IMG/VR virus record: IMGVR_UViG_3300033388_003953
Location: 1 to 33,069 of that record
Direction: 5' to 3' (one strand)
Length of the DNA: 33,069 nt
Source: a virus
In this document: one piece after another, positions 1 through 33,069 of the stretch
Numbering within the stretch: position 1 is the first letter of the stretch
Layout of the letters: each line of letters opens with the position of its first letter
Translations under genes and position numbers: made by a program
Notes under the pieces: model-generated
The model's input: only the letters and a program-made list of their open reading frames with translations
Told to the model about the DNA's origin: nothing
The model's database searches: none

Positions 1-1
1 A

Positions 2-172
2 GTATCAGGAATCAAAGCAGTTCCAGCAGTTACTGCAATAATTAATAAACCGTTTGTATTGTTAAAAGGTGGTAAAATTGAGCATGAATATAACGATGAT
101 TTGACAGATGATGTATCTTCTATAAATTTAATTGTTTCATATTACTTTATTCCTCCAATTGCACATGAATAA
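2..172 (+). CDS. C-terminal end of an unidentified protein (partial)
   Basis: An open frame runs in from the left edge and stops with TAA at 170-172, giving the last 56 residues of a protein whose start lies outside the window. The tail is hydrophobic-to-mixed and ends in PPIAHE. I do not recognise it. Its place just before the portal operon would suit a terminase or another head gene, but no terminase motif is visible in this short piece. A gap of 124 bases separates it from the next gene, so it may belong to a different transcript. Confidence 0.5.
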   Translation, partial: VSGIKAVPAVTAIINKPFVLLKGGKIEHEYNDDLTDDVSSINLIVSYYFIPPIAHE

Positions 173-296
173 ATTTTTGAATTTTAAGAAGATTTTAAAA
201 AGTTTAAATTAAGTTTATAGTGGCTAAAATACAGTAATTAAGTCGTTTAACAACACAACATACAAAGAACCTGTAATTATGGTTTAAAGGTATTTT

Positions 297-485
297 ATGA
301 ATATTTCTAAAAACATACTTATATTTTATTCTATAGTTATGATATGCCTTTGTATATCTTCTTGTGGAGTTTATCTCATATATCCAAAAATTGGACTTAT
401 TTACGCAAGTTCAGCAATATCAATTATTCCAATACTTACAATTTTTACATTAATTTTCACAACACTTAAAAGCAGTAAATCGTGA
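297..485 (+). CDS. Small two-helix membrane protein upstream of portal
   Basis: A 62-residue protein with two hydrophobic stretches (about residues 5-27 and 31-54) separated by a short polar turn, so probably a small inner-membrane protein. AAAGG sits eight bases before the ATG. Its TGA stop overlaps the GTG start of the portal gene (GTGA), so the two are likely translated together and it belongs to the phage. Function unknown. A membrane protein placed before the portal is unusual; candidates are superinfection exclusion or lysis control, but nothing in the sequence decides. Confidence 0.65.
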   Translation: MNISKNILIFYSIVMICLCISSCGVYLIYPKIGLIYASSAISIIPILTIFTLIFTTLKSSKS

Positions 486-1726
486 GTTTTTTTGAAAATG
501 TTTGGAGTTCGGACGATAGCTCAGAGGACTTTCTAAGAGCTTTTAATAATGTAGCTGAAACTTCAAGCGGTGTCGCCGTCACACCATCAACAGCTTTAAA
601 AAATTCCGTAGTATTTGCTTGTAATCGTGTATTAAGTGAATCAATTTCTAGTCTACCTTTAGTACTTTTCAAAGAAGATGATAAAGGAAATAGAAAAAAA
701 GCAAAAAATCATCCTTTATATAAATTATTAAACAGTAATCCTAATAAAGAAGTTACAACAATGCAATGGCGTGAAACTATGATTACAAATCTTAATTTAA
801 GAGGTAATCACTTTACACAAATAATCCGTAACGGTGCAGGTGCTATTCATTCATTGTGGGGATTAGATTCTGCAAGAATAACAGCTAAAAGACGTGAAAA
901 AACTGGTGAAATAGTTTTTATTTATAATATGGGTATGAATAGCAACTCTGTAAATGTTAAAAAGGTTTTCACATTTGAAGAAATTTTAAATGTAGCAGGA
1001 TTATCACTTGATGGAATTTGCGGTATAAGTCCAATTGCATACAATAGAGAGTCTATAGGTGTCGGAGTAGCTCAAGAAAGTTTTGCAGGCTCATTTTTTA
1101 AAAATGGGGCGAATCCATCTGGAATATTTTCAATAGAGGGTGAATTGACAGACCCAGCATTTGAAAGATTAAAAAAAGGTTTTGACGAAAGCTATTCAGG
1201 TATGAAGAATCATAACAAACCAATGATTTTAGAAAACAATGCAAAATTTCATCCAATAACAATGACTAATGTTGATTCACAATTCTTAGAAGCTAGGAAG
1301 TTTTCAAAACAAGACATATCATCAATATTCAGAGTTCCACTTCATATGATAAACGATTTAGACAAAGCAAATTATAATAGTATCGAACAATTATCATTAG
1401 GTTTTGTTATCTACACTCTTACACCGACTTTAGTGAGAATTGAACAATGTATGCAACGTGATCTATTAACTGAAAAAGAAAGAAAAAACGGTTACTACAT
1501 TAAACATAACTTATCAGCATTATTACGTGGAGATACAAAAGCTAGAGCGGAAATGTATGATAAATTTATGAAAAATGGAATATTCACTATCAACGATGCT
1601 TTAAAATTAGAAGATATGAATGAAGTTGATAATGGAAATGATAGATATATTCAAATGTCATATACAACAGTAGATAATATAAACGATGGTAAAAATTTAA
1701 AACAAGAGGTAAAGACAAATGTTTAA
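482..1726 (+). CDS. Phage portal protein, HK97 family
   Basis: This 414-residue protein has the length and layout of HK97-type portals (Phage_portal family). The N-terminal region carries the typical stretch around residues 28-55 (NSVVFACNRVLSESISSLPL), followed by an HPLYKLLNSNPN segment and a later FRVPLHMINDLDKANYNSIEQ segment. Portals form the dodecameric ring at one capsid vertex through which DNA is packaged and leaves. The start is GTG at 482, overlapping the preceding stop. The stop overlaps the protease start at 1719, so portal, protease and capsid form one cluster in the usual HK97 order. Confidence 0.93.
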   Translation: MSFFENVWSSDDSSEDFLRAFNNVAETSSGVAVTPSTALKNSVVFACNRVLSESISSLPLVLFKEDDKGNRKKAKNHPLYKLLNSNPNKEVTTMQWRETMITNLNLRGNHFTQIIRNGAGAIHSLWGLDSARITAKRREKTGEIVFIYNMGMNSNSVNVKKVFTFEEILNVAGLSLDGICGISPIAYNRESIGVGVAQESFAGSFFKNGANPSGIFSIEGELTDPAFERLKKGFDESYSGMKNHNKPMILENNAKFHPITMTNVDSQFLEARKFSKQDISSIFRVPLHMINDLDKANYNSIEQLSLGFVIYTLTPTLVRIEQCMQRDLLTEKERKNGYYIKHNLSALLRGDTKARAEMYDKFMKNGIFTINDALKLEDMNEVDNGNDRYIQMSYTTVDNINDGKNLKQEVKTNV

Positions 1727-2552
1727 TATTTTAACGGAATCGCCTTGGGCAATAACCGAAGCTGAATTACAATCAATTATTAAATTAGTAAATAAATTTG
1801 ATATAACAGCAGCAAGAACAACAGGATTTGAAACATCATCAGCCGAAAGAGTTCAAATTTTTGGAAATATAGCAGTAATTAATATCAAAGGTTCTATTTT
1901 TAGATATTCAAATATATTTACAGATTGTTACAATCTAACAACAGTTGATAATCTTTTGCAAGATGTAGAATTTATAAACGATTCAAAAAATATTGATGGA
2001 GTTTTAATTAATGCAGATTCTGGTGGCGGTCAAGCAAATGGAATAAGTGAAGCTGCTGGAATTTTCAAAATGATAAATAAACCTACAAAAACATATATTG
2101 CTGGAAGTTGTGCAAGTGCTTGTTATTGGTTAGGTAGTACATCAGATGAAATTATCATTAATAAAACTGGAATTGCTGGAAGTATTGGAGCTATGCTTGA
2201 AGTTATAGACGATACTGAATTGCTTGAAAAATGGGGAATTAAAAAGACTGTTTTTAAATCAGAAGTATCACCAAATAAAAATAGTGATGATGAATTACAA
2301 ACATTAGTAAATAGACTAGGTGAAGAATTTGTTACAGATGTTGCAAAAAATAGAAACGTAACATTTGAACACGTTTTAAAAAATTACGGACAAGGAGGGT
2401 TATTTGTTGGAAAAGACGCAGTTACCGCAGGGATAGCGGATAGGGTGGGAACTTTTGAAGAGGTTTTATCTTCTTTTGGAACAAGTAACCAAAATAATGG
2501 CGGTAGTTTTATTTCTACTAAACAAAAACAAATAGATTTATTAAAAATTTAG
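1719..2552 (+). CDS. Prohead protease, S49 (SppA/ClpP-fold) family
   Basis: A 277-residue serine peptidase of the S49 type, used by many HK97-like phages to process the capsid shell in place of the S78 protease. Visible marks are the ADSGGG segment near residue 100, the AGSCASACYWLGS block with Ser133 as likely nucleophile, the GIAGSIGAML strand-helix at 151-160, and Lys187 as likely general base, in the spacing seen in single-domain SppA enzymes. It overlaps the portal by eight bases and sits 12 bases before the capsid gene, fitting a role in removing the capsid N-terminal delta domain. The catalytic pair is inferred by pattern only. Confidence 0.88.
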   Translation: MFNILTESPWAITEAELQSIIKLVNKFDITAARTTGFETSSAERVQIFGNIAVINIKGSIFRYSNIFTDCYNLTTVDNLLQDVEFINDSKNIDGVLINADSGGGQANGISEAAGIFKMINKPTKTYIAGSCASACYWLGSTSDEIIINKTGIAGSIGAMLEVIDDTELLEKWGIKKTVFKSEVSPNKNSDDELQTLVNRLGEEFVTDVAKNRNVTFEHVLKNYGQGGLFVGKDAVTAGIADRVGTFEEVLSSFGTSNQNNGGSFISTKQKQIDLLKI

Positions 2553-2564
2553 AGGAGTATATCT

Positions 2565-3821
2565 ATGAACTTAAAAAAATTAATAGCACTAAGAGCAACT
2601 AAAGTCGCAGCAATGCAAACTTTGTTAGATGGTGCAACAGCAGAAGAGCGAGAGTTGTCAGCAGAAGAATCAACGCAATACGATAATCTAATGACAGAAC
2701 AAGAGGGCTTAGTAACTCAAATAGCAAGAGCAGAATCACAAGAAAAGCTTAATCTTGAAATGGCTAAACCAACATCTAAACCAGTTCATGCAATTGTTAA
2801 AGCACAAGAAGTTGTAACAGGTGAATTTGTAGATGATGAAAAACAATTTACAACACATGGTGAATTCTTTAGAGCAGTTGCTGCAGGTTCAGACCCAAGA
2901 TTAAATATAGAATCTAATCAAAACATGGGGACAGGAAGTACAGGAGGGTTTTCAGTACCCGACACTTATTCTACTGATATTCTTATTTCTTTTACACCAG
3001 AAGATGTAATCGTAAGACCAAGAGCAATGGTTATCCCAGCGGGTCAATTCCCAGATGCTAAATTTAGTATGCCTGCATTAGATCAAAGTGGTGAAAAAGG
3101 TGTTTATTCTGGTGTTGTAACTAAATGGCTTGAAGAGGGCGGAACTATTAGTAAAACTGCATTCTCTTTAAGAAAAATTGAATTGGAATCAAAAGCTATT
3201 GCAGCATATATTCCAATTTCAAATAAAATGCTTAGAAATAATGAGCAAATGGCAACTATCGGAGTGTCGCTTATGGGACAAGCACTTGCAAAAGCTCAAG
3301 ATGATGCACAAATTTTAGGTGATGGTATAGGGAAGCCACTAGGATTTATGAATCACGCGTCAGCAATCGCAATAAATAGAAAAACAGCTGGTGAAGTGGT
3401 ATATGAAGATTTTGTAAAAATGTTAGCAAAATCAAAAGGTAATATGAAAGAGTGGATTATTTCACAAACACTTCTTGCAGAAATTTTATTAATGGAAGAT
3501 GGTTCTGGAAAATTACTTTATACTAATGGTGTAAGTGGCGTAACTGGTGTTATTCTTGGGTATCCTGTTAAGTGGTCAGAAAGAACACCTACTATCGGAG
3601 TAAAAGGTGATGTTATGTTAGTTGACTTATCTTTTTACTATATTAAAGATGGTAGTGGATTAATTATTGAAGCATCTTCTCAGTATCAATTTTTAGAAGA
3701 TTATACTGTATTTAAAGTAATTGCTAATGTAGATGGTCAACCATCAATAACTACACCTTTAAAATTAGAAAACGGTACTTATGTATCACCTTTCGTTATT
3801 CTCGATTTAGTGGCGGTGTAA
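2565..3821 (+). CDS. Major capsid protein, HK97 fold
   Basis: 418 residues with the two-part architecture of HK97 major capsid proteins. Residues 1 to about 70 are a charged, helix-rich coiled-coil delta (scaffold) domain. The folded shell domain follows from about residue 95, including GSTGGFSVPDTYSTDIL near 125-141 and a C-terminal beta-rich part with a DGQPSITTPLKLENGTYV segment. GGAG precedes the ATG by eight bases. The S49 protease immediately upstream is the expected processing enzyme; the cut should fall between the delta domain and the GSTGGF region, but the exact site cannot be read from the sequence. Confidence 0.95.
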   Translation: MNLKKLIALRATKVAAMQTLLDGATAEERELSAEESTQYDNLMTEQEGLVTQIARAESQEKLNLEMAKPTSKPVHAIVKAQEVVTGEFVDDEKQFTTHGEFFRAVAAGSDPRLNIESNQNMGTGSTGGFSVPDTYSTDILISFTPEDVIVRPRAMVIPAGQFPDAKFSMPALDQSGEKGVYSGVVTKWLEEGGTISKTAFSLRKIELESKAIAAYIPISNKMLRNNEQMATIGVSLMGQALAKAQDDAQILGDGIGKPLGFMNHASAIAINRKTAGEVVYEDFVKMLAKSKGNMKEWIISQTLLAEILLMEDGSGKLLYTNGVSGVTGVILGYPVKWSERTPTIGVKGDVMLVDLSFYYIKDGSGLIIEASSQYQFLEDYTVFKVIANVDGQPSITTPLKLENGTYVSPFVILDLVAV

Positions 3822-3822
3822 C

Positions 3823-4170
3823 ATGGCAACTATAACAATAACAGATGTAAGCGGTTCTGGTGAGGTTTCAGTAACAGAAACTACACTAACCGCAAGTGAT
3901 ACTTTTGTATATAACTCTAATAAAAGACAAAAGTTAGTATTAAGAAACGATTCAGCAGGTGCATTAACTCCTTTAATTACAGGAGCAGATGCAGGAATAG
4001 TAAATATTAAGGGAATTGGTGAAATAGATTTATCTGGCGGTTTCCAAATGGTTTCTATCGGAGTAGGTGAAGTTGTATCAATTAATACAGATTCTATAAA
4101 GTCGTATCTTGATGGTACAATTGAAATTACTGGTGCTACTGATATTGTAGCCACTTTAACGGAGGGTTAG
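3823..4170 (+). CDS. Small putative head (decoration) protein
   Basis: A 115-residue protein starting one base after the capsid stop. It is rich in Thr, Ser, Val and Gly with alternating polar/hydrophobic residues, which predicts an all-beta fold. It has no cysteine and no membrane segment. Position directly after the capsid gene and composition suggest a capsid decoration or stabilising protein, though no family motif is recognised. The GGAGG near its end serves as the ribosome site for the next gene. Confidence 0.7.
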   Translation: MATITITDVSGSGEVSVTETTLTASDTFVYNSNKRQKLVLRNDSAGALTPLITGADAGIVNIKGIGEIDLSGGFQMVSIGVGEVVSINTDSIKSYLDGTIEITGATDIVATLTEG

Positions 4171-4173
4171 AAG

Positions 4174-4569
4174 ATGAATAAATTAAAAGAAGAATTAATA
4201 GTTTTAGGTGCAGTATTACCACAAGATATTGGTACTGCTCCAGTAACAGGTGCATATTTGCCTTTAGCAGATGCAAACAGAATGTTAGCAGTTGTAAATA
4301 CTGAAAGCTTAACAGCTGCAAAAATCGTAACTATTGAACTTTTACAAGCTACAGACGATTCAGGAACAGGCTCAAAAGAATTAAAAGCAGCTGTTTCAGG
4401 AGTTGCACCAGTTGGAAATGGACCTGCAACAGCACAAGTTGAAGTTTTAGGTGATGAATTTGATACAAACAACGGATTCAACCATTTCGCAGTAAAAGTA
4501 ACGTGTGATGAAACAGGGAAACTTGGTTCAGCAGTTGCCATCAAAGGCGATTTAAGATATAGCAATTAA
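4174..4569 (+). CDS. Small putative head protein
   Basis: 131 residues, starting three bases after the previous stop with GGAGG eight bases upstream. An N-terminal helix is followed by a beta-rich body (LAVVNTESL, KIVTIELLQ, QVEVLGDEF, FAVKVTCDE). Composition is like that of phage structural proteins, and its place between capsid and connector genes suggests a virion protein, perhaps a second decoration or minor head protein. I do not recognise the family. Confidence 0.7.
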   Translation: MNKLKEELIVLGAVLPQDIGTAPVTGAYLPLADANRMLAVVNTESLTAAKIVTIELLQATDDSGTGSKELKAAVSGVAPVGNGPATAQVEVLGDEFDTNNGFNHFAVKVTCDETGKLGSAVAIKGDLRYSN

Positions 4570-4593
4570 GCTATATCTTGAAAGGTAAAAACT

Positions 4594-4935
4594 ATGAAAT
4601 ATTTAATTAAAACATCATATTATGATAAACAGCTTAAAAAATTAATCAAAGTTGGTGATATTATTGATGTTGATGATGATAGAGCGGAAGAGTTATCTAA
4701 TGCTGGTATTCAAGGTGAAGAACTCATTGAAGAAAATTTAGAAGATAAAGATGAATTAAGTGATGATTTAGATGAAGATAGAATTAAATCATTAATGGAA
4801 CATTACAAAGCAGATAAAAATTCAGTTGATGAATTAAAAGCAAGTGATTTAAAATTACTTTGTGATGAATTAAACGTTAATTATGTAAATGTTGGTGAAG
4901 CAAAAGAAGCTTTAAAAATATTAACAATAGGTTAA
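4594..4935 (+). CDS. Acidic small head-region protein
   Basis: 113 residues. The N-terminal ~35 residues look like a small beta domain (KYLIKTSYYDKQ...KVGDIIDVDDDRAEEL), followed by a very acidic linker (about residues 45-65) and a helical C-terminal part (VDELKASDLKLLCDELNVNY) that resembles HeH/SAP-like helix-extended-helix modules often found in phage head completion proteins. Located between the head proteins and the gp6-like connector. Function inferred from place only. Confidence 0.68.
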   Translation: MKYLIKTSYYDKQLKKLIKVGDIIDVDDDRAEELSNAGIQGEELIEENLEDKDELSDDLDEDRIKSLMEHYKADKNSVDELKASDLKLLCDELNVNYVNVGEAKEALKILTIG

Positions 4936-4945
4936 GAGGGATAAA

Positions 4946-5497
4946 ATGCAATTAGTTCAAACAGTAGCACCAGTAAACGAGCCTATAAGTTTAGAAGAAG
5001 CAAAAACTTTTTTAAGAATTTTAGAAAATGATGATGACTCAACAGTTACATCAATGATAAAATCTGCAAGAGAATACGCTGAAAACTATACTAATAGACA
5101 GTTTGAGATCGCTACTTATGAACTTTGTACAGAAAACTTTATCCAAGATATGAAAATGCCAAAGAATCCAATCAAGACCTTAACAAGTGTTGAGTATATG
5201 GACGAAAATGGTGTTTATCAAGAATTGGATACGGATTTTTATTATCTCTATGGTGAAAATGATATTTTTAAAGTACATTTTGACCAAATAGTATCACACA
5301 AAACACACAAAAACGCTATTAAATTTACTTTTGATAGTGGTTATGAAACTGTTCCAGAAAGTATTATCGCATACATGAATTTAACAATATCAACATTATA
5401 TGAAGAGAGAAAACTATTAACAGACTTCAAGAAAAATGAAGAGGCTTATAAGTTATTCATAAAATTGCTAGATATGTATAGAGTGCAGTCGATATGA
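4946..5497 (+). CDS. Head-tail connector protein, HK97 gp6-like
   Basis: A 183-residue protein with the hallmark opening of gp6-like connectors: PISLEEAKTFLRI, then a DDSTVTSMIKSAREYAENYTNR helix around residues 30-54. The family forms a ring under the portal that joins head and tail. AGAGGG precedes the ATG. The stop overlaps the next start at 5494 by four bases, the usual coupling in this cluster. The later beta-rich segment (FKVHFDQIVS, AIKFTFDSGY) also fits the family. Confidence 0.85.
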   Translation: MQLVQTVAPVNEPISLEEAKTFLRILENDDDSTVTSMIKSAREYAENYTNRQFEIATYELCTENFIQDMKMPKNPIKTLTSVEYMDENGVYQELDTDFYYLYGENDIFKVHFDQIVSHKTHKNAIKFTFDSGYETVPESIIAYMNLTISTLYEERKLLTDFKKNEEAYKLFIKLLDMYRVQSI

Positions 5498-5832
5498 ATG
5501 CTGGAAGATTAAGCAAAAAAGCAGTAATACAAAACGTAGGAAGTACGACTAACGAATTTGGCGAAGTAGTCGAGGGTGACTTTGTAAAGTTTAAAGATGT
5601 ATGGTGTTCAATCATTCCAGTTAGTGGCAAAGAAAGTTTTTTATCTAATGCAGATTTTGCAAAAACTACGCACAAAATTAAGATTAGATATATTGATGGA
5701 GTAAACGCTTCACAGCGTTTATTATGGAATACAAAAGGCAAAGATAGAATTTTTGATTTTATCGGAGTTGTAAATATTGCAGAACGTGATGAAGAGATTG
5801 AAATAAAAGCGGAGGAAGTTATAAATGGCTAA
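5494..5832 (+). CDS. Head-tail joining (stopper) protein, SPP1 gp16/HK97 gp7-like
   Basis: 112 residues with the head-tail joining family pattern: N-terminal AGRLSKKAVIQN, a middle DVWCSIIPVSGKES segment, then KIKIRYIDGVNASQRLLWNTKGKDRIFDFIGVVN and a C-terminal EEIEIKAEEV strand. These small beta-barrel proteins close the connector after packaging and provide the tail docking face. ATGA overlap with the gp6-like gene, and an eight-base overlap with the next gene, show translational coupling. Confidence 0.87.
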   Translation: MNAGRLSKKAVIQNVGSTTNEFGEVVEGDFVKFKDVWCSIIPVSGKESFLSNADFAKTTHKIKIRYIDGVNASQRLLWNTKGKDRIFDFIGVVNIAERDEEIEIKAEEVING

Positions 5833-6244
5833 AGATGGTTTTTCTGCAAAAATAGAATTTCAAGAACTATTATCAACCATGAAAAAATTTCCAATAAATA
5901 TACAAAATAATATCATGGTAGGAGCTACCAGAGCAGGTACAAGACCAGTTATAAAAGAAATTAGAAATAATATGCCTGTAAAAACAGGAGACACAAAAAG
6001 GTCAATAGGTGCAACGAAAAGAAGAACTGATAAAAGATTTGAGACAGTTTTTTCAATCAGTCCTAGGCGTGGACCTGTAAATAATGGTTGGAAAATGGGA
6101 TTTATTGAGTGGGGAACTTCAAAACAACCACCAAACCCCATCATGCGTAGAGCATTTGAAAGCCAAACAGATGAAAGTCTAACAGCTATGAAAAATTACA
6201 TTAAAGTTAGAATACCTAAAGAACTTGCTAAGGCGAAAAGATGA
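5825..6244 (+). CDS. HK97 gp10-like tail completion protein
   Basis: 139 residues. The family signature is visible in the basic N-terminal helix, the NNMPVKTGDTKRSIGA segment at about residues 49-64, and the FIEWGTSKQPPNPIMRRAFE segment near the end, which match the HK97-gp10/minor tail family (PVdTGxLr... followed by vEyGts...pHPfmrpA). It is thought to act at the neck or tail terminator region. GGAGG lies before the ATG inside the preceding gene. The stop overlaps the DUF3168 start (ATGA). Confidence 0.87.
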   Translation: MAKDGFSAKIEFQELLSTMKKFPINIQNNIMVGATRAGTRPVIKEIRNNMPVKTGDTKRSIGATKRRTDKRFETVFSISPRRGPVNNGWKMGFIEWGTSKQPPNPIMRRAFESQTDESLTAMKNYIKVRIPKELAKAKR

Positions 6245-6594
6245 TTGAAGTAGATTTATATAATCAATTAAAAAATGATACCGCAATTATCGCATTAGTA
6301 GGTACAAGGATTTACCCTATAAAAGCACCTCAAAATGTAGTAAGTCCTTATTTAATTTACCATGTAATTATTGGTAAATCAAAACAATGTATTGAGGGGA
6401 GTGTATATCAAAAAGACACAAGATTTCAAGTTGATTGTTGGAGTAAAATATTTGCGAAATCAGTAGAGTTAAGAGAAGCAGTCGAGGAAAGTATCATAGG
6501 ATTTAAAAGCTCATACAATATTAATAGTATGCCTTTTTATGAAGATGAAACTCAACTTTATAATGAAATATTAGATTTCAAATTAAAAGGATAA
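6241..6594 (+). CDS. Tail completion protein, DUF3168 family
   Basis: 117 residues with the DUF3168 pattern: short N-terminal helix with LKNDTAIIALVGTRIYPIKAPQNV, then a SPYLIYHVI strand, and QVDCWSK in the middle. These proteins resemble the SPP1 gp17 tail-to-head joining protein and lie between the gp10-like gene and the tail tube gene in HK97-like phages, exactly as here. Confidence 0.85.
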   Translation: MIEVDLYNQLKNDTAIIALVGTRIYPIKAPQNVVSPYLIYHVIIGKSKQCIEGSVYQKDTRFQVDCWSKIFAKSVELREAVEESIIGFKSSYNINSMPFYEDETQLYNEILDFKLKG

Positions 6595-6598
6595 TCAA

Positions 6599-7075
6599 AT
6601 GGCAATTCCAGTAACGGATACCCAAGGAACAAAAACACATCTTGTCGCTACAACTGTAGCAACTAGCAATATAACAGAAATTGAATCAGCGATTGTTGGC
6701 GGAGAAACAATTAACTGTTTACAAACAATAGGAGATATTGGTTCAAGCAGAGCAGTAGCAGAGTATGGATGTATAGATTCAGATGAAACTGCAAAATCAT
6801 TAGGTTCTATTACTCTTCCAAATTTTGAAACATCATTGTTATTTGATGCTTTAGATACAACAGGTCAAGCAGATTTGGCAGCAATGTATGCTAATAATAC
6901 TAGAAGAAAAATGATTTTAGAATTAAATGATAATGCAGGTACAAGTCCGACTTATATCGTATTTGAATGTGCAGTTAGTTCTGAATTAATTGGAGTTGAA
7001 AAAGATGCAGCAGTATTGTATAAAACAACTATTGAAATAACTTCTAATCCAATTAGAACAAACGCGACAGTATAA
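6599..7075 (+). CDS. Major tail tube protein
   Basis: 158 residues, mostly beta, with AIPVTDTQGTKTHLV at the start, a TIGDIGSSRAVAEYGCIDSDETAKSLGSI segment in the middle, and a C-terminal IEITSNPIR strand. Size, fold prediction and position between DUF3168 and the tail assembly chaperone identify it as the tail tube subunit of a siphovirus. AAGGA precedes the ATG by nine bases. A hairpin follows the stop (7080-7104), perhaps insulating this highly expressed message. Confidence 0.83.
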   Translation: MAIPVTDTQGTKTHLVATTVATSNITEIESAIVGGETINCLQTIGDIGSSRAVAEYGCIDSDETAKSLGSITLPNFETSLLFDALDTTGQADLAAMYANNTRRKMILELNDNAGTSPTYIVFECAVSSELIGVEKDAAVLYKTTIEITSNPIRTNATV

Positions 7076-7079
7076 AAAA

Positions 7080-7104
7080 CAGGGGTTTTGTAGTAAATCC
7101 CCTG
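7080..7104 (+). other. Stem-loop after the tail tube gene
   Basis: CAGGGG pairs with CCCCTG, extended inward past one mismatch by TTT/AAA, leaving a 5-base loop. It lacks a run of T after the stem, so it is a weak terminator at best and may rather protect or partition the tail tube message from the low-level chaperone message downstream. Two copies of AAAAACTACAA follow in the gap before 7152. Confidence 0.5.
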
Positions 7105-7151
7105 GCTGAATAAATGAAAAACTACAAATAAAAAAACTACAAGGAAAAAAA

Positions 7152-7571
7152 ATGGCAATTTCGCAAAATGAGTTTGATAAATTATGTTCTGTTCAAACAG
7201 AAGAGTTTGCAATAGGAGTATTAGAAGCAATTGGTGCAAAAAATAATATTGTAAAACTTAGAGAGTTAACAATAGCAGAAGATAATAAAGCAAAAGAAAT
7301 ATTAAAAGATACAAAAAATAAAAATGCTCATATAGATATGATATATTTTAGATGTAAGTGTTCAATGGTTGAGCCTAAATTTTTCTCAGAGGCAACAATT
7401 AAAAAATTAAATGCAAACGCACAACCATTAATTTTTGAGATTTTTTCAAGAATTGCATTAATTGGAAAAACAAAAGAGCAAAAAGAAGAATATGACAAAT
7501 TAATAATTAGTCAATTAGATGATTTATCAACAAAGAAAGAACCAACAAAGAAAGAACTTGAAAAAAAGTAA
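7152..7571 (+). CDS. Tail assembly chaperone, short form (gpG-like)
   Basis: 139 residues, helical and charged, between tail tube and tape measure, where siphoviruses encode the gpG/gpGT chaperone that coats the tape measure during tail assembly. The last codons before the TAA are GAA AAA AAG, forming a perfect A AAA AAG slippery heptamer (7562-7568) with a hairpin just downstream. Most ribosomes should stop at 7571 to give this short form. The rest shift by -1 to make the long form. No sequence similarity to lambda G is needed: position, length and the shift site agree. Confidence 0.85.
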   Translation: MAISQNEFDKLCSVQTEEFAIGVLEAIGAKNNIVKLRELTIAEDNKAKEILKDTKNKNAHIDMIYFRCKCSMVEPKFFSEATIKKLNANAQPLIFEIFSRIALIGKTKEQKEEYDKLIISQLDDLSTKKEPTKKELEKK

Positions 7572-7879
7572 AAGAGGAGCGAAGATTCCTCTTTAAATTA
7601 GTTCAGCAGTTAAATTACAAAACTGTTACAGAACTAGAAAACACTATGAGCATTAGAGAACTTTACGAATGGTATGAATACTATTCCGAAGAGCCTTTTA
7701 TTGCTGATAGATTAGAAAATCAATTAGCTCGACTAAGTGCGATGGTTGGAAATTTTGGAGGTTCAAAACAACAACCTAAAGAATTTATGATTAGAAATGT
7801 AGAAGCAAGAGTATTAACACAAGAAGAGGATGATAAAAGAGTTTCAAATATGTTCTCTATGATTGGTAAAAAGGATTAA
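7152..7879 (+). CDS. Tail assembly chaperone, -1 frameshift long form (gpGT-like)
   Basis: Reading join(7152..7568, 7568..7879) gives a 242-residue fusion: 139 residues of the short form plus 103 in the -1 frame, starting VKEERRFLFKL and ending at the TAA at 7877-7879. The -1 frame is open from the slippery site straight into the segment with SIRELYEWYEYYSEEPF, which resembles gpT-like domains. That segment has an ATG at 7646 but no Shine-Dalgarno before it, so it is better read as the frameshift extension than as a separate gene. By analogy with lambda, the T part should recruit tail tube subunits. Confidence 0.85.
7562..7594 (+). promoter_or_regulatory. Programmed -1 ribosomal frameshift signal
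   Basis: Slippery heptamer A AAA AAG at 7562-7568 in the zero frame, then the TAA stop at 7569-7571. An 8-bp perfect hairpin follows (AAAGAGGA 7571-7578 with TCCTCTTT 7587-7594, 8-base loop). The GC-containing part begins at 7574, leaving five bases between heptamer and stem. This is the same heptamer used by E. coli dnaX, which is known to be very efficient. Confidence 0.85.
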
Positions 7880-7882
7880 TTT

Positions 7883-10800
7883 ATGGCACAAACTTTAGGT
7901 ACTTTGCTTATCAATGTTCAGGCAGATACTCAACATCTTGTAAAAGGATTTGACAGAGCAGAGCGTTCCGTAAATAAAACCACTAAAACTATGACTAATT
8001 CAGTCAAGGCTTTAACAGCTGCTTTTATTGGTTTAGGAGCGGTTGATTTAGCTAGAAGTTTCACTCAAAGAGTCGATGCAATGACTCTTATTAACAGTAG
8101 ATTAAAATTAGTTACAAAATCTACACAAGAACTTATCACAGCAGAAAAAGAACTTTTCAAAATTTCTCAAAATACTAGACAATCATTTGGTGAAACAGTC
8201 GATTTGTACTCTAGAATAGCAAGAAGTACAAAAACTTTAAACTTATCCCAAAATGAGTTATTAGATGTTACAGATACAATAAATAAAGCTTTAATTGTAA
8301 GTGGTGGAAGTGCAGAAAGTATGAGAGCAGCATTAGTACAATTAGGTCAAGGTTTTAACAGAGGAACATTAAGAGGAGAAGAATTTAATTCAGTTGCAGA
8401 ACAAACACCTAGATTAGCATTTGCTATAGCGGATGGTATGGGAATTGCAAGAGATAAATTAAAAGAATTTGCAGACCAAGGAAAAATTACATCAAAAGCA
8501 ATAATTGATGCTTTAACAAATCAGAGAGAATCAGTAGAAAAAGACTTTGATTTAATGACAAAAACGATACAAGGTTCACAACAACAAATTTCAAACGCAT
8601 TATTAAAAACTATTGGAGTTTTTGACGATATAAGCGGATTTAGCAAAGCAGTTTCAGAACAATTAACAACTGTGTCAAAATCTTTAGACGGTGTTGCAGA
8701 AAATTTACCAGAAATAATTGAAAACTCCACAAGACTAGCAAAAATAATAGGAGTTGTTGGAATTTCATATATCGCTTTAAATAAAAGTTTAAAATTATAT
8801 AATGGAATATCTCAAGTTGCAGTAACTAGACAAGTAACACTAGAAAAAGCAACTAAAGCACAGGCAAAAGCTCAAACATTAGCAATAAAATCAGTACAAA
8901 AATTAAACTTAGCAAACGCAATAGACACAGATTTATCTAAGAAAAAAATTAAATCTTTAAATAGTCAATCAATAGTACTTAGAAACCAATCTAAAAAACA
9001 AGCTATATATGCAACATCATTAAGAAAAACAGCAGCAGTTACAAACTTGACTACGAAAGCTACACGACTATTATCTGCAACTTTAAAAACAGTCGCACCT
9101 ATTGCAATAGCAACAGCAATTATAGCGATAGCAGATGCTTTTTTAACAGCTTCAGATAATGCAGATAAATTAAATGATACGGTTGATTCAACTACTGAGA
9201 AATTAAAGAAATTAACAACCAATCAATTATCATTTAGAAAATTACTATTAGAAGAAGAAATTACTAAACAAATAGCAAAAGAATTTGAAGCCCAATACCA
9301 ATTAGAACTAGGACGAGATAGAAATAACGAAAGATTAATAATTCAAAGAAAAGCGAAAATAGACGAAGAAAAAGCGAAATTAGAAGAACTTAGAAAAAAA
9401 TTATTAGAAATTAATAAAATTCAAGAAGAAGTAAATAAACCAAAAAAGACTATTTTACCAGGTGAAACTTCAAATCAAAACCAAGAAGAACTATTAAAAA
9501 TACAAAAAAGCTTAACAGAAGTATTAAATCCAAGACTTGCAGCAGAATTTAAAATAAATGAAAAATATGACGAAATGATAGTTAGCCTTGAAAAGGCAGG
9601 TGGATTACAAGCAGATATATTTGATATTGAAAAAGCAAGATCAATCGAATTAGATAGAATTAATGAAAAATATAAAAAACAAATAGATGATGTTTTAGAG
9701 TTAGGAGACTTTGATTTTAAAATTAGAATAGATGCCTCTGGATTTGATGCAGTATCAAAATCAATAATATCTCTTACAAATTCATTTGGTGAAATAAATG
9801 ACGAGCAAAAAGCATTTAATGATTTTACTAAAGAATTCGGAAAAATACAAAAACCAACTTTAAAAGATAAAGAAAAATTTAACAAAGCAGAGGAAAAACA
9901 CTTACAAAACCAAACCAATGGATATATGGCGGTAGCTGGTGCAATTAGTGGAATGTTTGCACAAGGTTCAAGAGAAGCCGCAGCATTTCAAGCAATTCAA
10001 TCAGCAATAGCAATAGTTTCAGGTGTAACTGCAATTCTATCTCAAGGAAAAGGCGACCCTCACACAGCAGTTGCAAGAATGGCAGCAATGGCTGCTTCAG
10101 TAGCTTCATTTTTAAGTAGTGCTGGTATTGCTTTTGGTGGTGGAAGTGTTTCAACAACTTCAGATGCGTTTTCAGCACAAGCGGAAAACTTAGGAAGAGG
10201 TTCAATACTTGGAGATACTTCACAAGGAAGCGAATCAATATCAGAAAGTTTAAATACATTAGAAGATTTTGCACAGCCACAATTTAGAGTTTTATCGGAA
10301 ATGAATAAAAGCTTAAATTCAATAGATCAAAAAATTGGCGGTGTTGCTTCACTTTTAATTCAACAGGGTGGATTCGGTTTTGGTGAGGGTTTCATAACTC
10401 CAGAATTTAATGATAAAGGGTTGGGTGTATCAATATCTAAGATAGCAGAAGATATTCCTGTTTTAAATATAATTACTGGGGTAATAGGGTCAATAGTAGG
10501 AGGACTTTTTGGAAAAACTTCAAGAAGCCAAGAATTAAGAGACTTTGGAATAAATTTCAACAAAGTTCTTTTAACTTCAGCAATTGATCAATTAACAGGA
10601 CAAACATTCCAAACAATAGCTACTACTGTTACTAAAAAATCATGGTTCAGAAGTTCATCATCTACAACTATAAGAACATTCTTTGAATCGTTAGATGATG
10701 AAATGGAACGTCAATTTTCATTAGTATTATCAGGATTATTAGACACTACAATATTAGCTGGTCAAGCATTAGATAGAAGTTCAAGTGATATAGAATCAAG

Positions 10801-12136
10801 CTTAACAAATTTTATAGTAAATATTGGAAAAATATCAACTAAAGGTAAAACAGGAGAACAAATACAAGAGCAAATATCAAATATCTTTTCTAGGATAGGT
10901 GATGATATTGCTAAAACAGCATTTCCAGAATTAACAGAGTTTCAACAAATAGGTGAGGGAATGTTTTCAACCTTAACTAGAGTTGCAACAGGAATGGAAG
11001 AAGCTGAATTCTTTATCTCGAGACTTGGAAACGCTTTTGATGATATTAAATTCACAGATATTATAAATAAACAAGGCAATGTCGGATTTGAAGCATTAGC
11101 ACAATCAATAATAAAAGCAGATGAAGCAGCCTTTGGATTTAATAACGGTGTTGTACAAATAATTAATTCTTTAGATTCAACAGCAGAAGAACTATTTAAC
11201 ACATTCAATATTTTAGAAGATGTAAGAGTAAATTTAGCACTTATGGGACAAACTGCTGCAAACTTATCTACTAGCATGATAGTAGGTGCTGGAAGTATTA
11301 ACGAGTTATCAGATGCAACAGATAGCTATTTTGAAAACTTCTTAACAGACCAGGAGCAATTGGCATCAAATTACGAACAATTAAACAAAGAATTTTTAAA
11401 ACTTGATACTCAAATGCCAGGTTCAGTACAAGGCTTTAAAGATTTAATATCAAGCATTGACACATCAACAGATTCAGGAGCTGAATTATTTGGAAGATTA
11501 ATTTCTTTAAGTGATGGTTTTTCAGATGTATTTGGATCCGCACAGGATAACATAGATATTTTACTGAAATTAAGAAACACATTTTTAAATTTAGGTGATA
11601 CAGTTGGAAAAACAATTGATTCGTTAATAGGTGGAACTGATTCAGCAGCTGCAAAAACAATACAAATAGAAAATTTTTGGAAAAAAAGAAATGAAGCAAA
11701 TGTATTATTAGCAAAAGAATCAGCACTTACAAGCGAAGAACAATCAAGATTAAGCGGATTAGTTGGAGAAATTAACTCTTTAGCAACCACGATTCAAAGT
11801 TCAAGCATAGAAAACAACGCACTTATTACAAGTGAATTAATATCAAATTTATCAGATTTACAAAGTGATTTAAACTTAAAAGATGAAATATTAAGCGTAA
11901 ATATAGTGGGAATAAATAGCAATTTAAATCTATTAAATGGAATTACGCCAAATGTTCCAAATATTTCAAATATAATTAATAATACATTACCAAGTAATAA
12001 TACTGATTTTCAAGTCACTTTAAACAATATTTTAGATAAAATAAGTTTGATTACAGATTATACAAAAGATTTAAAAGATAATAGTGATGGTATTCTATAC
12101 GGAAATGTAGTCCAAAAAGTAGAGGTAGTTTCATGA
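7883..12136 (+). CDS. Tail tape measure protein
   Basis: 1417 residues, the longest gene in the window. Residues about 65-222 match the tape-measure N-terminal domain (NSRLKLVTKSTQELITAEKEL..., LGQGFNRGTLRGEEFNSVAEQTPRLAFAIADGMG). Hydrophobic stretches lie near residues 399-420, 690-750 and 860-876, and long helical/coiled-coil segments near 430-520. It sets tail length and is ejected ahead of the DNA. With roughly 0.15 nm per residue, as known for other siphoviruses, the tail would be around 200 nm. The start is four bases after the chaperone long-form stop. Confidence 0.94.
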   Translation: MAQTLGTLLINVQADTQHLVKGFDRAERSVNKTTKTMTNSVKALTAAFIGLGAVDLARSFTQRVDAMTLINSRLKLVTKSTQELITAEKELFKISQNTRQSFGETVDLYSRIARSTKTLNLSQNELLDVTDTINKALIVSGGSAESMRAALVQLGQGFNRGTLRGEEFNSVAEQTPRLAFAIADGMGIARDKLKEFADQGKITSKAIIDALTNQRESVEKDFDLMTKTIQGSQQQISNALLKTIGVFDDISGFSKAVSEQLTTVSKSLDGVAENLPEIIENSTRLAKIIGVVGISYIALNKSLKLYNGISQVAVTRQVTLEKATKAQAKAQTLAIKSVQKLNLANAIDTDLSKKKIKSLNSQSIVLRNQSKKQAIYATSLRKTAAVTNLTTKATRLLSATLKTVAPIAIATAIIAIADAFLTASDNADKLNDTVDSTTEKLKKLTTNQLSFRKLLLEEEITKQIAKEFEAQYQLELGRDRNNERLIIQRKAKIDEEKAKLEELRKKLLEINKIQEEVNKPKKTILPGETSNQNQEELLKIQKSLTEVLNPRLAAEFKINEKYDEMIVSLEKAGGLQADIFDIEKARSIELDRINEKYKKQIDDVLELGDFDFKIRIDASGFDAVSKSIISLTNSFGEINDEQKAFNDFTKEFGKIQKPTLKDKEKFNKAEEKHLQNQTNGYMAVAGAISGMFAQGSREAAAFQAIQSAIAIVSGVTAILSQGKGDPHTAVARMAAMAASVASFLSSAGIAFGGGSVSTTSDAFSAQAENLGRGSILGDTSQGSESISESLNTLEDFAQPQFRVLSEMNKSLNSIDQKIGGVASLLIQQGGFGFGEGFITPEFNDKGLGVSISKIAEDIPVLNIITGVIGSIVGGLFGKTSRSQELRDFGINFNKVLLTSAIDQLTGQTFQTIATTVTKKSWFRSSSSTTIRTFFESLDDEMERQFSLVLSGLLDTTILAGQALDRSSSDIESSLTNFIVNIGKISTKGKTGEQIQEQISNIFSRIGDDIAKTAFPELTEFQQIGEGMFSTLTRVATGMEEAEFFISRLGNAFDDIKFTDIINKQGNVGFEALAQSIIKADEAAFGFNNGVVQIINSLDSTAEELFNTFNILEDVRVNLALMGQTAANLSTSMIVGAGSINELSDATDSYFENFLTDQEQLASNYEQLNKEFLKLDTQMPGSVQGFKDLISSIDTSTDSGAELFGRLISLSDGFSDVFGSAQDNIDILLKLRNTFLNLGDTVGKTIDSLIGGTDSAAAKTIQIENFWKKRNEANVLLAKESALTSEEQSRLSGLVGEINSLATTIQSSSIENNALITSELISNLSDLQSDLNLKDEILSVNIVGINSNLNLLNGITPNVPNISNIINNTLPSNNTDFQVTLNNILDKISLITDYTKDLKDNSDGILYGNVVQKVEVVS

Positions 12137-13476
12137 TAGGATTTTTGCCAAAAAACATTATACTAGATTACACATCAATCCCACAGGATAACATTTCTGC
12201 ATTTGATAAAATGGATGGATATATTAGTGGCTCATTTAGAATCTTTGAAGATAAAGTATATAAAGCACTCACAATAATAGCCCCACTTTCAGATATAAAT
12301 TTTTTCGATGAAGATACTTCAAAATTACAAGCTTTTAATAATAATTCAGAAACATTTATTGACTATGAAAATGTAGATGTAATTATAGGCACTTTAGTAT
12401 GGGAACAATCAAGCGAATCATTTTTTGAATCATTAGTTAATGAAACTGTAAATTTAGATACAGATTTAAGTAATCCAGCAAAATTTACAGCACATGGAGC
12501 AGTAGATACATATAGAAAAGATTTTATATATCCAAACGGAAAAGAAGATACTCTATATTGGGGATATAATGGAAGCACAAACCAAACCACAATGTTTGAT
12601 GAAGTTGTAAACGCACAATCTTTAAACGATAGAAAAGTAACAGGAACAGATATTAGTTTCACAGCAGTAAACAATACTATTACATCTTTAACTGAATTTG
12701 ATAATTTTTTTGATGATGATAAAATTTTAATAGAGGGAACAACTTTAAATCCAGGTGAATATACAATAGACACAATGGCAATAGATAAACTAAGTTTCAC
12801 AATAAAAGAAACAGGTGTTTTAGTTGATGAAGCAGTTGGACCAACTATCTCAATTTACACATACACATATATAATTTTTACAGAAAGCGGAGTTGATAAA
12901 ATAGCAATATTTAATACAGATTGTGAAGAAATAGAAATAAAATACAATGGTTCAGTAATAGAAACAATCATAATGGTAGACAAAACAAATATCACAGATT
13001 TTGAATCATTTTGTTTTGATTTAGCAATAGTTTTGAATAGATTGATTGTAACAGTTGTTAGAGATTATTCAGTAGAATTTGAAATTACATTTAAAGGAAA
13101 AACCCAAGCAATAGGTGAGGTTGTTGTAGGTAAATCTTTCACAATGTTCAAAGCCCAAGATTCAGTATCTTTAAATAATAAAAGTTTTAACAATCTTAGA
13201 GAAGCAACAAATGGCGATGTATATTTCACAGATGAAGCTCAAAAAATAGTAGCTATAACATCATATGATATGTTATTACCAACTAAATCAGTACCAGTAG
13301 TCGTTAAACAAAATAACGCTTTAATCAATCAATTAATGGTTATAAATGGAAGTAATGAAGATAAAGAAGATTTAACGTATTTAATAGCCTATGGATGGTT
13401 TAGTTCACACACTACAAAACCAAAAACAAATGAAGAAGATAGTACATACAAATTTGAATTTAGAAGTATATTATAA
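12133..13476 (+). CDS. Putative distal tail protein
   Basis: 447 residues; ATG overlaps the tape measure stop (ATGA) with GAGG upstream. Predicted mostly beta, with acidic and aromatic-rich segments and no membrane helix. Position directly after the tape measure suggests a distal tail or baseplate hub protein. I do not recognise a named family. The only apparently repeated element is a pair of similar strands around residues 250-290. Structural role inferred from context. Confidence 0.72.
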   Translation: MIGFLPKNIILDYTSIPQDNISAFDKMDGYISGSFRIFEDKVYKALTIIAPLSDINFFDEDTSKLQAFNNNSETFIDYENVDVIIGTLVWEQSSESFFESLVNETVNLDTDLSNPAKFTAHGAVDTYRKDFIYPNGKEDTLYWGYNGSTNQTTMFDEVVNAQSLNDRKVTGTDISFTAVNNTITSLTEFDNFFDDDKILIEGTTLNPGEYTIDTMAIDKLSFTIKETGVLVDEAVGPTISIYTYTYIIFTESGVDKIAIFNTDCEEIEIKYNGSVIETIIMVDKTNITDFESFCFDLAIVLNRLIVTVVRDYSVEFEITFKGKTQAIGEVVVGKSFTMFKAQDSVSLNNKSFNNLREATNGDVYFTDEAQKIVAITSYDMLLPTKSVPVVVKQNNALINQLMVINGSNEDKEDLTYLIAYGWFSSHTTKPKTNEEDSTYKFEFRSIL

Positions 13477-13485
13477 AGGAATAAT

Positions 13486-14763
13486 ATGGCAACAACAATA
13501 CCATTAATCACAGCATGGACAGTCACACCAATAAAAGGTACTATTAACTTTTTTGATGAAATGAATACATGGTTATCAGAAACAAATACAGTACTGGCAA
13601 GTTGGAATTTATCTATTGAAAATACAAACTTAGTTTATCAAGATATAAATGTAATATTCAACCAGATACAAAATCAAGCAGTATCAGGTGGATATAGTCA
13701 AGCATATATAAACAGAGCTTTAATAGCTGCATATGTTGAATATACCGCCACTGGTGGAGAAACTTCAACATTAACAGCAGATAATACCAATCTTCAAATA
13801 TATAAAGATGGGGTTCTGCAAGTTGAAATTACGGATTATACTTTAAATGCTGATAACGTAACAATAGATTGGGTTTCACCATTAACATCAGATGATTTTA
13901 TACAATGGTATGATTTAAATAAATTGAATAATAGTTTTTATAAAAAATCAGAAACATATAATAAAACTGAAACATACAATAAAATTGAAATAGATGATAT
14001 TATAACACCTTTGCAAAAACAAGACCTATCTATTACAATAGACATTACAGCAGATGCAGACCAAGTATTAACGGCTTCACAAATCCCATTTGGACGTATT
14101 GAAATAACAGATATTGCAGTACCAATAACTGCACAAAGAAAAATTACACTTGACAATACAGAACATACATTCTTATTTGTTAACAATGCGGATTTCCCTT
14201 TAGAAGTTATTGCTTTAAGCGGTAGTGGGATTGTTGTTCCTAACGTTGCACCTAATAATAAAGTAACATTGAGAAATGATACTGTAAATATTATTAAGTA
14301 TGAAAATGAAACATCTATAGTAACAAGTGAAGTAAGTACAGAAGGTCAAAGTTGGGATGGTGTTGCATATACTGATCCTGATGCAGTAGGTGCTAACCCA
14401 ACAGCTAAAATATATCCTGATGGTATAGTTGTAGGGAGTACAGATAATGGTACTTATACTAAATATCCTAATGGGGATATTGAAATGGAAGTAGAAGCAT
14501 CATTAGGAATAATTAATAATAATACTACTACAAATACCACCTTAACGCTACCTATGGTATTAACAGCCTTTCGGAATGCAACTCCATCAGCGTTTAGGAA
14601 TGATGCAGGTGCTTCAAATTCAATCGGGAGAATTACTTGCGCGTGGTACAATGTATCAGCCAACCCAACAACAGCAATAAGTTTAGCTGTAACAAATGCC
14701 ACAAGTTTAGGTTCAGTAGATGATGTAAAAGCAGGGTGTGGAATAAAAGGGAGTTGGAAATAA
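13486..14763 (+). CDS. Putative tail fibre / receptor-binding protein
   Basis: 425 residues, AAAGGA nine bases before the ATG. The N-terminal part is helical, followed by a DGVLQVEITDYTLNADNVTIDWVS-type beta segment common in virion-attached fibre N-termini. At about residues 155-168 there is a short tandem motif (SETYNKTETYNKIE), the YNKxE repeats often seen at shaft starts in tail fibres. The C-terminal third is Thr/Asn/Gly-rich beta structure ending in GCGIKGSWK, fitting a receptor-binding tip. The next gene overlaps by one base and may encode its assembly partner. Confidence 0.78.
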   Translation: MATTIPLITAWTVTPIKGTINFFDEMNTWLSETNTVLASWNLSIENTNLVYQDINVIFNQIQNQAVSGGYSQAYINRALIAAYVEYTATGGETSTLTADNTNLQIYKDGVLQVEITDYTLNADNVTIDWVSPLTSDDFIQWYDLNKLNNSFYKKSETYNKTETYNKIEIDDIITPLQKQDLSITIDITADADQVLTASQIPFGRIEITDIAVPITAQRKITLDNTEHTFLFVNNADFPLEVIALSGSGIVVPNVAPNNKVTLRNDTVNIIKYENETSIVTSEVSTEGQSWDGVAYTDPDAVGANPTAKIYPDGIVVGSTDNGTYTKYPNGDIEMEVEASLGIINNNTTTNTTLTLPMVLTAFRNATPSAFRNDAGASNSIGRITCAWYNVSANPTTAISLAVTNATSLGSVDDVKAGCGIKGSWK

Positions 14764-15218
14764 TGAAAAATAGATATTATGACAAAGTAACAACACCACA
14801 AGATGAAAAAACATTTTTAGAAGATGGTGAGAATAGAATAATTGAAACAGATGAAACAGTTGCCATATGGTTTGCACCAGTAGACCTAGTAAAGTATGAT
14901 AGAATTTTTGATGTTGATGGATACCCAGATTTGAAAGAATATGAACTACAACAAGATGGTACTAGATACTCAGACTATCTATCAACACCTGATGAAGAAA
15001 CTAGTGTATATATGAAAGATACAGTCGCAATAGCATCTAAAGCAATATTAACACACAATGCAGATATACAAACACAAATAGAAGAAGAAGAAGATATAGT
15101 AGAGGGGAGATTAACAAGAGAGCTTACTTTTGGAACTGAAGAAGAAAAGATACAAGCAGCAATGATAATAGGTATATGCCACGATAACATAATTGAATTA
15201 AGAGGTCAAAGACAATGA
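14763..15218 (+). CDS. Possible tail fibre assembly/chaperone protein
   Basis: 151 residues from the ATG at 14763, chosen because it overlaps the fibre stop (TAATG) and has GGAG nine bases upstream; a longer in-frame start at 14736 lies inside the fibre gene and lacks support. The protein is acidic, starts with YYDKVTTPQDEKTFLEDGENRIIETDE and has a long C-terminal helix. Place right after a fibre gene suggests a fibre assembly chaperone, as in many phages, but no family motif is recognised. Confidence 0.68.
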   Translation: MKNRYYDKVTTPQDEKTFLEDGENRIIETDETVAIWFAPVDLVKYDRIFDVDGYPDLKEYELQQDGTRYSDYLSTPDEETSVYMKDTVAIASKAILTHNADIQTQIEEEEDIVEGRLTRELTFGTEEEKIQAAMIIGICHDNIIELRGQRQ

Positions 15219-15514
15219 TAATTTACATAAAACAACGTGTTGAAGAGTATGATTTAAATAAAAAAGATAAAGTAGACACAGATGAGGTTGGTAGTATTTC
15301 AGAAAATCAAGCTCAAGGATTATTGTCTTTGCGAATGGCTACAACAGATGAATCAATATTTAATGTTAATGATTTGAGATATACACCTGGTAAAATTTAC
15401 AGAAACAACGAAAACATGACAAAAGATAATAGATATTATCAACTAAAAGATGGTGTAACATCATCAGATACATTCGTTTTAAATGAATGGGATATAGAAG
15501 TTCAAGGAGTATAA
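15215..15514 (+). CDS. Hypothetical protein after fibre cluster
   Basis: 99 residues, translationally coupled to the previous gene by an ATGA overlap. Polar and mixed alpha/beta, with no signal peptide or membrane segment. Not recognised. Co-translation with the fibre-associated gene suggests a virion or assembly role. Confidence 0.62.
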   Translation: MIIYIKQRVEEYDLNKKDKVDTDEVGSISENQAQGLLSLRMATTDESIFNVNDLRYTPGKIYRNNENMTKDNRYYQLKDGVTSSDTFVLNEWDIEVQGV

Positions 15515-15516
15515 TA

Positions 15517-15837
15517 ATGTTCTCATACAATGAATTAAAAATGATAGTTTTCGCACTTCATATTACTATGATAATTCAAAACTATTATGACATTAAATAC
15601 TACTACTCAAAAATTTTAAAAGAAAAAGCACCAATAAAAGAAAAAATCCTTTTAATAGCAGATAAAGAACATTTACCAATAATAGCATTTTCTTTTTTAT
15701 CAATAATTATAAACCTAATATTTATTTTCAATATGTCCGAACACATACCAATCTATTACTATAAAATAATATTTCCTCTAATGTTTATTTTTTCAATGTT
15801 GTTTTTAAGATATATAAGTAGAAATAAGATAAAATAA
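15517..15837 (+). CDS. Small multi-helix membrane protein (possible holin)
   Basis: 106 residues from the ATG at 15517; AAGGAG lies seven bases upstream, so this start is preferred to the in-frame ATG at 15487 inside the previous gene. Hydrophobic stretches at about residues 8-20, 54-72 and 79-98 predict two or three membrane helices with a basic C-terminus (YISRNKIK). Placed between tail and lysis genes, it is a holin candidate by position and topology only. Confidence 0.6.
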   Translation: MFSYNELKMIVFALHITMIIQNYYDIKYYYSKILKEKAPIKEKILLIADKEHLPIIAFSFLSIIINLIFIFNMSEHIPIYYYKIIFPLMFIFSMLFLRYISRNKIK

Positions 15838-15863
15838 GATAAATAATTTTAAAAGGGTCAATC

Positions 15864-16316
15864 GTGACAGATATTGAGAAACAAATACAAGATTTACTTT
15901 TAGCAGTAACAGGTATGGAGAAAACACAGGAATCAGTTATAGCCTCTCAAAAAGTAACAGTTGACAATGTTAATAAAATTGTAGATACTATAAGTACTCT
16001 TTCAGATGTAAACACAAAGATAGAATCAATGAATAAGAGAGTGAAAGACCTCGAGCGTGAAAGTGAAAGCGGTATAAAACCAATCACATTAAAAAATATA
16101 TTATCATATGCGTTATTCTGTTTAGTTGCTTTTGGTACATGGATAACATTTTTTACATTTGATACCGACAAAAATATATCAACACATATAGCAGAATACA
16201 AATCAGAAATAAAAAATACAAACTACGAAATAAAAGAACTTAAAAAAAAAGAAAATAACAATAAAAATCAAATAACATATCTTAAAGGCTCAAAGCTAAA
16301 TAAGCCTACGAGATAA
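15864..16316 (+). CDS. Coiled-coil protein with one membrane helix (holin-associated type)
   Basis: 150 residues, GTG start with AAAAGGG upstream. The N-terminal ~70 residues are a coiled coil (VNKIVDTISTLSDVNTKIESMNKRVKDLERE). A single membrane helix follows at about 78-98, then a second lysine-rich coiled coil. The layout resembles XhlA-like and other small phage lysis membrane proteins, and it lies within the lysis region. It could alternatively be an i-spanin-like protein, although spanins usually have the membrane helix at the N-terminus. Confidence 0.62.
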   Translation: MTDIEKQIQDLLLAVTGMEKTQESVIASQKVTVDNVNKIVDTISTLSDVNTKIESMNKRVKDLERESESGIKPITLKNILSYALFCLVAFGTWITFFTFDTDKNISTHIAEYKSEIKNTNYEIKELKKKENNNKNQITYLKGSKLNKPTR

Positions 16317-16329
16317 TTAAAGGATAATT

Positions 16330-16719
16330 ATGTTTAAAACTGAATTAATAAATAGAATACCTTTTGCAACAGCTAATAAAAGAATATTATACCTACCTTT
16401 AGTTTTCATAAGTAAATATAGTTTAGAGCCTATTATTGCACCAAAAGATTTTCCTTATGATGGTGCATCAACTCCAAAATTCACACATAGATTATTTCCT
16501 AAATTTGGTGAAAAATATGATTACGCAGTAGTAATCCACGACTTTTTATGTAAAGAAGCAAATAAACATTTAGGCACTCCTCAATATGCAATTAAAAGAA
16601 AGTTTGCCGATGATGTATTTTTAGAGATTATGGAATTATCAGGTGTTAGTTGGTGGAGAAGAAAAGCGATGTATCGAGCAGTTAGAATGTCAGGAAAAAT
16701 TACAGAATGGAGAAATTAA
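16330..16719 (+). CDS. DUF1353 family protein, lysis region
   Basis: 129 residues with the DUF1353 signature: FPYDGASTPKFTHRLFPKFGEKYDYAVVIHDFLCKE at about residues 40-75, including the conserved DGAS and HDFL elements, then KRKFADDVFLEIMELSGVSWWRRKAMYRAVR. DUF1353 proteins occur in phage lysis modules near endolysins; their activity has not been established to my knowledge. AAAGGA eight bases before ATG. Confidence 0.85.
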   Translation: MFKTELINRIPFATANKRILYLPLVFISKYSLEPIIAPKDFPYDGASTPKFTHRLFPKFGEKYDYAVVIHDFLCKEANKHLGTPQYAIKRKFADDVFLEIMELSGVSWWRRKAMYRAVRMSGKITEWRN

Positions 16720-16720
16720 A

Positions 16721-17107
16721 ATGAAAAAAGTATTATTAGTATTATGTATGATGGTGTCATTGTTATTTAGTGAAGTTAAATTATCAGATAAAGAGTTAGA
16801 TATTGCAATAGAACAAGCTGCAATCGAAACAGATTTAAAACTATATAAAAAAACTCAAAAACTTTACGATGGATTAGAGGATTTTTTAAGCCATAAAAAA
16901 ATTGGTCCAGAACAAAGCGAGTTATTAAATAAATTAACTGAATTATCAAACATACTAGATGAATATGAGATTGAACAATGGGAAATAAAACTTAGAAAAA
17001 AAATGTTAGAAAATAGAAAAGATTTTGAAGCTTTATATAATGAATATGAAAAAGCAAAAGAACTAGATCAAAGTCGAAAAACTATGGGTTTACAAAATGC
17101 AAAATAA
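16721..17107 (+). CDS. Secreted coiled-coil protein, possible spanin-like
   Basis: 128 residues from the ATG at 16721, which directly follows the DUF1353 stop; a longer in-frame start at 16643 inside DUF1353 would bury the signal peptide and is rejected. Residues 1-19 (KKVLLVLCMMVSLLFS) form a clear signal peptide. The rest is helical and highly charged (EYEIEQWEIKLRKKMLENRKDFEALYNEYEKAKE). A periplasmic coiled coil next to the endolysin fits a spanin-type lysis factor, but no lipobox follows the signal and the assignment is by context. Confidence 0.65.
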   Translation: MKKVLLVLCMMVSLLFSEVKLSDKELDIAIEQAAIETDLKLYKKTQKLYDGLEDFLSHKKIGPEQSELLNKLTELSNILDEYEIEQWEIKLRKKMLENRKDFEALYNEYEKAKELDQSRKTMGLQNAK

Positions 17108-17144
17108 AGATAAGGTATAAATTTATTTACTTAAGGTGTGAATT

Positions 17145-17555
17145 TTGAAATACAAAAAAGGTAAAAGAACAATAAAAAAGCTTTCACTAGCTCATAATGA
17201 TTTTACTTTACTTGTCAACTGGGTACTTCAATACATGGATATAGGAGTGTATGAGAGTGCCAGAAAAGACAAAAGACAACTTATGTTATTCAATACAGGC
17301 AAAAGTCAAATAGATGGTATCAATGACCGCTCATTTCATCAAGTAAAAAAAAAAAAACCACTATCAAACGCTATAGATGTATTCCCATATTTAAAAGGAC
17401 ACAACTCTTTTGATGGTAGTGATAAATCTAAATTAATGTTTTATGAAATGAATTGGTTGTTTTATCGTGCTAGTATTGAGTTAAATATCCCTATTAATCA
17501 AGGGTATTTATGGAGCTTCAAAGATTCACCACACCAGCAACTAAAAAAAGGTTAG
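17145..17555 (+). CDS. M15 family peptidase, likely endolysin
   Basis: 136 residues, TTG start with AAGGTG upstream. Motifs fit the M15 zinc peptidases used by phages to cleave peptidoglycan cross-bridges: SQIDGI then SFHQ (His65), SNAIDVFPY (Asp78) and a terminal DSPHQQL with His130; these three are the expected zinc ligands. The family keeps the spacing SxHxx...LSxAxD...PHFQL. A tract of twelve A (17345-17356) encodes the KKKK segment between His65 and Asp78. It is the last gene of the late block; a terminator overlaps its stop. Lytic role inferred from the neighbouring lysis genes. Confidence 0.82.
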   Translation: MKYKKGKRTIKKLSLAHNDFTLLVNWVLQYMDIGVYESARKDKRQLMLFNTGKSQIDGINDRSFHQVKKKKPLSNAIDVFPYLKGHNSFDGSDKSKLMFYEMNWLFYRASIELNIPINQGYLWSFKDSPHQQLKKG

Positions 17556-17575
17556 AAGTTTATTCTAACCTTTTT
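17545..17575. terminator. Bidirectional intrinsic terminator
   Basis: An 11-bp perfect stem (AAAGGTTAGAA with TTCTAACCTTT, 5-base loop), extendable to 13 bp by flanking A/T, overlapping the endolysin stop. T-rich sequence follows on the + strand and an A tract precedes it (T tract on the - strand), so it can end both the late + operon and the - strand operon that converges from the right. Confidence 0.9.
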
Positions 17576-17601
17576 CATTAGATAGTAAATCACCACCTTT
17601 C

Positions 17602-17655
17602 TTAATCTTCGTAAAATCCGCCGAAACAAACTACTAAAAATAAAATCTTTTTCAA
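17602..17655 (-). CDS. Possible 17-residue hydrophobic peptide
   Basis: On the - strand a TTG at 17653-17655 with AAAGGAG eight bases upstream opens an 18-codon frame, MKKILFLVVCFGGFYED, ending with TAA. It looks like a signal or membrane peptide. It lies between the PAPS-reductase-like gene and the terminator, so it would be the last gene of that transcript. Support rests only on the strong ribosome site and composition; it may be chance. Confidence 0.35.
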   Translation of the reverse strand: MKKILFLVVCFGGFYED

Positions 17656-17701
17656 GTGATACTCCTTTCTAAATTTTAATGTTTAATTATATCGTAAACT
17701 A

Positions 17702-18568
17702 TTAAATATCAAACAATCCTTTTCCATAATACATATCTTCACTTTTTGGACTTTCAAAGTCACTTATTACACTTCCACACTCTTCGGCGCATTCATCTGT
17801 ATTGGATAAGCTCTTAGGTAAATTTAAATTATTCTTTACTTCATAAGCAGTTCTAAAATGTCTATAAATTTTTCTTTCATACTCTTCTGATTTTTGTTTA
17901 ACAAAATTAAAGTCTTTTTCTAATTCTATAAATGGATCAAAGTATCGAGGATTTTCATTTGCAATCATTTTTAATTTTTTATCTGATTTTTTATAACATC
18001 CTACACAATTTCCATAGTGTTCTTCAATCTCTAAATTAAACGGCATTAGATCCCACCAATTTAATATTTCTTGTTTAGTGATTTTAGTAATAGTTGCTAA
18101 GGGATAAATTAAAACTTCATTATTTGTTACTCTTCCAAATTCATCATGTCTAATTCCCACCGCTTTTCTATAATTATTTAATCCAAAAAAATCTTTTGCA
18201 TATTTATCCATAGGAATAATTTTTAATTCTCTTGTACAGTGAATATAAGTTTTATTCATTACTCCATAAACTGAACACATCTCTTTAAACAGCCTATTAT
18301 CCCTACAAGCAGTTTTATAGTCAACTATCGTATAGCCTGTTCCTTTCATTGGTATTGGATTAATAACAGCTTCAACCCAAGTTAAATTCAAATTAAAATA
18401 TTTATCACACTTATCAACAAATTCCAAAGTCTTTTCATGTTCAAGTCCAGTATTAGCATAAACAAAATGCAAATTATATAAATGAGACATATATGTAATT
18501 AACCACCACGACATAAAAGCAGAAGTTCGCCCACCGCTAAATGCTACAATAATATTTTCTTTTTTCAT
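17702..18568 (-). CDS. PP-loop ATPase, PAPS reductase / adenine nucleotide alpha-hydrolase family
   Basis: 288 residues. The N-terminal SGGRTSA (residues 11-17) is the PP-loop that binds ATP/PAPS pyrophosphate. GIRHDE at 138-143 matches the downstream conserved motif of this superfamily. Cysteines at 111, 188, 191 (CVGC), 260 and 264 could hold a metal or iron-sulfur cluster, as in DndC, CysH and some tRNA thiolases. Reaction cannot be fixed: sulfate assimilation is unlikely in a phage, while nucleic acid thiolation or nucleotide activation is plausible. It has its own promoter and a structured leader. Gene-scale neighbours are the Rep, an HNH nuclease and a DNA methyltransferase. Confidence 0.82.
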   Translation of the reverse strand: MKKENIIVAFSGGRTSAFMSWWLITYMSHLYNLHFVYANTGLEHEKTLEFVDKCDKYFNLNLTWVEAVINPIPMKGTGYTIVDYKTACRDNRLFKEMCSVYGVMNKTYIHCTRELKIIPMDKYAKDFFGLNNYRKAVGIRHDEFGRVTNNEVLIYPLATITKITKQEILNWWDLMPFNLEIEEHYGNCVGCYKKSDKKLKMIANENPRYFDPFIELEKDFNFVKQKSEEYERKIYRHFRTAYEVKNNLNLPKSLSNTDECAEECGSVISDFESPKSEDMYYGKGLFDI

Positions 18569-18576
18569 GGTAATTC

Positions 18577-18643
18577 CTTAATCGTGAAAGTTTCTTAATC
18601 ATATAAAAGCGAGAGGATTATAAGCCCTCTCTTTACGATTAAG
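18577..18643 (-). promoter_or_regulatory. Structured leader of the PAPS-reductase-like gene (possible translational switch)
   Basis: In the RNA (- strand) CTTAATCGT (18643-18635) can pair with ACGATTAAG (18585-18577), whose last bases run into the AAGGA ribosome site of the 18568 start. A second GATTAAG copy (18600-18594) can compete for the same CTTAATC strand. Between them lies a separate hairpin, GAGAGG/CCTCTC (18631-18611), followed by GCTTTTAT. The two pairings are mutually exclusive, one hiding part of the ribosome site. No known riboswitch class is recognised. Confidence 0.55.
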
Positions 18644-18650
18644 TAGATGT

Positions 18651-18679
18651 ATTATACTACTATTTACTTTATAAACCAA
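18651..18679 (-). promoter_or_regulatory. Promoter for the PAPS-reductase-like gene
   Basis: Reading the - strand: TTGGTT (18679-18674), exactly 17 bases, then TATAAT (18656-18651), a perfect -10. Transcription would begin near 18644, right at the first arm of the structured leader. It overlaps the end of the upstream small gene (18680-18844), so this gene is probably separately controlled. Confidence 0.65.
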
Positions 18680-18844
18680 TTACGGAGGTTTACTTTTAAC
18701 CTCACCAACTTCTTTTTTTAGCTTACGAATAAACCAACAACGATTAAACCGACTTCTTGACATATTCCAAATCAAGATAAACACCGATACACGAATAAGA
18801 ATTACAAAACAAATTGTAATTAATAATATGGATTCTATACTCAT
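18680..18844 (-). CDS. Small single-helix membrane protein
   Basis: 54 residues, starting at the ATG at 18844 with AAGGAG nine bases upstream. Residues 4-26 are strongly hydrophobic (ESILLITICFVILIRVSVFILIW), followed by a basic cytoplasmic tail (SRSRFNRCWFIRKLKKE). Stop is TAA. Not recognised; likely a small inner-membrane protein expressed with the early genes. The gene is below the usual ORF length cut-off. Confidence 0.6.
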   Translation of the reverse strand: MSIESILLITICFVILIRVSVFILIWNMSRSRFNRCWFIRKLKKEVGEVKSKPP

Positions 18845-18909
18845 GGTTTTACTCCTTAGTAAAATATTTCATCATTAAACTTTACTAACATATTTCTTAG
18901 TAAAGAAAA

Positions 18910-19176
18910 CTAATCCCAACCTTTACTTTCAAACCAATCATCACCACGAACTTTAGGTTTATGCCATCTTTTGACAGTCTCATTAAATTCATAACCTCTT
19001 TGCTGCTTTAAACAAAAATCATTAATTGGAGATTGTTTTGGAAGTTTCCATAATTTTTTTTCAACACCAAATTTTTTAGGTTCTTCATTTTTAGGCACAA
19101 TTTTTCTAAAACACTTTTCATTGCCTAATTCATGGATACCACCTTGACTACCACAACCACACATTAATTCTTTCAT
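18910..19176 (-). CDS. Hypothetical protein with N-terminal Cys motif
   Basis: 88 residues; AAGGA precedes ATG by eight bases. The N-terminus has CGCG (ELMCGCGSQGG) and a further Cys at residue 22, which could bind metal; the rest is Lys/Trp-rich and basic (EKKLWKLPKQSP, ETVKRWHKPKVRGDDWF). A nucleic-acid-binding role is possible but not shown. Lies just downstream of the Rep gene in the - strand operon. Confidence 0.6.
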   Translation of the reverse strand: MKELMCGCGSQGGIHELGNEKCFRKIVPKNEEPKKFGVEKKLWKLPKQSPINDFCLKQQRGYEFNETVKRWHKPKVRGDDWFESKGWD

Positions 19177-19235
19177 TACTTTTTCCTTAAATTTTTATTT
19201 TTTAGCTATAATCCAATTACACAACAACACCTAAA

Positions 19236-20045
19236 TTATATAAACCCATAAATCCAATAATAAATTAAATTTTTGACTTGGATTTGTTGGTTTATCGTTT
19301 TACCGATAGCAGCAAAACGATAATATTTATATTTTATTCTTATTTGCGTTAAAATTAGTAAAATCAAAATATGAATAACTCTATTATCAATAATTTCTAT
19401 CTCTTTATTTATAATAAAATCATCCAATAACCCATCTACAAATTCCTTTTTTATCCCATGAGAGTATGCCTTTTTATATGTCAATTTAGTATATTTCTCT
19501 TTACTCATACTTGTAAATCTAATCTTCTTTTTTAACATACCTCTATAATCTCGTCTAACTGTATCTAATAGCAATAGTTTATCATCAGCGATACATTTAT
19601 CATAATCCTTTATAATGTATGAATAAACCGCCTCTTTGTGTTCTGGCATAGTTATCTCACAGAATTCACTAAATAAACCAAACTTTTCTATTACTTTATT
19701 TCTAATCTTTATTATTTGACTGTAATTATCATAAAATATTTGAGCGTGTACATGAGGATTTGAGTAATCATCCCCAAGTTCTATATTTGAGAAAAATTTT
19801 AATGTATCTGATTTAGTATTACTGATTAATTTTGAAAGATAGTTTTTTATCTCATTCATTACTTGCATTTTAAAATATTTATCATCATCTTGGTACGTGA
19901 AAGTAATCATCATTTTATTAAGGTGTTTGTATTTATTGAACATATAGAAGTATTCAAAGGTTTTTGAGCGGTTAGCTTTCTTTATAGCCTTAACTCTATC
20001 TATATTTGAAAAAGATTTGACATGATTAGAATTATTGACTATAAT
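19236..20045 (-). CDS. HUH-type replication initiator (Rep), probable non-AUG start
   Basis: Protein with the marks of rolling-circle initiators: motif I MITFTY, the HUH metal motif NPHVHAQIFYD (His-x-His), and a downstream YSYIIKDYDK with candidate nicking Tyr and the usual Lys. The first ATG (19943) lies only 11 residues before motif I. The frame stays open and protein-like for 45 codons upstream (VKSFSNIDRVKAIKKANRSKTFEYFY). In that stretch AAGGA sits seven bases before an in-frame ATT (20045-20043), giving 269 residues. Further up, a TTG at 20096 is in frame but followed by TAA after five codons. The C-terminal ~50 residues look low-complexity. The assignment is firm for HUH Rep, less so for the start. 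Confidence 0.72.
   Translation of the reverse strand: MIVNNSNHVKSFSNIDRVKAIKKANRSKTFEYFYMFNKYKHLNKMMITFTYQDDDKYFKMQVMNEIKNYLSKLISNTKSDTLKFFSNIELGDDYSNPHVHAQIFYDNYSQIIKIRNKVIEKFGLFSEFCEITMPEHKEAVYSYIIKDYDKCIADDKLLLLDTVRRDYRGMLKKKIRFTSMSKEKYTKLTYKKAYSHGIKKEFVDGLLDDFIINKEIEIIDNRVIHILILLILTQIRIKYKYYRFAAIGKTINQQIQVKNLIYYWIYGFI
19250..19285 (-). repeat. Hairpin 2 at the Rep 3' end
   Basis: AAATCCAA pairs with TTGGATTT (8 bp, 20-base loop). It lies six bases from hairpin 1 (19292-19323) inside the low-complexity C-terminal codons of rep. Neither hairpin is followed by a T run on the - strand, so they are poor terminators. Confidence 0.5.
19292..19323 (-). repeat. Hairpin 1 at the Rep 3' end, candidate origin
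   Basis: A 10-bp perfect inverted repeat, TTATCGTTTT with AAAACGATAA, enclosing the 12-base loop ACCGATAGCAGC (+ strand). HUH initiators nick in or next to such hairpins, often within or beside their own gene, so this is a candidate double-strand origin. The loop does not match a nick site I know. Confidence 0.4.
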
Positions 20046-20104
20046 AGTACATTCCTTAACAGCATTAGGTATATTTATTTAGATGTTTTCTTCCAAAACA
20101 CCTT

Positions 20105-20139
20105 TTAATCTCTCTTTAGTTCAACCTTTGAGAGATTAA
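20105..20139 (-). repeat. Inverted repeat in the rep leader
   Basis: TTAATCTCTC (20105-20114) and GAGAGATTAA (20130-20139) form a 10-bp perfect stem with a 15-base loop. It falls in the short gap between the HNH gene stop and the rep start region, so it would fold in the rep leader and could limit Rep synthesis. Confidence 0.55.
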
Positions 20140-20142
20140 CTT

Positions 20143-20514
20143 TTATTCTTCCTTTAATTTCTCAAAATAAAATTTTATTGGTTTTGGTGTTTCTTCTATC
20201 TGATTATATTTTAATGCAAATCTATAATTTACACTATCTCTCATTGCTGTTTTAGTTTGTTCCAATAATGCTTCTCTAAAGAATTCTAAACCACAGCCAC
20301 GCTCAAATCTATTACATTGAGGACAACTAGCCATATAATTATCAAAGTCGTTATCTTGTATTCCTTGAGCTTTTAATTGTATAAAAGGAACTAAGTGAGC
20401 TATATGAAAACCACTTTTTAATTTATCACCACAATAGCAACAATTATTATTTGTTTTTAAGGCTATTTCTATTCTTAGTTTTTTGGTAAAAGTTTTTCTT
20501 TTTATATTACTCAT
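20143..20514 (-). CDS. HNH endonuclease
   Basis: 123 residues from the ATG at 20514, preferred because AAAGGA lies upstream of it; the longer in-frame start at 20601 lies inside the previous gene. Two CxxC pairs (Cys25/28 and Cys64/67) frame the HNH core HIAHLVPF (His37/His40) and DNYMASCPQCN (Asn59). This is the treble-clef metal fold of HNH nucleases. It is a free-standing gene in the early operon, possibly a homing-type nuclease or a host-DNA or replication nuclease. Confidence 0.83.
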   Translation of the reverse strand: MSNIKRKTFTKKLRIEIALKTNNNCCYCGDKLKSGFHIAHLVPFIQLKAQGIQDNDFDNYMASCPQCNRFERGCGLEFFREALLEQTKTAMRDSVNYRFALKYNQIEETPKPIKFYFEKLKEE

Positions 20515-20524
20515 AAATATCCTT

Positions 20525-20893
20525 TTATTTAATATCAAATATTTTTTGAAGTTCAATGTGTAAATGTCCACAATCTCCATCATCACCACTACAATTATCA
20601 ACTAAATTTTCAATTTTAGTCAACTTATTATTAAATCTATGACCTGCATCACGCATATTCATACCCCAAATAGACTTCTTTTTGAGTTGTTCTTTAAGCT
20701 CATTTAGTTCTGATTCATGTTCTTTTTGATACTTAGAAATTGTTTGATCGCAAGCTTCTTCTAATATTTCTTGACCTCTTACAAGTTTCTTAATTTCCAA
20801 TTCGTGAGAATCACACATCTTGTCAATAACTTCATTAATAGTATGAATTTGTGCATCCCATCTTAAAACTGATTTTGCCTCTTCTCTTTTCAT
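20525..20893 (-). CDS. Hypothetical coiled-coil protein
   Basis: 122 residues, AGGAG before the ATG. Almost entirely helical: long heptad-rich segment from about residue 30 to 75 (HELEIKKLVRGQEILEEACDQTISKYQKEHESELNELKEQLKKK), then a second helix and a DNCSGDDGDCGHLH stretch with Cys/His that could bind metal. Not recognised. A ten-base gap separates it from the HNH gene. Confidence 0.62.
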   Translation of the reverse strand: MKREEAKSVLRWDAQIHTINEVIDKMCDSHELEIKKLVRGQEILEEACDQTISKYQKEHESELNELKEQLKKKSIWGMNMRDAGHRFNNKLTKIENLVDNCSGDDGDCGHLHIELQKIFDIK

Positions 20894-20915
20894 TACTTAC
20901 TCCTATTATTTAATT

Positions 20916-20945
20916 AACCATATTACCGACATCAGTAAAATGGTT
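20916..20945 (-). other. Small hairpin between early genes
   Basis: AACCATATTAC and GTAAAATGGTT pair with one A/A mismatch and an 8-base loop, in the gap between the 63-residue gene and the coiled-coil gene. No T tract follows on the - strand; processing or attenuation is possible. Confidence 0.4.
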
Positions 20946-20961
20946 TTTAATTTAAAATAAA

Positions 20962-21153
20962 CTATCTAACTATCTCATGTAATTCTAAGCCTGTAACCAT
21001 TCCAATAATAACAGTTCTTGGAGTAGTAATATTTTCTGAATAAGCTAAACAATCTTTCTTAGTATATTTAGTAGAATATCTAGCAAATAATCCCATTCTC
21101 AACTTTTCTCTATTCCAGATTCGTTTGCCGTTTGGTAATATTTCTTTATACAT
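20962..21153 (-). CDS. Small hypothetical protein
   Basis: 63 residues, AAGGA nine bases before ATG. Starts MYKEILPNGKRIWNREKLR and ends MVTGLELHEIVR; basic, mixed alpha/beta, with no cysteine motif or membrane segment. Not recognised. Its 133-base leader holds the large 22-bp stem-loop at 21172-21260, so its expression may be controlled by that structure. Confidence 0.58.
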   Translation of the reverse strand: MYKEILPNGKRIWNREKLRMGLFARYSTKYTKKDCLAYSENITTPRTVIIGMVTGLELHEIVR

Positions 21154-21171
21154 GATTTATTTCCTTAATTT

Positions 21172-21260
21172 AAAGTTTAATAATACACTCACACCGCTAT
21201 TCACACGACCTACTTCTACTACTACATACAAGAATGATTGTGAGTGCATTATTAAGCTTT
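21172..21260 (-). repeat. Large stem-loop in the leader of the 20962-21153 gene
   Basis: Arms 21172-21193 and 21239-21260 are 22 bases each and complementary except for two positions (one G-U). The 45-base loop carries repeated CTAC/CTACTA units. The stem lies fully in intergenic DNA downstream of the methyltransferase. It could be an RNA element, a processing site or a DNA-level protein site. Confidence 0.65.
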
Positions 21261-21263
21261 AAT

Positions 21264-21283
21264 ATCCCCTCAAAAGAGGGAAT
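21264..21283 (-). other. Hairpin after the methyltransferase gene
   Basis: ATCCCCTC and GAGGGAAT (one G-U pair) with a four-base loop, just past the methyltransferase stop. It may end or protect the methyltransferase operon message; the sequence after it on the - strand (ATATTAAAGC) is a poor T tract, so termination would be partial. Confidence 0.45.
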
Positions 21284-21286
21284 AAA

Positions 21287-22075
21287 TTAAAATAAATTCC
21301 TTTGAATATTTGTACATAGTTTTTCATTAAAATCTCTACAAAAATCTTTTTTTATTTCAAATCCATAAGAATTTCTATCTAACATATAACTTGCAAGTAG
21401 AGTGCTCCCACTTCCTGCACAAGGGTCAATAACTACGTCATGTTTATCTGTAAACAATCTTATGAGTAATTGAAGTGTTTTAATTGGTTTTTGAGTAGGG
21501 TGTATCTTTTCCGTTTCAGTATCTCTTCCCATTGGTAAAGAATTAAAAATCATCTTTCTTTCATTATTAAATTTTGGAAGTTTATCTCTATAAAATATAA
21601 GTGCATATTCTGTATTCCCAACTACTCGCATATTTGCTTTTAATACTTGAGCACTATAATTTTTATAAAATGTCAAAGGAATATATTTCATAAAACCATA
21701 TTTTTTAGCAACCTCAATAAGTGTAAAAAGTTGCTCAAACGCACAAAAAACAATCATACAACCAGCTTTGCCAACTTCTTTTGGCTCTGGTTTAATAAGT
21801 TTACTAGCAAAATGAAAAAACTCATTTAAATTAAAATTTTTATCTGTATCAAAAAATTGTTTTCCTGCGAGTTTACTTTCTCCGTTTTTATTATCACCAT
21901 CTTTATACCATTTTGGATTACTTGCATAAGCATTATTCCCTAAATTATAAGGAATATCAGCTATTACAAGTTGAGCCTTTGGTATATTATATCGTTTCCT
22001 ATTTTGAAAATTATCGTTGATTAAATTTCTTGTAATTTTCTTTTCGTATTTTTTATCATCATTTTCACTATTCAT
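21287..22075 (-). CDS. DNA methyltransferase, N4/N6-aminomethylase (beta-type order)
   Basis: 262 residues. The catalytic motif IV is DIPYNLG at 40-46 (a DPPY variant), followed late in the chain by HPTQKP (192-197) and the SAM-binding motif I DPCAGSGST (217-225). This order, catalytic before SAM-binding, is that of beta-class N4-cytosine/N6-adenine DNA methylases. No restriction partner is evident next to it, so it is probably an orphan phage methylase protecting phage DNA or regulating it. ATGA overlap with the upstream gene places it at the end of a five-gene overlapping operon. Confidence 0.88.
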   Translation of the reverse strand: MNSENDDKKYEKKITRNLINDNFQNRKRYNIPKAQLVIADIPYNLGNNAYASNPKWYKDGDNKNGESKLAGKQFFDTDKNFNLNEFFHFASKLIKPEPKEVGKAGCMIVFCAFEQLFTLIEVAKKYGFMKYIPLTFYKNYSAQVLKANMRVVGNTEYALIFYRDKLPKFNNERKMIFNSLPMGRDTETEKIHPTQKPIKTLQLLIRLFTDKHDVVIDPCAGSGSTLLASYMLDRNSYGFEIKKDFCRDFNEKLCTNIQRNLF

Positions 22076-22317
22076 AATAAATATCCTTGTACATAATTTT
22101 TACTAACTTCTATTTCAATAAGATTTTTCATCAAACAAACCCTCTTTTTTAATTTCCCTGTAAATTGTAAACTACCAAATAAATTTAAACTATCATCTTT
22201 TGAAAAAACAACACGATTAAAATTATTGTCAAGTAAATAAAATCTTCCTACTTTTTGACTATCTGATATTCTTAACTCTAAAAAATTGTTAGTCAAAATA
22301 CTTTTAAAGATTTTCAT
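22072..22317 (-). CDS. Hypothetical protein, ASCH-methylase operon
   Basis: 81 residues, two bases after the preceding stop and overlapping the methyltransferase start (ATGA). Strand-rich, with FLELRISDSQKVGRFYLLDNNFNRVVFS. No motif recognised. Tight coupling suggests it works with, or is dosed like, the methyltransferase. Confidence 0.6.
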   Translation of the reverse strand: MKIFKSILTNNFLELRISDSQKVGRFYLLDNNFNRVVFSKDDSLNLFGSLQFTGKLKKRVCLMKNLIEIEVSKNYVQGYLL

Positions 22318-22319
22318 GA

Positions 22320-22529
22320 TTAAAACGGCATGGCAACAAAGTCACCATTAACCAAATCATTTAAAACTTTTCTTAGTTCATCTGTTGTCGGAGTCTCACT
22401 TATTTTATATTGGTTATCGATGTCTTTAAAATAATAAGCTATATCTTTAAACTTAATTACTTTTTGAGGTGGAGTTCTTTTTGATTCGATAACTTTTTCT
22501 ATTTTTTTGATTAATTTTTTTGCACTCAT
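22320..22529 (-). CDS. Hypothetical protein, ASCH-methylase operon
   Basis: 69 residues, overlapping the previous gene by four bases. The N-terminus is basic and helical (AKKLIKKIEKVIESKR), the C-terminal half helical with TTDELRKVLNDLVNGDFVAMPF, resembling a small winged-helix-like segment. Not recognised. Confidence 0.58.
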   Translation of the reverse strand: MSAKKLIKKIEKVIESKRTPPQKVIKFKDIAYYFKDIDNQYKISETPTTDELRKVLNDLVNGDFVAMPF

Positions 22530-22756
22530 TTGTAAGCCTTGATACTTAATATTTTATCAAAATCAATATCAAACTCATAAAATTTACATACCTCTAAAAA
22601 GTCTTTACTATTGATAATTTCTATAACTTCTTTATTACCAGCAAATACACCTTTTTCAAGTTTTTCAATTATTAATTTTTGCATATCTTCTTTTGATATT
22701 GTTCTAGCTATATTTTCGTGAATAACATCTATTGTTCCTTTAATAAAAGACTTCAT
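22526..22756 (-). CDS. Hypothetical protein, ASCH-methylase operon
   Basis: 76 residues, overlapping both neighbours by four bases. Helical throughout (ARTISKEDMQKLIIEKLEKGVF, EIINSKDFLEVCKFYEFDIDFDKIL). Not recognised; part of the ASCH-to-methyltransferase operon by overlap. Confidence 0.58.
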   Translation of the reverse strand: MKSFIKGTIDVIHENIARTISKEDMQKLIIEKLEKGVFAGNKEVIEIINSKDFLEVCKFYEFDIDFDKILSIKAYK

Positions 22757-23142
22757 AATATTTCACCCAAATTAATTACAAAAAAATTACCTTTACCTAT
22801 TGGAGTCTCAATATTTCTTTTAATCTCAATATTTTCACATTTTATTTTAAACATAGGAGCATTTTTTGAATAGCCATTTTTGAATATAATAGAAGTATAT
22901 TGTTTTGATTTTAATAAAAACATTTCATCTATTTCACCAATGAATTTATCAAGAGTTTTCCAACCATGAATATTAGAAAAATATAAATGAGGTTTTTCTT
23001 TTGATTTTTCAAAATAATCAATAGCGCAGAATCTTTTAATCCAATAAGGTTTGAATTCTCTAAATTCTTGTTTCTTTTTACCAGATTTAATTAAATCAAA
23101 CCATTCTTTTTTTAATGTGAGATGTAATAATTTTTTTTCCAA
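22753..23142 (-). CDS. ASCH domain protein
   Basis: 129 residues from a TTG at 23142 with AAAGGA upstream. The opening LLHLTLKKEWFDLIKSGKKKQEFREFKPYW is the ASCH signature (short strand, helix, then G-K-K-x-x-E-x-R at 21-28). ASCH proteins have a PUA-like fold and bind RNA or modified nucleosides; some act as nucleases or nucleoside hydrolases. It heads the operon ending in the DNA methyltransferase. The interleaved-repeat element lies in its leader. Confidence 0.8.
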   Translation of the reverse strand: MEKKLLHLTLKKEWFDLIKSGKKKQEFREFKPYWIKRFCAIDYFEKSKEKPHLYFSNIHGWKTLDKFIGEIDEMFLLKSKQYTSIIFKNGYSKNAPMFKIKCENIEIKRNIETPIGKGNFFVINLGEIL

Positions 23143-23200
23143 AATAAATCCTTTTAGATTTAGCCAAAGAAAATTTTAAGAGATTGTTTAAAAGTGAGGT

Positions 23201-23292
23201 TTGGCAGGTCCAACACGCAATAACTTATAGAATATATTAAAATAACAAGCGGACCTGCCAAGATTGAACTTGAATCCTAATATATTCTATAA
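23201..23292 (-). ncRNA. Interleaved perfect inverted repeats, pseudoknot topology
   Basis: Four arms in the order A-B-A'-B' on the + strand: A TTGGCAGGTCC (23201-23211), B TTATAGAATATATTA (23225-23239), A' GGACCTGCCAA (23251-23261), B' TAATATATTCTATAA (23278-23292). A/A' is an 11-bp and B/B' a 15-bp perfect match. The crossed order gives an H-type pseudoknot if transcribed, with connectors of 13, 11 and 16 bases. In the - strand reading a small extra hairpin CAAG/CTTG sits in one connector. No ORF covers it. It could instead be two overlapping dyad sites for DNA-binding proteins. Confidence 0.55.
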
Positions 23293-23403
23293 ATCATCTA
23301 AATATTAATAAAAAGGGGTAATTCCGAAAAAGGAGAGGTTGAGTATTTAAACCCTCAAAAGTTGTTAGATAAAAATACTATAACAATAAAAGTTAAACCA
23401 AAC

Positions 23404-23736
23404 TTAAAAAAATATCTCTTTCAAAGGAATTTCTCTATTAACCATATCGTGAGTACAATCACTCAAAAACTTTACAATTCCATCATTAACAAAAGAATGA
23501 CAAACAACATATTCACCATCTAAATATTCAGTAGTTTTAATACTTGGCTTTAATGTAGGTTTTTCAACATCGCCATTCCAAGACCAATTTTGAGTATTAT
23601 TTCTATCCCCTTTTAATTGAATAGGTATATATCTTTGATTTAGGATACAAGGAAAGTTTAACTCTACCCATGTAGCTTCATTGATAGGGCATTTAACAAA
23701 CTCACCTTTAAATCTTTTTAATGGAACTGCTTTCAC
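23404..23736 (-). CDS. DUF6527-like protein
   Basis: 110 residues from the GTG at 23736, which overlaps the stop of the small upstream gene (GTGA). The pattern NTQNWSWNGDVEKPTLKPSI at about 47-66, followed by VVCHSFVNDGIVKFLSDCTHDMVN near 77-100, matches the DUF6527 family: a WxWNG...PTLxPS block, then CHxFxxDGxIxFLxDCxH. The conserved Cys and His suggest metal binding. Function unknown; common in phages and mobile elements. Confidence 0.72.
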   Translation of the reverse strand: MKAVPLKRFKGEFVKCPINEATWVELNFPCILNQRYIPIQLKGDRNNTQNWSWNGDVEKPTLKPSIKTTEYLDGEYVVCHSFVNDGIVKFLSDCTHDMVNREIPLKEIFF

Positions 23737-23900
23737 TTTGTATCCTTACGATTTTTTATTGTAATACTATCCACTTCCAGACCTTGAAACAATTTATAAA
23801 ATTCCATTTTAGCTAATTCTAAATTTTTACTAACATCTACACAATCATAAATATAAGAGAATTCACAATTACTGAAATGAAATGTTATGACTTGTTTCAA
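23733..23900 (-). CDS. Small hypothetical protein
   Basis: 55 residues from a TTG at 23900 (AAAGG upstream), ending in a TGA that overlaps the next start. Sequence begins KQVITFHFSNCEFSYIYDCVDVSKNLELAKMEF. Predicted strand then amphipathic helix. The overlap with the DUF6527-like gene is the main support. Not recognised. Confidence 0.55.
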   Translation of the reverse strand: MKQVITFHFSNCEFSYIYDCVDVSKNLELAKMEFYKLFQGLEVDSITIKNRKDTK

Positions 23901-23915
23901 GGTTTAGCCTTTAAA

Positions 23916-24113
23916 TTAGTTACATAAAACAGAAATAGCTTCATCTGCTGCCATTTCAGGAAAGCTAAAATCACCATCAGGCTCATAAGAATCAGCATAA
24001 TAATCAGCTTCATTTTTTGCCATATCATAAGGCATACCAGTTTTACTAATATATCTTTTTAAAAACTTTCTAATAAAACCTTTTCTTGTATAAATCATAA
24101 ATTTTGACATCAC
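23916..24113 (-). CDS. Small hypothetical protein
   Basis: 65 residues counted from GTG at 24113; the adjacent ATG at 24110 has better spacing from AAGGA and is the likelier start (64 residues). Basic N-terminus (TRKGFIRKFLKRYISK) then an acidic, aromatic half (NEADYYADSYEPDGDFSFPEMAADEAIS). Not recognised. Confidence 0.6.
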   Translation of the reverse strand: MMSKFMIYTRKGFIRKFLKRYISKTGMPYDMAKNEADYYADSYEPDGDFSFPEMAADEAISVLCN

Positions 24114-24158
24114 ATTTTCCTTTTTAAATTATATCACTATAAAACGAATCAATCCGTT

Positions 24159-24338
24159 CTAATCTTCAAGTTGCAAAGAATAAGAAACTTCACTAACAAC
24201 ACTAACCTTAAATTTACAACAACATTCATCACAAGTAACCTCAACATCATTATTTGATACAGAATCTAAACAACCATCAAACATGAATACAAACTCACTA
24301 CTACAATGAGGACAATCTATCGTTAAATCTTCATACAT
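24159..24338 (-). CDS. Small zinc-ribbon-like protein
   Basis: 59 residues from the ATG at 24338, AAAGGAG eight bases upstream. Two cysteine pairs, CPHC (Cys9/Cys12) and CDECC (Cys36/Cys39), about 24 residues apart, fit a zinc ribbon. Acidic C-terminus. Probably a small metal-binding adaptor or regulator. Below the usual ORF length cut-off but strongly supported by the ribosome site and Cys spacing. Confidence 0.68.
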   Translation of the reverse strand: MYEDLTIDCPHCSSEFVFMFDGCLDSVSNNDVEVTCDECCCKFKVSVVSEVSYSLQLED

Positions 24339-24349
24339 AAGTTACTCCT

Positions 24350-24598
24350 TTACAAATCAAACGGTATATCACCAGAATAAACTAAATCAACACACGCACC
24401 AGCACGCGACATTAAAGACTTAACAATCTCACCATCTTTAATTTCATCATAAATTTTAAACTTAGGAATAATACCCTTGCTAAATTGGTGTTTTTCATTA
24501 AACCAAATATCATCGTTTACCTCAACAGTTGCAAACTCTTTTTTGTGTTCATCTTTTTCAAAATGGATTGTTACTTTTTTTATTATGATATCGCTCAT
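24350..24598 (-). CDS. Hypothetical protein downstream of RecT
   Basis: 82 residues, ATG touching the stop of the RecT gene (one-base overlap). Starts with strands (SDIIIKKVTIHFEKDEHKKEFATVEVNDD) and ends with SRAGACVDLVYSGDIPF. No motif recognised. Translational coupling with RecT suggests a role in recombination or its control. Confidence 0.62.
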   Translation of the reverse strand: MSDIIIKKVTIHFEKDEHKKEFATVEVNDDIWFNEKHQFSKGIIPKFKIYDEIKDGEIVKSLMSRAGACVDLVYSGDIPFDL

Positions 24599-25341
24599 TA
24601 TATATCGTTTATATTGTTATCATCTTTTTTATCTTCAACCTGTTTATTCATATCATAACTTTCATTATCTAAGGCAAAAAGTTTATCAAGAAAATCACTA
24701 GCAAACATAGTATTTAAAACTTTGATAACTCTACGAAATGCAATTTTTTTACTCATTTCAGTTTTATATTTTTTTCTAGCATCCCCACCTTTTGAAGCTT
24801 TTTCTGCATTCTCAAATTCATCAATAGGTAATAATTCTACTTTTTGCATAATAATATTATGAGTTTTAATATCCATTAACGCAACAATTGCATAAGCTGT
24901 CAAAATTTTAGCATTGATTTTCCCATTCTCAATTACTACTTCATCTATTAAACTATGAGTAGTAACATCAGCACGTGTAAAACCCTCACGCAATGTATCA
25001 GCTTTAGATATTAATTGAAAACCATTTTTACGAGCTTCCATTGATGCAACTTTTAACAAACCTTTATAATCAATATCAAATTTTAACAAACTACCATAAG
25101 TATAAATATAATAATCTCCATTTGCAATACACAAACCCATATTAGCAAGTTCAGCTATCCTTTGATGTGCATATTCAGGATAATTTTTTAATGCAGTAAT
25201 TATCTCATTTTTACTTTTAGAATTTCTAATATAATTATTAACGTGAGTTAATTCCAATGTGTATTTAACGATTTTTTTTTCATCAAATCCCTTACTTACA
25301 TTAACAATATTATTGTCAGTGGTTATTAGATTATTTTCCAT
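24598..25341 (-). CDS. recT: RecT family single-strand annealing protein
   Basis: 247 residues. The RecT core is visible: IAELANMGLCIANGDYYIYTYGSLLKFDIDYKGLLKVA at about 64-101, including the conserved YKGL segment, and an acidic C-terminal tail (NKQVEDKKDDNNIND) as in RecT/Red-beta relatives. It binds single-stranded DNA and pairs complementary strands. The exonuclease gene directly upstream supplies its substrate. Ribosome site AAAGG before ATG. Confidence 0.88.
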   Translation of the reverse strand: MENNLITTDNNIVNVSKGFDEKKIVKYTLELTHVNNYIRNSKSKNEIITALKNYPEYAHQRIAELANMGLCIANGDYYIYTYGSLLKFDIDYKGLLKVASMEARKNGFQLISKADTLREGFTRADVTTHSLIDEVVIENGKINAKILTAYAIVALMDIKTHNIIMQKVELLPIDEFENAEKASKGGDARKKYKTEMSKKIAFRRVIKVLNTMFASDFLDKLFALDNESYDMNKQVEDKKDDNNINDI

Positions 25342-25364
25342 AATTTGCCTTTTTTATTTGTTTT

Positions 25365-26243
25365 TTATACATCGTTTTCATTGTCATAATGAACCCAATT
25401 TGGTAACTTCAAAGTAATAATTTTACTTTCAACATTATACAATGGATACTTATATTTTTCAGGTTGTTTACTAATTGCAATTGCTTTTTTAATTAGATCA
25501 CGTCCTAAGTCTAAATCCTCTGGTGGTAAGTCATAAATACCTGTCATATAAGGAGGTTTTTTTTCAATAGCTATAAATACAAACCTATCACCATCTAATA
25601 CATCTAAATAGTGAGGTGCTTGAATATGATAACCCCATTTTGCAATATCTCTTTTAAAAGCATCAGGCGAAGCATCCTCGCAAGATTTAACATCAAGGAT
25701 AATTCGTTTACTATTTTTATTAACTTTAAAGCTATCAGGTTTACACTTCTTTTTAATTCCATCTTTATCAGTTATAAAATAACTCATTTCACTAACTGAA
25801 CCTTTTAATAAAGAAACAACTTCAGGAACAGATAATGCAGCTTTTTGTAAAGCGATACAGTTATCAAAATCTTCACTCTTAATAACTATCTTATCTTTGT
25901 TTTTCTCATTAAATTCTAACCAGTCTTTCTTCCCTTTAGCAGTTCTCTTATCACATTTCGGAGCAACTGCGTAATCTAAAACAAACTTTTCAGGCTCTAA
26001 AATAAGAGTATGAATCATTGAACCAATATCAAAAACATATTTATGCTCTTGTGGTTGAGGATTAAAATACAAATAAGGTTTTTTTAATAAAATCTTAATT
26101 TGTGAAGTACTCAAATATTCATCATGTGAGTGATATTCCTCATTTGGCATATCTATTAATTGATTTTCTTTTACACCCTCTTTTGTTTCAGAGGGTATAA
26201 CTTCTTTTTCATCTTTTGGATTTGGTATATCAATTTTCATCAT
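25365..26243 (-). CDS. PD-(D/E)XK exonuclease, RecE/exonuclease VIII-like
   Basis: 292 residues. The layout is that of RecE-type and DUF3799 nucleases: YLSTSQIKILLKKPYLYF at 43-60, GSMIHTLILEPEKF at 74-87 with His78, Glu152, then the catalytic KPDSF (Asp170), ILDVKS (Asp184, Lys186) and YHIQAPHYLD (Gln208, Tyr212). It should digest double-stranded DNA ends to expose single strands for the RecT protein next to it. Start overlaps the DUF1351 stop (ATGA); two adjacent ATGs are possible starts. Confidence 0.88.
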   Translation of the reverse strand: MMKIDIPNPKDEKEVIPSETKEGVKENQLIDMPNEEYHSHDEYLSTSQIKILLKKPYLYFNPQPQEHKYVFDIGSMIHTLILEPEKFVLDYAVAPKCDKRTAKGKKDWLEFNEKNKDKIVIKSEDFDNCIALQKAALSVPEVVSLLKGSVSEMSYFITDKDGIKKKCKPDSFKVNKNSKRIILDVKSCEDASPDAFKRDIAKWGYHIQAPHYLDVLDGDRFVFIAIEKKPPYMTGIYDLPPEDLDLGRDLIKKAIAISKQPEKYKYPLYNVESKIITLKLPNWVHYDNENDV

Positions 26244-27655
26244 ACCACCTCAAAAGTAACAATATTTTCATCATTAACATCAGCTACAAGTAAATTTTCT
26301 TTAACCTGTGACTTAACTTGTTCAGCAGTTCCATATTCAGGTGCAATAACTCTAAAATGTAATTTAACATCAAAATATCTAAGTCCAGGATTAAGTTCAT
26401 CATCAACGATAACAGGCTCAACCTTTTCAACTATTTTTCTATCTATAAGAGAAGCATTTGGAATATCTAATAAAGAATCTTTATCAATCTTATGCAAATC
26501 ATATCCATCCATCAATTGAGTGTGAATAGCTGTTCCTTTTTCAATAAGTGAAGCATTTGGAGTTCCTAAATCAAAATGATTTTCTTCATCAATCTCAATA
26601 TTAGAAAGATGTTCAACACTTTCATTATGACATTTTTCAGCAATAGAATCACACTCTTTTACATCTAATGGAACTTTATCAACAAACTTTTTTTCTTCTT
26701 GCAAAGCTTTTTCTTTTGCATAAATAGCCTGTAAAATTTTATCAACAGCTCTATCTCTCATGTCTTTTGCGTGAGTAGTACATAAATGAAATTCAGAAAT
26801 ATCATATTTTTCAATCGTTCCATTTCCACCAACTAAAAGTCTTAAAGAATCAAGTTCCATGTGTCCGAATTGAGGATGAAGAAAAATAGAATCAACTTTG
26901 TTTCTTTGGTCATTTACTGCTTTTTCTGCATCTTTTCTAATCTTTTCTTCTAAATTCTCTTTGATTTTTTTATGCTTTACAAGTTCTTCATTAATCAAAG
27001 TATCAAGCTCAAAAGCATATTTATCACCATCTTCTATATTTATAATATGTAATATATTTGATTCAGTCAATGGCGGTTTAAGCTCTCTTGTTAGGCAAAT
27101 ATTTTCAAGAATCACAAGTCTAAAATCATATTTATCTTGTTTAGATTTACAAACTTGTATTCTCAAATCTAAAGTATCTCTCGATTTTTTAGTTAAAGCA
27201 CCTTTTCCAGTAACAGCAGAAAGAATAACTAAATCTAAATAAGTAAGATTTTTACTAAATTCAATTCTAATATCTTTAGTATTCTCAACCACATAATCAA
27301 ACATCAATTTTTTAATTAACTCTTTTGTTTCATCTTCAAACTTTGCAACTTGTTCATTAATAAGATTTTGCTTTTTTTCAACCAATTTAAAATATTCAAC
27401 AAAATTTTTATTAAATAAATCAATGTGAGAAGTTTCAAACTTCTTTTTGGCAATTCTAAAAGCAGATATCAAAGCTTTATTTTTACCAAGTTCTTTTGCT
27501 GTAATTTTCATCACGTCCAAATTATCAAGAGTAACGATTGAATTGAATTCATCTTTATTTAAACCCTTTTTAATTTCTTCCAATATCTTAATATGATTGT
27601 TGTTATATTGAGATATATTTTGCTTTTCGTCTAATACGATTAAATTTTTACTCAT
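26240..27655 (-). CDS. DUF1351 domain protein, recombination operon
   Basis: 471 residues from the ATG at 27655, chosen because AAGGTGG lies eight bases before it; the in-frame GTG at 27667 lies inside that ribosome site. Residues up to about 290 match DUF1351 (LNKDEFNSIVTLDNLDVMKITAKELGKNKALIS..., coiled-coil and helical), a family commonly encoded next to RecT and exonuclease genes. The C-terminal ~150 residues are an extension: the hexamer PNASLI occurs twice (LGTPNASLIEKG and LDIPNASLIDRK), and a strand-rich tail follows (FDVKLHFRVIAPEYGTAEQVKSQV). Likely a recombination accessory factor. Confidence 0.8.
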   Translation of the reverse strand: MSKNLIVLDEKQNISQYNNNHIKILEEIKKGLNKDEFNSIVTLDNLDVMKITAKELGKNKALISAFRIAKKKFETSHIDLFNKNFVEYFKLVEKKQNLINEQVAKFEDETKELIKKLMFDYVVENTKDIRIEFSKNLTYLDLVILSAVTGKGALTKKSRDTLDLRIQVCKSKQDKYDFRLVILENICLTRELKPPLTESNILHIINIEDGDKYAFELDTLINEELVKHKKIKENLEEKIRKDAEKAVNDQRNKVDSIFLHPQFGHMELDSLRLLVGGNGTIEKYDISEFHLCTTHAKDMRDRAVDKILQAIYAKEKALQEEKKFVDKVPLDVKECDSIAEKCHNESVEHLSNIEIDEENHFDLGTPNASLIEKGTAIHTQLMDGYDLHKIDKDSLLDIPNASLIDRKIVEKVEPVIVDDELNPGLRYFDVKLHFRVIAPEYGTAEQVKSQVKENLLVADVNDENIVTFEVV

Positions 27656-27677
27656 CTTCTTTTCCACCTTTTAATTT

Positions 27678-27836
27678 TTATCTTAATTTAGTCTTTAAAC
27701 TATGCCAATCTTCTTTTCTTCCAATATACCAATACAGAAAACCATCATATAAACCGCTTACTATTTCAATGAAAAACATAGTAAATGCTACTAAGATAAA
27801 TATGATAAATAGTAATATTGCTTTTAGTATTTTCAT
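27678..27836 (-). CDS. Small membrane protein
   Basis: 52 residues; AGGAG before the ATG at 27836. Residues 4-27 form one membrane helix (LKAILLFIIFILVAFTMFFIEIVSG), with a Trp/Lys-rich cytoplasmic tail. Its start lies just after the stop of the next upstream small gene. Not recognised; found from its ribosome site. Confidence 0.55.
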   Translation of the reverse strand: MKILKAILLFIIFILVAFTMFFIEIVSGLYDGFLYWYIGRKEDWHSLKTKLR

Positions 27837-27845
27837 TTATTACTC

Positions 27846-27953
27846 CTAATCTTTCGAAATTATGTAGTCAAATAATGTGACAACTGCCACTCCAATAAAT
27901 ATACCAAAAAATAAAATTAATTCTTTATCCATACTTGATAGCATCTCACTCAT
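27846..27953 (-). CDS. Small membrane protein, 35 residues
   Basis: ATG at 27953 with AAGGA eight bases upstream; short N-terminal polar segment (SEMLSSMDKE), then one membrane helix (LILFFGIFIGVAVVTLFDYII) and a short tail. Nine bases after the stop comes the next ATG, with the AGGAG used by that gene. Function unknown. Confidence 0.5.
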   Translation of the reverse strand: MSEMLSSMDKELILFFGIFIGVAVVTLFDYIISKD

Positions 27954-27962
27954 TATTTATCC

Positions 27963-28082
27963 TTAATTTAGACAGAAACTTTCACAAGTCCCACCTATTC
28001 CATTTGCTCTTGCTTTTGCCTCGTGTTCTTTTTCATACACTGCTTGTATTCCACCATCTGAATCAAATACTATATAAACCAT
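27963..28082 (-). CDS. Small soluble protein, 39 residues
   Basis: ATG at 28082, overlapping the previous stop by one base (TAATG), with GAGG upstream. Sequence opens MVYIVFDSDGGIQAVYEKEHEAKARANG and ends with GGTCESFCLN; the C-terminal CxxxC could be structural. Overlap with the preceding gene supports it as real. Confidence 0.55.
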   Translation of the reverse strand: MVYIVFDSDGGIQAVYEKEHEAKARANGIGGTCESFCLN

Positions 28083-28270
28083 TACTTACCCCTCTCAATA
28101 TCTTTTAATTGTTTAGCAATATCTTTAATAGCACTTTCACGAACCAAAGAACTAAAAGTAATCTTTTTTTCGTTTGAAGCTCTTTTACTATTTCTAATTT
28201 TAATTAATGATTCAACTAATTCAACATCATCAGCTGTAAAATTAATAGGTTTCTTTTCTGTTAATAACAT
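28082..28270 (-). CDS. Small early protein, possible ribbon-helix-helix regulator
   Basis: 62 residues, first gene of the leftward block, with AAAGGAG before the ATG. The pattern of a short strand followed by two helices (KKITFSSLVRESAIKDIAKQLKDI) is compatible with ribbon-helix-helix DNA-binding proteins, but the N-terminal half is longer than in Arc-like repressors. As the first gene next to the divergent control region it could bind the repeated operator motif. Tentative. Confidence 0.6.
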   Translation of the reverse strand: MLLTEKKPINFTADDVELVESLIKIRNSKRASNEKKITFSSLVRESAIKDIAKQLKDIERGK

Positions 28271-28290
28271 CCATACTCCTTTTTTTATTG

Positions 28291-28399
28291 ATTTAAGAAT
28301 GATAGCATTGATTAAATAAAAGTATTCTTAAATTCATTAAGTTTTAGTGTTAAAATGTATAATATAAAATGTATTCTAATTTAAACCATATTTAAGAAT
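28291..28399. promoter_or_regulatory. Divergent control region with three copies of a 10-bp operator-like motif
   Basis: ATTTAAGAAT occurs at 28291-28300 and 28390-28399, and in inverse orientation (ATTCTTAAAT) at 28324-28333. A degenerate relative, ATTCTAATTTAAA, lies near 28373-28385. The motifs sit between the divergent genes 28270 (-) and 28444 (+), as expected for a repressor controlling both early transcripts. Confidence 0.55.
28358..28363 (+). promoter_or_regulatory. Probable -10 box of the rightward early promoter
   Basis: A perfect TATAAT lies 81 bases before the first rightward gene. No good -35 is seen; many Campylobacterota promoters lack one. A motif copy lies just upstream (28324-28333) and another downstream of the expected start (28390-28399), fitting repression. 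Confidence 0.45.
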
Positions 28400-28443
28400 T
28401 TGTGTGTAATACTTCCATATAACTATTTAAAAAGGATTTGAAG

Positions 28444-28719
28444 ATGAACTTAGAAAAGGCAATTTTAACTTGTGACGAAATGCAAGACTTTCAAGGGATG
28501 CACAAAGTCATAAAAAGAGGTGATCCTGATAGTGAAGATAGTTATTATGTAGACTATGACCATAATGTGATAATGGGTATGCATACGAGTCTTTCTATAC
28601 CTAGAGGATGGGGCGAAAGATTATTTGATATTAAATATTTTGAAAAAGATAAACATACATATAATAGAAAAGATGGTTATTATAAAAGATTAGATTCTAG
28701 AAAAAGATTTCAAAGATAA
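28444..28719 (+). CDS. Hypothetical early protein
   Basis: 91 residues from the ATG at 28444, seven bases after AAGGA; the in-frame TTG at 28438 is too close to the ribosome site. Mixed and polar, starting NLEKAILTCDEMQDFQGMHK and ending with a basic tail (KRLDSRKRFQR). First gene of the rightward block. Not recognised; position is that of cro-like or antirepressor genes, but no helix-turn-helix is evident. Confidence 0.62.
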   Translation: MNLEKAILTCDEMQDFQGMHKVIKRGDPDSEDSYYVDYDHNVIMGMHTSLSIPRGWGERLFDIKYFEKDKHTYNRKDGYYKRLDSRKRFQR

Positions 28720-28731
28720 GGGAGTAAGAAG

Positions 28732-29112
28732 ATGGAAAATAAAAATATAATATCTACGGAGTTATTGAGTGAGGTTTTAAATGAAGATGTCGTCAGATTA
28801 GGAAGTTTTAATAATCCTGTTTTAGAAGTAGAGTTCAAGAGGTATTCGTATAAAGAATGGATTAATATCAATATCCACGAATTAGCAGATAAGTGTAAAG
28901 AGTGGGCGTTTAATAATGGAGTCATTGATTGGAGCTTAACAAAAATGTTAGATTGTAATTTTATCCCAAACGAAGAGAAAATAAAATATTGTTTATTTGT
29001 AAAGCTAGAAAACGGAGAAATAAAAAGTTATATCGACTTTGAATTTAGTGAGTTAGTAAAATATGAAATAAAAGCTACGGATTGGATATTAGATAATAAG
29101 GAAACAAAATGA
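28732..29112 (+). CDS. Hypothetical early protein
   Basis: 126 residues, AGGGAG before the ATG. Helical N-terminus (ISTELLSEVLNEDVVRL), then YSYKEWININIHELADKCKEWAFNNGVIDWSL and a strand-rich end. Similar small proteins occur in early regions of phages of low-GC hosts; no function is known to me. Stop overlaps the next start (ATGA). Confidence 0.65.
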   Translation: MENKNIISTELLSEVLNEDVVRLGSFNNPVLEVEFKRYSYKEWININIHELADKCKEWAFNNGVIDWSLTKMLDCNFIPNEEKIKYCLFVKLENGEIKSYIDFEFSELVKYEIKATDWILDNKETK

Positions 29113-29258
29113 CAACAACACTAAAACCATGCCCTTGTGGCAAGTCATTCAATGCAAACAACACAGCTTCACCAGATATGTGTGATAGTTGCAATGATAA
29201 AATTTTAAGCAAAGATGCTAAGCGGAAAATGCTTAGTCGATTGAAAGCGGGGAAGTAA
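29109..29258 (+). CDS. Small zinc-binding protein
   Basis: 49 residues, ATGA overlap with the previous gene and TAATG overlap with the next. Two cysteine pairs, CPC (Cys8/10) and CDSC (Cys25/28), then a basic helix (KDAKRKMLSRLKAG). Likely a small zinc-knuckle protein binding nucleic acid. Too short for a standard ORF cut-off but firmly tied in by both overlaps. Confidence 0.65.
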   Translation: MTTTLKPCPCGKSFNANNTASPDMCDSCNDKILSKDAKRKMLSRLKAGK

Positions 29259-29440
29259 TGCACCCAATAAACGATTTACTCAACAGATTAGAGGGTAATA
29301 AAAAAGAAATATGCAGTTGTAAATGTAAATACTATGAAAAAGCATTTGAACACAATGAAAGAGCTTGTGTTTTATCTGATGTGTATTCAGTAAAGATTGG
29401 TAAAGTTTGTTCGACATTTGAGATTAAAGAGAGGAAGTAG
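29258..29440 (+). CDS. Small cysteine-rich protein
   Basis: 60 residues. CSCKCKYYEKAFEHNERACVLSD and a later VCSTFE give five cysteines, probably a metal-binding site. Starts on the last base of the previous stop. Not recognised. Confidence 0.6.
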   Translation: MHPINDLLNRLEGNKKEICSCKCKYYEKAFEHNERACVLSDVYSVKIGKVCSTFEIKERK

Positions 29441-29442
29441 TT

Positions 29443-29604
29443 ATGAAATATTTTTTTAAAACTTTATTTTTTACAGTTTTGTTAGGCTCTTTCTATCTAC
29501 TATCTGAAAAATATCTTTTTGAGAATAGTGGAACTTATGTTTGGTTCGTTATTGCCATAACCCAAATACAACTTTGGGAAATCAAGTTTAAAGATAAAGA
29601 GTAA
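29443..29604 (+). CDS. Small two-helix membrane protein
   Basis: 53 residues; AGAGGAAG before the ATG at 29443. Hydrophobic segments at about 4-20 and 32-46 (YVWFVIAITQIQLW), with a charged tail. Two bases after the preceding stop. Function unknown. Confidence 0.58.
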   Translation: MKYFFKTLFFTVLLGSFYLLSEKYLFENSGTYVWFVIAITQIQLWEIKFKDKE

Positions 29605-29607
29605 ATA

Positions 29608-30279
29608 ATGAGCTATTCAAAACAACAACAAACAGGAGTAAAGAAGAAAGCTCCTAAACGTAAAAGATGTAAACATTGCAAAAAGCTTTTTACTCCAAAA
29701 ATGAATATGCAGCCATGCTGTTGGGGAGATTGTATAAATGCTTATGCTCAAGGTAATTTAAAATCTTTGGTAACAACTGGTAAACAAAACAGAGTTAAAG
29801 AAGCCAATAAAAAGAAACGTGAGTTAAAATCAAATGATAAGTCGTATCAAATGAAATTGGCTCAAGAAACATTTAATAAGTTTATAAGATTAAGAGATAA
29901 AGACGAATCTTGTATATCATGTCCTTATGTATGGAATGACCCAGATAGATTCTTAGAACAATCAGTAAGAAATAAAGGCCAAATGATAGTTGATAATAGA
30001 CAAGCCCACGCTTCGCATTATATGAGTGTAGGAAAGTCAAAAGCATTAAGATTTAATGAAGATAACGTTCACAAATCTTGTCAGATATGCAACTCACATT
30101 TATCTGGGAACTTAATTGAATATAGACCAAGATTAATTAAAAAAATAGGCTTAGAAAAAGTTGAAGAGTTAGAGAGAATATCAAAAGATGGCGTTCAAAC
30201 AAAATATACGATTGAAGATTACAAAGAAATTGTATCTGTATATGGTAAGAAAATTAAATTAATTGAAAGTAGAGGGTAA
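29608..30279 (+). CDS. NinG-like recombination protein
   Basis: 223 residues. The NinG/Rap layout is visible: an N-terminal zinc module (CKHC at 21-24, then CCWGDC at 37-42), a long basic helix (NKKKRELKSNDKSYQMKLAQETFNKFIRLRDK), CISCPYVW, then HASHYMS and HKSCQICNSHLSGN, the HNH-like end. NinG (lambda Rap) is a structure-specific nuclease acting on recombination junctions, which would complement the RecT/exonuclease pair on the other strand. Lies in the rightward block before the packaging genes, as in lambda. Confidence 0.85.
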   Translation: MSYSKQQQTGVKKKAPKRKRCKHCKKLFTPKMNMQPCCWGDCINAYAQGNLKSLVTTGKQNRVKEANKKKRELKSNDKSYQMKLAQETFNKFIRLRDKDESCISCPYVWNDPDRFLEQSVRNKGQMIVDNRQAHASHYMSVGKSKALRFNEDNVHKSCQICNSHLSGNLIEYRPRLIKKIGLEKVEELERISKDGVQTKYTIEDYKEIVSVYGKKIKLIESRG

Positions 30280-30283
30280 TATT

Positions 30284-31411
30284 ATGAAGTTTGAAAAATA
30301 TGACACAGTAATTGCAATTACGGATTGCTTGATTATTTCAAAGGGCAAAGAATACAAAGTGCAAGCATTAGATGGAGAGCATAGAATTATACTAAGTGGA
30401 ACTTCTTATCATAATAGTAATTTTAAATTAAAAGCAGAGGGTAGAGAAATGAATAATAAAGAAATGAAAAAGTTGTATGAGAGTGGTGAGTATATAGCAT
30501 TATCAAGATGGAAAGAAAGTAATCATAACCATAAGGGATCAACTGAAATGTTTAATATCAACGAATTTCCTGATTTTGAAGATAATACAGGTTATTACAA
30601 ACTAATCCACATAAAACACAAAGAAATACTTGACGCTGTATTAGCAGATAGTAGTGTAGAGGTTGAAGTGTATTTAGAACGTGAAGAAATTTGGCAATCA
30701 CTAGATACAGATAATGAATATAACACAGATTTTATAAGTTCTTATGTTGCAGAATGTAAATACCAACTAAAACCAAAAGGCTTAACAGATTTAAATAACT
30801 GTTATTGTGAAGCTACACAAGAGCATTATGATAATTTAAAAGATAAAGCAATGTTTGTTTCAACATACGATAAGAAATATAAATATTATGTGATAGAGAA
30901 TACTCACGAAATATCACTATTTAATTATCTACCTGCTTGTGCAAAAAAACAAATCCACATTGTCAACAACCAATGGGAATATAAGCATAAAGATGCACAA
31001 GAAGTAATTAAAAATACAAACTATAAGCAGATAAAAGAAATGCATGATAGTTTAGAAGAAAAACAAACACTATCTATAGTAGATGGAGATAAAACATTAG
31101 AATTTGAATTCAAAAAAGGTATCGAATTAGTAAAAGTATTTGGAGATAGTATCCTTTGTGTTGTAGAAGAAGAGGGTAAAAAAGCTTTTTGGATAGATAA
31201 AAAAACTGGATATTATGGAAGAGACCCAGAAGGGTTTTATAATCTTACTCCAATTAAAAAGCTAAAGTTTCCAAGTATGTATATTGATAAAAAAAATCTA
31301 AAATTATATGTTTGTCATGATATGTATTGTTATGAGTCTGCTTATCATCATGAAAAGTTTAGACTTGCAACAGATGAAGAAATAAACAGTTTAAAAACAA
31401 AGGATCAATAA
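30284..31411 (+). CDS. Large hypothetical early protein
   Basis: 375 residues from the ATG at 30284, with GAGGG eight bases upstream; the in-frame TTG at 30263 lies inside NinG and is less likely. Two regions can be seen: residues 1-60 strand-rich (KFEKYDTVIAITDCLIISKGKEYKVQALDGEHRIILSG), then a mainly alpha/beta body containing many Lys, Tyr and His, ending VCHDMYCYESAYHHEKFRLATDEEI. No family is recognised. It is the largest unassigned gene of the early blocks. Confidence 0.65.
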   Translation: MKFEKYDTVIAITDCLIISKGKEYKVQALDGEHRIILSGTSYHNSNFKLKAEGREMNNKEMKKLYESGEYIALSRWKESNHNHKGSTEMFNINEFPDFEDNTGYYKLIHIKHKEILDAVLADSSVEVEVYLEREEIWQSLDTDNEYNTDFISSYVAECKYQLKPKGLTDLNNCYCEATQEHYDNLKDKAMFVSTYDKKYKYYVIENTHEISLFNYLPACAKKQIHIVNNQWEYKHKDAQEVIKNTNYKQIKEMHDSLEEKQTLSIVDGDKTLEFEFKKGIELVKVFGDSILCVVEEEGKKAFWIDKKTGYYGRDPEGFYNLTPIKKLKFPSMYIDKKNLKLYVCHDMYCYESAYHHEKFRLATDEEINSLKTKDQ

Positions 31412-31545
31412 TGTTCAACAACATATTAAAAGCTTGTAGATTAGAACTCCAACAAGCTCAACAACATTTCAAAGATACAGGTGTGAAAACAAAAACTTTC
31501 ATAAGGTATGAAAATATAGCAAAAATGCACGTTAATAAGGAATAA
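31411..31545 (+). CDS. Small hypothetical protein, 44 residues
   Basis: Starts on the last base of the previous stop (TAATG) with AAAGG eight bases upstream. Helical, Gln-rich (LELQQAQQHFKDTGVKTKTF). Not recognised, but overlap and ribosome site support it. Confidence 0.55.
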   Translation: MFNNILKACRLELQQAQQHFKDTGVKTKTFIRYENIAKMHVNKE

Positions 31546-31546
31546 C

Positions 31547-31702
31547 ATGAATACTCTAATACTAATAACAGCATTTATAATCACAGTAGCACTTCTTTAC
31601 AGGCTACACAAAAGATTAAATAAGCATATCAAGAATGATGGATTAATTAGTAATGTACGTGATTGTTTTAGAAGTGAGGGTAATCATGCCAACAATAAAT
31701 AG
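31547..31702 (+). CDS. Small single-helix membrane protein
   Basis: 51 residues, AAGGA before the ATG at 31547. N-terminal membrane helix (NTLILITAFIITVALLY), followed by a basic tail (RLHKRLNKHIKN). The end overlaps the HNH gene start by 17 bases. Confidence 0.52.
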   Translation: MNTLILITAFIITVALLYRLHKRLNKHIKNDGLISNVRDCFRSEGNHANNK

Positions 31703-32054
31703 AAGAAAAATTTGCCCTAAACACTCATTCTATGATGCAATAGAGAATCCCTCTTGCCCTGAATGTAAAAAGGTAAGCGATAAGACCTATGATAAAACAA
31801 TGAGAGCATCTGATAGACAGAAAATATACAATGATAAGCGTTGGAAGATTGTAAGAGAGAAAGCTATGATTCGTGATTTGATGATGTGTTGTGAGTGTAG
31901 AAGAAATGGTATTAGTACATTAGGTGAGGAAGTGGACCACGTTATAGAGTTACAGGATAGAATAGATTTAGCTTTTGATTTGGATAATCTGGAATATTTA
32001 TGTAAACCATGTCACTCTAAGAAAACTAAAATTGAGAAAGCGAAAAGAGGATGA
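31686..32054 (+). CDS. HNH endonuclease, probably packaging-associated
   Basis: 122 residues from the ATG at 31686 with GAGGG upstream; a longer in-frame start at 31653 has no ribosome site. CPECKK and the core CCECRRNGISTLGEEVDHVIELQ (His85), LDNLEYLCKPCH (Asn101, Cys106, Cys109, His110) form a complete HNH motif. Free-standing HNH genes of this kind sit just before the terminase genes in HK97-type cos phages and assist DNA cleavage by the terminase. The terminase genes would then lie to the right of this window. Confidence 0.88.
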   Translation: MPTINRRKICPKHSFYDAIENPSCPECKKVSDKTYDKTMRASDRQKIYNDKRWKIVREKAMIRDLMMCCECRRNGISTLGEEVDHVIELQDRIDLAFDLDNLEYLCKPCHSKKTKIEKAKRG

Positions 32055-32055
32055 A

Positions 32056-32235
32056 ATGATTTCAAAACAAAATTTAATATTTTTAACATGCTATCTAATT
32101 CTACTATTTAATATTGTGTACTTTAACGAGTTAAACCCTTATATTATTTGGGTTTTTGTTCCTGTTTTGTGGTTTTTATTATGGAAAGATTCTATATTTA
32201 ACAAACAGAACTTTAAAAAGAAAAGAGGTAAATAA
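32056..32235 (+). CDS. Small two-helix membrane protein
   Basis: 59 residues from the ATG at 32056, GAGG upstream; the longer in-frame start at 31975 lies inside the HNH gene. Helices at about 7-22 and 28-44 (LIFLTCYLILLFNIVYF; YIIWVFVPVLWFLLW), basic C-terminus (KKKRGK). Function unknown. Confidence 0.58.
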   Translation: MISKQNLIFLTCYLILLFNIVYFNELNPYIIWVFVPVLWFLLWKDSIFNKQNFKKKRGK

Positions 32236-32237
32236 TA

Positions 32238-32525
32238 ATGACTGAACAACAACTAATATTTATAGAGTTCCACGCAAAAAGAATATCAGAAACAACTGAA
32301 CTATCATTTGAAAGAGTAAAAGAACAGATGATAGCACTAATGAGTGAGCCACTAAGTTTACAATCTGCAATAGGTAATATGTGTGAAGCAATGGATACAG
32401 CTAAAGATGCAACAGAAGAAATGACCTTAGTATTCCATGATTCAATGGATATACAATCAATTATGAAGTGTGAGCCAAAGAATAGAAGTTATGGTAACAA
32501 ATATCTTAAAAGAAAATGGAGATAA
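32238..32525 (+). CDS. Hypothetical protein before packaging genes
   Basis: 95 residues, AGAGG before the ATG. Helical and acidic in the first 70 residues (QQLIFIEFHAKRISETTELSFERVKEQMIALM; DTAKDATEEMTLVFHDSMD), basic at the end (NRSYGNKYLKRKWR). Not recognised. Place is that of small genes preceding the small terminase in related phages. Confidence 0.6.
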   Translation: MTEQQLIFIEFHAKRISETTELSFERVKEQMIALMSEPLSLQSAIGNMCEAMDTAKDATEEMTLVFHDSMDIQSIMKCEPKNRSYGNKYLKRKWR

Positions 32526-32529
32526 GAAC

Positions 32530-32679
32530 ATGGAATACTTTAAACCACAACTACCACCAACACTAGGAGCTTCTTTTGATGAAGCAACAAAAGCAATGAA
32601 GAGATTTGGAATAGCTGCAAGGCTATCAACAGCAAGATATAGAGTGATTAACGGCAAATTAAAAAGAATGAAAAGCTAA
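32530..32679 (+). CDS. Small basic protein, 49 residues
   Basis: Starts at the ATG at 32530, eight bases after GGAG; an earlier in-frame ATG (32470) lies inside the previous gene. Sequence: FKPQLPPTLGASFDEATKAMKRFGIAARL..., with a basic tail. Not recognised. Confidence 0.55.
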   Translation: MEYFKPQLPPTLGASFDEATKAMKRFGIAARLSTARYRVINGKLKRMKS

Positions 32680-32695
32680 AAGGATAAGGATTAAC

Positions 32696-32866
32696 ATGAT
32701 AACAATAGACTTCACAACCGATGAAATAAAACAATTATTAAAATCACTAAGGAAAGATAAATCAGCTTATCAGGGTTTATATAGTGCAGATATGGCAAAA
32801 GCTACTCTAGTGTCTAAGTTAGAAAAGAAGATAGGATTTATTCCTTTTAACACAGGAGCAAGATAA
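32696..32866 (+). CDS. Small hypothetical protein, 56 residues
   Basis: ATG at 32696 with AAGGA seven bases upstream. Helical, polar (DEIKQLLKSLRKDKSAYQG; SADMAKATLVSKLEKKIGF). Last gene in the window. Not recognised. Confidence 0.55.
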   Translation: MITIDFTTDEIKQLLKSLRKDKSAYQGLYSADMAKATLVSKLEKKIGFIPFNTGAR

Positions 32867-32871
32867 GCACC

Positions 32872-32910
32872 TACAAAGAGAAGTTTAAAACAATAGAACA
32901 ACTCTTTGTA
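32872..32910 (+). other. Hairpin after the last gene
   Basis: TACAAAGAG and CTCTTTGTA form a 9-bp perfect stem with a 21-base loop, six bases past the last stop. No T run follows; it may mark the end of the rightward early message before the non-coding right edge. Confidence 0.45.
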
Positions 32911-33029
32911 TATGTAAAGATAAGAACGTGTTGAGGTTGCAGAGTGTATCAATGAAACGATTAAATGATTGTCATAAGGTTTAAAAAGATTGATATTACA
33001 TTATGAAACTTAATCCAATATTGCTTTAA

Positions 33030-33040
33030 GGGGGGGGAGG
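33030..33040 (+). other. Run of eight G in AT-rich, gene-poor DNA
   Basis: G8 at 33030-33037 followed by AGG, in the ~200-base non-coding stretch at the right edge. Such a G run is striking in DNA of this composition. It lies where a cos or packaging start site is expected (after HNH, before the terminase genes). No partner site can be seen. Confidence 0.35.
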
Positions 33041-33069
33041 TCTGTTTTCTTCCACTTTTGAAGCTTAGT

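Follow-up and report, generated by a model that had tools for sequence, protein, structure and literature searches.

A candidate portable leader RNA with competing pairings around the ribosome site, carried on single-gene phage cassettes

Based on our observations, we suggest that a PAPS-reductase-like gene in a viral contig (the window, i.e. the whole stretch of 33,069 nucleotides that was analysed) is preceded by a portable leader RNA, which has its own TATAAT promoter, travels on single-gene phage cassettes and has its translation gated by competing pairings. We consider this reading probable. The carrier cassettes seem to be mostly free-standing HNH endonucleases, with the PAPS-reductase-like gene as the cassette of the window. 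The parts of the leader, their conservation before unrelated genes and the compensatory changes in both pairings and in the hairpin are documented by the sequence comparisons described below, in which F denotes the 5' arm, and D and P its distal and proximal partners.

The leader of the window comprises about 82 nt of the minus strand and, from the promoter to the start codon of the PAPS-reductase-like gene (ATG starting at 18568), reads TTGGTT-17-TATAAT-ACATCTA-CTTAATCGT-AAA-GAGAGG-GCTTATAAT-CCTCTC-GCTTTTAT-ATGATTAAG-AAACTTTC-ACGATTAAGGA-ATTACC-ATG (Table 1). All the elements named in an earlier note on this DNA were found where that note had placed them. The TTGGTT-17-TATAAT promoter that it described has both boxes and the spacer; the -10 box is perfect, though the -35 box is weak, since only three of six positions match the consensus, which explains its absence from the promoter scan. 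Judging by the position of the -10 box, the transcript would be expected to start at about the F arm. The same holds for the two GATTAAG copies with which F was said to pair, the proximal one running into AAGGA, and for the separate 6-bp hairpin between the pairing arms (GAGAGG/CCTCTC at 18631-18611), which is followed directly 3' by GCTTTTATAT. An ORF of 55 aa (18844-18681) ends just upstream, so that the promoter directly adjoins the end of this small gene. Another minus-strand segment of the window (19236-19943), which lies within a tailed-phage contig, encodes a protein that matches a family of replication proteins, REP_ORF2-G2P (PF23343).

Table 1. Features of the leader region in the window
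Feature	Position	Strand	Description	Basis
Unlisted ORF, 55 aa	18681-18844	-	own ribosome site GGAG; hydrophobic N-terminal half	sequence
Predicted promoter	18651..18679	-	TTGGTT 18679-18674, 17-bp spacer, TATAAT 18656-18651	sequence
F arm CTTAATCGT	18635..18643	-	partner of D or P	covaries with both
GC hairpin GAGAGG-GCTTATAAT-CCTCTC	18611..18631	-	N9 loop; between F and D	stem covariation, 12 leaders
D (distal) arm ATGATTAAG	18594..18602	-	alternative F partner, ribosome site left free	duplex shuffles
P (proximal) arm ACGATTAAG	18577..18585	-	F partner covering the start of the ribosome site	sequence, folding
Shine-Dalgarno AAGGA	18575..18579	-	three-base overlap with P	sequence
PAPS-reductase-like gene (PP-loop family), 288 aa	17702..18568	-	behind the leader	PF01507 E=1.5e-6; phrog_424 E=9e-45

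GATTAAG alone is not rare, occurring 10 times in the window against 8.1 expected. Together with its start codon, the window leader folds better than 199 of 200 shuffles (z = -2.9). The complementarity of F and D was matched by none of 2000 shuffles, and the dual pairing, i.e. pairing at the ribosome site together with an alternative partner of that arm, by approximately one in 1000 (p about 0.001).

When 2.9 million viral contigs were scanned for the two-arm pattern, the leader was found in two others, its copies there being designated L072a (in L004/L072) and L073 (in L005). Both copies are 80-90% identical to that of the window over approximately 75-100 nt and stand directly before a start codon: the former precedes an HNH/AP2 endonuclease gene on the opposite strand inside a tail gene cluster, and the latter a DNA methyltransferase gene between terminase and portal. 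No other DNA similarity between these contigs and the window was found by blastn. Vibrio phage VvAW1, with a portal of 50% identity, has a gap of only 12 bp between terminase and portal; the L073 leader and methyltransferase therefore look like a unit, which was likely inserted between the two genes. By blastn, the window leader was not found in annotated phages, and plasmids gave no match to the L073 copy. The three leaders most similar in sequence to that of the window are near-identical and were counted as one lineage. A conserved upstream ORF (ATGAGCCTC... in L072a) was also considered and rejected, as this ORF has no start in the window.

Our searches reached 12 distinct leaders, a number that is a lower bound on the size of the family and represents few independent events; 7/12 are located before HNH/endonuclease genes. 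A diverged copy, L072b, precedes a second HNH gene on the contig of L072a (F CTTAGTTGT, P ACAACTAGG). A covariance search through 1.3 Mb of phage loci with HNH genes yielded a single further member, L078b, which also lies before an HNH gene; this match is weak by score (E 0.29), and its own architecture and the HNH gene support it. The hairpin loop of L078b, ATTAATTAC, is common to L072b, and a scan for TATAAT with this hairpin yielded seven further distinct leaders (L165-L169, L171 and L172). Four of them (L166, L167, L168 and L169) precede HNH/endonuclease genes, the proteins downstream of L171 and L172 have no PHROG match, and no intact gene is found behind L165. In the last case (L165:1697-1900), an intact leader is followed only by a very short reading frame (about 19 codons), which points to loss of the gene from this cassette; in phages this leader had no matches longer than 22 bases, and in plasmids none at all. 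An exact TATAAT is present upstream of F in 12/12 leaders, and five of these came from searches that did not demand it. In three cultivated-phage records (Vibrio, Polaribacter and Staphylococcus phages), HNH relatives start 10-85 bp behind the preceding gene, and in the one whose sequence was read no comparable leader was seen.

Arm sequences are wholly different between leaders, while their complementarity is kept. In the F:P pairing of L072b two positions are changed on both sides, and one of these changes is also compensated in D. The independent pair L165 and L171 differs at two F positions, which are paired in both leaders, with D and P co-changing at each. F, D and P thus change together in two independent comparisons (L072b vs its relatives, and L165/L171). 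The hairpin stem covaries as well: at position 4, where the 3' partner was unconstrained by the search pattern, all four Watson-Crick pairs are seen across the 12 leaders, and the stem of L168 (UGGGGG/CCCCCA) is fully paired. The stem was counted by hand, because MAFFT misplaced the hairpins of the window's lineage. The loop measures 9-10 nt and is AUUAAUUAC in 9/12 leaders; part of this invariance was imposed by the search pattern, and other loops occur in the lineage of the window. Covariation in relatives had been named by the earlier note as a check, and both arms and stem exhibit it. The central proposal of that note, that mutually exclusive pairings hide or free the ribosome site, gains support from the copies before unrelated genes, the compensatory changes in both pairings and the covarying hairpin.

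For Fisher tests, ten leaders were treated as independent. Pairing of the ribosome site exceeded that of shuffles with p 1.6e-7 (1.6e-6 without the window's lineage), and dual pairing with p 5.6e-7 (2.5e-5 without it). A dual score of >=9 was reached by six of the ten leaders vs 7% of 366 control genes, i.e. ribosome-site-bearing genes from the same phage loci. As the shuffle p for dual pairing in single leaders ranges from 0.001 to 0.48, the case for dual pairing rests on the set; the D pairing of L072b and L078b is weak, and by dual score singly not significant.

How such a leader might work can be outlined from the predicted folds. F:D pairing would leave the ribosome site open, while F:P would close it, and P-pairing is accordingly expected to lower translation and D-pairing to raise it. 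F and D would meet first during transcription, making a new message briefly translatable; once P emerges, strand exchange may transfer F to it, upon which the message would close. The outcome would be a short, limited burst of translation per transcript. We propose this co-transcriptional timer, open first and then closed, tentatively, with somewhat less than even confidence, as its direction follows from folding order only. According to the energy model, the D and P states of the window lie within 0.2 kcal/mol of each other. Those of five canonical members differ by 0.2-4 kcal/mol (such models being rough), with a calculated D/P exchange barrier of about 9-11 kcal/mol. Nascent RNA of these five members that stops short of P has its D arm 71-98% paired in the model, which, with the two states being near-equal, would fit a message that is open and then closed. 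The longer leaders L165, L167, L169, L171 and L172 have more complex predicted folds, in which the simple D-state fold was not seen, and the D helix of L169 is more stable than its P helix, contrary to the timer idea. The purpose of the arrangement might be to limit a potentially harmful enzyme.

The main rival to the timer would be a bound factor. If the leader were a true sensor, the D/P balance would be shifted by a small molecule, a second RNA or a protein of phage or host that binds the hairpin or the D state, and the hairpin loop would be the binding site. Two-state leaders of near-equal energy are typical of sensors, and the stem varies with its pairing kept, while nine leaders share the 9-nt loop; this constancy is, however, partly a product of the search, and the loops of the window's lineage differ. 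Nor is there an Rfam class for it: at gathering thresholds the covariance models matched nothing, and at permissive ones the matches did not rise above chance level, so that the earlier note's statement that no known class matches holds for Rfam 15. Translational riboswitches resemble our leaders in having two states around the ribosome site, but here no ligand-binding core was recognised and no downstream pathway is shared. The ligands offered in the note (SAM, PAPS, cysteine and preQ0-type bases) find little favour, given that the genes behind the leader are unrelated: it also precedes an HNH endonuclease gene and a DNA methyltransferase gene, and no such leader was found at the two closest PAPS-like homologues among viral contigs. 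As these genes share no pathway, the metabolite of the PAPS-like gene is an unlikely ligand. We regard a sensor as unlikely, yet deserving of attention, and the timer and a bound factor are not mutually exclusive.

A static hairpin would need only F:P, keeping translation permanently low, with D as a by-product of the repeat. That in nearly all leaders F:P is at least as strong a helix as F:D, that pairing of the ribosome site is significant by itself and that T4-type homing endonuclease leaders hide their site likewise (PMC2988022) would agree with it; the co-change of D with F and P in two independent comparisons, and the enrichment of dual pairing even without the window's lineage, make us think it quite improbable. 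Two further explanations concern DNA and transcription. Three CTTAATCGT-like copies within 67 bp beside the promoter might suggest an operator bound by a phage repressor, but no further exact CTTAATCGT copy is present in the window, and the arms of other leaders are entirely different, complementarity being kept rather than sequence; we find an operator scarcely credible. The GC hairpin with its T-rich stretch scores terminator-like in the window, whereas the T-run is absent in L073 (CACTTTAAAAT), L078b (CGTTTGATAC), L166 (CGTCCATTAA) and L165 (GTTAAAGC), and, since this stretch is not conserved, an intrinsic terminator or attenuator is very improbable.

The competing-pairing leader proposed here can be compared with several known systems. 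Type I toxin mRNAs, e.g. hok with its metastable co-transcriptional structures, also have competing local and longer-range pairings around the ribosome site, ordered by transcription. Short metastable hairpins of this kind can control the ribosome site of the AapA3 mRNA of Helicobacter pylori (PMC6733600). In these mRNAs, however, the early structure closes the site, whereas early F:D would open it here. They also have an antisense RNA, while none was found here (a brief look for an antisense promoter), and behind the leaders no type I toxin peptide was found, the identified downstream proteins being enzymes of 155-288 aa.

Ribosome-site-sequestering hairpins are known from the T4-type homing endonucleases I-TevI, I-TevII, I-TevIII, segB and Aeh1 mobE, in which the site is hidden in early transcripts and freed by a late promoter transcript without the 5' arm; among the free-standing endonuclease genes of T4, seven are cassettes that have no promoter (PMC2988022). 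The likeness lies in selfish phage endonuclease genes with a ribosome site hidden by upstream complementary RNA, and the corresponding predicted pairing is significant in most of our leaders. Here, by contrast, the third arm D competes and the leader also serves non-endonuclease genes. No second promoter was found inside or after the 5' arm in the 12 leaders; because the promoter precedes the whole structure, every transcript would carry this arm, unlike in the T4-type.

In Cluster K mycobacteriophages, SAS are fixed 13-bp sequences with 11-19 copies per genome, half of which have 17-bp inverted repeats a few bases apart (extended SAS, ESAS; PMC3203893). These too have a conserved sequence with inverted repeats immediately ahead of the start codons of phage genes unrelated to one another, but our leaders occur in one or two copies per contig, and have a promoter, covarying arms and three-arm competition. 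The SAS consensus GGGATAGGAGCCC (PMC3203893) was not found at the ribosome sites of the window and its relatives, which are of the AAGGA type in other contexts. No match to the hairpin core sequence was found in the literature searched, most subscription papers being outside its coverage. The portable switch looks real and previously undescribed. With some hesitation, we suggest that it may represent a new class of phage leader RNA on moron/homing cassettes of unrelated phages, in which strand exchange among three arms would serve as a timer or sensor and the AUUAAUUAC hairpin is conserved.

Other matches and elements were met in the course of the searches. The pattern TTAATCGT...GATTAAG...CGATTAAG gave 60 loci in genome contigs, nearly all of them unrelated CTTAATCTTAATCGTAATC hexamer-type repeats, and was abandoned. 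Clusters of the CTTAATCTTAATCGTAATC repeat, inverted around short spacers, are present in Verrucomicrobia, Planctomycetes and others (L007-L065), with many per genome in Chthoniobacter flavus. Pattern matches in L075/L076 were rejected, since they lie inside a long phage structural gene, without a leader. None of 793 bacterial genomes, which came from two phyla, contained the hairpin pattern. Some phage HNH genes are preceded by another style of leader, with TATAAT and a long AT-rich stem whose loop is a perfect complement of the ribosome site (L080:1600-1710, L080:6880-7060, L078:6100-6199, and L093/L094 upstream of the HNH gene); in the L080 example, the loop CTCCCGTCCT is complementary to AGGACGGGAG. 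The same problem of control may have found a second solution here. At L102:2000-2090, an HNH gene is preceded by GGAGTGA-TTGTGATTAC-TCACTCC-GCCTT-GTAATCAC, a possible compact pseudoknot.

Selfish endonucleases and other single-gene cassettes enter many phages, yet their expression must spare the phage. A portable leader that meters translation would explain how such cassettes can be inserted into clusters of structural genes, including on the opposite strand. If our interpretation is correct, the leader would confine the expression of any captured gene to a limited burst, irrespective of how the recipient phage programmes its transcription. The leader would then constitute a small natural example of strand-exchange control, and might serve as a search handle for cassettes in phage genomes.

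Follow-up and report, generated by a model that had tools for sequence, protein, structure and literature searches.

The window, by which we mean the whole 33,069-nt stretch of viral DNA analysed here (IMG/VR record IMGVR_UViG_3300033388_003953), contains two perfect inverted repeats that cross in the order A-B-A'-B' at 23201-23292, as the original prediction described and as the letters confirm. Arm A (TTGGCAGGTCC, 23201-23211) has its partner A' at 23251-23261 over 11 bp, and arm B (TTATAGAATATATTA, 23225-23239) has its partner B' at 23278-23292 over 15 bp. The pair sits in the longest of the gaps that separate early genes (23143-23403, 261 nt), and the genes on either side (23404-23736 and 22753-23142) both lie on the minus strand. 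The claim that either arm alone would seldom arise by chance was borne out when the window was dinucleotide-shuffled 100 times: arms of at least 15 bp within 80 nt appeared 0.02 times per window, crossed pairs with both arms of at least 10 bp appeared 0.04 times per window, and none of the 100 shuffles contained an 11-bp arm that had at least seven G/C. The real window holds a single crossed pair of this kind, here called W1 (Table 1).

The perfect stems that were first described stand, but the element is to be read on the minus strand, which is the coding one; there the A stem (S2) measures 11-12 bp and the AT-rich B stem (S1) reaches 25 bp because flanking mismatches turn into G-U pairs. On that strand S1 consists of 20 Watson-Crick and five G-U pairs, plus a CAAG/CUUG extension, and the fold of W1 is 4.5 standard deviations better than that of shuffles, with a smaller gain on the plus strand. 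Since the 6-nt loop L3 is too short to cross 25 bp, the two stems could be present together only with the outer part of S1 unpaired. Searches by DNA similarity found no homologue of the W1 leader in phage or plasmid collections, the exact arms occur nowhere else among the viral contigs, no credible tRNA was found at W1, and no credible Rfam family was found for this or the other elements described below. We also rejected a terminator reading of W1, as there is no terminator-like site at the element, and a transposon reading, as no target-site duplication could be seen by eye.

The gene downstream had been labelled as encoding an ASCH-domain protein, a label that holds only through its homologue L002, which matches PF04266 above the cut-off; the window protein itself has no match in Pfam or NCBIfam. 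Feedback by this protein on its own leader, which had been thought conceivable, is not supported, as six of the seven elements precede other genes. No crossed element scored above threshold in the leaders of the ASCH relatives L002-L006 where these were scanned, and a scan for the DUF6527 neighbour found no relatives. One ASCH relative, at ~5100-5600 of L003, lies between integron attC-like sites (GCCTAAC...GTTATGC, identified by eye), which suggests that it is carried as an integron gene cassette.

Table 1. Parts of the crossed element W1, its downstream gene and the six further elements. Positions are those of the window unless another locus is named.
Feature	Position	Strand	Basis	Relation to gene
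W1, whole crossed element	23201..23298	minus, read 23298 to 23201	repeats, fold, shuffles, helix search	
S1 5' strand, GATGATTTATAGAATATATTAGGAT, 25 nt; perfect 15-bp core 23278-23292	23274..23298	minus	fold, helix search	
CAAG, inner S1 extension; partner CTTG at 23246-23249	23269..23272	minus	fold; assigned by eye	
Loop L1, TTCAATC, 7 nt	23262..23268	minus	read from sequence	
S2 5' strand, TTGGCAGGTCC	23251..23261	minus	inverted repeat, shuffles, helix search	
S1 3' strand, ATTTTAATATATTCTATAAGTTATT	23219..23243	minus	fold, helix search	
Loop L3, GCGTGT	23213..23218	minus	read from sequence	
S2 3' strand, GGACCTGCCAA	23201..23211	minus	inverted repeat, shuffles, helix search	
A/T-rich leader tail, 58 nt	23143..23200	minus	sequence	pseudoknot to start codon
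Likely Shine-Dalgarno, AAGGA	23149..23153	minus	position, sequence	
Downstream gene, TTG start, 129 aa	22753..23142	minus		ASCH-like via homologues
G006a	L122 9814-9907	coding		59 nt before start codon; uncharacterised 126-aa gene
G006b	L122 17035-17132	coding		before HNH/NUMOD-type gene
L131E1	L131 4438-4527	coding		before antirepressor gene, Rha plus KilAC
L131E2	L131 6309-6379	coding		before gene without assignment
L134a	L134 9171-9254	coding		before HNH/NUMOD-type gene
L134b	L134 7064-7141	coding		before antirepressor gene, AntA plus ORF6C

Relatives of the phage were sought through its portal protein, which returned about ten contigs at 72-83% identity. The 40-kb contig IMGVR_UViG_3300033148_003908 (G006), whose portal is 80% identical to that of the window, has no ASCH gene and carries in its early region a crossed pair with wholly different arms (G006a). 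With the G2P-like replication protein of the window as query, we recovered the contigs L130, L131 and L134. A helix search allowing G-U pairs detected W1, G006a, G006b, L131E1, L131E2 and L134a on the coding strand, and a relaxed search added L134b; the sample comprises only these seven elements in four phages. The arms of the six further elements are unrelated or barely related in sequence to those of W1, and three phages (G006, L131 and L134) hold two elements each. The suggestion of a leader pseudoknot is supported by this recurrence of the topology in three related contigs, with sequences that differ yet still pair.

All seven elements lie on the coding strand and end 42-67 nt upstream of the start codon. 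Where both strands were scored, G-U pairs favour the coding strand, which in some elements is alone in scoring; the exception is L134b, whose strands scored equally and whose two main stems contain no G-U pair. A near-consensus extended -10 box (TGnTATAAT or TGnTATACT) stands 6-13 nt before S1 in three of six elements, against a background of 0.019 per window; with the box in this position, S1 would start at or near the 5' end of the transcript. No clear -10 box precedes W1, G006a or L131E1, the last of which directly follows an intrinsic-terminator-like hairpin. S2 resumes past an interruption as a further 6-bp helix in four elements, and in three of these the interruption is a similar internal loop as read by hand (ACCU, GCC or ACC against GAA, AAA or AA). 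Behind S2, G006b, L134a and L134b have similar tails (CTCYCCTTAAATTTA or a near variant).

Across the family loci (165 kb), the helix search gave 10 strand-hits at or below -30 kcal/mol against 0.15 in shuffles, the 10 being six coding-strand elements, the mirror hits of these on the opposite strand, and W2, a long hairpin of the window. This family test was used instead of an excess test on mixed loci, in which GC-rich loci produced a high background. Among the other loci, 412 kb with less than 46% G+C yielded one match (-34 kcal/mol) where none was expected, a re-fetched copy of G006b being set aside. Some low-GC control phages gave a few weak matches above the shuffle level, none of them below -36 kcal/mol, and crossed matches in GC-rich control phage DNA were near the chance level. 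Two loci of more balanced composition, L007 and L009, contained isolated crossed matches, some of them within coding sequence. One pair of crossed helices in L009, a Clostridia MAG contig (5521-5442, minus strand; 9 and 17 bp, -40 kcal/mol), lies directly upstream of a reading frame that by eye is TnpB-like.

The elements have the two crossed helices on one strand that an H-type pseudoknot requires, and L131E2 reads as a textbook example (S1 13, L1 6, S2 12, L2 1, L3 12). When the CAAG/CUUG extension is included in W1, and the inner S2 helix in L131E1, L134a and L134b, these four have L1 of 7-9 and L2 of 0. H-type loops (L1 6-9, L2 0-1) can be drawn in five of the seven elements with extensions placed by hand, compared with two of 444 chance crossed pairs having L2 of 0-1 and L1 of 5-10, a comparison in which the hand-placed extensions flatter the H-type model. 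In G006a and G006b, L1 is absent and L2 is long and holds a hairpin. These two elements and the L3 of W1 do not plainly suit a fold in which a short L2 permits coaxial stacking and L1 and L3 reach across the stems. A stem exceeding one helical turn requires a free end that can pass through, so S1 and S2 may alternate; an S1 at the very 5' end of the transcript would supply one.

Every element pairs fully with its own strands and strands swapped between elements pair at 40-54%, a difference that is partly circular because the elements were chosen for having complementary S1 and S2 strands. Less circular evidence of covariation comes from L131E1 and L134b, which have sequence in common around S2 with pairs there changed on both sides, and entirely different S1 stems. 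The hairpin W2 (window 21163-21266, minus strand), which is not crossed, lies between the methylase gene and a gene for 63 aa. Its homologue at positions 1436-1520 of L130 differs from it by four compensatory pair changes, leaves no pair broken and keeps the loop stretch TCGTGTGAATAGCGG identical. Independently of the crossed elements, this suggests selection on structured RNA between the early genes of this lineage.

Recurrence, topology, strand bias, spacing and the excess over shuffles are computed results. We propose, with moderate confidence, that leader pseudoknots head separate early units of these phages and control translation or mRNA stability in cis. The shape appears to be kept and the sequence left free, and the knot probably controls the duration or the efficiency with which a message is used. 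W1 would be the 5' leader of an early phage mRNA transcribed from the minus strand, with transcription starting at S1. This leader is predicted to form an unusually large H-type pseudoknot, in which S1 would be a long AT-rich hairpin at or near the 5' end of the transcript and the GC-rich strand in its loop would pair with the strand just downstream as S2, the two stems presumably coexisting. Behind the knot would follow an A/U-rich tail of ~60 nt and then the start codon, and the related phages appear to place the same shape, built from other sequences, before several early genes. The knot would form while the leader is being made and act in cis. It may nucleate the binding of a protein that spreads over the unstructured tail and the ribosome site, comparable to T4 gene 32, or it may block decay that proceeds from the 5' end, a role that would suit a sequence-free 5'-terminal fold. 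Through an effect on translation or stability, every early unit would come under post-transcriptional control of its own. A broader idea, which we offer tentatively and consider rather doubtful, is that these leaders form a shape-coded class, with large, sequence-free knots at the 5' ends of many early units, on all of which one factor of phage or host, or the decay machinery, would act together by shape.

The closest functional analogue of these proposed leaders is the T4 gene 32 operator, whose pseudoknot, located in the leader at 67 nt from the start codon, nucleates the single-stranded DNA-binding protein (SSB) across an unstructured, A+U-rich tail that includes the ribosome site (PMC3014915). 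The elements resemble the T4/T2/RB69 operator in having a knot in the leader at a comparable distance (42-67 nt upstream) and an A/U-rich tail, but they are never followed by an SSB gene, they precede many genes with two elements per phage in three phages, and their stems are 8-25 bp long with arms that have almost no sequence in common between elements. No homologue of the SSB that G006 encodes at 8877-9362 was found in the window contig. STAXI (RF01728) is a short, tandem-repeated pseudoknot of Enterobacteriales, often with UUCG loops, found near genes for DNA-handling proteins of mobile elements (PMC2864571). The elements are likewise predicted pseudoknots near such genes but are single and large, and the RF01728 model did not match them. 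HDV-like ribozymes also have crossed P1 and P2 helices, with P1 of 7 bp at the 5' end; the hairpin between the helices in G006 adds to the likeness, but the corresponding helix is 9-25 bp here and the HDV-like Rfam models gave no match to the elements. In the leader pseudoknot of ColIb-P9 repZ, a hairpin loop pairs downstream and governs translation. The timP mRNA leader has a hairpin loop that likewise pairs downstream to govern translation (PMC11228461). Such loop-to-downstream pairing in a leader is common to both systems and our elements, but no toxin, replication gene or antisense RNA was identified at the elements.

Two rival readings keep the elements in RNA. It is possible, though unlikely, that they act as conformational switches in which S1 and S2 are mutually exclusive, so that exchange between a long hairpin and an S2-paired form changes access to the tail and ribosome site. 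The timP mRNA is a precedent for exclusive conformations involving a pseudoknot (PMC11228461), and the 25-bp S1 and 6-nt L3 of W1 cannot fully coexist. The S1 3' strand also has a second complement downstream, which is striking in L131E1 (10 nt) and G006a (9 nt) but only marginal over six elements (Fisher p 0.036), and in five elements the strands of S2 and S1 adjoin, which fits a stacked pseudoknot better. We regard as quite improbable a C4-type antisense RNA, in which the S1 hairpin would be excised as a small RNA and its loop, the S2 5' strand, would pair in trans with the S2 3' strand of the leader for sequence-specific repression. C4 antisense RNAs are structured, lie upstream of antirepressor genes and contain stretches that can pair with sequence further downstream. 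The order of parts is identical, S2 comes in two segments in four elements, sequences differ between elements as specificity requires, and two of the seven elements precede antirepressor genes (Rha/KilAC in L131, AntA in L134). Other genes follow the remaining five, however, S2 lies 42-67 nt from the start codon and so does not cover it, the strands of S2 and S1 lie next to each other as they would in a pseudoknot formed in cis, and neither RF01695, searched at a permissive threshold, nor any credible Rfam family matched the elements.

The other readings place the function in DNA. A structure in single-stranded DNA, serving as an origin, nick or recombination site for the G2P-like protein or another enzyme, seems very unlikely to us: the stems could form in single-stranded DNA and the G2P-like protein is encoded in all three contigs with further elements, two of which were found through it, but spacing to the start codons is fixed, the G-U pairs of the coding strand would pair more weakly in DNA, and sequence-specific initiators would require a common sequence. 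Two elements at different genes in each of three phages likewise argue against the single replication or partition site that had been entertained. Overlapping protein-binding dyads such as operators, also among the roles first proposed, would account for perfect palindromic arms in non-coding DNA with promoter-like boxes close by. This reading fits poorly and is highly improbable, as the arms lie ~40 bp apart, elements of one phage have no half-site in common, and what is kept while the arms differ between elements is complementarity, including the G-U extension on the coding strand.

A 2010 review considered the T4-type gene 32 pseudoknot as maybe the sole viral pseudoknot known in translational autoregulation (PMC3014915). 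A multi-copy set of leader pseudoknots in one phage lineage would make them a general early-gene device. Searches for sequence conservation would miss such elements because their arms share almost no sequence; a crossed-helix search picks them out of low-GC phage DNA.

Two further features of the window were observed. The G2P-like gene (19236-19943, minus strand) belongs to a tailed phage, and its product matches REP_ORF2-G2P, a replication-associated protein family known from small single-stranded DNA viruses. Relatives of this protein occur in five viral contigs, and the L131 homologue had no match in phage or plasmid collections. At 28291-28399, in the gap from which early genes diverge leftward and rightward, ATTTAAGAAT and ATTCTTAAAT alternate in three copies, a layout that looks like an operator region.
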